Source: Myxococcota bacterium
Lineage (GTDB): Bacteria > Myxococcota_A > UBA9160 > UBA4427
Direction: 5' to 3'
Assembly: GCA_029243605.1 (NCBI GenBank)
Contig: JAQWRT010000033.1
Span: forward strand, 1 to 64,000
Length of the DNA stretch: 64,000 nt
Shown: positions 1 through 64,000 of the stretch, piece after piece
Numbering within the stretch: position 1 is the first letter of the stretch
How the letters are laid out: each line of letters begins with the position of its first letter
Made by a program: the position numbers and the translations under genes
The notes under the pieces: generated by a model
What the model was told of the DNA's origin: nothing
The model's database searches: none
Seen by the model: the letters and a program-made list of their open reading frames with translations, nothing else

Positions 1-2
1 CC

Positions 3-815
3 CCGAGACTGATCATCGGCTCTGTCCCTTACGCGATGCATGCCGACAACGCTGCTTCTGCCCAGACGGCAGCGGATGGTGCGCAGGCTACGGCCGATGC
101 GAATACTGCAGGGATCGCAGCCAACGCCACCGCGATCGCGACGAACGCCACAGCGATTGCCGACGAGGCCGCAGCCAGGACCGCTGCTGATGCGATTCAC
201 GACGCCGATATTGTAGGCAACGCCACCGCGCTCGCGGCACTCGAGGCCCGGATTGCTGCGCTAGAGTCCCCCCCCTGCGTCACCCGCTTCTGCGCCTGCT
301 CGGATGGGGTGACGGTCGAGGACACCGCGACTGGGCTGCTGTGGGAGCGGAAGACGACCACGGGTGACGTGCACGACGTAACCAATACCTACACCTGGTC
401 GAGCACGGGGTCGGCCCCAGACGGCACGGCGTACACCGTCTTCCTGCCGGGCCTGAATGGGGCCAGCTTTGCCGGTCATGCGGACTGGCGTCTGCCTTTC
501 ATTTCGGAACTGCAGAGCATTCTGGTGGGTCTGGGTGTGGAAACAGTTGCGGACGCGGACCCCCCCGATCCCAACTCGGGGCTGAATGAGACGGGTCAGT
601 CGACGACTTGCCAGGTGTTTCCTTGCATCGACTACCAGTTTGCCGCGCTCGGCGGTCCCACGGCGGCGTCGAGTTATTGGTCGGCGTCGAATTCCGCCAC
701 CAGTCCCTTCTTCGCGTGGGGCGCGGGCTTCAGCGATGGCTTCGTGGGCCACTTCGGCCTCAAGGAGGGCGACAGCTTCGTTCGTGCCGTTCGCGCCGGC
801 TCGTGCAGTTCTTGA
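3..815 (+). CDS. DUF1566 (Lcl C-terminal) domain protein, 5' end outside window
   Basis: The frame is open to the first base of the window (PRLIIGSVPYAMHADN before the tracked ATG at 36), so this is the 3' part of a longer gene. About 75 Ala/Thr/Asn-rich residues follow in a near-heptad pattern (TAIATNATAIADEAAARTAAD), like the repetitive stalk of surface or tail-fibre-type proteins. The C-terminal half has the DUF1566 pattern: an early TGLLWERK motif, DWRLPFISELQSIL in the middle, and YWSASNS plus FVRAVRAG near the end. Two Cys-rich spots (CVTRFCAC, TTCQVFPC) suggest an extracytoplasmic, disulfide-bearing domain. DUF1566 is found in secreted or fimbrial-type bacterial proteins; the exact role is unknown. 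The next identifiable element, repeat copy A, starts 33 bp after the stop. Confidence 0.75.
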   Translation, partial: PRLIIGSVPYAMHADNAASAQTAADGAQATADANTAGIAANATAIATNATAIADEAAARTAADAIHDADIVGNATALAALEARIAALESPPCVTRFCACSDGVTVEDTATGLLWERKTTTGDVHDVTNTYTWSSTGSAPDGTAYTVFLPGLNGASFAGHADWRLPFISELQSILVGLGVETVADADPPDPNSGLNETGQSTTCQVFPCIDYQFAALGGPTAASSYWSASNSATSPFFAWGAGFSDGFVGHFGLKEGDSFVRAVRAGSCSS

Positions 816-1343
816 CCCGCCACGGGGCTCCCCATAGGAGTTCGAAGTAACGCCCATACTCGGACGTTGTGCCAAAAGCGAGCCTGAATGTCCTATCCCC
901 TGTAGCCGGGCTCCTTGTATGCTTGATCGGCCCCAGCACATGGGAGCCTGGGGCGACCCGAGCACCATCGCCTGCTTCGGCCGAAACAACGGGTGCAACT
1001 TCACGGGGCGTTGCGCGCCAGGTGTGGGAGGCCACCACTCTTCCTCAAGCGGTGGCGAGACAGTGCCTTTGCGACGAGTGGGTCATTCGCTGGCTGGCTC
1101 AGCCTCGAAGAGACAAAGATTCTGCCCGAATGCATACGGCTCCCCCAAGAAAGGGGACCCTGCAAAAGGGTTTTCCCCTTCGCTCTTGGTCCCCCGCCCG
1201 AGAAAATCTCGATTTTCTCGTTTGGTTCCCCTGTTCTTACGGACACACTCCGCTCACTTTTCTTATGGTAGCCATGACAAAAGGGGTTTCTCCTCGCGAC
1301 CCGAGACTGGGAGCGATCGAAAGCCACCGGAAGGAGACATGAA
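816..1343. other. gene-poor spacer with one repeat copy
   Basis: About 530 bases without a convincing gene. ORFs in several frames run through it, but none has family motifs, a good ribosome site or consistent codon use. Its recognisable contents are repeat copy A near its left end and the AAGGAG ribosome site of the next gene at its right end. Confidence 0.5.
849..900 (+). repeat. dispersed ~50-bp repeat, copy A
   Basis: The first 25 bases (aacgcccatactcggacg and on through ttgtgcc) are identical to copy C at 5328. The second half (ctgaatgtcctatcccc) matches copies B and C with a few changes. It starts 33 bp after the DUF1566 gene ends. It lies in the same orientation as copy C and opposite to copy B. 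Confidence 0.75.
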
Positions 1344-2747
1344 ATGGCTTTGCTCTATGAGCGTTCCAGCCCTCTTCTTCGTGCCGCCCTCGCTACGAAC
1401 CGGCTCTGCGTGACCGCCCTGTTGGCGCTTAGTCTCATGCCCGCCCGGGCGCCGGCCCAGCTCTTCATGCTCGACGACACTTCGGCCGACCCGCTCGTCA
1501 CCCCCCTGATCTGCCCTGTCGGTTTTCCGTTGCCCTGTCCTCCTCTCGTGGCCTTCGGGCTGGGTGCGGAGGACCCGCTGGGATTTCTTGGCCCCCAACC
1601 TGCGCGGGGTCCGTCGCCCACCCTGGGCCGAATCAAAGGCCTTCTGGCTGGAGACGGTGACGTCTTGGCTCCCCCCGCGCCGCCCGCCACGGGTCCGATC
1701 GTTCAGAACGCACCTCCGCGACTGGCGGCCTTCACCCCGGCTCTTTCGTTCATCGCGTCGCTTTCCACGAATACCTATGATTTTGGCCTGGACTTGCGCA
1801 TCGCCTTCAGCGTGGATCGCGAGACCAGGGCACGAGACTGGCCGGCAAGCGCCGTTTCCGTGGAGGCGGCGGCCCACCAAGCTGCAGGGGATATCTTTAC
1901 TTCCAACCTTGTCTTCACAGCGCCGCAGACGTACATCGGCACTTTGTCTGGCTCTGGGTATGTGGGTGACCTCGGGGCAGGCCGGCCGGGTCCTCGCGGG
2001 ATCAACCGGCTCTTCAGGGATGAATCGCTCCTCGGGCTTCGAGCCGGGTCGGATGCCCTGATAGGCCCGGGCACTCCCGCCCCGCCCCATTCACCGGGAA
2101 GCCACGACAACGTCGACGCCCTGGAGGCGAACGAGTTCGCCTCCCCCCTCACGCCAGGCGTCTCGCCTTGGGTTCGCTCAGGCTATTTCACCCTTTACCC
2201 CTATATGGCCATGCGCTTCGGGCTTCCCTGGAGCAACATCTACGCGATTCGGGCGGGCGGCGTTTTCGCATGCCTTCCTGCCTTCGCGGTGCATACCCAG
2301 ATGGGGCTTTCGGACTTGGACATCATCGACGGCTTGGTGGTCTACGACGAGACTCCCCCCGGACTCCCCGAAAGCGTTGGCTGTAGCGCTGTGAGCGCCG
2401 AGCCCGGGGTCGACGCGGTGCTCTTCAGCCTTGCACCCGGCTCGGCTAGCCTGAATCATCCGCAAATGAAGCCGGGCGACGTGTTCTTCAGTGACTTCAG
2501 CGGGGCCTTCGCCACCTACGCGAGCGTTGACGAACTGGGGCTGGACGAAGGTTCGATCGCCGGGGGGGACAACATGGACGCACTGGAAGTCCTCTGCGCG
2601 GCGGATATCGACGGGGACGGCTTCGTGGGCTTTGACGACTACTTTAGAGTGTATACGACCTTGGCCGATATCACCGGGGACGGGCTCCACAATTTCCAGG
2701 ATCTCACTTTAGCGCTCGATTCCTGGGCGTTAGGTTGCGCAGACTAG
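1344..2747 (+). CDS. secreted protein with C-terminal dockerin-like Ca-binding repeats
   Basis: A 467-residue protein with an N-terminal Sec signal (hydrophobic VTALLALSLMPARAPAQ, probable cleavage after APA). AAGGAG lies 7 nt before the ATG, which fixes the start. The central ~350 residues match no family I recognise but are rich in Gly, Pro and aromatic residues, as in extracellular beta proteins. The last ~50 residues hold two dockerin/EF-hand-like loops, DIDGDGFVGFDDY and DITGDGLHNFQDL, ending in WALGC. Duplicated D-x-D-G-D-G loops of this kind close many secreted proteins of soil and marine bacteria outside true cellulosomes. They probably bind calcium. No cohesin partner is encoded in the window. 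Repeat copies A and B flank the segment it sits in. Confidence 0.7.
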   Translation: MALLYERSSPLLRAALATNRLCVTALLALSLMPARAPAQLFMLDDTSADPLVTPLICPVGFPLPCPPLVAFGLGAEDPLGFLGPQPARGPSPTLGRIKGLLAGDGDVLAPPAPPATGPIVQNAPPRLAAFTPALSFIASLSTNTYDFGLDLRIAFSVDRETRARDWPASAVSVEAAAHQAAGDIFTSNLVFTAPQTYIGTLSGSGYVGDLGAGRPGPRGINRLFRDESLLGLRAGSDALIGPGTPAPPHSPGSHDNVDALEANEFASPLTPGVSPWVRSGYFTLYPYMAMRFGLPWSNIYAIRAGGVFACLPAFAVHTQMGLSDLDIIDGLVVYDETPPGLPESVGCSAVSAEPGVDAVLFSLAPGSASLNHPQMKPGDVFFSDFSGAFATYASVDELGLDEGSIAGGDNMDALEVLCAADIDGDGFVGFDDYFRVYTTLADITGDGLHNFQDLTLALDSWALGCAD

Positions 2748-2863
2748 CCGCGTAGAGGACAAGGTCGGTGTGTGTCCTGGTCAGTAGAAGCTGGGTTCGG
2801 GGCAGGGACCGTATACGGCCGTCTACTGACGTCGAAGTTCGTAGAGCCCGTTGGCGTTCTCGA

Positions 2864-3121
2864 TCAACGGGGAGCATCGTCGAAGTCCGAGTCGACCTGC
2901 GGATACACAGCGAAGAAATCGCCTCGTGCGGCGAGCGCGTCGACGAAACGCCGCGCCCCAGGATGTCCAGGGCGCGCTAGCCACGCCGCGACTTCGAGCT
3001 GCGAGGCCGCATAACTGAGCGCCACTTCTCCCCTGTGAAAATCTCGCACCGTGATGAGCTCCGAGACCGGTGGCAGGGGCACGCCCTCACGTATCACCCG
3101 TGTGTACACCGTCAACAGATG
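2864..3121 (-). pseudogene. possible remnant of a peptidase-MA-like protein
   Basis: The minus frame reads GVPLPPVSELITV, then EVALSYAASQLEVAAWL, then a Gly/Arg-rich helix. This resembles the segment after the HExxH helix in peptidase-MA-like proteins (an AYaqS-type helix after an LP-x-L turn). No HExxH or upstream domain is present, and the reading becomes featureless upstream of about 3121. I read it as a C-terminal scrap of a larger gene in a decaying region. It could also be a chance ORF, so confidence is low. Confidence 0.25.
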
Positions 3122-3263
3122 GCGGAGGTCCGTCGGCGGACTTGCTTTATTTTTCCTATACGCGTCTGGGCTATCATTCGTTCTTCCATGGCCTGAGTGA
3201 GTCGCCGCCCGGCCATCCTCGCGAACCTCTACACGGGGCGCCCCCAGCCTCGAAAGGTGCCTC

Positions 3264-4014
3264 ATGCTGTTCGACAAAGCCTTCGTCGAAGCCGTCGGGG
3301 AGATTTACGACCCGCGGATGGGCACCGAGCACGTCGCGTGCGCTGCTGTACTCACTGATTCGCGGCGCGCGCCCCCGCCGAGTGCTGGAAGTCGGTATGG
3401 GCTACACGTCCTGCTTCATTCTCAAGACGCTCGCTGACAACGTGGCCGACTTCGACCGCGAGCGGGCCGCCGTGGTCGAGGCCGTCAAAGGCAACCCAGT
3501 TGGGAATCGGCCTGAAGTCGAGGGGCTGCCGTTTGTGGAGTTCGACCACTACCGCACGCCCTACCGGCCCGCCCTGCACGCCATCGACGCTCTGGTCCAT
3601 CCCCACAGCGGCGCCGCCAAGGTCATGGAGGCGGCCCGAGGACTCGGGATCGACGAGTATCTGCGTTTCCACCAGGCGGACTTTCGCGGTTGCTCTCAGC
3701 GCTTGGAAGACGAGGACCTGCCGCTGGACTTCATCTGGCTCGATGCGGGCGGCTATGCGTCCTACACGGCCTTTGCGGCCGAGTATTGAGACCTACTGAA
3801 TCCCGACGGCGGCTTGTGGCTCATCCACTCGACGCTGACCAACCTCGAGGCCATCGCGTTAGTGCGCGAGCTCAAGCTTCGGCAGGCGACGAACGAGTTC
3901 CACGACTTTGAGCTGGTGAGCGTCTTGGAGCCGCACAAGGTGGCTCAGAACAGCTTCACGCTCATTCGAAAGACGAGCGGCTACGCCGAGCGCCTGTACA
4001 CAATGAAACCCTGA
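3264..4014 (+). pseudogene. class I SAM methyltransferase, inactivated by frameshift and in-frame TGA
   Basis: The gene opens at ATG 3264 (MLFDKAFVEAVGEIYDPRMG) in frame 3 and continues in frame 1 from about 3340 (ALLYSLIRGARPRRVLEVGMGYTS). Removing one T in gtcgcgtgcgctg would rejoin the frames. The glycine-rich SAM motif I (VLEVGMGYTS) and an acidic DFIWLDAGG motif are visible. At 3787 the frame meets TGA in EY-stop-DLLNPDGG; an aromatic residue there, probably Trp (TGG), would restore the usual motif. Beyond it, GLWLIHSTLTNLEA to the stop at 4014 keeps the fold's C-terminus. Two independent lesions make this a recent pseudogene, although sequencing error could explain either one alone. It lies between repeat copies A and B. 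Confidence 0.8.
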
Positions 4015-4050
4015 CTCGATACTGGCGGTGCTTATCGTCAGCGCAACCCA

Positions 4051-4101
4051 GGGGATAGGACATTCAAGCTGGGTTCAGGCAAAACGTCCGAGTCCGCCTG
4101 C
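4051..4101 (-). repeat. dispersed ~50-bp repeat, copy B (inverted)
   Basis: Read on the minus strand this gives actcggacgttttgcctga then acccagcttgaatgtcctatcccc, the same element as copies A and C in opposite orientation. It starts 36 bp after the methyltransferase pseudogene and ends about 95 bp before the nitroreductase remnant. Confidence 0.75.
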
Positions 4102-4195
4102 GGCACCCGCCGGGACCTGCCATAGCATCGCTACCCGGACATCACCCCAAAACCCCGCTTAAACTTCATATCCGCTGCAAAGATAAAAGATTTGG

Positions 4196-4567
4196 GGCAC
4201 GGGTGCCGCCAATCTGGAGCGCGTACCGTGGTTCGTGATCCCGTGCATCGAGAGTCCGATGGGGCGAGCAGGTGGCAAGACCGGGGTCTACGTTCATGCC
4301 AACACGTGGGCTTCGATTTACCCAGCGGTGTGGAGCTTCATGCTCGCTCTTCGAGAGCGAGGGCTCGCCACGTGTCTGACCACGAATTATCTCGCGTACG
4401 AGCGCGAGGTCGCCGACCTGCTCGGAATCCCCTTCGACACGATCAATCAAGCCTGCTTGCTGCCCGTGGCCCATGCGCAGGGAACCGACTTCCGGCGCGC
4501 AGCGCGCAAGCCAGTGGAATCGGTCGTTCACCTGAAGAGGTGGGGAACCCGCCTGGGGTCGGGGTGA
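4196..4567 (+). pseudogene. nitroreductase family protein, 5'-truncated remnant
   Basis: The frame enters mid-domain at TGAANLERVPWFVIPCIE and continues with an AVWSFMLALRERGLATC helix, YEREVADLLGIP, and TDFRRAARKPVESVVH to a stop. These are the C-terminal half of an FMN-dependent nitroreductase (the VIPCIE strand, the AxWSFMLAxRxxGLGT helix, the LLGIP turn). The FMN-binding N-terminal half is missing and no start codon with a ribosome site precedes the domain. The tracked ATG at 4235 lies inside the conserved fold. It is best read as a broken gene fragment lying between repeat copies B and C. Confidence 0.7.
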
Positions 4568-4669
4568 ATCCGATGCGTTTTCGAGAACCCTGAGTACGAG
4601 GAGGGGGGGGTGAGCCTCCAAAGAGCGATCTCCCCAGCGCGGGCACCCGCGGTGAGTTATCTCAGCCGC

Positions 4670-5209
4670 TCACTCACCGGACCGCTGGGGCCGGAGGAAG
4701 ATGATCGTCAATAGAATGATCGCGGCCTGGATGACCGTGAACAGCAGACCCGCGAGACACACCCACTCCCTCCCGGGCAACCCGATCGCCAGGAAGTTGA
4801 ATATCTGTGCGACGAAACTCGTCGCTAGGATGCCGTGCACCACGATCGACTGCACCCGAAACAGTCGAGTGCGTCCAAGGTAGGCGGCCTTCTCGGGAGA
4901 ATCCATTTGAGAGTAAAGGAGCGCCCAGATGATGATGATCTGAGTTCCCATGAAAACGTAGGCGAAGCTCCAAGTTCTCCACAGTGAGGCGCCGGTCTGC
5001 CCGAGTGATACGAGCACGTGCGGGAGAATTCCTCCCATGATCGAAGCAACTGCCAGTGACAAGAGCAGAAACAAGCGAATACGGTCTTCCGGCACCAGAT
5101 CCTCGGGCCCCCGCGCCAGAGCGAAAGCGATCGCGCCGAAGCCCAGAAGAGCTCCTGCGATCTCTGCAAGGGTCTCGAACGCTGACGAGATCGGTTCCAA
5201 TCGATCCAC
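4670..5209 (-). CDS. small integral membrane protein, unknown family
   Basis: A 179-residue protein with about five hydrophobic segments: IAGALLGFGAIAFALA, LFLLLSLAVASIMGGIL, a FAYVFMGTQIIIIWALL segment, IVVHGILATSFVAQIFNFLAIGL and LAGLLFTVIQAAIILLTIIFL. The N-terminus carries an acidic amphipathic stretch, and charged loops (RGPEDLVPEDR, QMDSPEKAAYLGRTR) lie between segments. I recognise no family and see no catalytic motif. It stands alone on the minus strand between repeat copies B and C. Its membrane topology is clear but its function is unknown. Confidence 0.65.
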   Translation of the reverse strand: MDRLEPISSAFETLAEIAGALLGFGAIAFALARGPEDLVPEDRIRLFLLLSLAVASIMGGILPHVLVSLGQTGASLWRTWSFAYVFMGTQIIIIWALLYSQMDSPEKAAYLGRTRLFRVQSIVVHGILATSFVAQIFNFLAIGLPGREWVCLAGLLFTVIQAAIILLTIIFLRPQRSGE

Positions 5210-5327
5210 TCCGGTGACGGCGGCTCAGCCGCACGGACAGCACGGAGTGACCGCGCAAAGACTGTGAGCTGTTCGCCGCGACAGTGTTAGCACGGCCCGC
5301 GACAGGGCTCCTCTAGGGATTTAACAG

Positions 5328-5380
5328 AACGCCCATACTCGGACGTTGTGCCAGAACCCAGCTTGTATGTCCTATCCCTT
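5328..5380 (+). repeat. dispersed ~50-bp repeat, copy C
   Basis: It shares an exact 25-bp block with copy A and has acccagcttgtatgtcctatccc in its second half, matching copy B. It ends about 45 bp before the stop codon of the next (minus-strand) gene, at the right boundary of the decaying region. Confidence 0.75.
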
Positions 5381-5425
5381 ATGGCTTGCTAGGAGGCGCT
5401 CGCTCCGCTGAGTGTTCGGGTCGCC

Positions 5426-6229
5426 CTACTGCAGCATCCCAAGCGACGGCGCTTCCTCCCTCACCGGGCTCCCGCATGCCCGAGACTGCCCATGACGCCG
5501 ACGGCCTAGCGCCCGCCGCCGCAGGCTCGCCAGCCCGCACAGCGCCGCCCCGAGCAACACCCCCGTCCCCGGCTCGGGCACGGCGAGAAAATCCGCGCTT
5601 CCCGGTGTCGGCTCCCCGAGGACATGAAAGTCCATCGCGTTATCACCCGTGTCCACGTCGGCAAACCAGCGCGCCACGCTCGAGCCCCCGGGCGGATCCG
5701 AAGCCGGGTTGCCCTCCCCTGCAAAAAAATGCGCCGACGTAAAGCTCCCGTAGCCCACGGCATCGACAACGCCGAACTCATCGCGGAGGACGATGGAATC
5801 CGGGCCGTTCTGAAAATCGAAATTGGCGACCAGGTCGGCCCCGGGCACGAACACGCTGCCGCCCCCGGTGCGATCGGCGAGAACGAAGAGCCCCGATGCG
5901 GGGATCGAACCCGACAGCATGATCACGGGCCCCACCCCCCCATCAAAACCGTTGACCCCTTCGACCTGCCAGCCGTCGAGAAGCGTGCCCGGAGGCCCCG
6001 CGAGTTCGACGAAGACGTGGCCGTCATCGCTGCCCTCGGCATCGTAGAAGATTTCGGAAATCATCACCGTGGCCAAGGCGCCGGGGGCCCACCCCAGTGC
6101 CGCGGCCAGCATCACCAGGGCCGCCCACGGGCCGCGACCTCTTCGGCTCTTTCTTCGTGCGTCTATTCGTCCATCAGTCCTTGACTCCATTCGCATACTT
6201 CTCCGCACACCGCGCTCTTGGATCTTCAT
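5426..6229 (-). CDS. secreted lamin-tail-domain protein with PEP-CTERM anchor
   Basis: A 267-residue protein. After a long basic N-region comes a hydrophobic signal (WAALVMLAAALGWAPGALA). It is followed by a lamin-tail (LTD) domain recognisable from VMISEIFYDAEGSD, FVELAGPPGTLLDGW, the GLFVLADR strand and DSIVLRDEFGVVDAVGYG. The C-terminus has the PEP-CTERM triad: VPEPGTG, a short hydrophobic helix and an Arg cluster. PEP-CTERM proteins are processed by exosortase and sent to the envelope or matrix. Unusually, about 24 residues follow the Arg cluster, where the motif normally ends the protein, and the stop lies only ~45 bp from repeat copy C. Its start overlaps the upstream propeller gene by ATGA, so the two are co-translated. 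Confidence 0.75.
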   Translation of the reverse strand: MKIQERGVRRSMRMESRTDGRIDARRKSRRGRGPWAALVMLAAALGWAPGALATVMISEIFYDAEGSDDGHVFVELAGPPGTLLDGWQVEGVNGFDGGVGPVIMLSGSIPASGLFVLADRTGGGSVFVPGADLVANFDFQNGPDSIVLRDEFGVVDAVGYGSFTSAHFFAGEGNPASDPPGGSSVARWFADVDTGDNAMDFHVLGEPTPGSADFLAVPEPGTGVLLGAALCGLASLRRRALGRRRHGQSRACGSPVREEAPSLGMLQ

Positions 6230-8046
6230 GATCTGTCCTCATTTCCAGGGGTCGGGACCGTGTTCAGTAAGGGCGAGCAGCCCGCCGATGAATCGGCCTC
6301 GGCGCCCGATTCGGCACGGAGGGCGGCGCTAAACCAGCCCCCGGTCCAGGCGTCGAGGCCCGCGGCGAGTTCCTCGGCGCGCAGGCGCAAGAGCTCCGCT
6401 TCCGGGGTCTGCTTGTCGGGCTGAGAATCCAGGGCCAGCAAGGCCCGCCGCCGGTCGAAATAGAGTTGAGTGAGTTCATCGAGGACGTTGTCCCGCAAGC
6501 TGATGACTTGGCGCGCCTCCCGGGAGAGTTCCGGGGCGTCGGCGGGATAGGCGAGATCGCCTAGGTCCCAGGCCAGGGTAATCGAGGCATCGAAGCCGCC
6601 GGAACGATCGTCGGATCGGTCGAGAAGGTCGTGGAGTTCGCCGTAGGTGAACGACTGGTCCCAGCCGCGCTCGCGGTCATGATCCGCGCCGCCCCCGGCG
6701 CGCAGGGCCAAGGCGGGCCACCAAGCCCGGCGGCCGAGGCCAGCGCGCAGGCTGCGAAAATAATCGGGGCCAAGCCCGGATCGGCGCAGGGCCTCGGCAC
6801 GAACCCGGGCCAGACTCGGTGCGGCGGGGAGGCAGCCCCGGCTAACCAGGCTCTCTTTGCCCAGCGGCGGAGCCATCGCTGTCCCCGGAACCGAGGGATG
6901 GCCGCGATAGAGCCCCCCCGGACCGGCGGCGAGGACAAAAGCCTGGCCGCCGACCCTGCCCGGGGCGATTCCCACGATGGGCATGCCGGCCAAGGGCGAG
7001 CCCGCTCTCCGCCACGGCCCGAGAAGCGAGCGCGCCGAAAGAAGCCCGCGGTCGGTGGCAAGCCAGGCCCGGCCGCCGACGCTCGCGGTATTGCCCGAAG
7101 CATCGCCCCCAGCGATCCGCAAGGCGCTCGCCCCGGCGGGCCAAACCGGGTAATCAATCTCCCAGCGCAGGGGGCCAACCCGGCCGGGCAGGGTGCGTGC
7201 CAATGCCCGGGGATAAACGACCACCAACTCGCTGCCGAACAAATCGAGGAAGAGGTCGCTGGGAATGCCTTCGAGGGGGCGGCCCGGAATTCTCACCCGC
7301 CGCCCCGGCGCGGCTTCAAGGCTCTCCCCCGCCCGCGAGAGATCGACCCGCCAGAGCTCCCGGTCGGCGAGCAACCACAGCACCCAGCCCGGGGCGTCGC
7401 CCGCAACGGACCCACCGGCGACGGGCCCCCGGGCCAGGCCCACGGCGTGAAATGAACCCAGGGGAAGGCCGTCGAGGAGGCGGCGCCAACCCCCGCCCCC
7501 GGTCGAGAGAAACGCCCCCCCCGCTCCCACCGCGACGCGAAGCTCGCCGGAAGAGATCACCCGAACGATTCGGCGGGCCGCCTCGCCCGGACCCGGCGAG
7601 CGCTCCTCGAGCCGACCCGCCGGATTCCAATGCCAGAGCCCCTGAAGCGAAGCGATCCAGAGAGCGCCGTCGCCGTCGAAATGCAGATCTCGGATGCCCC
7701 CTACCCGGGCCACCCGGCGCCAGCCCCCCGGACCCACCGAGGGATCGGTCCAAGTTCCAACCAGGGCGCCCTGGGCGTCGGCTACGGCCACCCGCGAACC
7801 CGAGGGATCCACGGTCACAGCGAGCAGGGGGCCCTCGGCGCCGGCCACGCTGACCTTCTGCCAAAGCCAGGCCTCTTCGGTCTCACCCGAACTCTCCCCC
7901 GGGCCGCCACGGCCCAGAGCGAGTGCCCCGGACGGGCCCGGCAAGGCGAGCCCCAGCACAGCCACCAACCCCGCCAACAGCGACAGGACGGCCCGGGCTC
8001 GGCGAGCATCGAAACGGCGTGGATCCCCAGAAAAAAAAGGCGGCAT
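6226..8046 (-). CDS. secreted/anchored beta-propeller-like protein
   Basis: About 606 residues from the ATG at 8046, which has AGGGG just upstream; the track also allows 8091. An N-terminal hydrophobic segment (VLSLLAGLVAVLGLALPGPSGALA) is a signal or anchor. The body has repeated four-strand-like units with a recurring small-residue-W or GLW pattern (LHFDGDGALWIASLQGLWHW, RAWLATDRGLLSA, FVLAAGPGGLYRG), as in WD40-like or photosynthesis-assembly-type propellers. The last ~150 residues are helical (SREARQVISLRDNVLDELTQLYFDRRRALLAL), a probable coiled coil. There is no enzyme motif. It is transcribed with the LTD/PEP-CTERM gene and diverges from cofD, with ~245 bp between the starts. A surface-associated scaffold role is inference only. 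Confidence 0.65.
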   Translation of the reverse strand: MPPFFSGDPRRFDARRARAVLSLLAGLVAVLGLALPGPSGALALGRGGPGESSGETEEAWLWQKVSVAGAEGPLLAVTVDPSGSRVAVADAQGALVGTWTDPSVGPGGWRRVARVGGIRDLHFDGDGALWIASLQGLWHWNPAGRLEERSPGPGEAARRIVRVISSGELRVAVGAGGAFLSTGGGGWRRLLDGLPLGSFHAVGLARGPVAGGSVAGDAPGWVLWLLADRELWRVDLSRAGESLEAAPGRRVRIPGRPLEGIPSDLFLDLFGSELVVVYPRALARTLPGRVGPLRWEIDYPVWPAGASALRIAGGDASGNTASVGGRAWLATDRGLLSARSLLGPWRRAGSPLAGMPIVGIAPGRVGGQAFVLAAGPGGLYRGHPSVPGTAMAPPLGKESLVSRGCLPAAPSLARVRAEALRRSGLGPDYFRSLRAGLGRRAWWPALALRAGGGADHDRERGWDQSFTYGELHDLLDRSDDRSGGFDASITLAWDLGDLAYPADAPELSREARQVISLRDNVLDELTQLYFDRRRALLALDSQPDKQTPEAELLRLRAEELAAGLDAWTGGWFSAALRAESGAEADSSAGCSPLLNTVPTPGNEDRS

Positions 8047-8292
8047 GCGCCCCTGAAAAGCAAGCACCGTGCCCGGCGCCGGGCGCCGCATTCTGGGCCA
8101 GGGCCGCTCGGGAGAAGATTTCGGGCTCCGAGTTCACAGATCGGGCGGGCCCACGGGTCCACAACCCCAACCACGGGACGCTTGACTCCTTGCTCCCACT
8201 CCAGAAAACTCGCCCCCCATGCACCCGCCGCGCCATACCCAGCCCCAGCCCGGATTCCGACCCCGCTCCCGGCCCATTTCGCCGAGGTGGGC

Positions 8293-9240
8293 ATGACGGA
8301 CCGGCCCATCGTCGCCCTGTCCGGGGGAGTCGGCGCCGCGCGTTTCCTGCGCGGGCTCGTCCGGGTCGCGCCGCCCGAGGATCTGGTCGCCGTGGTCAAC
8401 ACCGGCGACGATCGCGAGTTCTACGGGGTCCACGTCGCGCCGGATCTCGACATCGTCACCTATACCCTGGCGGGTCTCGTCAACGATGCCCTGGGCTACG
8501 GGCTCGAGGGCGATCGGTTCGACCTCGTCGAAACCCTCGACCGGCTCGGCCACGAGGTCTGGTTTCGCCTGGGCGATCGGGACTTCGCCCATTGCCTGCA
8601 TCGCACCCTGCGCCTGGGCGAGGGGGCCGGGTTGGCCAAGACCTGCGACGAACTCCGCCAAGCTCTGAGCGTGGCTTCGCGTATCCTCCCCATGTCCGAA
8701 GACTCCTGCCCTACCCTGGTCGATCTTCAGGACGGAAGGACCATGCATTTCGAGGACTACATGATTCGCGAGGGTGCCCCAGACCAAGTGAAGGCCGTGG
8801 ATCTCTCCGCCGCCGGCGCGGCGACCCCCGCACCCGGGGTGCTCGACGCCCTCGCCCGGGCCCGGGTGATCGTCGTCTGCCCGAGCAACCCGGTGGTCTC
8901 CGTCGGCCCGATCCTCGCGGTGCCCGGCGTCGTCGAAGCCATCGCCGAAAGCTCGGCTCCAGTGGTCGCGGTCTCCCCCATCGTGGGGGGCGCGCCCGTC
9001 AAGGGGCCCGCCAGCCAATTGCTTCGAGGCATCGGGGTCGAGGTCTCGGCCCTCGGTGTCGCCCAGCATTACCAGGGCTGGATCGACGGCTACGTACTCG
9101 ACGACCAGGACGCCGCACTCGACGCCGACATCAAGGCGCTGGGGCTCGCGACCCGGGTCACCGACTCCATCATGGTCGACCCCGAAGCGGCAGGCCGGCT
9201 CGCCGCCGTCACCCTCGAACTCGCGGATTCTCTGGCATGA
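8293..9240 (+). CDS. cofD: 2-phospho-L-lactate transferase (F420-0 synthesis), CofD/FbiA
   Basis: A 315-residue cytoplasmic enzyme that joins the phospho-lactyl/enolpyruvyl unit of the GDP-activated precursor to the deazaflavin FO, giving (dehydro-)F420-0. The start at 8293 is fixed by GAGGTGGGC and by the N-terminal IVALSGGVGAARFLRGL strand-loop typical of CofD. Further family signatures are VVNTGDDREFYGVHVAPDLDIVTYTL, GDRDFAHCLHRT, and VCPSNPVVSVGPILAVPG. The last is the GDP/FO cleft motif. The length is typical. Longer ORFs upstream in this frame are antisense to the propeller gene and were discarded. It is the first gene of cofD-cofC-cofE and overlaps cofC by ATGA. Confidence 0.93.
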   Translation: MTDRPIVALSGGVGAARFLRGLVRVAPPEDLVAVVNTGDDREFYGVHVAPDLDIVTYTLAGLVNDALGYGLEGDRFDLVETLDRLGHEVWFRLGDRDFAHCLHRTLRLGEGAGLAKTCDELRQALSVASRILPMSEDSCPTLVDLQDGRTMHFEDYMIREGAPDQVKAVDLSAAGAATPAPGVLDALARARVIVVCPSNPVVSVGPILAVPGVVEAIAESSAPVVAVSPIVGGAPVKGPASQLLRGIGVEVSALGVAQHYQGWIDGYVLDDQDAALDADIKALGLATRVTDSIMVDPEAAGRLAAVTLELADSLA

Positions 9241-9911
9241 CCGTCGCCGTCGTTCCCGTGAAATCCCTGGCTTCGAGCAAGTCTCGCCTGCTCCCCGAGC
9301 TGCCCCGGGACGCGCTCCAAGCGCTTTCCCTGGCGATGCTCGAGGATCTGATCCGCGCGCTCCAGGCCACCCCCGCCATCGAGACCGTCGCCGTGGCTAC
9401 CCCGGATGACCGGGTGGCCGAGCACACGCGCAGCCTCGGCGCCGAGGCCCTCCATGGACCCGACCCAGGGCTCAACGCCGCCATCGACGCTGCGCCGGGT
9501 AAGCTCGGGCTCGTCGATGACGCTCCACTCCTGATCGTCCTCGGCGACGTGCCCGGAGCCCGGCCCAACGAATTGCAACAACTCTTCGAGGCGCTCGATG
9601 CTCTGGCGCCCGGACCCGCGGCGGTGCTGGCCCCCTCCCGAGACGGGGGCACCTCGGCGCTGCTGCGCCGGCCCCACCGCGCCCTGCCCTCGTGCTTCGG
9701 ACCCCAGAGCGCCACCAAGCACCGGGAGGCGGCCCAGGAACTGGGCGTCCCCCTGCGCGAATTGCCCCTGGACTCCCTGGCCATCGACCTCGACCGCGCC
9801 GAGGATCTCGAGAGTTTCCTCGCCCTGGGCGAAGGCGGGGACTCCACCCGCCAACTGCTCAAGAGATTGGACTGGCCCGGCCGGGCGCCGAACTCCCCGA
9901 AGGTCCCTTGA
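9237..9911 (+). CDS. cofC: 2-phospho-L-lactate/PEP guanylyltransferase, CofC/FbiD
   Basis: A 224-residue nucleotidyltransferase that makes the GDP-activated precursor used by CofD. The start overlaps the cofD stop (ATGA). The N-terminal VAVVPVKSLASSKSRL is the GTP-binding P-x-K-x5-KSRL motif of the MobA/CofC fold. LLIVLGDVPGARPNEL holds the metal-binding GDxP, and APSRDGGTSALLRRP plus FGPQSATKHREAAQELG are CofC-specific. Substrate choice (2-phospholactate, PEP or 3-phosphoglycerate) cannot be read with confidence. The final ~20 residues are a basic, probably disordered tail. It lies in the F420 operon, 25 bp before the preferred cofE start. Confidence 0.92.
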   Translation: MTVAVVPVKSLASSKSRLLPELPRDALQALSLAMLEDLIRALQATPAIETVAVATPDDRVAEHTRSLGAEALHGPDPGLNAAIDAAPGKLGLVDDAPLLIVLGDVPGARPNELQQLFEALDALAPGPAAVLAPSRDGGTSALLRRPHRALPSCFGPQSATKHREAAQELGVPLRELPLDSLAIDLDRAEDLESFLALGEGGDSTRQLLKRLDWPGRAPNSPKVP

Positions 9912-9936
9912 AAAGAATCCAGATAAAGGAATGGGT

Positions 9937-10713
9937 ATGAGCGTTTCCGAAAAGACCGGGACCACCCCCGGGCCGATCCAATTGACGCCCCTGGCCGACG
10001 TCCCCGCGGTGCAACCCGGGGATGATCTCGCCGACCTGCTCCACCGGGCCGCCGAGAGCGCGGGGGTCGCGCTGGGCGAGGGCGTGCTCGTCGTCTGCCA
10101 GAAGATCGTTTCCAAAGCCGAAGGGAAAATCGTTGCCCTCGCCGATGTCGAACCCAGGGACGAAGCGATCCGCATCGCCAAAGAGGACGACAAGGACCCG
10201 CGCCACGTGGAGATCGTGCTGCGCGAAAGCGCGCGTATCGTGCGCCGGGGACGGGGGGTCATGATCTGCGAAACCCGTCACGGCATGGTGTGCGCGAATG
10301 CCGGGGTCGACCTTTCCAACACGCCGGGCAGCGACGTCGCCGTACTCCTGCCCGACGACAGCGATGCCTCGGCTCGACGTCTGGCCGAAGGGCTCGCCGC
10401 CCTCGGCCACTCGGATCTCGCCGTGGTGATCAGCGACACCTTTGGGCGCCCGTGGCGCGAGGGTCTGGTGGACGTGGCCATCGGCTCATCGGGCATCGCC
10501 CCCATCGCCGATATCCGGGGCAGCCAGGATTGGATGGGCCGGGAGCTCCAGGTCACGACCATGGCCACAGTGGATCAACTCGCGGCGGCCGCCGGCCTGC
10601 TGATGATTAAGGACGCGGGCATCCCCGCGGTCTTCGTCGAGGGCGTCCCGCGCCAGGGCGACGGCGGGCTTTCCGACCTGCTTCGCAATCCGTCGGAAGA
10701 CCTCTTCCGCTAG
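9937..10713 (+). CDS. cofE: F420-0:gamma-glutamyl ligase, CofE (stand-alone)
   Basis: A 258-residue GTP-dependent ligase adding gamma-linked glutamates to F420-0. The ATG at 9937 is preferred over the one at 9931 because AAAGGA ends at 9930. Signatures: ADLPAV-type entry (LADVPAVQPGDDL), VVCQKIVSKAEGKIV, HGMVCANAGVD, and VVISDTFGRPWREGLVDVAIGSSGI with the conserved DTFGRPWR. It lacks the C-terminal nitroreductase-type domain of the actinobacterial fusion FbiB, so it should give F420 without the FbiB dehydro-reduction step. It ends the F420 operon. No FO synthase (cofG/cofH) lies in the window, so those genes must be elsewhere if the pathway is complete. Confidence 0.93.
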   Translation: MSVSEKTGTTPGPIQLTPLADVPAVQPGDDLADLLHRAAESAGVALGEGVLVVCQKIVSKAEGKIVALADVEPRDEAIRIAKEDDKDPRHVEIVLRESARIVRRGRGVMICETRHGMVCANAGVDLSNTPGSDVAVLLPDDSDASARRLAEGLAALGHSDLAVVISDTFGRPWREGLVDVAIGSSGIAPIADIRGSQDWMGRELQVTTMATVDQLAAAAGLLMIKDAGIPAVFVEGVPRQGDGGLSDLLRNPSEDLFR

Positions 10714-10958
10714 CCCCGCCCGCTCCGGGTCCCCAAGCGGCCCAAGACCCCCGGGCGCCCAGAGCGCCTCCCCTCGGGCCACCTCGGGCCATTTCACCCC
10801 TCTCCCCGTGGGCGAACCGCCTGGCGGAGGCTCGTAAAAAAGGGCTTTGGAAGCGCTCCCACTGGCCGAAAAGACTTTTGTCCTTACTTATAAGGGCCCG
10901 GCGCAGCCCCAGGCTCCGCCTCAAAAAACGAGTCCAACGAACTCGACGAGACCCCCCA

Positions 10959-11309
10959 ATGCAACCCACCTCTTCCAAACTTTTGCTCGCCCTCCTCTGC
11001 GCCGCCGCCCTGGTCGCCAGTGCGGCGGCGCCCTCTTGGGCGCTCGACGATCCGCGCGGCAGCGACCGCTTCCCCAGCCAGGTCTTGCCCGCTCACCTGT
11101 TGCCCCAGCCCTCGGCCTTCTCGGCTCCAAGCGACGCGGTGCAGAGATCCGCTCTCGGTTTGCCCATCGCGGCCACCGGCTTCGCCGGCCTCGGTGAGCG
11201 CCTGCTCAGCCTACCCCTGCGGCCCGTGGTGCTCGGAGAAACTCCGCGCACGCCCTCGGATGCCGAGCAGGGTCTCGGCGTCGTCCTCCGAATCCCCCTC
11301 TCGCTCTAG
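10959..11309 (+). CDS. small secreted protein, unknown function
   Basis: 116 residues from ATG 10959. The longer ORF from 10878 only adds a basic stretch. The N-terminus is a clear signal peptide (LLLALLCAAALVASAAAPSWA, cut after SWA). The mature part is short and Pro/Leu-rich, with no Cys, and ends in VVLRIPLSL, possibly a beta strand. I recognise no family. It lies 245 bp after cofE, so it may have its own promoter. It is followed by tandem hairpins and converges on engB. Confidence 0.5.
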   Translation: MQPTSSKLLLALLCAAALVASAAAPSWALDDPRGSDRFPSQVLPAHLLPQPSAFSAPSDAVQRSALGLPIAATGFAGLGERLLSLPLRPVVLGETPRTPSDAEQGLGVVLRIPLSL

Positions 11310-11325
11310 TCGCTCGGGGAGTGCA

Positions 11326-11375
11326 AGGAGTTCGGGGAACTCGAGGAGTTCGGGGAACTCGAGGAGTTCGGACTC
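11326..11375. repeat. 18-bp tandem repeat of hairpins between convergent genes
   Basis: Three units with an 18-bp period: GAGTTCGGGGAACTC at 11328 and 11346, and a degenerate third at 11364. Each full unit is itself an inverted repeat (GAGTTC, gggg loop, GAACTC). It lies between the convergent ends at 11309 and 11425, where a two-way terminator would be expected, but no T-tract follows. Confidence 0.7.
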
Positions 11376-11424
11376 CACGCCCTTCGCCCAGGCAACGCCT
11401 TCACTCCCAGCGGGCGGCGTGTTT

Positions 11425-12012
11425 TTAGAGCCGATCGCGAAGGATCTTCCAGAGCTCGTGGATCCCCTGCTTGGCCTGGGAAGAAGTCAAGAGAATCGGG
11501 ATCGAACGCTCACCCAACTGGGCCTTCAATTCCTTGACTCGCTTGGCCCGACGCATGGGCTTGAGCTTGTCGCCCTTGGTGAGCACCACCAGGGCTTCCA
11601 CCCCGCGCTCGAGGAGCCAATCGAGCAAGAGGGTCTCGTCCTCGGAAATATCTCGGCGCAAATCCTGGAGAAGGATCGCAGTGCACAGGGCATCCCTGTC
11701 CTCGAGATAGCTCTCCACCAACCTTTGCCAGCTCTGGCGCTCCGTACGGGAGACCCGGGCCCAGCCATAGCCGGGCAGATCGACCAGCATCAACTCCCGG
11801 GCATCCACGTCGACTTCAAAGAAGTGGATCATCCGTGTCTTGCCCGGCGTGGAACTCGTGCGGGCCAGTTGCTTGCGCTGGACCAGCGCGTTGAGCAGGC
11901 TCGATTTGCCCACGTTGGATCGTCCCAGGAAGGCAAACTCCGGGCGGCGAGTCTCGGGGAACTGGTCCGGCTTCGCGCAGGAGCGGTTGAGTTCGGCGCG
12001 TCGGATCTTCAC
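11425..12012 (-). CDS. engB: ribosome biogenesis GTP-binding protein EngB/YsxC
   Basis: A 195-residue TRAFAC GTPase for large-subunit ribosome assembly. G1 is GRSNVGKSSLLNAL, the G2 region is RTSSTPGKTRMIHFFEV, G3 is LVDLPGYGWA, G4 is VLTKGDKL and G5 is LTSSQAKQGI. It starts at GTG 12012, overlapping the upstream aminotransferase stop (GTGA); the longer tracked ORF is antisense noise from that gene. Length and motif spacing are typical. It is translationally coupled to the aminotransferase. Confidence 0.95.
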   Translation of the reverse strand: MKIRRAELNRSCAKPDQFPETRRPEFAFLGRSNVGKSSLLNALVQRKQLARTSSTPGKTRMIHFFEVDVDARELMLVDLPGYGWARVSRTERQSWQRLVESYLEDRDALCTAILLQDLRRDISEDETLLLDWLLERGVEALVVLTKGDKLKPMRRAKRVKELKAQLGERSIPILLTSSQAKQGIHELWKILRDRL

Positions 12013-13196
12013 GGGTCCCCCTGCTGGGCGGCCCGGCGCTCGAGGCCGGGCAAGATTATTTCGAGGCGGGAAAGCGCCTCTTCCAAGGCAGACTCGCTCA
12101 CCGCGTAGCAGAAGCGCAACATCCCCTCTCCCGCCACTCCAAAATCCACACCGGGGGTCGTCCCCACATGCGCCCCCTCGAGCAGCGCCGAGGCCAGGGC
12201 AACGGAGTCCCGGCCGAAGCGCCGGGCGTCGGCGAGGAGGTAGAAGGCGCCTTGAGGCGCGTGGGGGATGCCGAAGCCCAGGTCGCGCAGCCCTGCCACT
12301 AGGCGATCCCGGCGCTTCTCGCAGGCCGCCCGCATCTGCTCGGCTTCGGCGGCGCCGGCTTTCAGGGCGGCGACCCCCGCGTGTTGGACGAAGCGATTGG
12401 CCGAAATGAAAAAATTCTGGTGCAGGGTTTGGAGGGCGCGCAGGGACCACTCCGGGGCCAACACCCAGCCGAGCCGGAAACCCGTCATGGCATAGCGCTT
12501 TGAGAACCCGTCGAGAACGAAGGCGTCGTCGGCGATCTGCGAAGTCGAGGTCGTGCCGAGGCCGTCGTACACGAGTCCGTCGTAGATCTCGTCGGAGACC
12601 AGAGTCGGACCGAGGCTGGCCAGGGCCTCGAGGGTCTCCCGGCTCTGGATCGCCCCGGTGGGGTTGGCGGGTGAGGCCACCACGATGGCCCGGGTGCGCG
12701 GCGTCAGGACCGCCGCCACCGCTTCGGGGTCCAGGGCAAAACCGTCCTCGGGACGCGTGGGAACAAAGACCGGTTCTCCCCCGCAATAACGAATGAAATT
12801 CGGGTAGCAGGGGTAGTGGGGGGTCGCGAGGACCACCTCGTCACCGGGACGAATGAGCAAGGAGAAGACCATCAACATGGCGGGCGAGGTTCCCTCGCTC
12901 ACGAGAACCCGCGCGGGATCGACCTCCACCGCGAAGCGCCGGGAGTAATCCCCCGCGATGGCCTCGCGCAGGGCCAAGAGCCCGCGGCTGTCGGTGTAGT
13001 GGGTCTCGCCGTCCCGGAGGGCCTGCTCGCAGGCGGCGACCGCGGCGCTCGGGGGCGGAAAATCGGGCTCGCCGATCTCGAGGTGGATCACCGAGCTTCC
13101 CGAGGCCTCGAGCTCGAAAGCGCGCTCCATGATCTCCATCGCGAGGAAGGGCTCAAGGCGTTCGACGTGGGGCGCGGGACGGGGCGAGTCAGCCAT
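12009..13196 (-). CDS. class I/II PLP-dependent aminotransferase
   Basis: About 395 residues from the ATG at 13196, which begins MADSPRPAPHVERL; the track allows 13241 but no ribosome site supports it. The fold-type I pattern is complete: IHLEIGEPDFPPP, YTDSRGLLALREAIA, VLVSEGTSPAML, VVASPANPTGA with the Asn that contacts PLP, VSDEIYDGLVYDG, and the PLP lysine in DGFSKRYAMTGFRLGW. The C-terminal R in MLRFCYAVS binds the substrate carboxylate. It resembles the aspartate/aromatic transaminase subgroup; the exact amino acid cannot be decided. It diverges from ccmE and is followed by engB with a 4-nt overlap. Confidence 0.88.
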   Translation of the reverse strand: MADSPRPAPHVERLEPFLAMEIMERAFELEASGSSVIHLEIGEPDFPPPSAAVAACEQALRDGETHYTDSRGLLALREAIAGDYSRRFAVEVDPARVLVSEGTSPAMLMVFSLLIRPGDEVVLATPHYPCYPNFIRYCGGEPVFVPTRPEDGFALDPEAVAAVLTPRTRAIVVASPANPTGAIQSRETLEALASLGPTLVSDEIYDGLVYDGLGTTSTSQIADDAFVLDGFSKRYAMTGFRLGWVLAPEWSLRALQTLHQNFFISANRFVQHAGVAALKAGAAEAEQMRAACEKRRDRLVAGLRDLGFGIPHAPQGAFYLLADARRFGRDSVALASALLEGAHVGTTPGVDFGVAGEGMLRFCYAVSESALEEALSRLEIILPGLERRAAQQGDP

Positions 13197-13283
13197 GGCC
13201 GGGGGAGTAGCCAGCCCTCGCTTCAGTGTCGAGGGCACCATTCCAACTATTTGAATAATAAGACTTTTCTTGGAAGCGGGAGT

Positions 13284-13312
13284 TTGACGGACCGGAGCCG
13301 TGCGGCTACCCT
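13284..13312 (+). promoter_or_regulatory. candidate sigma-70-type promoter of the ccm operon
   Basis: TTGACG, a 17-bp spacer and TACCCT, ending 83 bp before the ccmE start. The -35 is close to consensus and the -10 is moderate. It lies in the ~200-bp divergent region facing the aminotransferase gene. Confidence 0.45.
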
Positions 13313-13394
13313 GAGCGGGCTGTCCAAGAGCCGCTCCGCACGGGCTCGCGCACCGTCAATCCCATTCGGGCGAAGGGTAACCGAAGGATCATTC

Positions 13395-13859
13395 ATGTCG
13401 AAGGGCGCACAAATCACCATCGGGGTCGTGATCGTGGCCCTGCTGCTGGGCTGGTACGGCTACACCAACCTTCAGGGCGAGGCCTCGTTCCAGTATTACC
13501 AGAACCTGGGCGAATTCCTTGCCAAGAGCAGCACTCTCGAGGGCGAGTCCCTGCGAGTCCATGGCTACGTCGCCAACGACTCCATCCACCGAGACCTCAA
13601 GGGCAAGAAAGTGCGCTTCGTGGTGCAGAACGATCCGCCCCACGCAGGCCTTGCCACCGAGAGCACCCTGGACGTGCTCTTCCTCGGGCTCGAAACCCCG
13701 GACATGTTCAAGGACGGCGCCGAGGTAGTGATCGAGGGTCGAGTCCAGAACCACCAGACGGGAACGGTGTTCCTCGCCGACAACCTGATGGCGAAATGTC
13801 CATCAAAATTTGAAGCCCAGGCCAATCAAGGGGAACCGGGCGGGAATATGCCACTCTAA
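13395..13859 (+). CDS. ccmE: cytochrome c maturation heme chaperone CcmE (Cys-type)
   Basis: 154 residues: an N-terminal membrane anchor (ITIGVVIVALLLGWYGYTNL) and a periplasmic OB fold (ESLRVHGYVANDSIHRD, KVRFVVQNDPP, LDVLFLGLETPDMFKDG, EVVIEGRV, GTVFLADNLMAKC). CcmE carries heme from CcmC to CcmF. In the classical protein heme bonds covalently to His in L-A-K-H-x3-Y. Here the position reads LMAKCPSKF, so His is replaced by Cys and Tyr by Phe. Cys-type CcmE (CxxxY) is known from Desulfovibrio and archaea. GAAGGA precedes the ATG at 13395. It is the first gene of the ccm operon. Confidence 0.9.
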   Translation: MSKGAQITIGVVIVALLLGWYGYTNLQGEASFQYYQNLGEFLAKSSTLEGESLRVHGYVANDSIHRDLKGKKVRFVVQNDPPHAGLATESTLDVLFLGLETPDMFKDGAEVVIEGRVQNHQTGTVFLADNLMAKCPSKFEAQANQGEPGGNMPL

Positions 13860-13995
13860 ATCGCTCAGTGAAAATCCGTCGCTGAACGCGGTCGACCGGG
13901 CTTCAGGCGCCGCCCCAAGTGGGGGGGGGCCATGACAGGGGCAACTCTCCCCGGGCTCCGCGCTCCGAAATTCCGCAAGCCAAGGGAGCTACCCG

Positions 13996-15966
13996 ATGTC
14001 CGAACTTGGGCTCTACTCAATCCGACTGGGGCTACTCGCCGCCGTCGTCGGCATCCTCGCCGGCTTCTACGGAGGACTCACCCGCCGGGACGACTGGGGC
14101 CGAGTCGCCGAACGATCCGTCTATCTGGTCTTCGGCTTTCTGGGTGTCGCCATGTTCGCCCTCTTCTGGGCCCTGGCGAACAACGATTTCTCCCTGGCCT
14201 ATGTGGCCAGGCACTCGGCCCGCAGCATGGAGCTTCATTACCGGCTGGGAGCCCTTTGGGGCGGACAAGCGGGCTCGCTGATGCTCTGGGCCTTCCTGCT
14301 GATGGCCTTCGGCTCGGCCGGGGTCTACGCCAACCGCAACCTGCACCGCCGCTTGATCCCCTGGGTCGCGGTGATGCTGCTCCTCAACGCCGGCTTCTTC
14401 CTCGGCCTTCTCGAGTTTCTCTCCAACCCCTTCGAGCGGTTGCCCCACGACCAAGTGCTCTCGGATGGCCAGGGTCTCAACCCCCTGCTCCAACATCCGG
14501 TGATGATGATCCACCCGATCATGCTCTACCTCGGCTTCACCGGCTTCGCGACGCCCTTCGCCTTCGCATTTGCCGCCCTGGTCACCGGCGAGCTCGGCAC
14601 ATCATGGTTTCGCACGACCCGACGCTGGAGCCTGATCGCCTGGCTGGCTCTGGGCTGCGGCATCGTGCTCGGAGGCCGCTGGGCCTACGAAGTCCTCGGC
14701 TGGGGAGGCTACTGGGCGTGGGACCCGGTGGAAAACGCTTCACTCATGCCCTGGCTGGCCGCCACCGCCTATCTCCACTCGGTCATGATCCAGGAAAAGC
14801 GGAATATGCTGAAGACCTGGAACGTCGTCCTAATTGGCCTGACCTATTGCATGTGCCTCTTCGGAACCTTTCTCACGCGAAGCGGGATCGTGCAATCCGT
14901 CCACGCCTTTACCGACGCGGGCTGGTACAAGCCCATCTTCCTCGCCTACGTCGGGGTTTCCGCGCTCCTCTTCTACTCCGCGGTTTTCTACCGCCGGCGG
15001 GAACTGGCAAGCCCCAACCGACTCGAATCCGTCGTCTCTCGCGAGTCGAGCTTTATCCTGAACAACTGGGTCTTCATGGTTCTGCTCGCGGTGGTTTTCG
15101 GCTTTACGATGCTCCCGGTTTTCTCCGAATCCCTGAGCGGTGAGCGACTCACCCTCGGCCCGCACTTCTTCAACGTGGTCACCGCACCCCTGGCCCTGAT
15201 CCTGCTCTTCCTCACCGGGGTCGGGCCGCTGATCGCGTGGCGAAAGGCCAGCCCCGCCAGCCTGAGGCGCCAATTCAAGTGGCCAACCCTCAGCGGCGTT
15301 TTCTCCACCATCATTCTCGCCGGTATTTTCTGGGGCGAGGTCGGCTATTGGGCGCTCTGCTGCTGGGGCCTATGCGCCTTCGTGTCGGCGACGATCATCC
15401 AGGAATACGTCCTGGCCATCGCGGCCCGCAGGCGGATTCACGGCGAGTCTGTGTTCACTGCCTTCGCGACCCTGCTGCGCAAGAACCAGAGGCGCTACGG
15501 CGGCTATATCATCCATCTCGGTGTCGTCGTGATGTTATTGGGCATCTCGGGGAGCGTCTTCAACTACGAGCGTCTCGAGAATATGGTGCCTGGCGACTCC
15601 GTCGACGTTCAGGAATACCGGCTCGAGTACCTCACCGCCGAGCCCATCACCCAACAGCATTACGGAGGCGCCACCGCCCGGATCGCCCTCTACCGCCAGG
15701 AAAATCCGCTGGCGGTGATGGAACCCCAAAAGCGGGTCTACTGGCTCGAACAGCAGCCGTCGACCATCCCCTCGATCTACTCCACCTGGTCCGAGGATAT
15801 TTACGTGATCCTCAACAACATCGAGACCGACGGTTCGGCGACCCTCAAGATCTACCGAAATCCCCTGGTCAACTGGATCTGGGCCGGGGCCATTTTGTTT
15901 GCCATGGGGGGCATCGCAATTTTGTGGCCCCACCCGGGCCGACCGGGAAGCGAAGATCCCGCATGA
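13996..15966 (+). CDS. ccmF: heme lyase subunit CcmF
   Basis: A 656-residue polytopic membrane protein that transfers heme from CcmE to apocytochrome c. The tryptophan-rich WWD-type motif is WGGYWAWDPVENASLMPWL. Other family marks are HYRLGALWGGQAGSLMLW, HPVMMIHPIMLYLGF, and FGTFLTRSGIVQSVHAFT. About 15 hydrophobic segments are visible, with a large soluble loop before the last one (YERLENMVPGDSVDVQEYRLEY). The length is typical. It overlaps the next gene by ATGA. Confidence 0.96.
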   Translation: MSELGLYSIRLGLLAAVVGILAGFYGGLTRRDDWGRVAERSVYLVFGFLGVAMFALFWALANNDFSLAYVARHSARSMELHYRLGALWGGQAGSLMLWAFLLMAFGSAGVYANRNLHRRLIPWVAVMLLLNAGFFLGLLEFLSNPFERLPHDQVLSDGQGLNPLLQHPVMMIHPIMLYLGFTGFATPFAFAFAALVTGELGTSWFRTTRRWSLIAWLALGCGIVLGGRWAYEVLGWGGYWAWDPVENASLMPWLAATAYLHSVMIQEKRNMLKTWNVVLIGLTYCMCLFGTFLTRSGIVQSVHAFTDAGWYKPIFLAYVGVSALLFYSAVFYRRRELASPNRLESVVSRESSFILNNWVFMVLLAVVFGFTMLPVFSESLSGERLTLGPHFFNVVTAPLALILLFLTGVGPLIAWRKASPASLRRQFKWPTLSGVFSTIILAGIFWGEVGYWALCCWGLCAFVSATIIQEYVLAIAARRRIHGESVFTAFATLLRKNQRRYGGYIIHLGVVVMLLGISGSVFNYERLENMVPGDSVDVQEYRLEYLTAEPITQQHYGGATARIALYRQENPLAVMEPQKRVYWLEQQPSTIPSIYSTWSEDIYVILNNIETDGSATLKIYRNPLVNWIWAGAILFAMGGIAILWPHPGRPGSEDPA

Positions 15967-17900
15967 ATCGCCTCGAGCGCGGTAGCCGCCGGACACAAAA
16001 TGGAATCACGCCCCTCCTCCTTGCCCTGCTGACCCTGGTCGCCGGGTTGGGGGTCGCGAGCCCGGCGGCATGGGCCCAGGCTCCCAGTCAGGTCACGTCA
16101 CCGAATGCCGATGTCCCCAAACCGCCGGCGGGCACCGGGGTTATCCTGGGTCAGGCCCGGGTCGGTGAGGAGACCGCGCCTATCGCCGACCTCGCCGTGG
16201 CGCTCTACGCCCTGCGCGCCGATGGTGCTCCCGGGCTAACCAGCACACAAACCAACGAGAGCGGGCTCTTCAGCTTCGAGGGCATCTCAACGGACCCGAG
16301 CGTCGTCTACCTGATCGGCGCGGAATACCTCGGGATCCCCTTCGCCCAGCGGGCGGTTTTCGAGCCGGGCTCGAACGAGTTGATCGTCAACCTGGCCCTG
16401 CGCAGGAGTATCGAGGACGGCACCGGCCTGACGATCCCCGAGGTCACCTACAAATTCGATTGGCTCGGCGGGCAACTCTTTGTTCAGGTTTCCCATCGCA
16501 TCGAAAACCCCCTGGATGAGGTCATCTACGTCACGCCGGAGCGCCGGGACCAAAGCCCGGCCCTCCACGCGGCGAGCCTGCCCGAAGGCATTTCGGAATA
16601 CGTCGACGGTGACAAGGGGCAACGCCAAAACCTCTTGCGCGAGGGCAACCAATTATCCTTCTGGGGCCCCATCTACCCGGGCCCCCAGGAAGTGCGTTAC
16701 GGCTTTCTGCTCCCAGGACCTGGGGCCTCCGACGGGCCAGGCAGCGACGAAATCGACATCGTCGACGTGCTGCCCAGGGGGACGGATGCCCTGCGCGTGC
16801 TGCTCCCCGCCGGCGCTCCTCCTCCCCAAGGTGACGGCCTCGGCGAAGCGCTCGAAAATGTCTCCATCGACGGCGAGGAATACGCGAGCTACTCCGGCGC
16901 GGGCCTGAACCCGGGCGACTCGGTTCGGCTCCGCCTCTCGGTCCCGGAAAGCTCCGATGACCTCGGCGCCCTCTCCCTGCCTCGGGCCGATTTCTGGGTC
17001 GATCACGACGATACGGAGATCCGCGTCACCGCCGAAATCCATGTCGATGTTTCCGCGCCGACCCGCCTATTGGCGGCTCCTGGCGAAAATTTGCTCGAAC
17101 TCGAGTTGCCCACCGGTGCCGATTTTCTGGGCCTCAGCGGCTCTACCCGCCTATTGGGGGTGACGCCGAACGGGCGCGGCGGCCTCGCGGTCAAGGGTCC
17201 TTTGGCCCCGGGGCTCTCGGTCATCGCCTACCGCTACCGGGTCCCGGTCACGAACAAAGCTCGGCTCGATCTCCAATTCGAAAAACCCGTAGACCTGCTG
17301 AATGTGTTGATCGCCGACAACGGAGTCGTCATTGAAAACGATCGGCTTCATCGCAAGCGTCCTTTCAAACAGGGGACTCGCTTCTATCTGCACCGAGAGG
17401 CCTACCAAGTCGAAGCCGGTGATGTAATCGACGTGGGTCTGACACCCTTGAAACGCGGGGCCGTCTCCACTGGAGGCGCCCGGGCAGTTGCCCTGGCCCT
17501 GGCCGGGCTCGCCGCCCTCTTCCTCGCTCTGCCCCTGCGTACGCGCCGCACCCCACCGGCTGCTGAGCTGGTTTCCGAACTCACGCTCAAGCGCGAGATT
17601 CTCTACGAATCGATCCGTGATCTCGATCATGATTTCGAAACCGGGAAGGTCGACGAGGCGGACTTCAAGCTCCTGCGCGAAGAACTCCGCGGCGATGCCA
17701 TCGCGCTCATGCGTCAGGAAAAACTGGAAGAGACGGCCCCCGCCCAGCCAAGCGCGCCCGAGGCGCCCATCGCGTCGGTTCAGGCGGAGCCGGACGACTC
17801 CTTCCAGCGTTGCCCGGGATGCGGCGTTGCCGTGGTCACCGGTTGGAGTTTCTGCGCCGCTTGCGGCCACGGGCTGGGGACGGAGCACCCCCCGGAGTGA
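15963..17900 (+). CDS. Ccm-operon protein: secreted Ig-like domains, TM helix, CcmI-like helix pair, zinc ribbon
   Basis: 645 residues. The order is: signal peptide (LLLALLTLVAGLGVASPAAWA); a carboxypeptidase-regulatory-like beta domain (~50-150, GVILGQARVG to IVNLALRR); ~300 residues of beta-rich periplasmic domain; one TM helix near 520 (AVALALAGLAALFLALPL); a cytoplasmic helical pair LKREILYESIRDLDHDFETGKVDEADFKLLREEL; and a C-terminal zinc ribbon CPGCG-x12-CAACG. The helical pair closely resembles the N-terminal segment of CcmI/CycH (R-x-L-L-x-E-L-R-D-L-D-x-D-x3-G-K-L), a cytochrome c maturation factor. It sits between ccmF and ccmA with 4-nt overlaps on both sides, so it is very probably a Ccm component. 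Apocytochrome handling is an inference. No CxxC faces the periplasm, so it is not a CcmG or CcmH substitute by chemistry. Confidence 0.7.
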   Translation: MNRLERGSRRTQNGITPLLLALLTLVAGLGVASPAAWAQAPSQVTSPNADVPKPPAGTGVILGQARVGEETAPIADLAVALYALRADGAPGLTSTQTNESGLFSFEGISTDPSVVYLIGAEYLGIPFAQRAVFEPGSNELIVNLALRRSIEDGTGLTIPEVTYKFDWLGGQLFVQVSHRIENPLDEVIYVTPERRDQSPALHAASLPEGISEYVDGDKGQRQNLLREGNQLSFWGPIYPGPQEVRYGFLLPGPGASDGPGSDEIDIVDVLPRGTDALRVLLPAGAPPPQGDGLGEALENVSIDGEEYASYSGAGLNPGDSVRLRLSVPESSDDLGALSLPRADFWVDHDDTEIRVTAEIHVDVSAPTRLLAAPGENLLELELPTGADFLGLSGSTRLLGVTPNGRGGLAVKGPLAPGLSVIAYRYRVPVTNKARLDLQFEKPVDLLNVLIADNGVVIENDRLHRKRPFKQGTRFYLHREAYQVEAGDVIDVGLTPLKRGAVSTGGARAVALALAGLAALFLALPLRTRRTPPAAELVSELTLKREILYESIRDLDHDFETGKVDEADFKLLREELRGDAIALMRQEKLEETAPAQPSAPEAPIASVQAEPDDSFQRCPGCGVAVVTGWSFCAACGHGLGTEHPPE

Positions 17901-18595
17901 AGTCCCCGCTGCTGACCCTGCGTGGAATCGAGAAGCGCTATGCGTCAGTGAAAGCCCTGGGCGGCATCGATCTGGAACTCAGAGCGGGGGAAAGTCTCGC
18001 GATCCTCGGACCCAACGGGGCGGGCAAGAGCACCCTGCTGCGGATCATGGCCGGGCTCGCCCACCCCACCTCCGGAACCCTTGAGTTCGCCGGAGGCAAA
18101 CACGACCGCGGCCAGATCGGATACCTGGGCCACTCCACCCTGCTCTACCCCGAACTCAGCGCCCGGGAAAACCTCATCTTTACCGGGCGCCTCTACCGAC
18201 TCGACGACCCCGCCGCGCGCGCCGACCAACTCCTCGCCGAGGAGGGACTCGCCGAGGTCGCCGACCGACGCGCCGGAGGGTTCTCCCGGGGAATGGCCCA
18301 GCGCCTGTCCATCGCCCGGGCCCGAGTCCACGCCCCGAGTCTGCTGCTTCTCGACGAGCCGTACACCGGGCTCGATGAGCCCGCGGCCCGGCGCCTGACA
18401 TCGCGCCTTCAAAGCCTTTCCACCGAGGGCCACGCCCTGGCTCTCGTCACCCACGAAATCAGCCGGGCCGCCCTGCTCGCGGAGCGTGCCGTGATCCTCA
18501 AGGCGGGCTCGGTAGCCGACCGCGTGGAGAACGAAGCCCTCGACGAAGCCGGGCTGGCGCGCGCCTACGCCCGAGCCCTCGAGGGCGAGGCATGA
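17897..18595 (+). CDS. ccmA: heme exporter ATP-binding protein CcmA
   Basis: A 232-residue ABC ATPase that, with CcmB, releases holo-CcmE from the CcmC complex. It has Walker A GPNGAGKST, a Q-loop near GQIGYLGHS, signature FSRGMAQRLSIAR (an S-R-G variant of LSGGQ), Walker B LLLLDEPYTGLD and switch His in LVTHE. It starts at GTG 17897, overlapping the previous stop; the longer ORF in this frame is antisense noise over the zinc ribbon. It overlaps ccmB by 4 nt. Confidence 0.93.
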   Translation: MKSPLLTLRGIEKRYASVKALGGIDLELRAGESLAILGPNGAGKSTLLRIMAGLAHPTSGTLEFAGGKHDRGQIGYLGHSTLLYPELSARENLIFTGRLYRLDDPAARADQLLAEEGLAEVADRRAGGFSRGMAQRLSIARARVHAPSLLLLDEPYTGLDEPAARRLTSRLQSLSTEGHALALVTHEISRAALLAERAVILKAGSVADRVENEALDEAGLARAYARALEGEA

Positions 18596-19257
18596 ACGTC
18601 GCCCTGGCGATCTTGTGGAAGGATCTGGTCAGCGAATGGCGCGCGCGCGATCGCGTGGTGGCCATGCTGATCTTCTCGATCCTAATGGCCGTGGTCTTTC
18701 ACTTCGCACTTCCCGGAAGCCGCCCGGAAGAATTGCAGGCGCTCACCCCCGGGCTGCTCTGGACCGCCTATATCTTTGCGGCGCTGCTCGGGCTGAACCG
18801 ATCTCTCGCCCTAGAACTCGACAACGATGCCCTGGCCGGGCTCGCCCTCGCTCCGGGCAACCGGGGCTGGATTTTCCTCGGCAAGGCCACGGCCAACTGG
18901 ATTCTCATCAGCCTCGTCCAGGCAATCACCGCGCTCATCTTCGCCATCTTCTACGGAGTCGACCTGGTGCCCGCCCTGCCGGGACTCGCCTTGGTGGTGG
19001 GGCTTGGAACCGTCGGGATCTGCGCCGCGGGCACCCTCCTGGCCACCATGGCCGTGCGGACCGGTTTTCGCGAGGTTCTGCTTCCCGTATTGCTCCTGCC
19101 CGCCCTCTTCCCGGTTCTCGCGGGAGCCGTCGAGGGCAGCCTGGCCGCCGTCCAGGGCGGCTCAATCCCCTTCGAGTCCCTGCAATTGCTGATTGTCGTG
19201 GATGGCGTCTATCTGGTGGTCGCCTTTCTCGGCTTCGATTACGTGTTGGACGAATAG
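18592..19257 (+). CDS. ccmB: heme exporter permease CcmB
   Basis: 221 residues with six TM segments, partner of CcmA. It opens with the family's short cytoplasmic N-terminus (ALAILWKDLVSEWRARD), followed by a helix containing SILMAVVFHFAL, LWTAYIFAALLGLNRSLALE (conserved W-x2-FA-x2-GLNRS) and FREVLLPVLLLPALFPVL. It overlaps ccmA by ATGA and is followed by an 88-bp gap to ccmC. Confidence 0.93.
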   Translation: MNVALAILWKDLVSEWRARDRVVAMLIFSILMAVVFHFALPGSRPEELQALTPGLLWTAYIFAALLGLNRSLALELDNDALAGLALAPGNRGWIFLGKATANWILISLVQAITALIFAIFYGVDLVPALPGLALVVGLGTVGICAAGTLLATMAVRTGFREVLLPVLLLPALFPVLAGAVEGSLAAVQGGSIPFESLQLLIVVDGVYLVVAFLGFDYVLDE

Positions 19258-19345
19258 TGCGCTCCAAACCAGGGCGGCATGGGGCGCAGCGAAGCTTGAG
19301 AATCCAGAGATACGAGAGAGATCAGAAAGAGGAAAGGGAGGAACG

Positions 19346-20065
19346 ATGAGCAAAAATTCGTCGCATTCCGAACTCGGCCCGCCCTCGGCCCTTGAGCGCC
19401 GGGTGAGCACGTGGAGGCGTACTTTGGGTATCGTGCTCGCGCTTTGCTCGATCGCCTACGGGTGGGCGGTGATCACGGCGCCCATCGATAGCATGCAGGG
19501 CATCATCCAGAAGATCCTCTACGTCCACCCGCCCCTGGCGTACGGCGCCTACCTCGGTTTCGTCATCACCGGCATCGCGGGCATGATCTTTCTCGGGCGT
19601 GGAAGGGAGGACATGGATCGCCTCGCCATCGCGAGCGCCGAGGTCGGAGTCATCTTCTGCACCCTAATGCTCATCACCGGGCCGATCTGGGCTCGCGGAA
19701 CCTGGGGGGTTTGGTGGTCATGGGACGCCCGACTCACGGTGACTCTCCTGCTCTGGTTCGTTTATCTCGCCTATCTACTGCTCCGCAGTTTCAGCGGACC
19801 GAGCCCGCGGACCGCGCGCTTCGCGGCGATCTACGGAGTCCTGGGCCTCGTCCTGATTCCCCTCAACTACTACGTGATCGAAATCTTTGGCAGCCGGAGC
19901 ATGCACCCGGAAAACCTCCAGGGAGGTAGCCTGGGCGACGGTATGGGGCTGCCCTTCCTGCTCGGCAATATCACCTTGGGCCTGGCCTTCCTCTACTTGG
20001 TCTTCCTGCGCTGGGAGGTCGAAAGCCAGCGCACCGCAGCGGGCGAAGGAAGTTCGGCTCGCTGA
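19346..20065 (+). CDS. ccmC: heme exporter/handling protein CcmC
   Basis: A 239-residue, six-TM protein that loads heme onto CcmE. The WWD motif is TWGVWWSWDARLT, with the flanking heme-ligand His in KILYVHPPLA and the second His in SRSMHPENLQ. The start at 19346 follows AGGGAGGAAC; the tracked ORF from 19193 runs over the end of ccmB and was not used. A hydrophilic N-terminal extension (SKNSSHSELGPPSALERR) is slightly longer than usual. Confidence 0.94.
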   Translation: MSKNSSHSELGPPSALERRVSTWRRTLGIVLALCSIAYGWAVITAPIDSMQGIIQKILYVHPPLAYGAYLGFVITGIAGMIFLGRGREDMDRLAIASAEVGVIFCTLMLITGPIWARGTWGVWWSWDARLTVTLLLWFVYLAYLLLRSFSGPSPRTARFAAIYGVLGLVLIPLNYYVIEIFGSRSMHPENLQGGSLGDGMGLPFLLGNITLGLAFLYLVFLRWEVESQRTAAGEGSSAR

Positions 20066-20166
20066 GCCCCCCGCGGGCCGCGCCGATTGGACCCGCCTGG
20101 CCCGGGTCTTGGCACCCCGGCCCGACACCGAAAGAACACAACCAGCACACGAAGGAGAGCCCGAGC

Positions 20167-20265
20167 ATGAGCTACCTGATCGCCGCCTACGCCGTGACCG
20201 TGGGGACCCTCGTCGCGTACGGAATTTCCCTCAGCCGGGAGCGAAGCCGGCGAGGTCGGCCCTGA
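20167..20265 (+). CDS. ccmD: CcmD-like small membrane protein
   Basis: 32 residues, too short for the ORF track: MSYLIAAYAVTVGTLVAYG, then SLSRERSRRGRP. One TM helix starts with a Tyr-containing N-cap (SYLIAAY) and ends in a short Arg-rich cytoplasmic tail. This is the layout of CcmD, which stabilises the CcmABC-CcmE complex. An AAGGAG ribosome site lies ~10 nt before the ATG. It directly follows ccmC, and a hairpin follows it. Confidence 0.8.
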   Translation: MSYLIAAYAVTVGTLVAYGISLSRERSRRGRP

Positions 20266-20269
20266 AGCG

Positions 20270-20295
20270 CCCCCACCCGCCGGAAGGCGAGGGGG
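20270..20295 (+). terminator. hairpin after the ccm operon
   Basis: CCCCC, acc, CGCC, ggaa, GGCG, a, GGGGG: a two-part G+C stem with a GGAA tetraloop five bases after the ccmD stop. No T-tract follows, so termination efficiency is uncertain. Confidence 0.5.
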
Positions 20296-20307
20296 AATCG
20301 ATTCTAG

Positions 20308-20337
20308 TTGACAGTCGCCCCTCGCAGGCGGTATGAC
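20308..20337 (+). promoter_or_regulatory. strong candidate sigma-70-type promoter
   Basis: TTGACA (perfect -35), an 18-bp spacer and TATGAC (4 of 6 at -10). It is the best promoter-like sequence I saw outside the dcw cluster. It lies just after the ccm hairpin and points into ~590 bp without a clear gene. Confidence 0.55.
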
Positions 20338-20928
20338 TTCTTTGAGCACCTTCATGGTTCAAGGCTGGAAATAGTCCGCCCGAGCCGAAGCTGCTTCATC
20401 ATCCAACGCTTTCGATTCCAAAATAGGCTGAATTCGCGAACGACGGCTGCGACTTCGTCGCTGAGTTGCATCCAGCGCGCGTAAGGTGCCTGGGACGTCC
20501 CCGACAAATCCTGCGGGGTCGGCCGGCTGGGAGTGGAAGGCAATTCGTTCAATCAGGCAATACGGCCCCCGAGGGCCAACCCCAGAAACCTTCAAACTTT
20601 TTCCGACTCATGCAGGGAGGCGGCACCCGGGCGAGCCAAGCGCCTGAACGGACTCGACATTTTTCCTTTCCCGAAGTTCTGGCCCACAACGCCAGAGGGA
20701 TCAGAGAGGTCGGTACGCTTCTTGCTCTAGTTCTCCTGAAAGCCTCCTAGAAACCGGATGGACTCCCCAAAAGATCGGGGAAGCCGAAGTGCGAAGCCAA
20801 ATCCATGTGCGGCCTCGTCAAAGCTCGGAGAGCTCGAGTATGTGTGTACTCGGGCACTTGGGCATCAGGAAGTGCCGGGAGAACGATTCCCCCGGTCAGG
20901 GAGGCGATCCGAAACCAGGATGGCCAGT
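20338..20928 (+). other. gene-free transcribed-looking leader or noncoding RNA region
   Basis: About 590 bases downstream of the promoter at 20308. The only plausible ORF is a 66-codon minus-strand TTG ORF (20352-20552, ending LRLGRTISSLEP) that I cannot assign to a family; it would be antisense to this transcript. Hairpins are visible: TCCCC-aaaagatc-GGGGA near 20763 and GGCACTT-N10-AAGTGCC at 20853-20876, the second ~50 nt before the zinc-ribbon gene. It is either a long structured 5' leader for that gene or an independent small RNA. Confidence 0.35.
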
Positions 20929-21417
20929 ATGAAGCGCGGTGTAGGGTATTGCGAGAACACGGACTGCGAGGACTACGCCAAGGGCGTGTTCTTGCTCAAC
21001 CACGGGGACACGTTTTACTGCCCCCGCTGCCGGCAACTCGGCAAGGTGGAGAAGGAGCGCGGGTTCTATACCGGGAACTCCGACATCTTCAAAGAAGTCC
21101 GCGTCGAATATAATTTTGATCCGATCAACGGGGTCTACCGTGAGATCGGCATCGTTCGGGACGAGAGCCTGTGGGGACGCAACAATGTCTACACCCTCCA
21201 GTCGCCCCTGATCAAAACCGAAAAGCGTGCGCTCAAGGTCGCCGAGGCGATTCTCGCGAACCTGAACCGCTACCGAGGCCTGCTCAACGGCGATGAGATC
21301 CCGCGCACGACGGAGATCACCCTCTCCTTCGACGACCCCTTCGACGAGTTTTCGCGTAAGCTCGACCAACTCTCCAAGGAATGGGAAGCGAGCGGGCTGC
21401 GCGAACAGCGCGGCTAG
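20929..21417 (+). CDS. zinc-ribbon protein of unknown function
   Basis: 162 residues from ATG 20929 (AGGA eight bases upstream); an ATG at 20920 adds three residues. The N-terminus has a Cys4 site, GYCENTDCEDYAKGVF then FYCPRCRQLG, fitting a treble-clef or zinc-ribbon knuckle. The rest is mixed alpha/beta (VRVEYNFDPINGVYREIGIV, LKVAEAILANLNRYRGLL) and ends in an acidic/basic helix (FDEFSRKLDQLSKEWEAS). I do not recognise the family. DNA, RNA or protein binding are all possible. It is monocistronic, ending at a strong terminator. Confidence 0.7.
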   Translation: MKRGVGYCENTDCEDYAKGVFLLNHGDTFYCPRCRQLGKVEKERGFYTGNSDIFKEVRVEYNFDPINGVYREIGIVRDESLWGRNNVYTLQSPLIKTEKRALKVAEAILANLNRYRGLLNGDEIPRTTEITLSFDDPFDEFSRKLDQLSKEWEASGLREQRG

Positions 21418-21519
21418 TAGCGCTCGCCGCTTTCGTCCCACCCGTCTTTTCGCGACTTTTCGCGAAGTAGCGAGAGGTGGCGAGATCCCACACACACGGC
21501 CCCATCGAGGGCGTACAGA

Positions 21520-21555
21520 AAAGCCCCCGCCCCTCTCTCGAGGCGCGGGGGCTTT
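21520..21555. terminator. bidirectional intrinsic terminator
   Basis: AAAGCCCCCGC, a 14-nt loop, GCGGGGGCTTT: a perfect 11-bp stem with A and T ends on either strand, placed between the convergent zinc-ribbon gene and the M20 peptidase gene. Confidence 0.85.
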
Positions 21556-21568
21556 CTTCGTGGGCCCC

Positions 21569-23050
21569 TCAACTCGACATCTCGGAGCCCAGACGCGCGG
21601 CGTCGGCGTTCTCGATGAGTCGACGATAGAAACGAACCCCATCCGCGATACCCGCAACGGGGATTCGCTCGTTGCTGCCATGCGCCCGGCGCAGGCCATC
21701 GGATTCGAGTTCGATGGGAAGAAAACGGTAGACGCAATCGCATAGGTCGCGGAAATAACGCGAATCCGTCCCGCCCAGAAGCAGGTAGGGCGCGATCACA
21801 CTCCCCGGAAAAACCTCGTGGACCGTCCGAGACAAGGTCCGCCAAGCCTCGGAATCCATGCTCGAACTCGGCGAAGCCTCCCTCGGCGGCTTGAGCACCG
21901 AGATGTCAATGCGGTCGTCAGAAACGATCCGACGCACCTCAGCGAGCACCGAGTCGCCACTATCTCCCGGCAGAAGACGAAAATTGACCGTCGCCTGAGC
22001 GCGAGCGGGCAGCACGTTTTCCTTAAGCCCCGCATGGAAGATCGTCGGCGCCGTCGTGGTTCGCGTCATGGCCGCCATCATGGGTGAGGTGTCCAAAAAA
22101 GCCAGAAGCAGGGGTTCAAAGAGCCAGAGATTGCCGTAGAGGATCCGCATGCTGAACGGGCTCGCCGGTCCCACGCCCTGCTCGAAGAAAGCCCGACTGG
22201 CCCCTTCGAAACGCATGGGGAAACGCTGCTCCTCGAGCTTCACGATGGCGGCCGAAAGAATCCCGATGGCGCTCTGGTCAGGCGGGGCCGAAGAATGCCC
22301 GCCCATCCCGTCGACTTCGAGGACAAAGCTCACGAATCCTTTCTCGGCGACGCCGACGATAGCCACGGGCGCGTCCACCCCCGGCACCAGACCTCGAACC
22401 ATGGCCCCGCCCTCGTCTACCACGAGGCCAACCGGCCACTCCCGCTCGTCGAAGAGCTTCGCGATCTGAACCGCTCCTTGGCCCCCACCCACCTCCTCGT
22501 CATGGCCCAGGGAGAGGTAGAGCGTGCGGCGAGGTTCGAAGCCTTCGGCCAGAAGCATCTCGGTCGCTTCGAGGATGGCGAAGAGGCCGAACTTATCGTC
22601 GAGACTGCCCCGCCCCCAGACGAAGCCGTCGGCCACATCCGCTGCGTAGGGCGGGTGGAGCCAATCGGCTTCGCTGCCCTTGTCCACGGGGACCACGTCC
22701 TGGTGGGCCAATAAAACCGTTCCCGCAAGGCTCGGGTCGCTGCCCAACCAGCGAAAAAGAAGGCTATGGCCGGAAATCATTTCAAGATCCAGATGCTCGT
22801 GAACCCCGGGGTACTGAGCGGCCAGATAGGCCCGGAAAGTCGCAAAGGCCGCCTCGTCCATCCCCAAACCGGGTTGCCGCGAGACCGTGGGAATCCGCAA
22901 TCCCCCCCTCAAACGCTCGAGGACCGCGTCCGAATCCACAGCCACGCGCTCGACGGCCGGGATCACCGCCGAGGCGGACCCCAGGTTCCAGGCCCGCAGA
23001 CCCAAAACCATGCAGAGCACCAAAAGGATCGCCCCGACCCACTTCCACAT
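21569..23050 (-). CDS. M20-family metallopeptidase, membrane-anchored (PM20D1-like)
   Basis: 493 residues from ATG 23050 (GGGAGGTGAGT upstream). An N-terminal anchor (VGAILLVLCMVLGLRAW) is followed by the M20 fold. Zn ligands and catalytic residues are visible: LLAHQDVVPV (His, Asp), WGRGSLDDK (bridging Asp), GHDEEVGGGQGA (catalytic and metal Glu), then the dimerisation-domain G-H-S in DGMGGHSSAP. TDSRYFRDL and the late HGSNERI complete the site. The spacing matches the carboxypeptidase S/PM20D1 branch, which hydrolyses peptides or N-acyl amino acids. It sits 99 bp after the nudix gene in the his operon direction; a link to histidine synthesis is not implied. Confidence 0.88.
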   Translation of the reverse strand: MWKWVGAILLVLCMVLGLRAWNLGSASAVIPAVERVAVDSDAVLERLRGGLRIPTVSRQPGLGMDEAAFATFRAYLAAQYPGVHEHLDLEMISGHSLLFRWLGSDPSLAGTVLLAHQDVVPVDKGSEADWLHPPYAADVADGFVWGRGSLDDKFGLFAILEATEMLLAEGFEPRRTLYLSLGHDEEVGGGQGAVQIAKLFDEREWPVGLVVDEGGAMVRGLVPGVDAPVAIVGVAEKGFVSFVLEVDGMGGHSSAPPDQSAIGILSAAIVKLEEQRFPMRFEGASRAFFEQGVGPASPFSMRILYGNLWLFEPLLLAFLDTSPMMAAMTRTTTAPTIFHAGLKENVLPARAQATVNFRLLPGDSGDSVLAEVRRIVSDDRIDISVLKPPREASPSSSMDSEAWRTLSRTVHEVFPGSVIAPYLLLGGTDSRYFRDLCDCVYRFLPIELESDGLRRAHGSNERIPVAGIADGVRFYRRLIENADAARLGSEMSS

Positions 23051-23149
23051 ACTCACCTCCCGATCGCCCGATGGGGGCGCATATCGCTGCTTGACTCTAC
23101 ACCACGGCCCAGGAAAAACGGCGAGTCCACCGACTCGAGGGCACGGGCT

Positions 23150-23716
23150 TTAGCGGCCTCGCTTCGGGTCCCAACGCATCTGGAGATCGATGGCGATGGC
23201 CCCCAGGATCGCCGACGCCCCCTGGCGCTCGGTCCGAGCAAAGGGACGCTTTCGGTTCTGAGCGGCATCCTCCAGAGGTTGGCGATACCAGGGCAGAAGA
23301 GTCTCCGGAAGCCCTGCCAGGGGCCACCACTCCACCCAAGGCGTCTCGCGACTCGTGCGCAAATCCCCCGCGACCACTCGACACCGGTAGATCCGCGCCG
23401 TGTGGGGTCGAAAGCCGGTTCGCGTGTAGTCGCCCACATGGCCTTCGACCTCGACCTGAAAGCCGGTCTCCTCCTCGACCTCTCTGGCCAGGGCCTGCTC
23501 GGGGCTTTCGTCGAGTTCGAGGCCACCCCCCGGCAACTCCCAACCCCGGATATCCGAACGCACCGAGAGCAGGACCTCTTCCTCCCCGGGCCGGGTTACG
23601 ACCCCTTGAACCACGGTCAGGGGTTCCGTCTCGGCAAGGCGCGGCGAAACGAGCCCCCACCAAGCCGTCCGAAAATAGGTTCGGGGGATTCTCGACAGGG
23701 AATCGAGGCGCTTCAC
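23150..23716 (-). CDS. NUDIX hydrolase
   Basis: 188 residues starting at GTG 23716, two bases after the hisG stop. The complete Nudix box GGGLELDESPEQALAREVEEETGF (G-x5-E-x7-R-E-U-x-E-E-x-G-U) follows the typical RGWELPGGG strand. An aromatic, basic N-terminus (RTYFRTAWWGLVSPRL) and a C-terminal WVEWWPLAGLP segment flank it. The substrate cannot be inferred. It is translationally close to hisG, possibly for nucleotide clean-up. Confidence 0.85.
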   Translation of the reverse strand: MKRLDSLSRIPRTYFRTAWWGLVSPRLAETEPLTVVQGVVTRPGEEEVLLSVRSDIRGWELPGGGLELDESPEQALAREVEEETGFQVEVEGHVGDYTRTGFRPHTARIYRCRVVAGDLRTSRETPWVEWWPLAGLPETLLPWYRQPLEDAAQNRKRPFARTERQGASAILGAIAIDLQMRWDPKRGR

Positions 23717-23718
23717 GT

Positions 23719-24597
23719 TCAGTCGATGATCTTGTTAACCGGGGTTTCGACGATCACCCGGGCGCCGGCCTCGGAAAGTTTCGGGATCAACTCCCTGACC
23801 TTCTCTTCCTCGATGATCACGAACACATCGACCCAGTTCTCATCGGAAAGCGGAGAGAGAGTGGGGGCGGTGTCGGGAAGCAGGCCAAGGATCTTCTCCA
23901 GGGCTTCCCGGGGCACGTTCATCGAGAGTCCAACCCGAGTCGCCGCTGCGATGGCGGCGGTCAGGAGCATCAACATTCGATCCATTTTTCCGCGTTTCCA
24001 CCCGTCGGCCGCAGCCTCCCGGTTGGCGACGAAGCGCGGAGTACTCTCGAGCAGGGTGTCGAGCACCTTCAGATTATTGGCCTTGAGGCTCGAACCGGTT
24101 TCGGTGACGTCGACGATCGCGTCCGCCAGCACGGGGGGCTTCACCTCGGTCGCTCCCCATGAAAATTCCAATTGGGCCTCGACGCCCTGATCCGCGAAAT
24201 AGCGCTGGGTCAACCCCATCACCTCGGTCGCTATCCGTTTGCCGGCCAAGTCGCCCGGGGACACAAAAGGAGAGCCGTTCTTCACCGCCAGAATCCAGCG
24301 CACCGCCCCATAATTGGGCCAAGGCGCGCGAAGGTCGGCCAATTCCTCGACCTGGGCGCCGCTTTCGATGACCCAATCGAGACCTGTAATTCCACAATCC
24401 ATGACGCCCTGCTCGATATAACGCGCCATCTCCTGGGGCCGGATCAGGATGCATTCGATCTCGGGATCATTGATCGAGGGGTAATAAGAGCGAGAAGCCA
24501 CCCTAATATCGAAGCCCGCCTTGGCGAAGAGTTCGAGGGTCGTCTTCTGGAGGCTGCCCTTGGGCAGGGCAAGGCGTAATTTTCTGTCTTCGCTCAT
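23719..24597 (-). CDS. hisG: ATP phosphoribosyltransferase, long form (HisG-L)
   Basis: A 292-residue enzyme catalysing the first step of histidine synthesis, ATP + PRPP to phosphoribosyl-ATP. [18 protein letters not shown] opens the catalytic domain, and [25 protein letters not shown] carries the PRPP-binding loop (D-x-T-E-T-G-x-S/T-L). The C-terminal ~80 residues ([45 protein letters not shown]) are the histidine-binding ACT-like regulatory domain of the long form, so HisZ is not needed. It overlaps hisI by ATGA. Confidence 0.95.
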
Positions 24598-24980
24598 TTT
24601 GCGTAGACCTTCTCTGGGTCGAAAACCTGGACGCCGACATCCGTCACCGTGCCGCCTTCGATCTTTCGAAAGAAGCAGCTTCGCTTCCCCGTGTGGCAGG
24701 CTGCATCGCCCACCTGCTGCACCTTCATCAACACGACGTCTCCATCACAGTCGATATAGAGAGACTCGACGCGCTGGACATTTCCGCTTTCTTCGCCCTT
24801 GTGCCACAGCTTCTTCCGGCTTCGGCTCCAGTAGACGGCCTCACCGCCGGTCACGGTGCGCCGAAAAGATTCCTCGTTCATGTTCGCGACCATGAGGATC
24901 TCGCCCGTCACCGTATCTTGGGCGATGGCCGTCACGAGTCCGCCCGATTTGGAGAAATCCAGTAGGTCTGTGGGGTCCAT
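24594..24980 (-). CDS. hisI: phosphoribosyl-AMP cyclohydrolase
   Basis: 128 residues from ATG 24980 (AGAGGAAC upstream); the track's 25028 adds 16 residues without support. This Zn/Mg hydrolase opens the adenine ring of PR-AMP. Signatures: [25 protein letters not shown], the [20 protein letters not shown] loop, and the metal triad [12 protein letters not shown] plus [11 protein letters not shown]. It is the single-function HisI without a HisE domain. It is the first gene of hisI-hisG-nudix. Confidence 0.95.
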
Positions 24981-25067
24981 GGAGCTCAGTTCCTCTTCGA
25001 GGCTCCCCGGAAGCGGCCATACGCGCAAATATTCGGGCGGCCGGCCCGGGAGCGTGAGGCGCAGACC

Positions 25068-27782
25068 CTACCGACCCGCCGCCAAGCGCGCCAGAAGTTC
25101 ATGGAGATCCCCGAGCGAGTTCCACGCCTCCCCGGGGGCGTATTCGACCTTGGAAGCCCCCGGCTTCTCGTCCTTGCGAACCAGTCCACCCCGAGCAATC
25201 AGGAGCTCTATGGCATTCGCGAACCCCGCCTCGTTGGCCGCCTCGGGATGTCCGGAGAGGCCCAGACGGTAGGCGTTCTCGAGCAACGAGGAGCCCCGCT
25301 CGACGACTTCGTCTCGGCTGATCTCGCCCCCGGCATCGATGACCACCCGACAGGTCGCTTCGTAGCACTCGACGACACCCCGGGTCTGCAGGTCGAGGCA
25401 CGTCAGAATACCCTCGCCTCCAGGTGTCACCCGGACTGTCTGGCCTCCCTGCTCGATCCAGCCCGAGGCTTCAAAAAAGTGCATCCAGCGGACCACCGCC
25501 GCTTCCCCGGCTTCCTCACTCGGCGTGAAATACTCGCGATAGAGGAGTTCGCGCCAGAGAAGAACGTCTTCGAATAGATCCTTGGACGTTGCTCCCGCCC
25601 GGAGGGAACGAGCGATAATGCTCGGAACCCCCAGGTAGTGGACGATCGAATTTCGGTAGATATCCAGCGCGCGGCGTTTGCTCGGCTCGAAATAGATAAT
25701 CTCGCCCTTCGAATCCGGGGCGGACTTGACCAGATCGCTTCGAATCATGAAAGCAATCGACTCTTCAAAACTACCCTGATCCGCCCTCAGCGCCGTAGTG
25801 ATTCCCGCGTGCCCAAGCTGCAGTAGATCTACGAGTTGTTGCATGCGAACGACCAACTCCGACCGCAAAAGCCCGGTGTGCGCGGTCCCCATCAGGGCCG
25901 CCGAAGCAACGGATGTCGCATTGACGGTTACCGACCAGTTGATTCGCTCGACCAAACGGTGGCCAAGGTCTTCGATGAACCCACGCTTTTCTTCCTCGAT
26001 CCGCTCGACGGTCTCCTCGAGAAGCGCCGCCTCGCCGCGAGCCGACATCTCTGCTGGCAGCTCGCCGCGAACCAGGCTTTCGAACTCCTGGCGTTGATCG
26101 CCAAGCGCGTCGGCGAGAGAAATTGGCTCGCCGAAATTCACGTGGACCGATCCGAATCTCTTCTTCAAGTATTTCCGGGCACGGAAGAGCGCGAGGGTGC
26201 TCTCCTTAGATTTCTTGCCCCCCTCCAATTCGTCGACCATGCCGCCCTCTTCCACCAGGCGCTCGTAGGTCAAGGCTATGGGAACGAAAAAGAGATCTCT
26301 CCGTGAACACTCGAGAAAGGCATCCAGATCCCAACTGAGCATTCCGAGCCGGGGCTTCATGGTCTTGCCTGTACGCGAGCGCCCGCCCTCGATAAAGAAC
26401 TCCTGGGTAAATCCCTCGCGTACGAGGTAGGCCACATAGGCCCGGAAGACCTGCTTGTAGAGCGGGTCTTCGAAGGAACGGCGCAGGTAAAAGGCGCCTG
26501 CCATCCTGAAGATCAGCCCGAAGGGGCCAAAGGCCATATTGTCCCGAGCCGCGATATGGGGCGGCACGAGATAACTGTTGTAGAAGAGCAACGAAACGAT
26601 CAGGAAATCGAAATACGACCGATGATTGGGAACCAGCACCAGGGGGTGACGTTTTGCATAGTCGGCCACCTTGTCGAGGCCCCGGGTTTCGACACTCGAG
26701 AAGAGTCGCCGGATCAGGGCGCCGACCACGAGGGACAGGGCCGCCAAAAGAGTGGAATTCATCCGGGCGGCGATTTCTCGATACGCCTTGGCCACATCCT
26801 TTTCGGCTTTCTCTACCGAACCGCGTTTTTCCGAGGCGCGCTCGCGAATCGCAGCCTGGACACCCTTGTCGGCCATGATGTCGCCAAGCACCCGCTGGGC
26901 CGAGCGAAGGGTCGGCCCTTCTACGACTTTTTCTGCGCGATAGAGATAGATCAGGATCGAGCGACGAACCGTTCGTGCCACGCGATCCTGACCATCGTCG
27001 CGATGCTCCGCAACATAATGAGCCAGGTCGATCGGTTCACCGATCTTCACCGAAAGGCTTCGGTAGGTCAGGAGAAAGGAAGCCACCTTGGCCAGATCAG
27101 ATGGCCTGGAAAGCGACCCGTAATCGAGATTCAGAAAACGGTTGCCCGTTCTCGGCCCCTTCCGCCAAAAGAGCGAGAGGGGAACGACATAGACCTCTTT
27201 CCCGCCGTTCCGGACTTCGCGAACGACCTCTTGAATCAGATCGAACTCGTCCTGACGATGGCGAAGGTTCCAGAGACCACGCCAGAAGGTTTGAAGCCTC
27301 TGGGTTCGGAGAAAGAGAAAGAGGGAAGCGTCTCCCTGGGAGAGTTGGCGAACCTTATGCTGATCCTCTTCGTGCTCCACGGCTCGAGATCGTCCGCGTT
27401 TGCGGCTCAAGAGCGAACGAATAATTTCGAGGACTGGGCGATAAATCGTAAAATAGATGCCGTTGGCAAAACTCGAGAGCCTCAGACCCTCGCGCAAGAA
27501 AAGAGTGTTAAAGAGGAGGTAGTCGAGGCGGCTCGAGTAACGCATGACGTAGACGATCGAACCGCGCTTCTCGAGCTCACGTAGACGTCCCGAGGCTTCG
27601 TCGCCCAGGTCAAAATGACGCAAGTAGCGCTTGGCAAACCAGCGGAAGAAGAAGTTAAAGCGAGGCGTCATGGCCGAATAGGGATCGGCCAGCGGAGAGA
27701 GCCCTGGGGTCTGTGCCTCGGCCGAGAAAGCCCCCGACGGAGAGGCAGTCTCGGCTACCCGGTCGTGGTTTTCTTCAGTCAT
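25068..27782 (-). CDS. glycerol-3-phosphate 1-O-acyltransferase-like (PlsB family)
   Basis: A 904-residue PlsB-type membrane-associated acyltransferase forming lysophosphatidate. Catalytic HX4D is VPNHRSYFDFL (near residue 380); G-E/D motif FFIEGGRSRTGKTMKPRLGM and FVPIALTYERL follow. The N-terminal ~330 residues repeat the acyltransferase-like pattern in degenerate form (YVMRYSSRLDYLLFNTLFLREGL, HX4D lost), as in E. coli PlsB. The C-terminal third is helical. Substrate could be acyl-CoA or acyl-ACP. An ATG at the exact 5' end is the only start consistent with the conserved N-terminus. It is monocistronic, on the same strand as hisI with ~90 bp between. Confidence 0.85.
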   Translation of the reverse strand: MTEENHDRVAETASPSGAFSAEAQTPGLSPLADPYSAMTPRFNFFFRWFAKRYLRHFDLGDEASGRLRELEKRGSIVYVMRYSSRLDYLLFNTLFLREGLRLSSFANGIYFTIYRPVLEIIRSLLSRKRGRSRAVEHEEDQHKVRQLSQGDASLFLFLRTQRLQTFWRGLWNLRHRQDEFDLIQEVVREVRNGGKEVYVVPLSLFWRKGPRTGNRFLNLDYGSLSRPSDLAKVASFLLTYRSLSVKIGEPIDLAHYVAEHRDDGQDRVARTVRRSILIYLYRAEKVVEGPTLRSAQRVLGDIMADKGVQAAIRERASEKRGSVEKAEKDVAKAYREIAARMNSTLLAALSLVVGALIRRLFSSVETRGLDKVADYAKRHPLVLVPNHRSYFDFLIVSLLFYNSYLVPPHIAARDNMAFGPFGLIFRMAGAFYLRRSFEDPLYKQVFRAYVAYLVREGFTQEFFIEGGRSRTGKTMKPRLGMLSWDLDAFLECSRRDLFFVPIALTYERLVEEGGMVDELEGGKKSKESTLALFRARKYLKKRFGSVHVNFGEPISLADALGDQRQEFESLVRGELPAEMSARGEAALLEETVERIEEEKRGFIEDLGHRLVERINWSVTVNATSVASAALMGTAHTGLLRSELVVRMQQLVDLLQLGHAGITTALRADQGSFEESIAFMIRSDLVKSAPDSKGEIIYFEPSKRRALDIYRNSIVHYLGVPSIIARSLRAGATSKDLFEDVLLWRELLYREYFTPSEEAGEAAVVRWMHFFEASGWIEQGGQTVRVTPGGEGILTCLDLQTRGVVECYEATCRVVIDAGGEISRDEVVERGSSLLENAYRLGLSGHPEAANEAGFANAIELLIARGGLVRKDEKPGASKVEYAPGEAWNSLGDLHELLARLAAGR

Positions 27783-27919
27783 GAGTACCGATGTGTACCA
27801 TGCGCCCTCCCGGGCAGCAACGCGGGTGGCGAAACGCCCCGATCGGCAAAAGCCGCTTTTCGCAGCAACAATCAGGCGCGGCGGTCCCGCCGGCCCTCAC
27901 GCAGAACTTGCACGTACGA

Positions 27920-28786
27920 TCAGGTTTCGGACATCAGAATTTCACCCGGCTTCATGGCCTCAGCGACTTCCTCGGGTGTCCACATTCCGCCCTCTTCCTT
28001 TTTGGTAATCCCCCGGGTGGTGACCACCTTCATTTCGGCGATCCGACCGCCTCCGCAGAAGAACGTATTGCCAGTCATGTCCTTGGACAGGTCGCTCGCG
28101 AGGAAAGTCAGCAGGGGCGAGATCAACTCCGGTGCCATTTTCTCTTTCATGGCGTCGGCATTGAACCCAGGCAAGTCCTCAGTCAGTCGCGTCAACGCGG
28201 CGGGAGCCAGGATAAAACAGCGGATTCCATACTTTTTACCCTCGATCGCCAAGCAACGGGTAAATCCTGCGATGCCCGCCTTGGCCGCGCCGTAATTGCA
28301 CTGACCGAAATTTCCGTTCAAGCCCGAGGTCGAAGAGGTATTGATCACCACGCCACCACTGCCGCTCTCTTTCATGTGATTGAAGATCGGGCGAGTCACG
28401 CAATAGGTGCCCTTCAGGTGAACCGCGATAACGGGATCCCAAAGTTCCTCGGTGGTGTTGGAGAACGACTTGTCACGCAAAATGCCCGCGTTATTGATCA
28501 CGCAATCCACCCTGCCAAATGCATCAAGAGCCGTCTTCAGGATACCTTCGCCCCCCTCTACGCTCGCAACGTTGTCGTAGTTGGCCACGCCCTCGGCGCC
28601 GAGTGCCTTCACCTCGTCCACCACCAGGTCCGCCATGGCGCTCCCGCCACCCGTTCCATCCCGAGCACCGCCGAGATCGTTGACAACAATTGCCGCGCCT
28701 TCCTTGGCCATGGCAAGCGCATATTCCCGGCCAATCCCACCACCGGCTCCCGTAATCACCACGACTTTCCCGTCGAGCAGACCCAT
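27920..28786 (-). CDS. short-chain dehydrogenase, MFE-2/3-hydroxyacyl-CoA type
   Basis: A 288-residue Rossmann oxidoreductase. The N-terminus KVVVITGAGGGIGREYALAMAKEGAAIVVNDLGG has the TGxxxGIG motif and the NDLGG acidic loop typical of the hydroxyacyl-CoA dehydrogenase domain of peroxisomal multifunctional enzyme 2. NNAGILRD, INTSSTSG (catalytic Ser) and YGAAKAG (Tyr-x3-Lys) complete the site. The C-terminal FFCGGGRIAEMKVV and GMWTPEEVAEAM extension is also of that group. Role: probably beta-oxidation or lipid metabolism. AAAGGAG precedes the ATG. Confidence 0.88.
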   Translation of the reverse strand: MGLLDGKVVVITGAGGGIGREYALAMAKEGAAIVVNDLGGARDGTGGGSAMADLVVDEVKALGAEGVANYDNVASVEGGEGILKTALDAFGRVDCVINNAGILRDKSFSNTTEELWDPVIAVHLKGTYCVTRPIFNHMKESGSGGVVINTSSTSGLNGNFGQCNYGAAKAGIAGFTRCLAIEGKKYGIRCFILAPAALTRLTEDLPGFNADAMKEKMAPELISPLLTFLASDLSKDMTGNTFFCGGGRIAEMKVVTTRGITKKEEGGMWTPEEVAEAMKPGEILMSET

Positions 28787-28927
28787 TGCAAATACTCCTT
28801 TGAGGCTCGATCAACCGGAAGCAGGGCTCTCTACTGCGTCGGTTCCAAGCCGAGGGAGAAGCTTAGCCAAGGCCCCACTCGGGCTTCAAGCCGGCTTCGG
28901 GCCCAGTCCGGACAGCCGGCGAAACGG

Positions 28928-29794
28928 CTAACGGAAGAGAATCGTGCGCAAGCGAGAGAGGGGCTTGAAGCCCAGGCCGCCGTAGAGGCCCAGGGCCGGT
29001 TGGTTCCCCTCGACCACAGCCAGTTGGACGTGCTCGGCTCCCGCCGCGACGGCCTCGCGCACCATTCCCTGCATCCCCGTGCGGCCGTGCCCCCGGCGGC
29101 GCTGCTCCGGCCAGGTGTAGACGCCCTGGATCAACCACCCCTCCGGGCGGCGCACATCGGCATAGCCGACAAAAACGGGCTGCCCTTCGACTTCGAGCAG
29201 CCTGGCTTGGTTCATTCGACTCTCCACCCAGCGGCGAAACCCGTGGGGGTCGCCTCGAAAGGGATCGGGACGATTCTCCTCGCGCAGACTCGAGCGCGCG
29301 GCGTAGACCAAATCCTCCAGATCCTCGGGCTTCGCTCGCCGAAGGCGGCCTCGGTCCTCGGTAGGGGGGCACGTTCGGGAAGAGTCCGAGGCCGCGAGCA
29401 CGTAGGCCTCTTCGTAGCGATCGAGTACAGGGCACCGTCCCCGGGCTTGTAGCTCGTCCCAGACCGGGTCGACCACAGTCGCTTGGCTCTTGATCAACCC
29501 GCTATCCATGCTCGATAAAAATGGCATGACCGCCTTGAGCCCGGCTTCGCTGATCTCGGCCTCGAGCACCATGCAGGGGCGCAAGGAAGCGATCCCCAGA
29601 ACCCCGGATTCCGAGCGAGCCACGACTGCCTCGGGAGAATCGAAAGCGCCCCCGGGCCAGGGCACACCCTCTCCGATCAGATCGAGCAGCAGGAGGTTGT
29701 GCCTAGGCTCTCGCCGAAGGCGGCGGACGACTTCCACCACCTCCCCCGGAGCCATTCGGCCCGCGCGAACCTCGGAGGAGCCCCCGAGCGTCAC
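28928..29794 (-). CDS. GNAT-family N-acetyltransferase
   Basis: 288 residues. The C-terminal ~130 hold the GNAT core: VFVGYADVR strand, LIQGVYTWPEQRRRGHGRTGMQGM with the acetyl-CoA pyrophosphate loop (Q/R-x2-G-x-G/R), and VVEGNQPALGLYGGLGFKPL. The N-terminal half looks like a second, degenerate GNAT unit (HNLLLLDLIGEG, GVLGIASLRP). The acceptor is unknown. The GTG start overlaps the biotinyl-domain stop (GTGA), so the two are coupled. Confidence 0.8.
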   Translation of the reverse strand: MTLGGSSEVRAGRMAPGEVVEVVRRLRREPRHNLLLLDLIGEGVPWPGGAFDSPEAVVARSESGVLGIASLRPCMVLEAEISEAGLKAVMPFLSSMDSGLIKSQATVVDPVWDELQARGRCPVLDRYEEAYVLAASDSSRTCPPTEDRGRLRRAKPEDLEDLVYAARSSLREENRPDPFRGDPHGFRRWVESRMNQARLLEVEGQPVFVGYADVRRPEGWLIQGVYTWPEQRRRGHGRTGMQGMVREAVAAGAEHVQLAVVEGNQPALGLYGGLGFKPLSRLRTILFR

Positions 29795-30009
29795 TCGCTC
29801 TCGATCAGCACCAGCACGGTGCCCTCTTCAACCGTCGCCCCCTCCTCCACTTTGATGGCGCGCACGACACCGGCGCAGGGGGCCTCCACGGGGATTTCCA
29901 TTTTCATGGATTCGAGAATCAGGAGCACCTGCTCCTCTTCGACTCGATCACCCACCGCTGCCTCGACCTTCCAGACACTGCCAGCGATCTCTGCCTCGAT
30001 CTCAAGCAA
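29791..30009 (-). CDS. stand-alone biotinyl/lipoyl-domain protein
   Basis: About 72 residues from a TTG at 30009, chosen because GGAGGGCAGGA lies just upstream and family members start at the first strand; the track's 30093 and an ATG at 30060 give longer N-termini without domain homology. The single hammerhead domain has the biotin-accepting Lys in ESMKMEIPV, with flanking VEAAVGDRVEEEQVL and VVRAIKVEEGATVEEGTVL. ESMKME favours biotin over lipoate. No carboxylase subunit is adjacent, so its partner is encoded elsewhere. It overlaps the GNAT gene and diverges from ffh. Confidence 0.78.
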   Translation of the reverse strand: MLEIEAEIAGSVWKVEAAVGDRVEEEQVLLILESMKMEIPVEAPCAGVVRAIKVEEGATVEEGTVLVLIESE

Positions 30010-30141
30010 ATCCTGCCCTCCCTCTCCAATTGGCGCGAAACCCAGAAAAGGAGGATGCATCCCCGAACCCTTCCGGGCAAGAGCCCCGGGCATCCCGGAA
30101 ACCCGATAGGCTGCTAAGATCCGGCGCCACCGGGAGGAATC

Positions 30142-31683
30142 GTGCTCGAAACCGTAAGCCAGGGCTTCCAGTCAGCCACCGAACGACTTCGTGGTGTTCG
30201 AGAACTGCACGAGTCGAATATCGACGAGGCCCTCGCCAACGTCCGGGCGTCGCTTCTCGAGGCGGACGTCGATTTCACCGTGGTCAAGGGCTTCCTCGCC
30301 CGGGTCAAGGAGAGGGCGCTCGGCGAGAAGGTCGAAACCCGGGTCCGAGACGCCTCGGGCCAAATGGTCAAGATCACCCCGGGCCAGCATTTCGTGAAGG
30401 CCTGCGAGAACGAACTCATCGAACTGATGGGCCCTGTGGACACCTCTCTCGCCCGGGATGCCGGTGCCACCTCCATCATGCTCGCCGGCCTACAGGGTGT
30501 GGGCAAGACCACCGTCGCTGCCAAACTCGCGCGGCACCTGCAAAAACAGGGACGCCGGCCCCTGCTCGTCGCCGCGGATGTCTATCGGCCGGCGGCGGTC
30601 CAACAGCTGATCACCCTGGGCGAATCCATCGACGTCCCCGTACACAGCGGTGCCGAGGGCGAACTGCCCCCCAGCATCTGCCAGGAAGCGCACAAGCGAG
30701 CCCGAGGCGAAGGCTTCGACGCCATTATCTACGACACCGCCGGACGCTTGGCCCTCGACGAAAACCTGATGACCGAGCTCGAGGAGATCAAGGCCTCGGT
30801 CGCCCCGGCCAATACCCTCCTCGTCTGCGACTCGCTGATGGGACGGGATTCCGTCAATGTCGCCCAGGCCTTTTCCGAACGCATCGACGTCGATGGCGTC
30901 GTCCTGACGAAACTCGATGGCGATGCCCGGGGAGGCGCGGCCCTCGCCATCAAGGCGGTCACGGGCGTGCCTATCAAGTTTCTGGGCACCGGTGAGACCG
31001 TCGATCGACTCGAGGAATTCCGACCCGAGGGGCTGGCCTCGCGAATCCTCGGAATGGGAGACGTGGTCGGACTCGTCAAGGATTTCGAGGAAATCGTCGA
31101 CGAGAAGCAGGCCGAGGCCGACGCCGAGCGCATCCTGAAGGGGCAATTCACCCTGGATGATCTCCTCACCCAACTGCGAACCATCCAGAAGATGGGCCCC
31201 CTGCGCGAAGTTTTCGCCAAGATGCCCATGTTCGGCTCGATGGCGGACAAGGTCGAGGAGGGGGATCTCTCCAAGGTCGAATCGATGATCCACTCCATGA
31301 CCCGGCAGGAACGCGGCACCCCGGACATCATCAATAAGAGCCGTGCCCGGCGAATCGCTGGGGGCTGTGGTCGCAAGGCCAAGGACGTCCTCGACCTGGT
31401 CGAGCGTTTCAAGCAGATGCGCGAAATGATGGGCTCCCTCGGCAAACCCGGCGGCCTGCTCTCGAAAATTCCCGGCATGGGCCAGATGATGGGGGGCGGC
31501 GGAGCCGGGGGAATGGACCCGAGCGCGCTTCTCGCTGGCGGTGGAATGCCCGGCATGAACCCGATGCTCGGCGGCGCGGTGCAACCCCGCAGCCAAAAGG
31601 CAAACCAGCAGCGCAAGAACAAGCGCCAACAGGCTCGCAAGTCGCGCCAAAAAAGTCGGAGCAAGAAAAAGAAGAAGAAATAG
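30142..31683 (+). CDS. ffh: signal recognition particle protein Ffh
   Basis: 513 residues starting at GTG 30142 after GGGAGGAAT. N domain (VSQGFQSATERLRG, HESNIDEALANVRASLLEADVDFTV), G domain with P-loop AGLQGVGKTTVAAKLA, DVYRPAAVQQL, YDTAGRLALDENLM, LTKLDGDARGGAAL, and the GTG/ETVDRLEEF closing loop. The C-terminal Met-rich M domain (MREMMGSLGKPGG, MGQMMGGGG) binds 4.5S RNA and signal peptides, and ends in a Lys/Arg tail. The length is slightly above average because of a Gly/Met linker. No 4.5S RNA gene was seen nearby. Confidence 0.96.
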   Translation: MLETVSQGFQSATERLRGVRELHESNIDEALANVRASLLEADVDFTVVKGFLARVKERALGEKVETRVRDASGQMVKITPGQHFVKACENELIELMGPVDTSLARDAGATSIMLAGLQGVGKTTVAAKLARHLQKQGRRPLLVAADVYRPAAVQQLITLGESIDVPVHSGAEGELPPSICQEAHKRARGEGFDAIIYDTAGRLALDENLMTELEEIKASVAPANTLLVCDSLMGRDSVNVAQAFSERIDVDGVVLTKLDGDARGGAALAIKAVTGVPIKFLGTGETVDRLEEFRPEGLASRILGMGDVVGLVKDFEEIVDEKQAEADAERILKGQFTLDDLLTQLRTIQKMGPLREVFAKMPMFGSMADKVEEGDLSKVESMIHSMTRQERGTPDIINKSRARRIAGGCGRKAKDVLDLVERFKQMREMMGSLGKPGGLLSKIPGMGQMMGGGGAGGMDPSALLAGGGMPGMNPMLGGAVQPRSQKANQQRKNKRQQARKSRQKSRSKKKKKK

Positions 31684-31850
31684 ACAACCCCTCCTTCGGC
31701 ACGGAACCGTAAGTCATCGGGCGGGGACCGAGGACAGGATCGGGGTGGTACTTGGCGGAATCAAGAACGAGTGATCGATTCCCCCGCCTTCCCAAAAATC
31801 CAGGTTGGCCATCAGAGATTCTTCCCCGCCGACCTCTGCATACGAGGCTC

Positions 31851-33938
31851 ATGAAAACTCTTCCCCGGCTTGCTGCGCTGATGCTCCCCCTCCTGCTCGC
31901 GGCATCCCTCGGCCATGGCGTCGAGCGTGAGACGGCGCTTTTCGTCGAACCCCCGGGCCTCGAGCCCGACATCCAGTTCTGGATGCAGATCTACACCGAG
32001 GTGGACAGCGAAAGCGGCCTGCTTCACGACTACCGGAACATTGACGTGGTCTACGGAGAGATCGACCTCCCCAGGGGTTTGAGCACGAAGGCCGAGGACC
32101 GCTACCTCGAAAAAGAAAAGGACCATTACCGCAAAATCCTAAAAACCCTGGCAACGGGTAAACGGACAAAGCTCAGCCCCGAAGAGAAGCGAGTGCTGGC
32201 TCTCTTCCCCCCAGGCGTGTCCAACAAGGAACTCAAAGCCCACGTCAAAAGGATTCGCTTCCAGCAGGGACAGGCCGACCGTTTTCGCGCGGGTCTGGTC
32301 CGCTCGGGCGCCTATGCCGATCATATTCAGGAAATTCTCGGGGAAATGGGCCTTCCTCCCCAACTCGCTGCTCTTCCCCATGTGGAATCGTCCTATAGCC
32401 CCGAAGCCTATTCGAGGATTGGCGCGTCAGGACTCTGGCAGTTCACCCGGGCGACCGGGCGCCGCTTCATGCGCGTCGACCAGATCGTGGATGAGCGTCG
32501 GGACCCCTACAAATCCACCGCTGCGGCTGCCCGTCTGCTGGCCCAGAACCTCCGGGCGACAGGATCCTGGCCCCTAGCGATCACCGCCTACAACCACGGG
32601 GCGTCGGGCATGCGGCGGGCCAGTCGCAAGCTGGGGCACAAGAATATCGAGAAAATCATTCGGGAATATAAAAGCCGGCGCTTCGGCTTCGCCTCGCGAA
32701 ACTTCTACGTCGAGTTCATCGCGGCTTCCCGAATCGCCGAAGACCCCGAAGCCTTTTTCGGCCCAATTTCAATGGCCTCGCCCACGCAATACGAAACCAT
32801 CGCCCTGCCCTTCTACATCTCGGCAGAAGCCATGTCCCAGGCCCTCGACTTGGATCTTCAGAGCATGAAGGCGGCGAACCCATCGCTCTTGAGCCCGATC
32901 TGGAACGGCCAAAAGCGGATCCCCCGAGGCTTCGAATTCAAGGTTCCCGTGGCCCTGTTGAAGCGACCGCTATCCGCGTCCATCGCGACCCTTCCCCGGC
33001 GCGAACTCTTCACCGCCCAGACCCGCGACAGCTTCCATATCGTCCGGAGAGGCGAGACCCTCTCTGCCATCGCCCAGAAGTACAGGGTGCCCGTTCGGGA
33101 ATTGGCGAGCTTGAATGATTTGCGAGACCGCAACCGTATTCGGGTGGGTCAGAAGCTGCGACTGCCCATCGAGCAAGCCTCGACGGGCTCCACCCCAGGC
33201 GAACTCGTGATCTCGGTTCCCGAAGACGGGCTCTACACGGTACGCCGGGGCGACAACCTCACCCTGATCGCCCTGCGCTTTGGTGTCGATGACGAGGAAC
33301 TCTTGCGGGTCAATGACATACGGGATCGTCACCGCATCAACGCCGGCCAGGTGCTGCGACTTCCGGGCTTTGCCCCCACCCAACCGAGTCCCACCGATCC
33401 CGGAACTCGGGCCTCGACGAAGCAATCCCTCCCACCGGGCACAACGCCACCAAAAACCACGGCCCCGAGTTCTCCCCCACCGAACCTTCGAGCCGATCCG
33501 AGCGACTACCTCGTCGCAGGGAACGAGACCATCGAGGTTCAATTCGGCGAGACTCTCGGGCATTACGCGGAATGGCTCGACATTCGCGCCCAGGAATTAC
33601 GAACCCTCAACGGCCTCAGCTTTGGGGAGGCCCTGCCGATCCACAGCCGCCTGAGACTCAACTTCAAGCGGGTCTCGCCCTCTATCTTCGAAAGGCAGAG
33701 AATCGACTACCACCTCGATATCCAGGAGCAGTTTTTCTCCGCACGAGAAATCGTTGGAACCCGAACACATAAGCTCCAACGCGGCGACTCGATCTGGGTG
33801 CTGGCCCATCAGAAATTCAAGGTCCCCCTCTGGCTGCTCCAGCAGTACAACCCCGACGTCGATTTCGAGACGGCGCCAGCAGGGACTGCCATCGTCACCC
33901 CAGTGCTCGAGAAACACGCCCCTCCGGATAATCCCTGA
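31851..33938 (+). CDS. lytic transglycosylase with LysM repeats (MltD-like)
   Basis: 695 residues from ATG 31851 (MKTLPRLAALMLPLLLAASLGHG signal). The SLT domain at ~160-300 holds LPHVESSYSPEAYSRIGASGLWQFTRATGRRFM with the catalytic Glu in HVESSY, and the later ITAYNHGASGMRRA. Two clear LysM domains follow (FHIVRRGETLSAIAQKYRVPVREL; YTVRRGDNLTLIALRFGVDDEEL) and two more divergent ones (EVQFGETLGHYAEWL; HKLQRGDSIWVLAHQKFKVPLWLL). It cleaves peptidoglycan glycan strands in the periplasm. A Pro/Thr linker separates LysM 2 and 3. The stop lies 9 bp from the convergent rlmN end. Confidence 0.9.
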   Translation: MKTLPRLAALMLPLLLAASLGHGVERETALFVEPPGLEPDIQFWMQIYTEVDSESGLLHDYRNIDVVYGEIDLPRGLSTKAEDRYLEKEKDHYRKILKTLATGKRTKLSPEEKRVLALFPPGVSNKELKAHVKRIRFQQGQADRFRAGLVRSGAYADHIQEILGEMGLPPQLAALPHVESSYSPEAYSRIGASGLWQFTRATGRRFMRVDQIVDERRDPYKSTAAAARLLAQNLRATGSWPLAITAYNHGASGMRRASRKLGHKNIEKIIREYKSRRFGFASRNFYVEFIAASRIAEDPEAFFGPISMASPTQYETIALPFYISAEAMSQALDLDLQSMKAANPSLLSPIWNGQKRIPRGFEFKVPVALLKRPLSASIATLPRRELFTAQTRDSFHIVRRGETLSAIAQKYRVPVRELASLNDLRDRNRIRVGQKLRLPIEQASTGSTPGELVISVPEDGLYTVRRGDNLTLIALRFGVDDEELLRVNDIRDRHRINAGQVLRLPGFAPTQPSPTDPGTRASTKQSLPPGTTPPKTTAPSSPPPNLRADPSDYLVAGNETIEVQFGETLGHYAEWLDIRAQELRTLNGLSFGEALPIHSRLRLNFKRVSPSIFERQRIDYHLDIQEQFFSAREIVGTRTHKLQRGDSIWVLAHQKFKVPLWLLQQYNPDVDFETAPAGTAIVTPVLEKHAPPDNP

Positions 33939-33947
33939 GGCCCTGCT

Positions 33948-35042
33948 TCAATCCCGTGATTGGGCCGCCGGCGCCGAGCCCCGGGTCTGCCCCCGAGCCG
34001 CCAGCTGACCGCAGGCCGCATCGATATCACGACCCCGGTTGCGCCGCAGGGTAACCCGCAAGCCCGACGCATGAACCTCCGCCGCGAAAGCGTCGCAGAC
34101 CTCTTGAGAAGGAGGCTGGTAGGAGGCATCCGGGTGGGGATTCATGGGAATCAGGTTGACCTTGCCCGGTATGCCTTCGAGCAGCCGGGGCAGGCGGCGG
34201 GCGTCCTCAAGACTGTCATTGGTGCCCGCCATCAGGGTGTACTCGAAGAACACGGGCCGCTTGCGGGAAATCAGTTCTTCATCTCGCAGCGCTCCCAATA
34301 AGGTATCCAGGGGGAAACGCTTATTCAGTGGCACCAACTCGTCACGAACCTCGTCGGTAGTTGCATGCAGAGAAACGGCCAAGTTGATGGGCCCGATCTC
34401 GAGCAGAGGACGTATCTGGGGAACGACTCCCGATGTTGAAACCGTAATTCGGCGAGGTGCCATAGCCAAGCAGCGCGGGTCGGTGAAGATGCGGATGGAC
34501 TCCTTGACCGCAGCCAGGTTGAGCAACGGCTCCCCCATCCCCATAAAGACGATATTGCTGATCAAATCGCCCTCGGGAAGAACCTCCCGGGCACGCATCA
34601 ACTGGTCGACGATTTCGGCGACGGTCAAGTTGCGGATCATTCCCATTTTTCCCGTAGCGCAAAAGGAACAGGCCAGGGGGCAGCCCACCTGAGTCGAGAC
34701 GCAGAGCGTATTGCGGCGCTCCTCAGGAATCAGAACCGACTCGAGGACCTCGCCATCTCGCGTTCGCAGGACAATTTTCCGCGTCCCATCCTGGGAGACC
34801 TGGACATCGCCGATCTCGAGCGCACGGGAATCCCAGGTGCTCGCCAGGCTATCCCTGAGCTGCGCGGGCAGGTCGGTCATGGCCTCGATGTCGTCGACGC
34901 CACGACCGTAGAGCCAGGAAAGGACCTGGTCCGCCCGATAAGCCGGAAGCCCATCCCGGGAGAAATGCTCGCGCAACGCCTCCCGACCATGATCCTTGAG
35001 GTTCGGGCGCGGAGCCGACGCGTTTTCCGGGTCTCTGGCCAC
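33948..35042 (-). CDS. rlmN: 23S rRNA (adenine-2503-C2)/tRNA methyltransferase RlmN
   Basis: A 364-residue radical SAM enzyme. CxxxCxxC is VGCPLACSFCATGKMG, preceded by CVSTQ, and followed by SNIVFMGMGEPLLN and VSTSGVVPQI. The catalytic C-terminal Cys lies in GRDIDAACGQLA. The GTG start at 35042 has GAGGGGGG upstream and lies 3 bp after the trmB stop. The pair forms a short RNA-modification operon. Confidence 0.95.
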   Translation of the reverse strand: MARDPENASAPRPNLKDHGREALREHFSRDGLPAYRADQVLSWLYGRGVDDIEAMTDLPAQLRDSLASTWDSRALEIGDVQVSQDGTRKIVLRTRDGEVLESVLIPEERRNTLCVSTQVGCPLACSFCATGKMGMIRNLTVAEIVDQLMRAREVLPEGDLISNIVFMGMGEPLLNLAAVKESIRIFTDPRCLAMAPRRITVSTSGVVPQIRPLLEIGPINLAVSLHATTDEVRDELVPLNKRFPLDTLLGALRDEELISRKRPVFFEYTLMAGTNDSLEDARRLPRLLEGIPGKVNLIPMNPHPDASYQPPSQEVCDAFAAEVHASGLRVTLRRNRGRDIDAACGQLAARGQTRGSAPAAQSRD

Positions 35043-35045
35043 CCT

Positions 35046-35705
35046 TCAGCCCCCCTCGGCCTGGGCCGCGACCCGGCAACCCGCGAAAAAGTGCAGGGGT
35101 CGCCCTGCCGCCCGCCACTCGATCTCATAGCCGGTCTGAATGCGCCCAGGGACGTTCCCGAGCCAACGCTCAGGGGCGAAGGCGTTTTCAAGCAGAATCT
35201 CCCCCTCCATGACCTCAGCGATCTGGTGTGCGTAGGGAACGTCGTCCGTGGCCACGTGGAGGGTGCCCCCCGGAACGAGACAGCGGGCGGCGTCGCGAAC
35301 GAAAGCCGGCTGGATAACTCTTCTCCGTGCATGTCGATCCTTGGGCCAGGGATCCGAAAAATTCACCCAGATCTCGTCGAGCAAACCGTTCGGGAGCAGA
35401 TCGTGCAGGACAACCTCCCCCTTGGCCTCCATCAGACGAACGTTGCACAATTCTGCGCGCCCGACCTTCCTGGCCATCTTGAGAACGCGTTTAAAAGAGA
35501 TCTCGACTCCCAAAAAGGCGGTCTCGGGTTGCTTCGCCGCCAGCTCCAGCAAGAATTCACCGCGCCCGAAGCCGATCTCAAGGACCCGCCGGGAAGCGTC
35601 CTCCAGAGCGGCCGCAAAGAGGCCGTCGAAGCCGCGCTCGGCGAGTTCGAGAGAATCGCAGCGCCTGTCGACTCCGGGAATCTCGTACTTGAGGGATCGA
35701 CCCAT
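35046..35705 (-). CDS. trmB: tRNA (guanine-46-N7)-methyltransferase TrmB
   Basis: 219 residues from ATG 35705; the ORF track extends to 35891 but the extra 62 residues have no homology pattern and the ribosome site is weak in either case. SAM motif VLEIGFGRGEFLLELA, acidic VEI loop, IWVNFSDPWPKDRHARRR (the family-defining NFPDPWPK-like motif with S for P) and HVATDDVPYA. It acts on tRNA G46. It is transcribed ahead of rlmN. Confidence 0.93.
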   Translation of the reverse strand: MGRSLKYEIPGVDRRCDSLELAERGFDGLFAAALEDASRRVLEIGFGRGEFLLELAAKQPETAFLGVEISFKRVLKMARKVGRAELCNVRLMEAKGEVVLHDLLPNGLLDEIWVNFSDPWPKDRHARRRVIQPAFVRDAARCLVPGGTLHVATDDVPYAHQIAEVMEGEILLENAFAPERWLGNVPGRIQTGYEIEWRAAGRPLHFFAGCRVAAQAEGG

Positions 35706-35805
35706 TCGAGGAACCAGCTCTCTTTCAATCGTCGGGCGAAACCCCGGCGAGGTACATCCCTGGTGGGCGACCGGGGCCAACCCCGTGCGCTCGCGCGCCT
35801 CCAGG

Positions 35806-37002
35806 CTAGAGAAAATCGGTGAAATCGACTCCGCCGTTGACCCGGAGAGACTCCACCACGTGGCGAACCACCAGCAAAGCCGATCCATCAACCGTCATGT
35901 TGTCGACGATCGGGACGTTATTCCGATCGGCCTGCTCGAGGAGATAGCGCTGGATCTTCAGGATCTCCTCAAGCCTCTCAACATAGCGAGCCGCGTCCCG
36001 GGCTCGTTGCCGGCGTGCCCGAGCTTCGAACTGACTCTCGAAGGCCTGCTCATCCAGACGGCCCACCATCAGGAAGAAAACGTGGGCGCGGTCCGCGTAT
36101 TCCTCTAAATCGATCAAGCCGGGCACCAGCGCGACCCCATCGAGCACGATGCTCGTATTTTCTTCGATAGCCCGGTCCAGCATCGCGCGAACTCCCACCG
36201 ACACCGTCGATGCCTGGGAGAGGAATCCGTCGATAACCGGGTCTTCTTCGCGTCCCAGAGCCGGTAGCTCCCGGTAGGCATCGAAGGAGGAGACGTGGAT
36301 CGCAGGCATCAGGTCCGGCGAAAGCATGATGCGCATGATATGTCGAATAGAATCGGTCGAGAGCATGCGGCTGACACCGAGTCGCTGGGCAACCGCCAAG
36401 GCAAGAGAAGTCTTCCCCACCCCCGCAGTCCCGCCCAGGAGAATGATGACCGGCTTCTCGGGTTCCTCGAATTTCCGCCAGACGAGATAGCGCTGGGCGA
36501 CGCGGTTGCCGAAGCGTTCGAGAAGAGCGTCGTAGGCAAACCGACGAAGCTCGACCTGAGTCACCTCCTCGGTCCCTCGCTGAATCAAGTTGGCCTCGAT
36601 CACGCGGGCCACCTCAAAAGCATCATCGGGGGCCAGGGATGCGGCCAACAAGCTCTGGGATAGAGTTCCCTTCGAAAAATGAGTACTGCCGCGGTTCCCC
36701 ACCACCTGGAGGGTCGCCGGCAACTGAATCGGCTGCTCGCTCTCGGCCCCCTCGCCGACGATCTCGTGCACAATTTTGGCCAACTCGGCACGTTCCACCC
36801 GGCCGCGTCCCTGGATCATGCCCGACACCTGGCCAGCGGTGGAATAGGCTTCGTCGAAACCGATGCCCCGAGCCATCAGGGAATGAACCATGATGCCGCG
36901 CATATAGGGGCGCTCGGCACCGGATTCCTCGACCACCAGAACACGCGTTCCCGCCCGAGCGGAGTCTTGGCTTCCCGGATCGTTTTTGTTCTTTTTAGCC
37001 GA
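35806..37002 (-). CDS. ATP-cone + 2-phosphoglycerate-kinase-like protein
   Basis: About 398 residues from a TTG at 37002 (AGAGGTG seven bases upstream); the track's GTG at 37026 has no ribosome site. Two ATP-cone-like segments come first: a partial one (RVLVVEESGAERPYMRGIMVHSLM) and a fuller one (TLQVVGNRGSTHFSKGTLSQSLLAA to AQRYLVWRKFE). Then a P-loop kinase: PVIILLGGTAGVGKTSLALAVAQRLGV, LSTDSIRHIMRIML and SIVLDGVALVPGLIDL. These match archaeal 2-phosphoglycerate kinase (Pgk2), which feeds cyclic 2,3-diphosphoglycerate synthesis; no cyclase gene is in the window. The ATP-cones suggest nucleotide-sensing control. It is divergent from the MerR-ParA cluster. Confidence 0.78.
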   Translation of the reverse strand, partial: SAKKNKNDPGSQDSARAGTRVLVVEESGAERPYMRGIMVHSLMARGIGFDEAYSTAGQVSGMIQGRGRVERAELAKIVHEIVGEGAESEQPIQLPATLQVVGNRGSTHFSKGTLSQSLLAASLAPDDAFEVARVIEANLIQRGTEEVTQVELRRFAYDALLERFGNRVAQRYLVWRKFEEPEKPVIILLGGTAGVGKTSLALAVAQRLGVSRMLSTDSIRHIMRIMLSPDLMPAIHVSSFDAYRELPALGREEDPVIDGFLSQASTVSVGVRAMLDRAIEENTSIVLDGVALVPGLIDLEEYADRAHVFFLMVGRLDEQAFESQFEARARRQRARDAARYVERLEEILKIQRYLLEQADRNNVPIVDNMTVDGSALLVVRHVVESLRVNGGVDFTDFL

Positions 37003-37184
37003 CAAAAGACAACACCTCTGAGACACAATGTACGACCCGCGCGGCGTCAGCGCCGGAGGCCGGGGCGGGCGATCTAAAACGGACGCGACGGCGTGCGGGA
37101 AGATCCCGCAGAGTCAATTCAACACGCCAGCTGTCCGGGCGGGCCAAAAATGGCCGCAAATCCTTCAGAAAGCCTGACAAAGCA

Positions 37185-37202
37185 CTAATTGGCACAAATT
37201 AG
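37185..37202. promoter_or_regulatory. palindromic operator candidate
   Basis: CTAATT, six bases, AATTAG: a perfect 6+6 inverted repeat in an AT-rich pocket of an otherwise GC-rich divergent region, ending 12 bp before the -35 of the promoter at 37215. It is a plausible site for the adjacent MerR-type regulator. Confidence 0.45.
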
Positions 37203-37214
37203 CTCTTTTTTGGG

Positions 37215-37243
37215 TTGACTTCTAGGGCAGTAAACCGTTACTT
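37215..37243 (+). promoter_or_regulatory. candidate promoter of the merR-parA cluster
   Basis: TTGACT, a 17-bp spacer and TTACTT. It would start transcription ~140 bp before the MerR start at 37386. The -35 is good, the -10 moderate. Confidence 0.4.
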
Positions 37244-37385
37244 CGTTGCCAGAGATCGAAGATCTCCTTGCCGCCAGACCCCCAGCGAGCGAGCCGGAGA
37301 ACGGAGTGTCGCGATTTTTCTCCCGCACCAGTCCTGGGCATGGGCGGTTTCCCTTGCCCGGATCTCGGGTTCAGGGGCCAGGCGA

Positions 37386-37946
37386 ATGAGTTCGCCCAGC
37401 GCCCATCCACCCCTGGCCGCGCCTTCCGAGGTGCGTCCCCCGACTCGGCGACCCACTCCGCGGAGCGAGGCCAGCCGATCCGATAGCTCGGAACTCTTCC
37501 CTACCCGGGACGTTCTCGAGATCGTCGGAGTCTCCCGCAGGCAACTCCAGTACTGGTCCCAAACCAATCTGGTGCGTCCATCGCTCCGAACCGTGGGCGG
37601 ACATCATCGATACAGTTTCGAGGATCTCGTCACCCTCAAGGCGGTTCGTCGTCTCATCGACGCCGGCATCTCGGTCCAACGCATTCGCAATGGAATCCGG
37701 ATGCTGCGTGAAGCCTTGAGAAGCGGGTCCCGGCCCCTAGGCGAACTCACCCTGATCGCGACCGGCGATCTTGTTCTCGTCCTGCCCGAACAGAGCGACT
37801 TCGAAGTCCTCCATGGGCATGAATGGATTTTTCCGATCAGCGAATTTCGTCGAGAAATCGATGCCCGAGCTGAAGACCATCGCCGCAAATCGAAGGACAA
37901 ACACACAAGAGGAGGGGCCCCGAATTTTGAACCGAACCCCGTCTAG
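37386..37946 (+). CDS. MerR-family transcriptional regulator
   Basis: 186 residues from ATG 37386; the tracked start at 37215 falls on the promoter -35. A Pro/Ser-rich ~35-residue lead is followed by the winged helix: FPTRDVLEIVGVSRRQLQYWSQTNLVRPSLRTVGGHHRYSFEDLVTLKAVRRL. Then comes a helix (GISVQRIRNGIRMLREAL) and a small C-terminal beta domain (LTLIATGDLVLVLPEQ, EVLHGHEWIFPI). No metal-binding Cys pair is present, so it is not a metal sensor. It is the first gene of the cluster with the ParA-CBM48 fusion and may bind the palindrome upstream. Confidence 0.85.
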   Translation: MSSPSAHPPLAAPSEVRPPTRRPTPRSEASRSDSSELFPTRDVLEIVGVSRRQLQYWSQTNLVRPSLRTVGGHHRYSFEDLVTLKAVRRLIDAGISVQRIRNGIRMLREALRSGSRPLGELTLIATGDLVLVLPEQSDFEVLHGHEWIFPISEFRREIDARAEDHRRKSKDKHTRGGAPNFEPNPV

Positions 37947-38050
37947 GCACGGAGCCCCACCCATGTCCACAAAGGGAAGCGCGACCAGAAGAAGCTCGCT
38001 GGAAAACGTCTCGAATTGCTCGGAAATATTTGGCAACCGGGGGATGAGCT

Positions 38051-39127
38051 ATGCGGACCATTAGCATCGTCAATCAGAAGGGTGGCTGCGGGAAGACCAC
38101 GACTACGGTCAGCCTGGCGGGAGCCCTCGCCGGGGACGGTTTTGCCGTTCTCGTCATCGATATGGATCCCCAGGCCCATGCCAGCATGGCCCTGGGAGTC
38201 GATCCAGAAGAGATCGAGGAGAATCTCTACGAGGTCCTGGTCGAACCCGATGCCAGCGGTCGCCTGGATGGAGTGGTCGTGAACGCATCCCGGGGAATCG
38301 ACCTCGCACCCGGGGGCATCGTTCTCTCCGCCCTGGAACAACGACTCGCCGCCGAAAACCAGGAAGCGCGAACCGAGCGTCTGGCCGCCGCCTTGGGCTC
38401 CCTGAGGAGCCAGTACGATTTTGCCCTGATCGATTGCCCCCCGGCGGTGGGATTGCTCACCTTCAACGCCCTGAGGGCTTCGCAAGAGGTGATCGTCCCG
38501 CTGGAAACCAGTTCCTTCGCGATCGACGGGGTTCAGAAACTCCTGGAAACCCTCGCCCTTCTGATGGAGCGAGTGGGTCACACTCTCTCCGTTCGGGTGT
38601 TGCCAAGCCTCTATGACGGGCGGACGCGCTATGCGCGCGAGACCCTCGGCGAGATACGCGAACTCTTCAAGGAACTCTGCTTCGACTCGGTCGTGCGGCT
38701 CAATGTGAAGCTGCGGGAAGCCGCTCGGGAGGGCATGCCGATTTCGCTCTGGGCCCCCGATTCCAACGGGGCCGCCGACTACGCTTCGGTGGCCATGGAA
38801 GTCGCCATGGGACCACCCGCCGAGATCGAGGCCGGGAGCGATACCGAGACTGAAGCGGCCCGGGAGGTGGTAATCGAATACCGCGATTCCCAAGCCAACG
38901 ACGTCCGCATTGCGGGTGATTTCAACGGCTGGGTCCCCGACCGGAACGTTCTCTCGCGGGTGGAGGCCAGCGGGCGCACCCGAGTCTGGGTCAAGGTCCT
39001 CAAACTGCCCCCGGGCGTCTACCAATACCGCTATTTCGTCGATGGCCAATGGAGAGTGGACCCAGAAAACGAGGAAAGTTCTCCCGGACCCATGGGCCAG
39101 ACCAACTCCGTTCTCTACGTCCGCTGA
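38051..39127 (+). CDS. ParA-type ATPase fused to a CBM48/AMPK1 glycogen-binding domain
   Basis: 358 residues. The N-terminal ~250 are a ParA/Soj ATPase: deviant Walker A in VNQKGGCGKTTTTVSLAGAL, VIDMDPQAHAS, ALIDCPPAVGLLTFNAL, IVPLETSSFAIDG, and the closing SLYDGRTRYARETLGEI. The C-terminal ~85 are a CBM48/AMPK1 beta sandwich: VRIAGDFNGWVPD, LPPGVYQYRYFVDGQWRVDPE, GQTNSVLYV, with the aromatic carbohydrate-contact Trp residues (GW, QW) kept. CBM48 occurs in glycogen branching enzymes and AMPK beta; fusion to ParA is unusual. No ParB gene follows. A glycogen-linked positioning role is an inference. It starts 104 bp after merR. Confidence 0.88.
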   Translation: MRTISIVNQKGGCGKTTTTVSLAGALAGDGFAVLVIDMDPQAHASMALGVDPEEIEENLYEVLVEPDASGRLDGVVVNASRGIDLAPGGIVLSALEQRLAAENQEARTERLAAALGSLRSQYDFALIDCPPAVGLLTFNALRASQEVIVPLETSSFAIDGVQKLLETLALLMERVGHTLSVRVLPSLYDGRTRYARETLGEIRELFKELCFDSVVRLNVKLREAAREGMPISLWAPDSNGAADYASVAMEVAMGPPAEIEAGSDTETEAAREVVIEYRDSQANDVRIAGDFNGWVPDRNVLSRVEASGRTRVWVKVLKLPPGVYQYRYFVDGQWRVDPENEESSPGPMGQTNSVLYVR

Positions 39128-39136
39128 CTCGAAAAT

Positions 39137-39925
39137 ATGGCGCGAAACCTCTCAGACGTGCTCCACTATTTTGGTCCCGAGTTGGCCGAAGCCGAGGCCC
39201 AGGTGCGGCCGGCCGAGGACGCGCCCCGGGCCGAGGCTCCGGCCTGCCGGATCATCGGTGTCCCCATTGGCAGCCGGGACGTCGTCCGGGCGGCGTTCGC
39301 CTGGAATATCGCGGTGGAGGTGGTCCGGCTCGGAGGTCGAGCAACGATCCTCTGCCCGGACGAGACGAGCCCTTCACCGCTCTGGCCCCAGGCCAGCACC
39401 GGCCCACTGGGGGTGGCACTGCGCCCGAGCCTGGCCCAAAACCTCGACGAACTCCTCGCCAGTGCCCAGGATTGGGCCGCCAACACCGCCCACAAAAGCG
39501 AGAGCGACCTTCTCCTCGTCCGAATTCCCCCCGAGTGGATCAGCGCAGCCGTTGCCCCCTCCCCACTCCTCGATTGGGTCCTCCTCTTCACATCCTCCGA
39601 AGAAGCCAACCTCCAGGAAGCCCTCGCGCTCACCCGCAATGTCGTCGACCGTCACCCCGGGGCAAGGGTCGGCATCACGATTCACGGAGCCCAAAGCCGA
39701 GAGGAAGCCGAGACCGCCTTCGGCAACCTGGCCCGGGCCTCGCGCGAGAAAACAGGGCGTGATGTCCGCAGCTACGGCCTGCTGGTCGACGATCTCGATG
39801 TCTACCGAGCGATCGTCGCCCAACGCCCCATCGGCCTAGCCCATCCACAGTCTCCAGCCGCGCGTGCCCTCCGCGATGTCGCCGAACTTCTACTCGGGGA
39901 CATCGAGGAAGACGCCCGTGGTTGA
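39137..39925 (+). CDS. MinD/FlhG-like protein without a P-loop
   Basis: 262 residues. The C-terminal two-thirds follow the MinD/FlhG fold: DWVLLFTSSEEANLQEALALTRNVVDRHP, VGITIHGAQSREEAETAFGNLA, YGLLVDDLDVYRAIVAQRPIGLAHPQSPAARALRDVAELL. The deviant Walker A expected near the N-terminus is replaced by IIGVPIGSRDVVRAAFAWNIAVEVVRLGG: the strand and helix remain but K-G-G-x-G-K-T is gone. It is probably a non-hydrolysing partner or regulator of the adjacent ParA (nine bases upstream). It overlaps the next gene by 8 nt. Confidence 0.6.
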   Translation: MARNLSDVLHYFGPELAEAEAQVRPAEDAPRAEAPACRIIGVPIGSRDVVRAAFAWNIAVEVVRLGGRATILCPDETSPSPLWPQASTGPLGVALRPSLAQNLDELLASAQDWAANTAHKSESDLLLVRIPPEWISAAVAPSPLLDWVLLFTSSEEANLQEALALTRNVVDRHPGARVGITIHGAQSREEAETAFGNLARASREKTGRDVRSYGLLVDDLDVYRAIVAQRPIGLAHPQSPAARALRDVAELLLGDIEEDARG

Positions 39926-40529
39926 ATTCGCAAGAATCCCGCCGGGTTCGGCCAAGGCCATCCGGGCCGAGGCTCGCGAGCAATTGGGACAGCTGGGCCA
40001 AGGGCTCCGGGTCATCGCCGAGGACGTGATGGGCCTCACCTCCTCCATCGATCTGCTCGCCGTAGACCCAGACGGGGGCCTGGTGGCCATACTCATCGCC
40101 AGTGAGCCCGACCAGGAGCCCGCCCTGCTCGGCCGGGGGATCGCGCACAGGGCATGGGCCGACCAGCGGGCCAAGGATTGGTGCACCCTCGCCCCGGAAC
40201 TCGCCATCGCATGGGATCGGCCCGCGCGCTGCATCCTCCTGGCCCCAGATTTTGGAGAGGAGACCCGGCTGGCGGCCCGCACCCTGGGCTCGGACACCGT
40301 CCTCCTGGTCCGCTATCTCGCCCTGCGCGCCGGAAAGGAGACCGGGCTGCTCCTCGAACCCCTGGCACACTTGCCCGAGCCCGGGAGGGCGGCCCCATCG
40401 GAGCCGACGATCAAGCCCCTCCCCCGGTCCCCGACCCAGGAAATGGACCCACTGCCCGAGTTTCGCAGCAAGCTCGCCGATCGCGACCTACGCACCCAGA
40501 GGGCCCCTACGCCTCTCCCTGCGGGGTAA
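39918..40529 (+). CDS. hypothetical protein, possible degenerate PDDEXK-like fold
   Basis: 203 residues from GTG 39918 inside the end of the previous gene. The core IDLLAVDPDGGLVAILIAS reads like the D-x(n)-E-x-K hairpin of restriction-endonuclease-like folds, but the E-x-K is lost (VAILIAS). It continues with ELAIAWDRPARCILLAPDFGEETRLAA and a VLLVRYLAL strand. The last ~50 residues are Pro/Arg-rich and disordered. Its role is unknown; the 8-nt overlap ties it to the ParA-CBM48 cluster, and the scaffold may serve in binding rather than cutting. Confidence 0.5.
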   Translation: MVEFARIPPGSAKAIRAEAREQLGQLGQGLRVIAEDVMGLTSSIDLLAVDPDGGLVAILIASEPDQEPALLGRGIAHRAWADQRAKDWCTLAPELAIAWDRPARCILLAPDFGEETRLAARTLGSDTVLLVRYLALRAGKETGLLLEPLAHLPEPGRAAPSEPTIKPLPRSPTQEMDPLPEFRSKLADRDLRTQRAPTPLPAG

Positions 40530-40699
40530 TTAACCCAGCTCACGCGACCCGGGGATCTTGAGAGATTTTTCGGGGTTTTCCACATATTTTTGACACCTCC
40601 GAGACTATCCCGGCCACATCACTAGGAGAGGAACTGCGCCGCTCAGGCAATGCAGGGAATCCACTGGGAACTGAATCTGGGAATTCAGGGGGATATGGC

Positions 40700-41356
40700 A
40701 TGCGAAATCCGGAAAATGAAGGAATAGGAACCGGGAGAGCGACTGGGACGGCAAAAACTCTCGCCGGTCACCCGCACCGCGGCGCTCCCGCAACGCATTC
40801 GAGGGCCGACTCGCCCGACGAAATCAGTGATCGCGAGATCATCGACCGCGTGAGCAAGGGCGATCGCGAAGCGTTTGAGCTTCTCTACGAGCGCTATTTC
40901 ACCCGTATCTACCGCTTTATCGCGCGTCGCATGGGCGTCCGCGCAGACGTCGAGGAGACCACCCAAGAGGTCTTCATCGCGGTCTTTTCGAGTCTCGATT
41001 CTTTTCGCGGCGAGGCTCCGTTTTCCGCCTGGATCTACGGCGTAACCCGACGAGTCATCGCGAGTCGCTTCAAGCGCAAGCGCCACCCCATGGTGCCGCT
41101 GCTCGAAGAAGACTCCGAAAGCAACACCGCACACGCCAGCACGCGACCAACCCCCCTCGAAGAGTACGAATGCCAGGAGCGCATCGAAGAACTGACGGCG
41201 GCGGCTGAAAAATTGAGCGATGAACAAAAGGAACTCTTCCGCCTGCATCACATCGACGACCACTCCATCAGCGAGATCGCGATCCGCATGAGCAAGAGCG
41301 AGGACGCGGTCAAGTCGAACCTCTACCGCGCACGAAAGGTTCTGCTCCCGCGCTGA
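40700..41356 (+). CDS. ECF-type RNA polymerase sigma factor
   Basis: 218 residues. Region 2: REIIDRVSKGDREAFELLYERYFTRIYRFIARRMG then ADVEETTQEVFIAVFSSLDSFRGEAPFSAWIYGVTRRV. Region 4: LTAAAEKLSDEQKELFRLHHIDDHSISEIAIRMSKSEDAVKSNLYRARK. A ~45-residue unstructured, basic N-terminal lead precedes region 2. No anti-sigma gene follows, which is unusual for ECF factors. A TTGACA-like element lies ~110 bp upstream. Confidence 0.9.
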   Translation: MRNPENEGIGTGRATGTAKTLAGHPHRGAPATHSRADSPDEISDREIIDRVSKGDREAFELLYERYFTRIYRFIARRMGVRADVEETTQEVFIAVFSSLDSFRGEAPFSAWIYGVTRRVIASRFKRKRHPMVPLLEEDSESNTAHASTRPTPLEEYECQERIEELTAAAEKLSDEQKELFRLHHIDDHSISEIAIRMSKSEDAVKSNLYRARKVLLPR

Positions 41357-41461
41357 ATCGGCGTTCTCGGCGGATTTCCACCGGGTTCTGCGGCGAAACC
41401 CAGACTCTCACCGACCCTGGGTCCCTGAGACTCCGGGGAGTCGCTGCTATCCTGCGCGCCC

Positions 41462-42067
41462 ATGTCTTCTCCCAAGCCTCCCACGCCCCCAAGTCGAGCG
41501 CCGCTCTCCACCGCCTTGATCGCCCTGGTAGGCTCCGAAGCCCAGGGCAGTAGCCAGCGCCTGGAATTCACGGCCCGGGGTGAGCGGGTGCCCGCGCGCT
41601 GGCTCCGCCCTATCGCTCAGGCCGGTAGCCCCCTGCCCCTGGCGATCGTCGTTCACGACGAGAGCGAGACGACTCACCAACCCACCCTGGCGGGCTACCA
41701 CGCCGAGGCCGTGGCCACCCTGGACATGAACTGGCCGCTGACCGGATCGCGACGCAGTCCAAAGATGAGCCTCCGCCTACTGGAGGCCCTCGCGTCGCCG
41801 GGGGAGAGTCCGGTGCACAAACTCCTGCTCGAACAATTCCGCGCCCAGGCTCTGGAGGAGTTCGCCTGCCTTCTCGAATCCGCTCAGAGCCTGGCGGTTT
41901 CAGAGATCAGACACGTTGATTTCATCCTGGCCCCCGCGCGAGAGCGAAACCCGGACGCGGCCCAGCCCCTCTTCGCCCGCCTCTCGGAGCCCAGGCATTC
42001 CCAGGGGATTTCTGCCGCAGCAGCGCCCGAGAGGCTCCGGGATTTCCTCGACGATTTGCTCCCCTGA
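41462..42067 (+). CDS. hypothetical protein
   Basis: 201 residues with a Pro-rich N-terminus. The stretch RVPARWLRPIAQAGSPLPLAIVVHDESE and LDMNWPLTGSR resembles the early strands of an alpha/beta hydrolase, but no nucleophile elbow follows and the rest is helical (LEQFRAQALEEFACLLESAQSLA). I do not recognise the family. It lies between the sigma factor and the DsbA-like lipoprotein on the same strand, with 60-100 bp gaps. Confidence 0.5.
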   Translation: MSSPKPPTPPSRAPLSTALIALVGSEAQGSSQRLEFTARGERVPARWLRPIAQAGSPLPLAIVVHDESETTHQPTLAGYHAEAVATLDMNWPLTGSRRSPKMSLRLLEALASPGESPVHKLLLEQFRAQALEEFACLLESAQSLAVSEIRHVDFILAPARERNPDAAQPLFARLSEPRHSQGISAAAAPERLRDFLDDLLP

Positions 42068-42132
42068 ACGAGCTATCCGTTCCCTGAGAGCGCGGCTACC
42101 ATTCGCCCAAACCGGTTAGGAAGGAAACCATC

Positions 42133-43191
42133 ATGCAGGCGCCTCTGAAACACAACATCGAGTCCAGAAAATTCACCCTGGGGTTCGCCCTGCTACTCGG
42201 CTTGATCGCCGCCCTGGCCTGCGCGAACCCGGGAGAAGGAGGCAGCGACAACACGCCTTCCGTGGCGCAGCTCGACGGTGAACCCATCACCCTCGGCGCC
42301 GTGGACGACCGGATCAAGGGTGAACTCTTCGCCGAAAAATTTCCTGCCGGCCGGGGAGATTCCGCGCTCTATTCCGCCAGGCGTGATGCGATTATTGCCA
42401 TCGTCGACGAAAGGCTACTGACCCAAAACGCCGAGGCCGCCAACCTCAGCCCCGAGGACTGGATGAGTGCACAACTCGCGGAACTCCCGCCGGTCACCGA
42501 CGCCGACGTCCAAGCTTTCTTCGCCGAGAACCAGGAACGCTTCCCACCCGAAGCCACCCTCGGAGCTCTCTCCGGCCCGATCCGCGAATATCTCGCGCAA
42601 AAAAACCAGGAGGGGGTTCGCACCAAGCTGCGCGAGGAAGCCTCGCTCGAAATTTCGCTTCCCCGGGACAGGGCACCCGTAGCGGCGGTTGGGCCCGCTC
42701 TGGGTCCGGAGACCGCGGCCGTCACCATCATCGAGTTCAGCGATTTCCAATGCCCCTACTGCGCCCGAGTCGCCCCCACCGTCCGTGAAATCGCCGACCG
42801 CTACCCCGAGGATGTACGGGTCGTCTTCCGTCACCTCCCCCTGAGCTTCCATGACCAGGCTCGGGGCGCGGCCTACGCGTCGATCTGTGCTGGAGAACAA
42901 AATAAGTTCTGGGAATACCACGACCTGCTTTTTGCCAATCAGCGAGCGCTCCAGGAGGAGCAACTGATGGGTTATGCCGAGACCCTGGAGCTGGACATGA
43001 CAAGCTTCAAGACCTGCATGGTGGCCCCCGAAACCGAAGCTCTCGTGGCCGCCGACGTCGAAGCCGCCGGCAAGGTGGGCGCGACCGGGACCCCTGCGTT
43101 CTTCGTCAACGGCGTCTTCATCAGCGGAGCCCAGCCCATCGAAGTTTTCGAGGGCATGATCCAGGAAGAACTCACGGGCGCCGGGGGCTGA
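42133..43191 (+). CDS. DsbA-like thiol-disulfide lipoprotein with N-terminal SurA-like domain
   Basis: 352 residues. LLLGLIAALAC is a lipobox (lipidation at Cys in AALAC). The next ~150 residues resemble a SurA/PpiC N-terminal chaperone domain (VAQLDGEPITLGAVDDRI, LLTQNAEAANLSPEDW, DVQAFFAENQERFP). The C-terminal ~180 are a thioredoxin_4/DsbA domain: EFSDFQCPYCARVAPTV with active-site CPYC, VFRHLPLSFHDQARGAA, and cis-Pro in VGATGTPAFFVNG. It is likely an envelope oxidase/isomerase. AAGGAAACC precedes the ATG. It might serve cytochrome c maturation in the absence of CcmG, but this is speculative. Confidence 0.82.
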   Translation: MQAPLKHNIESRKFTLGFALLLGLIAALACANPGEGGSDNTPSVAQLDGEPITLGAVDDRIKGELFAEKFPAGRGDSALYSARRDAIIAIVDERLLTQNAEAANLSPEDWMSAQLAELPPVTDADVQAFFAENQERFPPEATLGALSGPIREYLAQKNQEGVRTKLREEASLEISLPRDRAPVAAVGPALGPETAAVTIIEFSDFQCPYCARVAPTVREIADRYPEDVRVVFRHLPLSFHDQARGAAYASICAGEQNKFWEYHDLLFANQRALQEEQLMGYAETLELDMTSFKTCMVAPETEALVAADVEAAGKVGATGTPAFFVNGVFISGAQPIEVFEGMIQEELTGAGG

Positions 43192-43199
43192 CCCGGCGC
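43178..43199. terminator. hairpin spanning convergent stops
   Basis: GCGCCGGG, loop ggctga, CCCGGCGC: a perfect 8-bp stem whose loop holds the TGA of the DsbA-like gene and whose 3' arm touches the stop of the convergent phosphohexomutase. There is no T-tract on either strand. Confidence 0.5.
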
Positions 43200-44543
43200 T
43201 CAGGCGCCGATTTTCTCGACCTGGTCGAGGATGCGATCCCGCTCCTCGACCATCTTGGCCTCGCTCTCTGCTTCCAGGTTCAACCGGAGCACCGGCTCGG
43301 TATTCGAGGGGCGAAGGTTGAACCACCAATCGGAATAGCCGACGAGAAGGCCATCGAGCTTGGATACCGTCGGTGCGCCGGCATGCTCCGCTTCCATGGC
43401 TCCCAGAACCGCCGCGGTATCCCTCACTCGGCGGTTGATTTCCCCGCTGGCATGGTAGCGCCGCAGGGGGGCGACAATCTCGGAGAGCGGGCGTCCCTCC
43501 ACCGCCAGAACATCGAGCAGCGCCACGAAGGTCGCAATGGCATCGTCGGCGATCAGGTCGTTGTCGAACCGAAAATACGTGTGTCCCGAGAGTTCGCCGG
43601 CGAAAATTGCCCCGGACTCCCGCATATGCGCTTTGACGAACGAATGGCCGACCCGGCACATCTCGGCCCGACCGCCGGCTTGCTCGATTTCCTCGGCGAC
43701 CGCCCGGCTCGAACGAAGATCGTATAGGACCAAGCCACCGGGGTTGCGAGCGAGTTGATAGCGAGCGAGGAGCCCGGTCATCAGGTCCGACGCCACCGGA
43801 CGCCCCTGTTCATCGACAAAGACCGCGCGGTCCGCATCCCCGTCGAAAGCAACCCCAAAGTCCGCGCCCACCCGACGAACCGCCTCGGAGACGTCCGAAA
43901 GATTCTCGACCTTCAGGGGGTCCGCTTCATGGTTGGGAAAGGTTCCGTCCGGTTCAAAATAGAGACGCTCAACCTCGATCTTCAAGGCCTCGAGCACGGG
44001 CTCGAGGCCCACGCTCGCCATACCGTTACCGCAGTCGATGGCGGCCCGAACCGCCGGGCGACCGGTGCCCACCGAAAGAGCCTGCTCGGCATAGCCCCCG
44101 CGGACGTCCCGCTCCACAACGCTTCCTCGAGGCGAGACCGGGGGGGCGTCAGCGCACGCCTGGACCAGTGCTTCGATCTCTTTGAGGCCACTCGCCTCAC
44201 CGATGGGGATCGCCTTCTCACGGCAAATCTTGAAGCCGTTGTACTCACCCGGGTTGTGGGAGGCGGTCACCATCACCCCGCCACCGGCGCCGGTTTCGGC
44301 CACGGCGAAATACATCATGGGGGTGGCAGCGAGCCCCAGATCGATCACCGAAACGCCCTCGTCCGTGATGCCTCGTACTAGCGCCTGGCACAATTCGGGT
44401 GAGTGCGAGCGGGCATCTCGGCCCACCACGAGGCTCTCCGCTCCCACAAAACGAGCCGTCGCCCGCCCGATTCCATAGGCGATTTCGGCGTTCAACTCGT
44501 CGGGGACAACCCCCCGGATATCATAGGCTTTGAAGATTGCCAC
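43200..44543 (-). CDS. phosphomannomutase/phosphoglucomutase (AlgC/ManB type)
   Basis: About 447 residues from GTG 44543, which follows GGGAGGAGTCCGGA; the tracked ATG at 44606 gives 21 unmatched residues. The start IFKAYDIRGVVPDELN is the family N-terminus. Phospho-Ser loop VMVTASHNPGEYNGFK, Mg site AFDGDADRAVFVDEQG, sugar loop GELSGHTYFRFD and phosphate loop VLRLNLEAESE region (RPSNTEPVLRL) are complete. It interconverts hexose 1- and 6-phosphates for LPS, exopolysaccharide or glycogen precursors. Confidence 0.92.
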   Translation of the reverse strand: MAIFKAYDIRGVVPDELNAEIAYGIGRATARFVGAESLVVGRDARSHSPELCQALVRGITDEGVSVIDLGLAATPMMYFAVAETGAGGGVMVTASHNPGEYNGFKICREKAIPIGEASGLKEIEALVQACADAPPVSPRGSVVERDVRGGYAEQALSVGTGRPAVRAAIDCGNGMASVGLEPVLEALKIEVERLYFEPDGTFPNHEADPLKVENLSDVSEAVRRVGADFGVAFDGDADRAVFVDEQGRPVASDLMTGLLARYQLARNPGGLVLYDLRSSRAVAEEIEQAGGRAEMCRVGHSFVKAHMRESGAIFAGELSGHTYFRFDNDLIADDAIATFVALLDVLAVEGRPLSEIVAPLRRYHASGEINRRVRDTAAVLGAMEAEHAGAPTVSKLDGLLVGYSDWWFNLRPSNTEPVLRLNLEAESEAKMVEERDRILDQVEKIGA

Positions 44544-44690
44544 TCCGGACTCCTCCCTGGGCTCCTCCCTCGGAGCAGCCGGCTTCAAAAATGGGAACCG
44601 AACCATCCTACGGCTTGACCCGGCGCCAAGCTAGGGGCACTTTCCCGCCTGAAGCGGTCGGAGCCTGGAGGCCGTCACGGAGTAATCAGG

Positions 44691-44894
44691 ATGTTTGGAC
44701 TCGGCGCCACAGAACTCGGGATCATTCTCGTCATCGTCGTCATTCTCTTCGGCGCGCGAAGGCTCCCCGAAATCGGCTCGGGGGTGGGCAAAGCCATCAA
44801 GAATTTCAAGGCAGGCGTTTCCGGGGACGACCAAATCGACGTCACCCCAGGAAAAGACGACAGCGCCGACGAGACCAACGACAAGCGCAGCTAG
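44691..44894 (+). CDS. tatA: twin-arginine translocase subunit TatA/E
   Basis: 67 residues: [39 protein letters not shown]. This has the short N-terminal TM helix, the F-G-x-x-x-L-P hinge and an amphipathic helix, then a charged tail. It is the pore-forming component of Tat export of folded proteins. TatB and TatC are not adjacent. Confidence 0.93.
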
Positions 44895-44915
44895 ACCGGG
44901 ACACCGCCCCGAAGA

Positions 44916-45848
44916 TCACTCGGTTTCGAGGACTTCGGCGGAGGAGTCCAGGCTCAACGCGAAGCGAGCCGCCTCGGCGGAGGGTCGCGAGAAAATCGCC
45001 TGAATCGCGATCGCTTCGCCCGCGCCAATTTCGAGAACACCGAGCGCCTGGGAGGCACGCTCTTGGGCCGCTTCGAGGGCCTTCGGCGGCAACTCCCGGA
45101 CTTCGCTCTCTCGAATACGCAGGCCCATGAGCGCCGCTGGAGAGGCCAAGCGACGGCCTTCGGAATCCTCGAGGGAGACTCGAATCCGGGCGCCCAAGCT
45201 CTCGGACTGGGCCGAGGGGTTGCGAAGTTCACCGGTGACCGCGAGCAGGGTTCTTCCCGACATCGTGTCCACCCATTCGGCGTGGAGTCCTTCCGCTCGC
45301 AACCCACCGAGCGCGAATGTTGGCTGCGCCGCTCCCACAGAATCCGCGGTTTCTCGCACGAAGCTGAAAGCGATGAGGGCGATCATTCCGAGGGTGGCTG
45401 CCCAACCCAGGGTCCGCCCCAGGGTGCCCAGCCAGGCGCGAACCCGAACCGATTCCGAAGTGGGTGCCGAGCGGGCACGATGGGCGCCCGCCGGCACAGA
45501 TTCCAGGGCAATGGCGCCGATGGCCACCTTGGCATCCGAATCCGTGGCCGAACCGGCGACCGGCCGCCTCTGGGAACTCGAGGGGCCGTGGCCCTGGGCT
45601 GGGGGGGGGTCGGCCTCCACCTCATCCGCGCCCCCCAGAAATTCGGCTCCTAGATCCGAGAAATCATCCTCGCCGGCGGAGGGGATCTCGACCCGCTCCT
45701 GCTCGGGGGCTGAGGGCGCCGACGCCGAAGGCGCATCGACCTGAAAAACGTGCTCGCATGCGGAGCAACGCACGCGAACCCCGTCTTCGGGCACACGAGA
45801 ATCGTCGAGTTGAAAGCGCGTCTCGCAATTCTGGCAGGTGACGATCAA
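44916..45848 (-). CDS. zinc-ribbon (MJ0042-type) and DUF3426 membrane protein
   Basis: 310 residues. The N-terminal zinc ribbon is VTCQNCETRFQLDDSRVPEDGVRVRCSACEHVFQV (C-x2-C, C-x2-C). A disordered acidic/Pro region leads to one TM helix (GWAATLGMIALIAFSFV) and a C-terminal domain with LRAEWVD-like strands and LLAVTGELRNPSAQSESLGARIRVSLED, typical of DUF3426 (an FxxH-type Ig-like fold). Such proteins are common in Proteobacteria and Myxococcota with unknown role. It converges on tatA. Confidence 0.85.
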   Translation of the reverse strand: MIVTCQNCETRFQLDDSRVPEDGVRVRCSACEHVFQVDAPSASAPSAPEQERVEIPSAGEDDFSDLGAEFLGGADEVEADPPPAQGHGPSSSQRRPVAGSATDSDAKVAIGAIALESVPAGAHRARSAPTSESVRVRAWLGTLGRTLGWAATLGMIALIAFSFVRETADSVGAAQPTFALGGLRAEGLHAEWVDTMSGRTLLAVTGELRNPSAQSESLGARIRVSLEDSEGRRLASPAALMGLRIRESEVRELPPKALEAAQERASQALGVLEIGAGEAIAIQAIFSRPSAEAARFALSLDSSAEVLETE

Positions 45849-45982
45849 AGAGCCATCCCCAACACCTCGCGGCAGGCGAGCGTCATCATGCTAGCCCGGC
45901 CCGGCCACCCACCGCGAATCGGGAGGAGGAGATTGAGCCGGCCAGCCTGCGCCGAGGCCTGCGAGGGAGTACCTTGCAGGTC

Positions 45983-46474
45983 ATGGATCGGAACCGAAAA
46001 GTCCCCCAGCGCACGCCCCCGGATACCCTGGAAGAGGCTCTAGGGCAGAGCCTCGAGCACGCACGCGCTTCCGCCTCGGAAGCCCTCATGGCCGCCCGAC
46101 TCTTGCTCGACGCGCTCTCGATCCTCCTCGCCAATGAGCCCGTGGTCCGGCACGCCGAGCACAACTCGCCCATCGGCTACCTCGCCAGTTCCATCGAGCG
46201 CTGGGCGAGTTCGCTCCGGCCTCCAGAAAACCGACCCAACTCTCCTGACTTTCCCGCGGTTCTCGGCGCCGTCGAGCAGGAGATCGAGCGCTGGGCCGGC
46301 CGAGCCCAAGATGATGCCGATGCGCGTACCGTGCTTCACGCCTTCCTGGGGATGCGAGAGATCTTGTGGGAATTGGACGCGGCCCCGGCAAAGCGGACCG
46401 TCCGTAACCCTGCCCGAAGCGCCCGCGCATCCAGGGTCTCCCGGAAGACCGCCGCGGGTGGCTTCAATCCGTGA
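45983..46474 (+). CDS. hypothetical helical protein upstream of phaR
   Basis: About 163 residues from ATG 45983; the track's TTG at 45974 adds three. It is mostly alpha-helical (EEALGQSLEHARASASEALMAARLLLDALSILL; LGAVEQEIERWAGRAQDDADARTVLHAFLGMREIL), ending in a basic Arg/Ser tail. The amphipathic Ala-rich helices are phasin-like in composition, and the PHA regulator is the next gene, but there is no recognisable phasin motif. Function unknown. Confidence 0.5.
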   Translation: MDRNRKVPQRTPPDTLEEALGQSLEHARASASEALMAARLLLDALSILLANEPVVRHAEHNSPIGYLASSIERWASSLRPPENRPNSPDFPAVLGAVEQEIERWAGRAQDDADARTVLHAFLGMREILWELDAAPAKRTVRNPARSARASRVSRKTAAGGFNP

Positions 46475-46629
46475 GACCGGCGAAGACCCCGGTCTCAGGC
46501 CCGCAGCCGAATCGCCCTGAAACTCGCGTGTCGAACCCGTAGAGGCGCCTGGCGCCGCGCTCCCTGAGCCTCCCGTGTGCTAGGGTGCCGCTCGCCCCGC
46601 AGACTCCTCCCGGGCCATTCCCCTCAACC

Positions 46630-47283
46630 ATGAGCGAGCCGACGATGGCGATCCTGATCAAGCGCTATGCGAACCGGAAGCTCTACAACACCCAGAGCAG
46701 CCGCTACATCACGCTGAAGGGAATCGCCGAACTTCTCGATGCCGGCGAGGAAGTCCGGGTCATCGACAAGCAGACCGGGGAAGACATCACCTCGGTGGCG
46801 CTCTCCCAGATCCTAGTCGATAGCAAGCGCTCGAATACCCAACCCCCGGACACCCTCCTGACCCAGATCCTGGGGCGCGGGGGCGACGCCCTCTACGACG
46901 CCCTGCGCAAGGGCGTCGACGATGCCAGCGAGGGCATCGGCGATCTGCAAGAACGCATGCGGCGCATGGTAGGCACCAGCGATGAGGCCCAGGCTTCGCC
47001 GGACGAGGACGATGAGTTCGAAGCGGACGAGGCCGCAGAACCCCAGGCCTCGACGAAAAAACAGGGCTTCTTCCAGGCGCCCCCGGAATTGGATGATCTC
47101 GTCCAGAACGCGGTGGAGCGCGTCTTCCGGCTCCTCGACCTTCCTCGCCGATCGGATGTCGAATCCCTCAACCAGAACCTCGAACGGGTGGCCGGCGCCG
47201 TCGAAGCCCTCGAAGAGGCCTTCGCCGAACGGACCGGCGGCGAAAGCGATGACGAGACCGAGGACTCCGAAGAATCTCCCTAA
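46630..47283 (+). CDS. phaR: polyhydroxyalkanoate synthesis regulator PhaR
   Basis: 217 residues from ATG 46630. The N-terminal ~60 are the PHB-accumulation regulatory domain (AILIKRYANRKLYNTQSSRYITL, ELLDAGEEVRVIDKQTGEDIT), the DNA- and PHA-binding module. The rest is acidic with a predicted coiled coil near the C-terminus (LNQNLERVAGAVEALEEAF). In PHA producers PhaR represses phasin genes until granules form. No phaC is in the window. Confidence 0.88.
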   Translation: MSEPTMAILIKRYANRKLYNTQSSRYITLKGIAELLDAGEEVRVIDKQTGEDITSVALSQILVDSKRSNTQPPDTLLTQILGRGGDALYDALRKGVDDASEGIGDLQERMRRMVGTSDEAQASPDEDDEFEADEAAEPQASTKKQGFFQAPPELDDLVQNAVERVFRLLDLPRRSDVESLNQNLERVAGAVEALEEAFAERTGGESDDETEDSEESP

Positions 47284-47385
47284 CGGCCCGACGGCTCAAT
47301 TCCCGTTGAGTTCTCGCGCCCACCCAGGGGCATCCCTTGCTCGCGGCGTCCGCTTAAGCGCGCGCTGCCCAACAGAGGAAAAAAC

Positions 47386-48183
47386 ATGTCTGCCGTACTC
47401 ATCGAAAGAGACGCTCACACCCTGATCGTCACCCTCAACCGCCCGGAGAAGAAGAACGCGGTCAACTGCGAGGTGATGTGTCGCCTCTATGACGCCTGGC
47501 GCGAACTCGACCGGGACGACGACCTGCGGGTGGGGATCCTCACGGGCAATGGCGACACTTTCTGCGCCGGCATGGACCTCTCGGAAATCCCCAAGCTTCG
47601 AACCGGGAAGCCCGAGAATGAATTCATGGAACGCGTCATGAGCGAGCCGGCGGTGATCTACGGCTGCTGGCTGAAGACCGACCGCCCCTCCAAGCCCGTG
47701 ATCCTCGCCGCCGAGGGATTCGCCCGAGCCGGCGGCACCGAAATCCTCCAGGGAACCGATATCCGAGTGGCCGGCAAGAGCGCGCTCTTCGGGGTGACCG
47801 AGGTTCAGCGCGGTCTCTTCCCCATGGCGGGTTCGGCGGTCAGGCTGCGACGCCAGATCGGCTATGCGGTGGCCGCGGAGATGCTTCTTGCCGGGGAGGA
47901 CCTACCCGCCACCCGGGCTTTCGAACTCGGATTGATCAACCACGTGGTCGAGGACGGACAGGCCCTCACCAAGGCTCGTGAGATCGCGCAGCGCATCTCG
48001 GCCAACGGCCCCCTCGCCGTGCGCGGCATCCTGGCCACCCTTCGAGAGACCGAGACCCTGAGCGAAGAGGACGCTTTCCCCATCGAGCAGCAACACGGAC
48101 TCAAGGTAATGGCGTCCAAGGATGCCATTGAGGGCCCGCGCGCCTTCCTCGAAAAGCGACCGCCCAATTTTACGGGGGAATAA
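47386..48183 (+). CDS. enoyl-CoA hydratase/isomerase (crotonase) family
   Basis: 265 residues. Crotonase landmarks: ILTGNGDTFCAGMDLSEIP (oxyanion hole), GFARAGGTEILQGTDIRVAG (the second oxyanion loop with G-G) and FGVTEVQRGLFPMAGSAVRLRR with a catalytic-type Glu. AELLLAGEDLPA follows. The GG-T-E-I substitution departs from the usual GGGxEL, so substrate preference is uncertain. It is likely a beta-oxidation enzyme. GAGGAAAAA lies before the ATG. Confidence 0.88.
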   Translation: MSAVLIERDAHTLIVTLNRPEKKNAVNCEVMCRLYDAWRELDRDDDLRVGILTGNGDTFCAGMDLSEIPKLRTGKPENEFMERVMSEPAVIYGCWLKTDRPSKPVILAAEGFARAGGTEILQGTDIRVAGKSALFGVTEVQRGLFPMAGSAVRLRRQIGYAVAAEMLLAGEDLPATRAFELGLINHVVEDGQALTKAREIAQRISANGPLAVRGILATLRETETLSEEDAFPIEQQHGLKVMASKDAIEGPRAFLEKRPPNFTGE

Positions 48184-48224
48184 CCCGGCTCTGGGCCTGA
48201 GGCGGTCTCGCCTCGAAAACCCGG

Positions 48225-48839
48225 CTAGCCCGAGCGTTCGTCCATCACGCGTTCCACCGTGTTCACGATGGCCACTGTGCGTGAATCCAACTCGACGTTG
48301 ACCCGATCCCCCGGCCTCTTGGCCCCCAGGCGTGTCAGGCGCAGAGTCTCGGGGATCAGGTGCACGGCAAAGGAGCCGTCGCGATCCGCGTCACAAACCG
48401 TCAAGCTCGAACCGTTCACCGCAATGAAGCCCTTATCGAGCACATATTTCATCCAGTTCTCGGAAATGCCAATGCGGAGCACGAAGACGTTCTCCTGGTC
48501 CTGAACTTCCAGAACCTCGCCCATCCCGATCACATGGCCCGCAACATCGTGCCCACCGATCTCGTCCCCCACCCTCGCACTCCGTTCGACGGCGACCTGA
48601 TCGCCCAACTCGAGAGTTCCCAGGGTCGTGCGATCGAGGGTCTCTCGAATCGCATCGAATGCAACCCGGTTGTCCTCCACGGAAACCACGGTTTGGCAGA
48701 CCCCATCGATGGAAACGCTCGCTCCGATCTCGAGCCCTGCCACCCGCTCGGGATCCAGCAAGACTTCGTAGCTCAGCAGGTTCGCCTGACGGCGAACTCC
48801 AATGACCTCGTAGGTCCCCTGCATGATCCCGGTATACAT
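48225..48839 (-). CDS. ribE: riboflavin synthase alpha chain (E. coli RibC/RibE type)
   Basis: 204 residues from ATG 48839 (CCGGAG upstream); the track's 48947 is not supported. Two lumazine-binding repeats: MYTGIMQGTYEVIGV to GASVSIDGVCQTVVSV and LDRTTLGTLELGDQVAVERSARVGDEIGGHDVAGHVIGMGEV, then WMKYVLDKGFIAVNGSSLTVCDA and LIPETLRLTRLGAKRPGDRVNVELD. Dismutates two 6,7-dimethyl-8-ribityllumazines to riboflavin. It is monocistronic and divergent from the PLP enzyme. It supplies flavin, but F420's deazaflavin arises from a separate branch. Confidence 0.93.
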   Translation of the reverse strand: MYTGIMQGTYEVIGVRRQANLLSYEVLLDPERVAGLEIGASVSIDGVCQTVVSVEDNRVAFDAIRETLDRTTLGTLELGDQVAVERSARVGDEIGGHDVAGHVIGMGEVLEVQDQENVFVLRIGISENWMKYVLDKGFIAVNGSSLTVCDADRDGSFAVHLIPETLRLTRLGAKRPGDRVNVELDSRTVAIVNTVERVMDERSG

Positions 48840-48964
48840 CTTTTCTCCGGAGAGCTCCGTGAGTGGCTTGCCGGCGGCGCCCGCGCGGCTCGACACCAGC
48901 CTTCGGAATGTCGCCTTCCGCCTTGGTTTGCGCAAGCGCTGCCGCATTCCGCTAGCTTGCCCGG

Positions 48965-50005
48965 GTGCCCTCGCCCCGCGAAGACTCTACTGGCGCGCTG
49001 CTGGAGCCGTTTCCTCGGGAAACGATCGGCCACCTCCCGACGCCACTGCACCCCCTGCCCCGGCTGAGTGCGGCACTGGGAGGGCCGCCCCTCTGGGTCA
49101 AACGCGACGACTGCACCGGACTCGCCACCGGCGGAAACAAGACGCGCAAACTCGAGTATCTCATGGGCGCCGCCCGGGCCGAAGGTGCCGACGGCATCGT
49201 GAGCTTTGGCGCGCTCCAGTCGAACCATGCGCGCCAGACCGCCGCCGCCGCCGCCGCACTCGGTTTCCCGTGTGACCTGATCCTCGTCACCAACGTGAAC
49301 TACCACGAGCCCGCCTGGGAGGTCTCGGGGAACCGGCTTCTCGACGAGTTGCTGGGCGCCAAGCTGCATATCGTCCCCGACGAGGTCGCTGCGGCTCAAT
49401 GCCTCCAGGCCCTCCTCGGCCGGGCCAACGAAGCGGGGAAACAGCTCTACGTGATCCCCACCGGCGGCTCCAACGCTGTGGGAGCCTTGGGCTACGTGAA
49501 TTGCGCAAGCGAGCTCCTCGCCCAATGCCAGGCGCTCGAACTCCGCCCCGGCACACTGGTCAGCGCCACATCGAGCCTGGGGACCCAGAGCGGCCTGCTC
49601 GTGGGGCTTCACGCCGCCCGGAGTCCGATTCGGGTACGGGGGGTCAACACGTATTCCCCCGACCCCGAGAGCCAGGCCCAAGCCCTCAGGCGGCTATGCG
49701 ACGAAACCGCCGCGCTCATCGGTAGCGAGCCCCCACCGAGCGATTCTCTTTGCATCGAAAACGGCTTCCTCGGTGGAGGATACGGAGTTCCCAGCGAGGC
49801 GATGCAACGAGCCGTGGAAGAGGTGGCTCGCCTCGAGGGCATCCTGCTCGACCCCGTCTACAGCGGCAAGGCCATGGCCTGGCTTCTGGCCGCCGTTCGC
49901 GCGGGTCGACTCAACCCCGAGGAGCCCGTCGTCTTCCTCCACACCGGCGGCAGCCCCGGGCTCTTCGCCTACCAGGAATGCCTCTCGGGCGATTCAACCG
50001 CCTGA
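48965..50005 (+). CDS. D-cysteine desulfhydrase / ACC deaminase-like PLP enzyme
   Basis: 346 residues starting at GTG 48965. Tryptophan-synthase-beta-like fold II: LPTPLHPLPRLSAALGGPPLWVKRDDCTGLATGGNKTRKLEYL with the PLP Lys in GGNKTRK, then SFGALQSNHARQTAAAAAALG and IPTGGSNAVGALGYV (PLP phosphate Gly-rich loop), HTGGSPGLFAYQE at the end. D-cysteine desulfhydrases (DcyD) have this pattern; ACC deaminases are close relatives. Reaction class certain, exact substrate not. Confidence 0.82.
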   Translation: MPSPREDSTGALLEPFPRETIGHLPTPLHPLPRLSAALGGPPLWVKRDDCTGLATGGNKTRKLEYLMGAARAEGADGIVSFGALQSNHARQTAAAAAALGFPCDLILVTNVNYHEPAWEVSGNRLLDELLGAKLHIVPDEVAAAQCLQALLGRANEAGKQLYVIPTGGSNAVGALGYVNCASELLAQCQALELRPGTLVSATSSLGTQSGLLVGLHAARSPIRVRGVNTYSPDPESQAQALRRLCDETAALIGSEPPPSDSLCIENGFLGGGYGVPSEAMQRAVEEVARLEGILLDPVYSGKAMAWLLAAVRAGRLNPEEPVVFLHTGGSPGLFAYQECLSGDSTA

Positions 50006-50096
50006 CTCAAGTCCACGCCCAGGGCCGGTGCGCTCCACCCGACTCGTCGGCGAAGCGGCCTCGCCGGCACGAGAGCGTTCCGATAACTTTGCTCCC

Positions 50097-51149
50097 ATGC
50101 CGTCCCCTGATCGCCCGATCCACGTCGTGGAAGATATTCGGTTCCGTGCCCACCGGTCTCCCCCTCGCCATCCGGAAAACCCCGAACGGCTGGCCGCGGT
50201 CTCCCGGGCCCTGGCTCGCCACGCAGAACACCTGACCCCCCTGGAGCCTCGGGCCGCCCAGCGCGATGAGATCATCCGAATCCATAGCCCCGGCCACTAC
50301 ACCGAGATTCTCAACGCCGTGCAAAGAGCGCCCGCCCAACTCGACGCGGACACCTTCGTCTCCGAGCAGAGTCTCGAAATCGCGAAATTGGCGGCGGGGG
50401 GCACCATCGACCTGGCTCTCAGCGTGGCGCGGGGCGAGGCGGCTTGCGGTATCGCCGCGGTTCGGCCCCCGGGCCATCACGCGGAAGCGGACCGCCCCAT
50501 GGGCTTCTGCCTCTTCAACAACGTCGCCATCGCGGCCCGGGCGCTGCAGCACGAACTGGGGCTCGAGAAGATCGCGATTCTCGACTGGGATGTGCACCAC
50601 GGAAACGGCACCCAGCATTCCTTCGAAAACGACCCCAGCATCCTCTACGTCTCGCTCCACCAATTCCCCCACTACCCGGGAACCGGCAACTTTCACGAGG
50701 CTGGAGAGGGGGCGGGCCTGGGCTCGACCCTGAATCTCGCGCTTCCACCCGGCTGCGGCGACCTCGAGTACTGCGGACTGGTCCACCGGGCGGTGGCCCC
50801 GATGATCCGACGCTTTGCCCCCCAGATGATCCTGGTCTCCTGCGGCTTCGATGCTCACCGGGACGATCCGCTCTCGGCCATGAACGTGAGCGCCGAGGGC
50901 TACCGCGAAATGACCCACGCGGTGGTCGAACTCGCCCGAGATCTCTGCGGCGGGCGCCTCGCCTTCGTCCTCGAGGGGGGATATGCCGCTTCGGGGCTCG
51001 AGGAGGGCACCGATGCGGTGCTCGGGGCGCTGCTCGACCCCGACGAGGCCCGCCCGGCCCCCGGAACCACCAGCCATGGCCTGGCCAGCCTGCTCGAAGC
51101 CGCGAGAAGCGTCCACGCCGGCCGATGCCCCGACCTTGGGGCGCTCTAG
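50097..51149 (+). CDS. HDAC-type zinc deacetylase (acetylpolyamine/histone deacetylase family)
   Basis: 350 residues from ATG 50097; the longer ORF overlaps the PLP gene antisensically in codon use. Arginase/deacetylase-fold landmarks: HPENPERLAAVSRAL, AVRPPGHHAEADRPMGFCLFNNVAIAA (catalytic His pair), AILDWDVHHGNGTQHSF (Zn-binding Asp and His), SLHQFPHYPGTG and CGFDAHRDDPL (second Zn Asp), LEGGYAASGLEEG. Bacterial members deacetylate polyamines, acetoin-linked or other small amides. It is 91 bp after the PLP enzyme and may share its transcript. Confidence 0.9.
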   Translation: MPSPDRPIHVVEDIRFRAHRSPPRHPENPERLAAVSRALARHAEHLTPLEPRAAQRDEIIRIHSPGHYTEILNAVQRAPAQLDADTFVSEQSLEIAKLAAGGTIDLALSVARGEAACGIAAVRPPGHHAEADRPMGFCLFNNVAIAARALQHELGLEKIAILDWDVHHGNGTQHSFENDPSILYVSLHQFPHYPGTGNFHEAGEGAGLGSTLNLALPPGCGDLEYCGLVHRAVAPMIRRFAPQMILVSCGFDAHRDDPLSAMNVSAEGYREMTHAVVELARDLCGGRLAFVLEGGYAASGLEEGTDAVLGALLDPDEARPAPGTTSHGLASLLEAARSVHAGRCPDLGAL

Positions 51150-51490
51150 GCTCCGGGAATGGATCCTAGATACTTGATTTAAAAAGGCTTTTTTCTTAGC
51201 GAGAGCGCTGAAATCCCGACGAACCGCCCTCGCCGGCACCGCGAATCCCCGTGGCCCGGGTTCACCCCACCCGGGCACCACTTCCCCCACTCGGCCCCAC
51301 TCGGGCTCTCCGGAGACTCACAGCGGGCCCTAGGCTGCGAACCCACTCGCTTTTCCCGATTCTGGCGTCCTGGGCGAGCCAAAGGAGAAAGTAAGGGGAA
51401 AGTGCGTCCGGAAATGGCGCCGTTTTGCGTAAAACCCCGGTAATTCGAGGGTAGAGCGCAAATAAATACACGCCCTATCCGTGAATTTGC
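51150..51490. other. intergenic region upstream of the dcw cluster
   Basis: About 340 bases between the HDAC-type gene and the mraZ promoter. AAAAAGGCTTTTTT at ~51180 is a short A/T palindrome that may help end the upstream transcript. The rest is unremarkable; ORFs across it have no family motifs. Confidence 0.4.
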
Positions 51491-51519
51491 TTCACAAGCC
51501 AGGAGCGGTGGGGTATAAC
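51491..51519 (+). promoter_or_regulatory. mraZ/dcw operon promoter
   Basis: TTCACA, a 17-bp spacer and TATAAC, close to consensus at -10. It lies ~185 bp before the mraZ start and directly before the GTGGG repeats, so transcription would start inside or next to the MraZ operator. Confidence 0.65.
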
Positions 51520-51528
51520 AAAGGCGTT

Positions 51529-51553
51529 GTGGGATGAAGTGGGACCAAGTGGG
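51529..51553 (+). promoter_or_regulatory. MraZ-binding direct repeats
   Basis: Three GTGGG units at 51529, 51539 and 51549, an exact 10-bp period (GTGGGATGAA GTGGGACCAA GTGGG). A fourth GTGGG at 51508 is 21 bp upstream. MraZ binds TGGGN direct repeats with this helical phasing before its own gene in other bacteria. Here the repeats lie just past the -10 box, fitting autorepression. Confidence 0.85.
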
Positions 51554-51703
51554 TCAAGCAACCAGCCAAAAAGACCGCGCCGCGGTAGCAAAGGCAAAAT
51601 GGGTGGCAGACGCATTCTCCGGCTCAGAAAGATCCCGAAAGGCAACGAACAAGTCAACTGAAGTGCTTTCCAAACCGGCCAGTCAACACGGAGCTCCCAG
51701 GCA

Positions 51704-52156
51704 ATGTTTCGAGGCCGGTTCACACACACAATGGATACTAAGGGACGCGTGAGCATCCCGTCAGGTTTTAGAGTGGAAATCCAGCGCCGTAGCCAAAACG
51801 ACCCGATTCTCGCGAGCCAAGGTTCACACCTGGCGCTCTTCCCCGCCGACGAGTGGGAGAAGAAAGAAGAGGTCCTCCTGGGACTGTCAGAATTCGACAG
51901 CGACGCCCTGGACCTCCAGCGAATCATGGTCGGAGAGGCCAGCGACAGCGCCCTGGATGCCCAGGGAAGAATTCTCGTTCCGACCTTGATGCGCAATGAG
52001 GCAGAGCTCGGCAACAAAGTTTTACTCGTCGGCGTTCTCAACCGCATCGAACTCTGGAATCCGGAGCGATACGAAGAGAAGAAGCGGATGACCGCCCTAC
52101 GCTTCGAAGAGATCCAGAAGAACGTGGATCCCAATCGTCAGCAGCCGGGCGACTGA
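51704..52156 (+). CDS. mraZ: transcriptional regulator MraZ
   Basis: A 150-residue AbrB-like double-fold protein. The two DxKGR-type units are TMDTKGRVSIPSGFR and ALDAQGRILVPTLMR, each followed by strands (LALFPADEWEKKEE; RIELWNPERYEEKKR). It forms a ring that binds the upstream GTGGG repeats and represses the dcw cluster. It is the first gene of the cluster, followed by an unusually long ~190-nt spacer before rsmH. Confidence 0.95.
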   Translation: MFRGRFTHTMDTKGRVSIPSGFRVEIQRRSQNDPILASQGSHLALFPADEWEKKEEVLLGLSEFDSDALDLQRIMVGEASDSALDAQGRILVPTLMRNEAELGNKVLLVGVLNRIELWNPERYEEKKRMTALRFEEIQKNVDPNRQQPGD

Positions 52157-52201
52157 TTTTTTTTGGGGGGGAGTTGGGGCGTGGGCCCCAGCAGAGAGGT
52201 T

Positions 52202-52342
52202 GGGGTGTCCTCGGAACACTAATTACGACGGCAGCGTGCTTACTGGGGGGTACACGTTGCAGTCAAGGCGTTCCGAGGCACCCCATTCTCTTCTCCGCTT
52301 CCCCGAGAAGCCCCGTAACCGGGCGATTTCGGGGGACACCCC
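52202..52342 (+). promoter_or_regulatory. structured mraZ-rsmH leader RNA candidate
   Basis: GGGGTGTCCTCGGAAC (52202-52217) pairs with GTTCCGAGGCACCCC (52270-52284) to give 15 bp with one bulge. Inside it, GCAGCGTG pairs with CACGTTGC (one G-U). The first nine bases, GGGGTGTCC, are also the exact complement of GGACACCCC at 52334-52342, only 5 nt before the GTG start of rsmH. The two pairings exclude each other. A CTTCTC-GAGAAG hairpin lies between. This has the form of a translational switch, but the ligand or signal is unknown. Confidence 0.5.
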
Positions 52343-52347
52343 ACCCA

Positions 52348-53307
52348 GTGACCGCTGAATTTCACCACGTACCCGTCCTGCTCAACGAATGTGTAGAACA
52401 CCTTCACCTTGAGCCGGGTGCGATCATCCTTGACGGAACCCTGGGCGGGGGCGGACACGCGGAAACGATCCTCGAGCGAACCGCACCCGACGGCGTCTTG
52501 ATCGGCCTCGATCTCGACCAGGATGCTCTGGATGCCAGCGCTGCTCGGCTCTCCCGCTTCGGCGATCGAGTACGCCTCGTCCGATCTTCATTTCGCCACC
52601 TCGACGAGGCCCTCGATGAACTCGGCATCGAACGCGTCGACGGCGTCTTGCTCGATCTCGGCGTCTCCTCGTACCAACTCGATGCCGCCAAGCGCGGCTT
52701 TCGCTTCGCCGACGCAGAGACCGAAGAAACCCCGCTGGACATGCGAATGGACGCCTCTCAAGGCTCCAGCGCCGCCGAGCTCCTCGCACGAGCTTCGGCC
52801 GAGGAGCTCCAGGGATGGTTTCAACGCTACGGCGAGTTGCCGGGCTCCAAGCGACTCGCCGCAGCGATCACGAGCAGCCGCAGAGAGCGGCCGCTGGAGA
52901 CTACTGCCGACCTCCTACGCGTCATCCACGAAGCCGGGGTGGGACGCGGGCGCCGCCACAACCCGGCCACCCTGGTCTTCCAGGCTCTGCGGATCGCGGT
53001 GAACGACGAGCTCGGCGCCCTTGAAGACGGCCTCGATGCCGCCGCCGCCCGCCTACGACCCGACGGACGGCTCGTGGTCATCAGCTACCACTCCCTCGAA
53101 GATCGAATCGTCAAGCAGCGCTTCCGAGCCGCGGCCCGGGGGTGCATCTGCCCTCCGCGACAGCCGATCTGCAATTGCGGCGTGGAGCCGTCCCTGGAGA
53201 TTCTCACCCGTCGCCCGCTGAGGCCCGAGGAAGACGAAACCGGCCACAACCCCCGCGCCCGCTCGGCGCGCCTGCGCGTGGCCCGCCGGCTTCAGGAGGT
53301 CGCGTGA
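52348..53307 (+). CDS. rsmH: 16S rRNA (cytosine-1402-N4)-methyltransferase RsmH
   Basis: 319 residues from GTG 52348 (TAEFHHVPVLLNECVEHL, the family start); the tracked ORF from 52174 runs through the structured leader. SAM motifs: ILDGTLGGGGHAETILE, GLDLDQDALDAS, GVLLDLGVSSYQLDAAKRGFRF, HNPATLVFQALRIAVNDEL and VVISYHSLEDRIVKQRF. The C-terminal Cys cluster (CICPPRQPICNCG) is typical of the family. No good ribosome site precedes the GTG, consistent with a structure-controlled start. It overlaps ftsL by one base (TGATG). Confidence 0.95.
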   Translation: MTAEFHHVPVLLNECVEHLHLEPGAIILDGTLGGGGHAETILERTAPDGVLIGLDLDQDALDASAARLSRFGDRVRLVRSSFRHLDEALDELGIERVDGVLLDLGVSSYQLDAAKRGFRFADAETEETPLDMRMDASQGSSAAELLARASAEELQGWFQRYGELPGSKRLAAAITSSRRERPLETTADLLRVIHEAGVGRGRRHNPATLVFQALRIAVNDELGALEDGLDAAAARLRPDGRLVVISYHSLEDRIVKQRFRAAARGCICPPRQPICNCGVEPSLEILTRRPLRPEEDETGHNPRARSARLRVARRLQEVA

Positions 53308-53816
53308 TGGCAAAGCGACCCTCCGCGAAGCCCCGCAACCGATCCGGCGCGCGCTCGGGTCGCTCGGCCACCCTGGGGCGCCTGGGTTTTCGGACACGGA
53401 ACGTCAAGCGCTCGGCGAGTCGGAAAAAAAGAAGTCGGCGCGGCGGCCAAGCCACCGCACGTCTCGGCGCCCTGGCACCGTGGAACTGGCGCATCAGTTT
53501 TCCTTCCCAGCGCATGATTCCCGCCCTGCTCGCGGCGGTGCTCGTCGCCCTGGGCATGGCCGCTCTCCGAATCGACCTGATCCGTGCGCGCTACGAAACC
53601 GGCCAGGGATACAGCGAGGAGCGGAGACTGAACCAAGAGATCGCCGGTCTCACCGCCCGCATGCGTGAACTCCGCGATCCCGTCGACCTCGGCCAGGTCG
53701 CCCGGGAAAGGGGTTTCGTTCCGCCCGAGCTGCTCATCGATCTGACGACGCCCGAGGAGAGGGATCCCCAGGTGGAATTTGTCAGCTACGCCCAGGGCGA
53801 GGGCGTCGTTCAATGA
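53307..53816 (+). CDS. ftsL: cell division protein FtsL
   Basis: 169 residues. A long, strongly basic cytoplasmic N-terminus of ~65 residues (Arg/Lys/Ser-rich) precedes one TM helix (MIPALLAAVLVALGMAALRI) and a periplasmic leucine-zipper-like coil (LIRARYETGQGYSEERRLNQEIAGLTARMRELRDP), then ARERGFVPPELL. Position, topology and coil fit FtsL, which joins FtsB/FtsQ and activates FtsW-FtsI. The basic tail is much longer than in E. coli FtsL. It overlaps ftsI by ATGA. Confidence 0.85.
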   Translation: MAKRPSAKPRNRSGARSGRSATLGRLGFRTRNVKRSASRKKRSRRGGQATARLGALAPWNWRISFPSQRMIPALLAAVLVALGMAALRIDLIRARYETGQGYSEERRLNQEIAGLTARMRELRDPVDLGQVARERGFVPPELLIDLTTPEERDPQVEFVSYAQGEGVVQ

Positions 53817-55915
53817 GATCCCAAGCCCTGCGATCGAGCGTGATCCGGGTGCGGACCCTCCAGATCCTTCTCGTTCTCGGTTTCCTGGCCCTGGCCATTC
53901 GGGCGGGGCAGTTGACCGTGGGCGAGACCCGGGGCGGCGCTCAGGGAGAGCGCCAGGTCCAGCGCCAACTCGAGCTGCCCGGCGCTCGCGGGCTGATTCT
54001 CGATCGCGACCACCGGGAACTCGCCATCAGCGTGGAGGCGCCGTCGATTTACGTCTCGCCCCAGAATTTCGTCGACTCCAAAGCCACCATCGCGGCCCTC
54101 GCCCGGATTCTCGAGCGACCCGAGTCCTCCCTGGTCGAACGCATCGGCGAACGAAAGAAATTCGTCTACCTCGCTCGCTGGGTCAGCCCAGACCAAGCGG
54201 AGGCCATCGCCAAGCTCGACCTGCCCGGCGTGGGAATCGAAAAAGAACCCAGGCGCACCTACCCCGCCGGCCCCATGGCGGCCTCCCTGCTCGGGTTCGT
54301 CGACATCGATGGCACCGGCAGGCGGGGCGTCGAACAGATGATGGACTCGTGGCTCAAGGGCAAATCCCGCCGGATCGACGTGAAGCGAGACGCCCGGGGA
54401 CGAGTTCTGGCCAACCCGAGCTTCGACTCGCGGGAAATCGCCGGCGGCGACATCGTGCTCGCTCTGGACGCAGCACTTCAAGCCCAGGCGGAAGCTGCCC
54501 TGGCCGAGAGCATGGAGTCGAGCGGCGCCCGCCGCGGTCTGGTGATCGTCGTGGAACCCTCGACCGGAGATATTCTCACCTTAGCCGAAGCCCCCGGCTT
54601 CGACCCCAACGCCTTCAGAAAACTCAACTATGCGGACACGCGTAGCCGTGCCTTCACCGACGCCGTCGAACCGGGCTCGACCTTCAAATCCTTCTTGGTC
54701 GCCGCGGCCCTGGATGAGGGCATTCTGGACGGGGACACCATCGTCGATACCGGGGACGGAAAACTCCAATTGCCCGGCAAGATCATCGAGGATAAGCGCA
54801 AGCTCGGAGCGACGGATGCGGCGGGGGTCCTGAGACAGTCGAGCAATGTGGGCGCGGCGCTGATCGCCCAGGAACTCGGCAGCGAACTCTACCGGGAAGC
54901 GCTCGAGCGTTTCGGGTTTGGGACAACGACCAAAAGTGGCTTCCCCTCGGAGTCAGCGGGGCTGATGCGAAATTGGCGTAAGTGGCAACCCATCGATCAG
55001 GCCAACATCGCCTTCGGCCAGGGTGTCAACGTCACCGCCATTCAACTCGTGATGGCTGCAGCCGCCCTGGCCAACCAGGGCGAGCGGATGCGGCCGCGCA
55101 TTATTCTGGCCCGAAGAGCTGGACTCGGCAATTGGGAAAGCATCGCGCCCATGAGCGCCGGGCGGACCGTCGAGCCCTCCACCGCCACCGACGTGCTCAA
55201 AATGATGGAAAGCGTCGTGAGCGCGACCGGGACGGGACGACTCGCGGCTCTGGCCGGAGTTCAGGTCGCCGGCAAGACCGGAACCGCCCAATTGCTCGTC
55301 GACGGCGCCTACTCTCGCCGCCGCCATACGGCCTGGTTTCTCGGCCTCGCCCCGGCTGAGAAGCCCAAGGTCGCCATCGTGGTCGCCCTGGAGGAGCCCG
55401 GACGCATGGGCGGAGGCACCGTCGCAGCCCCCCTCTTCGCCAAGGTCGCCACGGCCCAGCTCGCGCATTATGGAATTTTGACCGAGCCGGAACCGATCGC
55501 CGCCGCGCCGCGACCAAAACAACCCATGGAGACCGTCCCCGTGCACCTCGCCTCACCCATCCCCTCCGAAACGAAGCGGCAGATCCGATCCATCGCTGCC
55601 CTTGATGCGGCATCACCGGCCCGCTCCGTGCCGGTGGTGGCCAGGGGGCCGAAGCCCCGGGCGATCCCCGCCCAGGCCGAACTCCTGCGTGCCGAGGCCC
55701 AACCCGACACCGGACGCGCGGTGTTGATTCCCAATTTTCAGGGGGAGGGCCTGGCTCAGGCCCTTGATCTGGCCTCGGAGGAGTCCCTGCGGCTCCAGTA
55801 CAGCGGCCCGGCCGGCGGGCGAATCGTCAGCCAGAACCCTCCCCCGGGAACCATCGTCGCCGGCAAACGCAGAACCGTAGTCGTGCGCTTCTCCGCGCTC
55901 CAAGGGGAGGGCTAG
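53813..55915 (+). CDS. ftsI: septal peptidoglycan transpeptidase FtsI (PBP3) with PASTA domain
   Basis: A 700-residue class B penicillin-binding protein. N-terminal TM helix (TLQILLVLGFLALAIRAG), pedestal domain with GARGLILDRDHRELAISV and RRTYPAGPMAASLLGFVDIDGTG. Transpeptidase motifs: SxxK in EPGSTFKSF (Ser ~289), SxN in RQSSNVGAAL, KTGT in AGKTGTAQLL. The C-terminal ~65 residues are one PASTA domain (VLIPNFQGEGLAQALDL, GRIVSQNPPPGTIV). It cross-links septal wall with FtsW. It abuts murE directly (TAG then ATG). Confidence 0.95.
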   Translation: MRSQALRSSVIRVRTLQILLVLGFLALAIRAGQLTVGETRGGAQGERQVQRQLELPGARGLILDRDHRELAISVEAPSIYVSPQNFVDSKATIAALARILERPESSLVERIGERKKFVYLARWVSPDQAEAIAKLDLPGVGIEKEPRRTYPAGPMAASLLGFVDIDGTGRRGVEQMMDSWLKGKSRRIDVKRDARGRVLANPSFDSREIAGGDIVLALDAALQAQAEAALAESMESSGARRGLVIVVEPSTGDILTLAEAPGFDPNAFRKLNYADTRSRAFTDAVEPGSTFKSFLVAAALDEGILDGDTIVDTGDGKLQLPGKIIEDKRKLGATDAAGVLRQSSNVGAALIAQELGSELYREALERFGFGTTTKSGFPSESAGLMRNWRKWQPIDQANIAFGQGVNVTAIQLVMAAAALANQGERMRPRIILARRAGLGNWESIAPMSAGRTVEPSTATDVLKMMESVVSATGTGRLAALAGVQVAGKTGTAQLLVDGAYSRRRHTAWFLGLAPAEKPKVAIVVALEEPGRMGGGTVAAPLFAKVATAQLAHYGILTEPEPIAAAPRPKQPMETVPVHLASPIPSETKRQIRSIAALDAASPARSVPVVARGPKPRAIPAQAELLRAEAQPDTGRAVLIPNFQGEGLAQALDLASEESLRLQYSGPAGGRIVSQNPPPGTIVAGKRRTVVVRFSALQGEG

Positions 55916-57463
55916 ATGCGCCTTTCCGCCCTCATAGCCGCCCTCCCCGACGAGCTCGCGGCCACGGCCTGGCTGGGGGAAGAGAGTTCTCGAGACCCCC
56001 TGATTCGCGGCATCGCCTACGACTCGCGCCAGGTCTCGCCGGGAGATCTCTTCGTTGCCCTGGCGGGGTCGGTGAGCGATGGACACGCCTATATCCGCCG
56101 GGCCATGGAGCTCGGGGCGGCGGCGATTCTAATCGAGAGCATCCCCGAGCCTGGACTCGATGCGAACTGGCCCACCGTTGTGGTGCCCGATAGCCGAAGG
56201 GCACTCGCCCCCATCGCCGTCCGCTTCTTTGGTCAGCCCGCGGAAGAATTGCGACTGATCGGAATCACGGGAACCAACGGCAAGACGAGCACCGGCTACC
56301 TGGTTGAAGCCATCCTGCAACGAGCCGGGATCTTGCCCGGGCTCATCGGCACCGTGGAGATTCGCTACGCGAACGAACGGATTCCCGCGGTCAACACCAC
56401 CCCCGAAAGCCTCGACCTCCAACGCATCTTGCGGTCCATGTGCACCCGGAACATCGAGGCCGCGGTCATGGAGGTCTCCTCCCACGGGCTCGAATTGGGT
56501 CGGGTCCGGGGTTGCCAATTCGAAGTCGCCGCATTCACGAACCTCACCCAGGATCACCTGGACTTTCACCCCAACATGGCCGCGTACCTCGACTCCAAAG
56601 CCCGACTCTTCCGAGAGCATCTGGCCGAGGGCGGCCACGCCGTGATCAATGCCGACGACCCGGCTTCGGCCACGCTTCTCGAGGCGGCCCAGCGCGTGGG
56701 GGCCCGGGCCCTCCGCTGCAGTCGAGACCCCTCTTCGAAGGCCGAAATCAAACTCCTCGACTCGGAAATTCGTCTCTCGGGCACCCGCGCCCGTCTTGAG
56801 ATCGAAGGGGAGCCCCTGGATATCGACCTCCCCCTACTCGGAGATTTCAATCTCGAGAACCTGCTCGTGGCGTGCGGCATTGGCCATGCCCTGGCCATCG
56901 AACCCGCGCATATCGCCGCCGGCGTCGCCGCGTGTCCCCAGGTTCCCGGACGTATGGAGGTCGTCTCCAGCACAGATCCCGCCAGCCCCGTCGCCATCGT
57001 CGACTACGCCCACACACCCGACGCCATCGAAAAACTGCTCCAGGCCGTGCGCCCTCTCTGCGACGGGCGCCTGATCACGGTTTTCGGATGCGGCGGGGAC
57101 CGGGATCGAAGCAAGCGACCGCGTATGGCCGAAGCCGTGGCCCGGGGCAGCGATCTCGCGATCGCCACCAGCGACAACCCGCGCACCGAGGACCCCGGGC
57201 AGATCCTGCACGATGTCGAGCAGGGGCTGGGCTCCCTGGAAACCAGGCGCCCAGAGGATCTCGGCGACACTGGGCGAGGCTACGCAATTCTCGAGGACCG
57301 GCGTTCGGCGATCCAGCGAGCAATCGGAATCGCCGAGCCCCAGGACACAGTGGTCATCGCGGGTAAGGGCCACGAGGACTATCAGATTCTCGGACGCGAG
57401 AAATTCCCCTTCGACGACCGCGATGAGGCCCGCAAGGCGCTCGAGCAACGGGGCCCATCATGA
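55916..57463 (+). CDS. murE: UDP-MurNAc-tripeptide synthetase MurE (meso-DAP type)
   Basis: A 515-residue Mur ligase adding meso-diaminopimelate. The start directly follows the ftsI stop. N-terminal UDP-binding region with GIAYDSRQVSPGDLFVAL, ATP site ITGTNGKTSTGYL, AVMEVSSHGLELGRVRG with catalytic His, NLTQDHLDFHPNM, and DYAHTPDAIEKLL. The meso-DAP specificity motif DNPR is in TSDNPRTEDPGQI, so the wall is DAP-type. It overlaps murF by ATGA. Confidence 0.96.
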   Translation: MRLSALIAALPDELAATAWLGEESSRDPLIRGIAYDSRQVSPGDLFVALAGSVSDGHAYIRRAMELGAAAILIESIPEPGLDANWPTVVVPDSRRALAPIAVRFFGQPAEELRLIGITGTNGKTSTGYLVEAILQRAGILPGLIGTVEIRYANERIPAVNTTPESLDLQRILRSMCTRNIEAAVMEVSSHGLELGRVRGCQFEVAAFTNLTQDHLDFHPNMAAYLDSKARLFREHLAEGGHAVINADDPASATLLEAAQRVGARALRCSRDPSSKAEIKLLDSEIRLSGTRARLEIEGEPLDIDLPLLGDFNLENLLVACGIGHALAIEPAHIAAGVAACPQVPGRMEVVSSTDPASPVAIVDYAHTPDAIEKLLQAVRPLCDGRLITVFGCGGDRDRSKRPRMAEAVARGSDLAIATSDNPRTEDPGQILHDVEQGLGSLETRRPEDLGDTGRGYAILEDRRSAIQRAIGIAEPQDTVVIAGKGHEDYQILGREKFPFDDRDEARKALEQRGPS

Positions 57464-58863
57464 GCGTCCCCTTTCATACCTCGGACGCCGTCACCTGGAG
57501 CCGGGGCCGACTGGCCGGTGGAACGGGCCTGACCGAGTTCCGGGGAGCCGGGATCGACACCCGAACCATCGCCCCAGACGAACTCTTCGTCGCCATCCGA
57601 GGGGAGAACCACGACGCCCATGGCTTCCTCGATCAAGCCATCGAACGCGGTGCGAGCGGGGTCGTGGTGGAAGATGCCTGGCTCGCCGAGAATTCTCCTC
57701 CCCAGGGCGTCTGCACCGTCGCCGTAGCCGACACCACCCCGGCTCTGGCCGGTCTGGCCCACGGCCATCGCTCCCTTTTCGCCGGTCCCGTCGTCGCGGT
57801 GACGGGAAGCAACGGAAAGACCACCACTAAGGAACTCATCCACTCCATTCTTTCGGTCAAGGGCCCCTGCCTCAAAAACCAGGGCAACCTGAACAACGAA
57901 TTCGGCCTTCCCCTGACCCTGCTCGGCCGAGAGTCCCAACACGAGAGAGTCGTAGTGGAGTTGGGCATGAACCACCGGGGCGAGATTGCTCGGCTCACGG
58001 CCATTGCCAACCCAGATATCGGCCTGGTCACCAATATTGGCTCGGCGCATATCGAGTTCCTGGGAAGCCGGGAGCAGATCGCCGAGGAAAAGGGAGATCT
58101 CATCGCAGGACTCGGACCGGGCACCACGGCGATCCTGAATCACGACGATGCCCTCGCCATGACCCAGGCAAAGAGAGCCCCCGGAACCCTGCAGACTTTC
58201 GGCCTTGGGGCAGGCGCGGATTTCAGCGCCGAAGATGTCTGCTCGAGTGTCACAGGGCATTACAGCTTTCAGCTGATCACGCCCGAGGGCCGAATCAAAA
58301 TTCGAATCCAGGGCCTGGCGGAAACCACAGTGATCAACGCGTTGGCCGCGTCGGCGGCCTGCCTGGCAGCGGGTGCCAAACTCGAAGAGATCGCCCAGGG
58401 CCTCGACGAGTTCCAAGGTGTGCCGGGACGGATGGCCACCCGTCCCATGGCCGGGGGAGGACACGTGATCGACGACACCTACAACGCCAACCCCCAGTCC
58501 ATGCAAAGCGCCCTGGAGACCCTGACCGGGCTCGACGGCAGCGGGCGCAAGATCGCGGTGGTCGGGGACATGGGCGAGCTCGGGGACGCCAGCGAAGAGG
58601 CGCATCGGCGGGTCGGACAACTCGCCGGGAAGCTGGGCGTCGACGAGCTCTTCGCCGTCGGTCAGAACGCCCACCTTGTCGCCGAGGAGGCCCTCGCCGC
58701 GGGAATCGAATCCGACCGCGTACATATCGCGGAAACCAGCGAGGAGATCGGCGAATCGGTCCGCGAACGCGTCCGATCCGGCGACTGGGTACTCGTCAAA
58801 GGCTCCAGATCAATGCGAATGGAGCGACTCGTAGCGCGGCTTGCCGCCGAGGAGACGAACTAA
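57460..58863 (+). CDS. murF: UDP-MurNAc-pentapeptide synthetase MurF
   Basis: A 467-residue ligase that adds D-Ala-D-Ala. GAGIDTRTIAPDELFVAIRGENHDAHGF opens the UDP-binding domain; ATP site VVAVTGSNGKTTTKELI; LNNEFGLPLTLL; VVELGMNHRGEIARLTAIANPDIG; DDTYNANPQSMQSALETL; GDMGELGDASEEAHRRVG. All family blocks are in order and the length is typical. It overlaps murE (ATGA) and mraY (TAATG). Confidence 0.96.
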   Translation: MSVPFHTSDAVTWSRGRLAGGTGLTEFRGAGIDTRTIAPDELFVAIRGENHDAHGFLDQAIERGASGVVVEDAWLAENSPPQGVCTVAVADTTPALAGLAHGHRSLFAGPVVAVTGSNGKTTTKELIHSILSVKGPCLKNQGNLNNEFGLPLTLLGRESQHERVVVELGMNHRGEIARLTAIANPDIGLVTNIGSAHIEFLGSREQIAEEKGDLIAGLGPGTTAILNHDDALAMTQAKRAPGTLQTFGLGAGADFSAEDVCSSVTGHYSFQLITPEGRIKIRIQGLAETTVINALAASAACLAAGAKLEEIAQGLDEFQGVPGRMATRPMAGGGHVIDDTYNANPQSMQSALETLTGLDGSGRKIAVVGDMGELGDASEEAHRRVGQLAGKLGVDELFAVGQNAHLVAEEALAAGIESDRVHIAETSEEIGESVRERVRSGDWVLVKGSRSMRMERLVARLAAEETN

Positions 58864-59936
58864 TGCTTTACCACCTGCTCTACCCCCTCGAAAGCGCCTT
58901 CGGCGGCTTTAACGTCGTCCGCTACATCACCTTTCGCACGGCGGCGGCCACCCTGACCGCGCTCTTCATCGCCTTCGTGGTCGGTCCCTGGTTGATTCGC
59001 AAGTTGGCGGCCCTGCGCGTGGGCCAGCCCATCCGAGAAATTGGTCCGGACCATCAAGCCAAGGCGGGTACGCCCACCATGGGCGGGCTCTTGATCCTCC
59101 TTTCCCTCTCGGTCTCCACCCTGCTCTGGGCGGACCTGAGCAACCATTTCGTTTGGATCGTGCTCGGCTTGACCACGGGCTACGGCATTCTGGGATTCAT
59201 CGACGATTATCGAAAAGTCAGGCAGGGAAATAGCGACGGCGTCTCCGCTCGCACCAAACTCTTCTGGCAGACCCTTCTGGCACTCGGAGTCGCTTTCGCG
59301 ATCTACACCAGTCCGGCCTTCGATCAGGAATTGGCCGTTCCCTTCTTCAAAAACTTCACGCCCAATCTCGGCTGGTTCTACATTCCTCTGGCGACCTTCG
59401 TCATCGTCGCCTTCAGCAACGGAGTGAACCTCACCGACGGTCTAGACGGCCTGGCCATCGGACCGGTCATGATCGCGGCCGGCACCTTCGCCGGGCTCGC
59501 CTATGCGGCCGGCCATGCCAACATCGCGGATTACCTCGCCATCAAGCACGTCCCCGGTGCGGGCCAACTCGCCATCTTCTGCGGCGCATTGGTGGGCGGA
59601 AGCCTGGGCTTCCTCTGGTTCAATGCCTCCCCCGCCGATCTCTTCATGGGCGACGTAGGCGCCTTGGCGATCGGCGGCGCTCTGGGGACGGTTTCCGTGT
59701 TGATCCGGCAAGAGGTTCTCCTCGCCGTAGTCGGCGGAATCTTCGTGGTCGAGGCGGCCTCGGTGGTCATTCAGGTCGGCTGGTACAAGATGACCGGCCG
59801 TCGAGTCTTTTTGATGGCCCCGATCCACCACCATTTTGAAAAACTCGGCTGGGCCGAGCAGAAGATCGTCGTCCGCTTTTGGATCGTCTCGATCATTCTC
59901 GGCTTGATCGCGTTCTCATCGCTGAAATTGCGCTAA
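58863..59936 (+). CDS. mraY: phospho-MurNAc-pentapeptide transferase MraY
   Basis: A 357-residue polytopic enzyme making lipid I at the inner membrane. DHQAKAGTPTMGGLL, GFIDDYRKV (D-D-x-x-K), NGVNLTDGLDGLAIGP, WFNASPADLFMGDVGALAIGG and the APIHHHFEKLGWAEQKIVVRFW C-terminal site are all present. About ten TM helices. It starts one base into the murF stop. Confidence 0.97.
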   Translation: MLYHLLYPLESAFGGFNVVRYITFRTAAATLTALFIAFVVGPWLIRKLAALRVGQPIREIGPDHQAKAGTPTMGGLLILLSLSVSTLLWADLSNHFVWIVLGLTTGYGILGFIDDYRKVRQGNSDGVSARTKLFWQTLLALGVAFAIYTSPAFDQELAVPFFKNFTPNLGWFYIPLATFVIVAFSNGVNLTDGLDGLAIGPVMIAAGTFAGLAYAAGHANIADYLAIKHVPGAGQLAIFCGALVGGSLGFLWFNASPADLFMGDVGALAIGGALGTVSVLIRQEVLLAVVGGIFVVEAASVVIQVGWYKMTGRRVFLMAPIHHHFEKLGWAEQKIVVRFWIVSIILGLIAFSSLKLR

Positions 59937-59954
59937 TGCGTTGAAGGAAAAAGG

Positions 59955-61337
59955 TTGACTGAAACAGGTTCCCTGAACCTCGAGGGCATGGAGATTCTCG
60001 TGCTCGGCCTCGGCATGTCCGGCCGTAGCGCGGCGCAGTTTTGCGCCGAGCGAGGCGCCCGGGTCCTGGCGGCCGACGAGCGGAGCGCCGACGCCCTCTT
60101 CGAGGCTCCCGAATCCGAGATCGCCCGGAAACTCGGCCCCCAGGTCGAACTTGTCTGCGGCCAACCCTTTCCCGATCCCTCGCGCTTCGACCTCGTGGTT
60201 CCCAGCCCCGGCATCCCGCCCTCCCGCTACGCGGAAGCCGCCTCTCGGGTTTGGGGCGATATCGAACTGGCCGGGCGAGCTCTCGCGATTCCCGTGATCG
60301 CCGTGACGGGCACCAACGGGAAATCCACCACGGTTCGCCTGATCGAAGCCATGCTCAACACCGCTGGACGCCGGGCGGAAGCCGCGGGCAACGTGGGCAC
60401 CCCAGCGCTCTCGCTTCCCGGCAAACCCCTGGACGTCGCCGTCCTCGAGGTCTCCTCCTTCCAGTTGGAAGCGATCGAGAGTTTCGCGCCCCAGGTTGCG
60501 GTGATCCTCAACATCACTCCCGACCATCTGGATCGCCATGGCGATCTCGCCGGCTATAGCGCGGCCAAACGCCGAATCCTCGAGAACCAGGGTCCGGGCG
60601 ACGTCGCCGTGCTCGACTTCGACAACCCGCTGGTCCGCGGCTTCGCGGAGCATGCCCGGGGCGAGGTCATTCCCTTCAGCCGGCAAACACCGCCCTCGTT
60701 GCCCAACCACCCTCGAGCGGCCTGGATCGATGCGGGGGTTGCCACCTTCGCCGATGGCCACACCCTCGAACGAGTCCCCCTGACCTCGGGAAGCGGTCTC
60801 TCCCCCCATGACCGCGACAATGTGCTCGCCGCGCTGACCGCTGCCTGGGCGGCGGGGGTCGCCCCCACAAGCGCGAGCCAAGCCCTCTCGGATTTTCAGG
60901 CCCTTCCCCATCGCTGCGAAGTCGTTCCCGCCCCGGGCCCGGTGCGCTGGATCAATGATTCCAAGGCGACGAACCCCGGTGCCGCCCAGCGCGCCATCGA
61001 GGGAAGCGAAGCGCCGGTGATCTGGATCGCCGGGGGCAGGGGCAAGGGGCTTTCGTTCGAGAGCCTCGCCGAAGTCGCCCAGGGGCGCGTCAAAATCGCC
61101 CTCTTGATCGGCGAGTCGTCCGACGCCCTCTCTGAAGTCCTCGAGGGCCGAGTCCCTTGGGAGCCCTGCGGCGACCTCGACACCGCCGTGGACCGAGCGG
61201 CCTCCCTCGCCGATGCCGGAGACATCGTCCTTCTCGCCCCGGCTTGCGCGAGCTTCGATCAATTCAAAAGTTTCGAGCACCGGGGCGAGTGTTTTCGAGC
61301 CGCCGTCGGACGCCTCGACGAAGAAAGCCCGGTATGA
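59955..61337 (+). CDS. murD: UDP-MurNAc-L-alanine:D-glutamate ligase MurD
   Basis: 460 residues starting at TTG 59955 (GAAGGAAAAAGG upstream), a less common start codon. LEGMEILVLGLGMSGRSAAQFC is the N-terminal Rossmann dinucleotide-like fold, ATP site VIAVTGTNGKSTTVRLIEAM, LEVSSFQLEAIESFAP, ILNITPDHLDRHGDLAGY, NDSKATNPGAAQRAIEG and LLAPACASFDQFKSFEHRGECFR. All typical. It overlaps ftsW by ATGA. Confidence 0.96.
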   Translation: MTETGSLNLEGMEILVLGLGMSGRSAAQFCAERGARVLAADERSADALFEAPESEIARKLGPQVELVCGQPFPDPSRFDLVVPSPGIPPSRYAEAASRVWGDIELAGRALAIPVIAVTGTNGKSTTVRLIEAMLNTAGRRAEAAGNVGTPALSLPGKPLDVAVLEVSSFQLEAIESFAPQVAVILNITPDHLDRHGDLAGYSAAKRRILENQGPGDVAVLDFDNPLVRGFAEHARGEVIPFSRQTPPSLPNHPRAAWIDAGVATFADGHTLERVPLTSGSGLSPHDRDNVLAALTAAWAAGVAPTSASQALSDFQALPHRCEVVPAPGPVRWINDSKATNPGAAQRAIEGSEAPVIWIAGGRGKGLSFESLAEVAQGRVKIALLIGESSDALSEVLEGRVPWEPCGDLDTAVDRAASLADAGDIVLLAPACASFDQFKSFEHRGECFRAAVGRLDEESPV

Positions 61338-62512
61338 CGAAGAAAACCACCCGCAGCCCGCGCCCCTCCACGCGCAAGACAAGCGCCCAGCAGCAAACTC
61401 TCGGCCAGGGAGCGGATACCGGCGTGCTCGTCTCGATTCTGCTCCTCGCTTCCATGGGGATGGTGATGAGCTACAGCACGACGGCCACCCTCGCCCTGGA
61501 CCAAACCCTGCCCCCGCTCTTTCTTCGCCACGTCGGCGCCCTGGGTGTCGGCTTGGCGACGGCAGCGGCCATCATGTGGACGCCGATCGACAAGTGGCGA
61601 CGACTCGCCCTCCCCCTCTGGATCCTCTCCCTGGGCCTTCTCCTCGCCGTCGAGTTTTTTGGCGTCAAGGTCAACGGCGCCCAGCGCTGGCTCGAAGTTC
61701 CGGGACTCGGCTTCCGCTTCCAACCCGTGGAATTGTGCAAGCTCACCACGCTCCTGCTCGTGGCCGCCCTGGTCGCTCGTCGGGACGGGCGCGACGAACT
61801 CTCGGGCACACGCACCCTGATCGCGGCCAGCCTGGCCTTGCCCCCCATGGCGCTGCTCCTGCTCCAGCCCGATCTTGGCAACGCGGTCCTGCTCGCCTGC
61901 CTCGTGGGGCTTCTGTTGATTGTCGCGGGAACGCGCCTTTCCCGACTGATCGCCCCGGGCCTGATCGGCATCGCGGGGATCGTCGTCTACATCAGCTACA
62001 ACCCCTACGCCTGGCGGCGCATCACCGGTTTCATGCACCCCTGGGCGACATCTCAGGGCGAGGGTTACCAACTCACCCAATCCTTCGTGGCCTTCGGACG
62101 CGGCGGTCTCTTCGGCGTCGGTCTGGGCAATGGCGAGCAAAAACTCGCCTACCTCCCCGAGGCCCACACCGACTTCATCCTCTCCCTGGTCGCCGAGGAG
62201 CTCGGATTGGTCGGCGTTCTGGTCGTGCTCGGCGGATTTGTCTGCTTGCTCCTCGCGGGCTCGCGCATCGCGGCCCGCGCCCGGGATCGCTTCGCCCTGC
62301 TCGTGGCCTTCGGAATGACAAGCCTGCTCACCGTGCCCGCGATCATCAACTCTGCCGTGGTGATGGGCATGATGCCCACCAAGGGACTCACCCTGCCCTT
62401 CCTTTCCTACGGACGCACCTCCCTGGTCATGTGCTGCGTGGCCCTGGGCCTCCTCCTCAGCGCGGCGCGCGAGCCCGCAGGCTCGCGATCCCGAGCTCGG
62501 AGGAAGCGATGA
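61334..62512 (+). CDS. ftsW: septal peptidoglycan polymerase FtsW
   Basis: 392 residues, a SEDS glycosyltransferase. The ATG at 61334 overlaps the murD stop; the track's longer ORF lies inside murD. A basic N-terminal tail precedes ten TM segments. Landmarks: [36 protein letters not shown] (catalytic Asp), [59 protein letters not shown]. It acts with FtsI. It overlaps murG by ATGA. Confidence 0.96.
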
Positions 62513-63603
62513 CAATCAACTGGGTCATTGCCGGCGGCGGAACCGGGGGACACGTCACCCCCGCCCTGGCCCTTGCCGAAATCATCGTCCAGCGCGGCGA
62601 CCGCGTGCTCTTCATCGGATCCGAGCGCGGGCTCGAGGCGCGGCTGGTCCCCGAGGCGGGTTTCGAACTCCTCGCCCTGCCGAGCGAACAAGTCATGGGC
62701 CGGGGTCTCGCCGGCCGCATCTCCGGCCTCTGGCGGACCCTTGCCCAGGTTGGCCGCGCTCGGGTTGCCCTGGGTGCCCACCGGGCCGACGTGGTGGTCT
62801 CGGTCGGGGGCTTCGCCGCGATTCCGGCAGCCCTGGCTGCCCTGCTCACCCGCCGCCCCCTGGCCCTGCTCGAACCCAACGCAATCCCCGGCCGGGCCAA
62901 CCGCCTGACCGCCCATTTTGCCCGCCTCGTCTTTGTGGGATTCGCCTCCACCGCCCAGGCCCTGAAGACCCGGAGCCCCATCCACCATTTCGGCATTCCC
63001 CTCCGCGAGGGTCTCGTCCAGGCCTTTGCCCGGGCCGGCGCCCGGCGGCCCCCCCGAAACCCCGTGCGTCTACTCGTCTTCGGCGGGAGCCAGGGCGCGC
63101 GGCAGATCAACGAAACCATGATGAGCTTGGCCCCCCGACTCGCCGGCACGGCGTTGAAGATTTTTCACCAATCCGGCGCCGCCGATCGAGAACGCGTCCA
63201 GGCGGCCTACGAAGAGGCCGGCATCGACGCCGAAGTCGTCGATTTCGAACCGGGCATGCCCGACCGCTATCGCTGGGCGGACCTGGCTGTCTGCCGAGCG
63301 GGCGCCATGACCGTCGCCGAACTCGCCCTGGCCGGCTTGCCCGCCCTGCTCGTCCCCTACCCCTTCGCCGCAGACGACCATCAGGCCGCAAACGCCAAGG
63401 CCTTCGCCGAGGCGGGGGCCGGCGTCCGCCTGGCCTCCCGCCCCCTGGACCCCGAAGCCCTTTGGGCCCTGCTCGAGGGCTTCCTCGAAAGCCCGGGAAG
63501 CCTGGTTCCCATGAGCCGAGCCGCCGCCTCCCTGGCGGAACCCAACGCCGCCGAACGGATCATCGAGGCCTGCATCCCGCTTGCCCAGGGAGACTCGCGA
63601 TGA
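62509..63603 (+). CDS. murG: UDP-GlcNAc:lipid I GlcNAc transferase MurG
   Basis: 364 residues, GT28 family, making lipid II on the cytoplasmic face. [16 protein letters not shown] is the first G loop, [20 protein letters not shown] the second, then [30 protein letters not shown] and the donor site [35 protein letters not shown]. It overlaps both neighbours by ATGA. Confidence 0.97.
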
Positions 63604-64000
63604 ATCCCTCGGCTGACCGCATTCACTTCGTGGGCATCGGGGGCGTGGGCATGTCCGGGCTCGCCGAGTATCTCCACGCCCAAGGCGAAAACGTGTCGGG
63701 CTCGGACCTCAATGAAAGTGCGACCACCCGGCGACTTGCGGGACTCGGCATGGAAATCCATCGGGGCCACGGGGCGGCAAATCTAGGCGGCGCCCAACGC
63801 GTGGTCGCGTCCACGGCCATCGCCGCAGACAACCCCGAACTCGCCGAGGCCCATCGCCGAGCGATTCCCGTGATTCGTCGAGGCCAATTGCTCGCCGAAA
63901 TCATGGAACCCAAACGCGGCATCGCCGTGGGGGGAAGCCATGGCAAGACGACCACCACCTCCCTGACCGGGCACCTGCTGGTCGAGGCGGGGCTCGATCC
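63600..64000 (+). CDS. murC: UDP-MurNAc:L-alanine ligase MurC, 3' end outside window
   Basis: The first 133 residues are seen. [23 protein letters not shown] is the N-terminal G-I-G-G-x-G-M-S motif, [14 protein letters not shown] the UDP site, [35 protein letters not shown], and ATP site [14 protein letters not shown]. The order murG-murC is standard. It overlaps murG by ATGA and runs off the window edge. Confidence 0.95.

Follow-up and report, generated by a model that had tools for sequence, protein, structure and literature searches.

The 191-nt spacer between mraZ and rsmH (52157-52347) in the window, by which we mean the whole 64,000-nt stretch of DNA that was analyzed, contains a structured RNA that we consider virtually certain to be real, order-wide in its distribution and previously undescribed. 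Comparison of the aligned relatives showed a conserved sense-strand fold, composed of a 5' G-tract, a hairpin (P1), a long interrupted hairpin (P2a/P2/P3) and a loop of six Gs (the G6 loop), which in the window's order occurs only at the mraZ-rsmH position. Our preferred reading, to which we assign a probability of roughly 0.5, is that this element represents a new family of cis-regulatory leaders that sets the expression of rsmH and the dcw genes relative to that of mraZ, probably via a factor that recognizes the hairpin with the G6 loop.

The gene order of the dcw cluster is among the most conserved in bacteria, and the control of the ratios of its products is poorly understood. The window includes the start of such a cluster:

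51704 to 52156, + strand: mraZ (Pfam MraZ, E 4.8e-25).
52348 to 53307, + strand: rsmH (mraW), with a GTG start that is consistent with the starts in relatives (Pfam Methyltransf_5, E 1.1e-104).
53307 to 53816: a short ORF at the ftsL position, with no Pfam match.
53813 to 55915: an ftsI-like transpeptidase gene.
55916 to 57463: a Mur ligase gene.

In E. coli MraZ represses dcw, its own cluster, and is antagonistic to MraW, according to Eraso et al. (2014) as cited in PMC8475190. Given this repression and antagonism, a separate dial for the second gene of the cluster makes sense.

Between the upstream ORF and mraZ there are about 550 nt without an evident gene (51150-51703). Three TGGG repeats with a 10-bp spacing (TGGGATGAAGTGGGACCAAGTGGG) are situated there at 51531-51554, about 150 bp upstream of mraZ, and we take these to resemble MraZ boxes; by a raw count, made without a shuffle control, 42 of 72 relatives have TGGG-N6-TGGG in front of mraZ. 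At the other end of the gene the mraZ stop codon leads directly into a homopolymer pair, TTTTTTTTGGGGGGG (52154-52171), which near relatives keep at varying lengths and at which the polymerase could slip or terminate weakly. A single weak terminator-like match has its end at the U-tract that directly follows this stop codon.

The element is about 130 nt long (a 132-nt core) and has the following parts:

52165 to 52296, + strand: the whole conserved structured RNA core, as in covariance models R1 and R2 (model match of 115-124 bits; 39 of 42 pairs covary in 71 sequences).
52165 to 52171, + strand: the 5' G-tract, mostly unpaired and kept order-wide (four columns 93-97% G).
52174 to 52180 with 52185 to 52191, + strand: the P1 hairpin (two-sided changes in 7 of 7 pairs; 96% of cells paired).
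52194 to 52199 with 52287 to 52292, + strand: P2a, the outer extension of P2 (79-83% of cells paired; two-sided changes in 6 of 6 pairs).
52201 to 52207 with 52279 to 52285 and 52209 to 52217 with 52270 to 52278, + strand: P2, the main stem, with U52208 bulged (95-96% of cells paired; the inner nine pairs all covary order-wide).
52227 to 52229 with 52262 to 52264 and 52231 to 52238 with 52253 to 52260, + strand: P3, the inner stem (two-sided changes in all pairs, order-wide).
52245 to 52250, + strand: the six Gs of the apical loop (98-100% G in 71 sequences; lost in one, L131).

This anatomy is shared by the spacers across the order, in which the G-tract and P1 are followed by GAGAGG and, typically, by UUGGGGUGUCC(U/C)CGG paired with CCGRGGCRCCCCA, a stem that encloses a second stem capped by UGGGGGG. 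Conservation among unpaired letters is confined to the four G-tract columns, the bulged U of P2 (96%) and the six loop Gs; the internal loop that separates P2 from P3 differs among members in both its length and its sequence. In L131 the G6 loop is replaced by UGGGAGC, and in L154 P2 is GGGCGCC/GGCGCCC and has no bulge. A 15-bp stem with an inner 8-bp stem had been proposed by the sequence-only reading, and both are found where it placed them (52202-52207 and 52209-52217 with 52270-52284, U52208 being bulged; 52231-52238 with 52253-52260). The size it gave the element was too small, as the true element also takes in the G-tract, P1 and the P2a extension.

The fold of the core is predicted to have a free energy of -76.3 kcal/mol, compared with -50.1 +/- 4.2 kcal/mol for dinucleotide shuffles (z = -6.3). 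To this can be added the covariation among relatives. When 26 family members were aligned with MAFFT on sequence alone, 90.1% of cells formed the pairs of the 42-pair structure versus 79.6% when shuffled and 40-52% with slid partners, and two-sided changes occur in 23 of the 42 pairs (129 such cells versus 41 in shuffles). RNAalifold, run unaided on alignment A1, recovers most of the same helices, but instead of P2a it chose a rival pairing of the 5' G-tract with the same CU-rich strand. Covariance model R1 detects the element in distant families too, and across the order (71 sequences) two-sided changes were found in 39 of 42 pairs, in 559 cells versus 156 when shuffled; this alignment was fitted to the covariance model and is thus biased towards it, but slid partners still collapse the signal. 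Across the pairs, G-U and U-G combinations (264) are far more numerous than A-C and C-A combinations (61), which argues that the functional molecule is the sense-strand RNA, read in the mraZ-rsmH direction. Covariation in relatives was the check that had been set for a structured leader between mraZ and rsmH, and it came out positive, leaving no doubt about the stems; together with the fold z-score it rules out a chance hairpin.

Two further candidates were rejected. A coding extension of rsmH (a 377-aa ORF starting at 52174) is not tenable, since the spacer is not frame-preserving (its length modulo 3 is distributed 27/24/21) and in-frame stops are present in 50 of 72 relatives; the spacer is therefore not coding. 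An intramolecular G-quadruplex, when allowed, enters the predicted fold in only 6 of 72 leaders.

We found rsmH in 94 of 97 related genomes and compared the DNA upstream of it. Wherever both genes were readable in the window's order, the mraZ-rsmH spacer was 175-402 nt long. In a sister group of the same class (f12; L165-L168 and L171-L174), mraZ and rsmH overlap in all eight genomes in which both were readable, and the long, leader-bearing spacer is thus a mark of the window's order. Of 79 genomes of the order, 75 have a match to the order-wide model, R2, directly upstream of rsmH. Among the four genomes missed, two contain no more of rsmH than a 3' fragment, a third lacks any rsmH match, and the fourth (G039, L147) has a copy that is recognizable by eye, with an altered P2 (GGGGCCCCUGG/CCGGGGGCCCC) and the G6 loop present. 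There is one copy per genome, including the window's own, except in two bins with two copies, both of which have more than one rsmH match. A repeat element was rejected based on this single genomic copy, the weak minus-strand matches being the hairpin's own complement. Outside the order, the R2 search found the element in none of 11 sister-group genomes, in none of the rest of a 377-genome sample of the phylum (under strict filters) and in none of 25 genomes of other lineages.

None of the 4227 families of Rfam 15 had a match in the window above its gathering score, and matches at E values up to 10 were at chance level only. Similarly, no description of an RNA between mraZ and rsmH was found in the open-licence literature. 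As only open-licence papers were covered, this second absence is weak evidence of novelty and the absence from Rfam 15 is the stronger. UpsM of Rhodobacter sphaeroides is comparable in being a structured, lineage-restricted leader of a dcw transcript that has been proposed as a possible riboswitch (PMC5089854), but it is situated upstream of mraZ and has a Rho-independent terminator at its end, whereas the element described here is between mraZ and rsmH and no such terminator was found. As in translational riboswitches and ribosomal-protein leaders, a conserved fold adjoins the ribosome site of a single gene or operon; unlike these, the element has no Rfam match and no conserved internal-loop pocket, and its proposed alternative fold is unconserved.

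The rsmH gene had been thought to have no good ribosome site, but a Shine-Dalgarno-like GGGGGA is present at 52331-52336, 11 nt before the GTG. In the window it is predicted to be covered by a separate hairpin:

52299 to 52308 with 52327 to 52336, and inner 52310 to 52313 with 52321 to 52324, + strand: the P4 hairpin (predicted pairing probability 0.83-1.0).

Some near relatives are predicted to form P4-like hairpins and others have GGGAGG as the site, while no conservation of P4 was found order-wide. Unlike the core, the region of the ribosome site is variable across the order and its folding does not clearly exceed that of shuffles (median z -0.35), so a shared expression platform is unsupported at that level. 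In family f4 (L036, L037, L138, and L157) there is a conserved GGGCCUCGAGCGAGAUGCCGGGCCC-like hairpin just before rsmH. The ATG of this hairpin opens a 7-codon ORF in some f4 members, its stop overlapping the TTG start of rsmH (TTGA), and in others it shares the reading frame of rsmH or fits neither frame.

We think it likely that the element regulates rsmH and the dcw genes that follow it in cis. In so doing it would let rsmH and the downstream genes reach a level unlike that of mraZ on the same transcript. The small number of conserved unpaired letters (G6, the 5' G-tract, and the bulged U) and the variable internal loop point to a recognition hairpin rather than a ligand pocket, and we infer a protein or a partner RNA as the reader of the G6 hairpin in preference to a small-molecule pocket. 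Our best single guess, at about even odds, is a protein-type effector that acts on translation. For the window and some of its near relatives, the effect of binding on translation would go through the local hairpin over the Shine-Dalgarno-like site. More tentatively, and with less than an even chance of being correct, the order-wide RNA class may use the G6-loop hairpin to sense a metabolite or protein signal related to the cell wall or to division, and so gate the whole dcw cluster downstream of mraZ.

The stem of about 30 nearly unbroken pairs, situated between two genes of one operon, is also what would be expected of a processing or stability element, which RNase III would cut or which would block exonucleases, giving mraZ and the rest of the transcript separate lifetimes. 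The dcw mRNA of E. coli is known to give rise to RNA fragments with stable ends (PMC6156199). However, such a role offers no explanation for the invariance of the six loop Gs, or for P1 and the conserved 5' G-tract, and we regard it as unlikely.

The sequence-only reading had interpreted the leader as a switch, driven by a small molecule or a protein, in which the 5' arm of P2 has two alternative partners, its P2 complement and a segment five bases before the GTG at 52348, the latter pairing masking the start of rsmH:

52334 to 52342, + strand: GGACACCCC, the proposed alternative partner of 52202-52210 (GGGGTGTCC); an exact complement, with no compensatory changes.

The 9-bp complementarity is indeed exact, and the alternative duplex of the window is nearly as strong as P2 when the duplexes are considered alone (-28.6 versus -30.3 kcal/mol; z -2.8), with duplexes of comparable strength in the same genus, some near genera and several family members. 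Against this, the 5' arm is invariant in nine close leaders and all changes are on the 3' side, five of the nine breaking at least one pair of the 9-bp helix, so that there is no compensatory change in the alternative helix. When the 5' arm was paired with the 40 nt preceding rsmH in 65 leaders, the median z relative to shuffled tails was -0.26, and the 17% of leaders with z < -1.64 were mainly from the window's genus and near genera. Forcing the alternative helix in the whole leader costs 13.5 kcal/mol (13.1 for the ensemble), and the 3' arm of P2 is transcribed before its rival at 52334-52342. A point in favor of the switch is that the region before the start resembles the 3' arm of P2 in many members. 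Pairing of this region with the G6 loop or the 5' G-tract was no better than in shuffles. Based on these results arm exchange is not supported as a general mechanism and we consider it quite improbable, while a lineage-specific switch is possible in the window's genus and a few others, where the predicted pairing exceeds chance. What stands of the translational riboswitch layout is a phylogenetically supported leader fold; a conserved alternative helix masking the ribosome site does not (order-wide z about 0).

Release of a trans-acting small RNA from the element, its G-rich loop pairing with C-rich targets, would fit the accessibility of the invariant G6 loop and the precedent of UpsM, a small RNA from the Rhodobacter dcw leader (PMC5089854). 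It is very unlikely in our estimation, as neither a promoter-like site (in 51400-52500) nor a terminator-like site (within the spacer, 52157-52347) of its own was found, and a role in trans would not need a fixed position before rsmH. Autoregulation by RsmH, through mimicry of its 16S rRNA target, is suggested by the rRNA methyltransferase encoded directly downstream, but when six leaders were compared with the 16S rRNA of a family member both similarity and complementarity were at shuffle level, leaving this a highly improbable explanation.

RF01746, the mraW motif of Actinobacteria, has been described as a candidate structured RNA that accompanies mraW, i.e., rsmH (PMC2864571, PMC5640933). 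It was listed for Actinomycetales as a probable cis-regulatory RNA (PMC2864571), its function was still unknown in 2017 (PMC5640933) and in C. diphtheriae it is located upstream of the mraW transcription start (PMC5784534). That the element is a member of this family, whose gene neighborhood it shares in being directly upstream of rsmH across the order, can practically be dismissed, since the 107-position model (gathering threshold 50 bits) matched nothing in the window, not even the leader at E values up to 10, and was above its cut-off in 0 of 79 genomes of the order and in one named control genome. The absence of RF01746 from both the window and the order agrees with the earlier view that the leader is distinct from the mraW motif.

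Returning to the cis-regulatory leader that we prefer, the invariant G6 loop, the compensable P2 arms and the Shine-Dalgarno hairpin make it tractable, and the covariance model is usable to find further members. An RNA that is fixed between the first two genes of the dcw cluster throughout an order, and is absent where these genes overlap in the sister group, points to a post-transcriptional layer of control.
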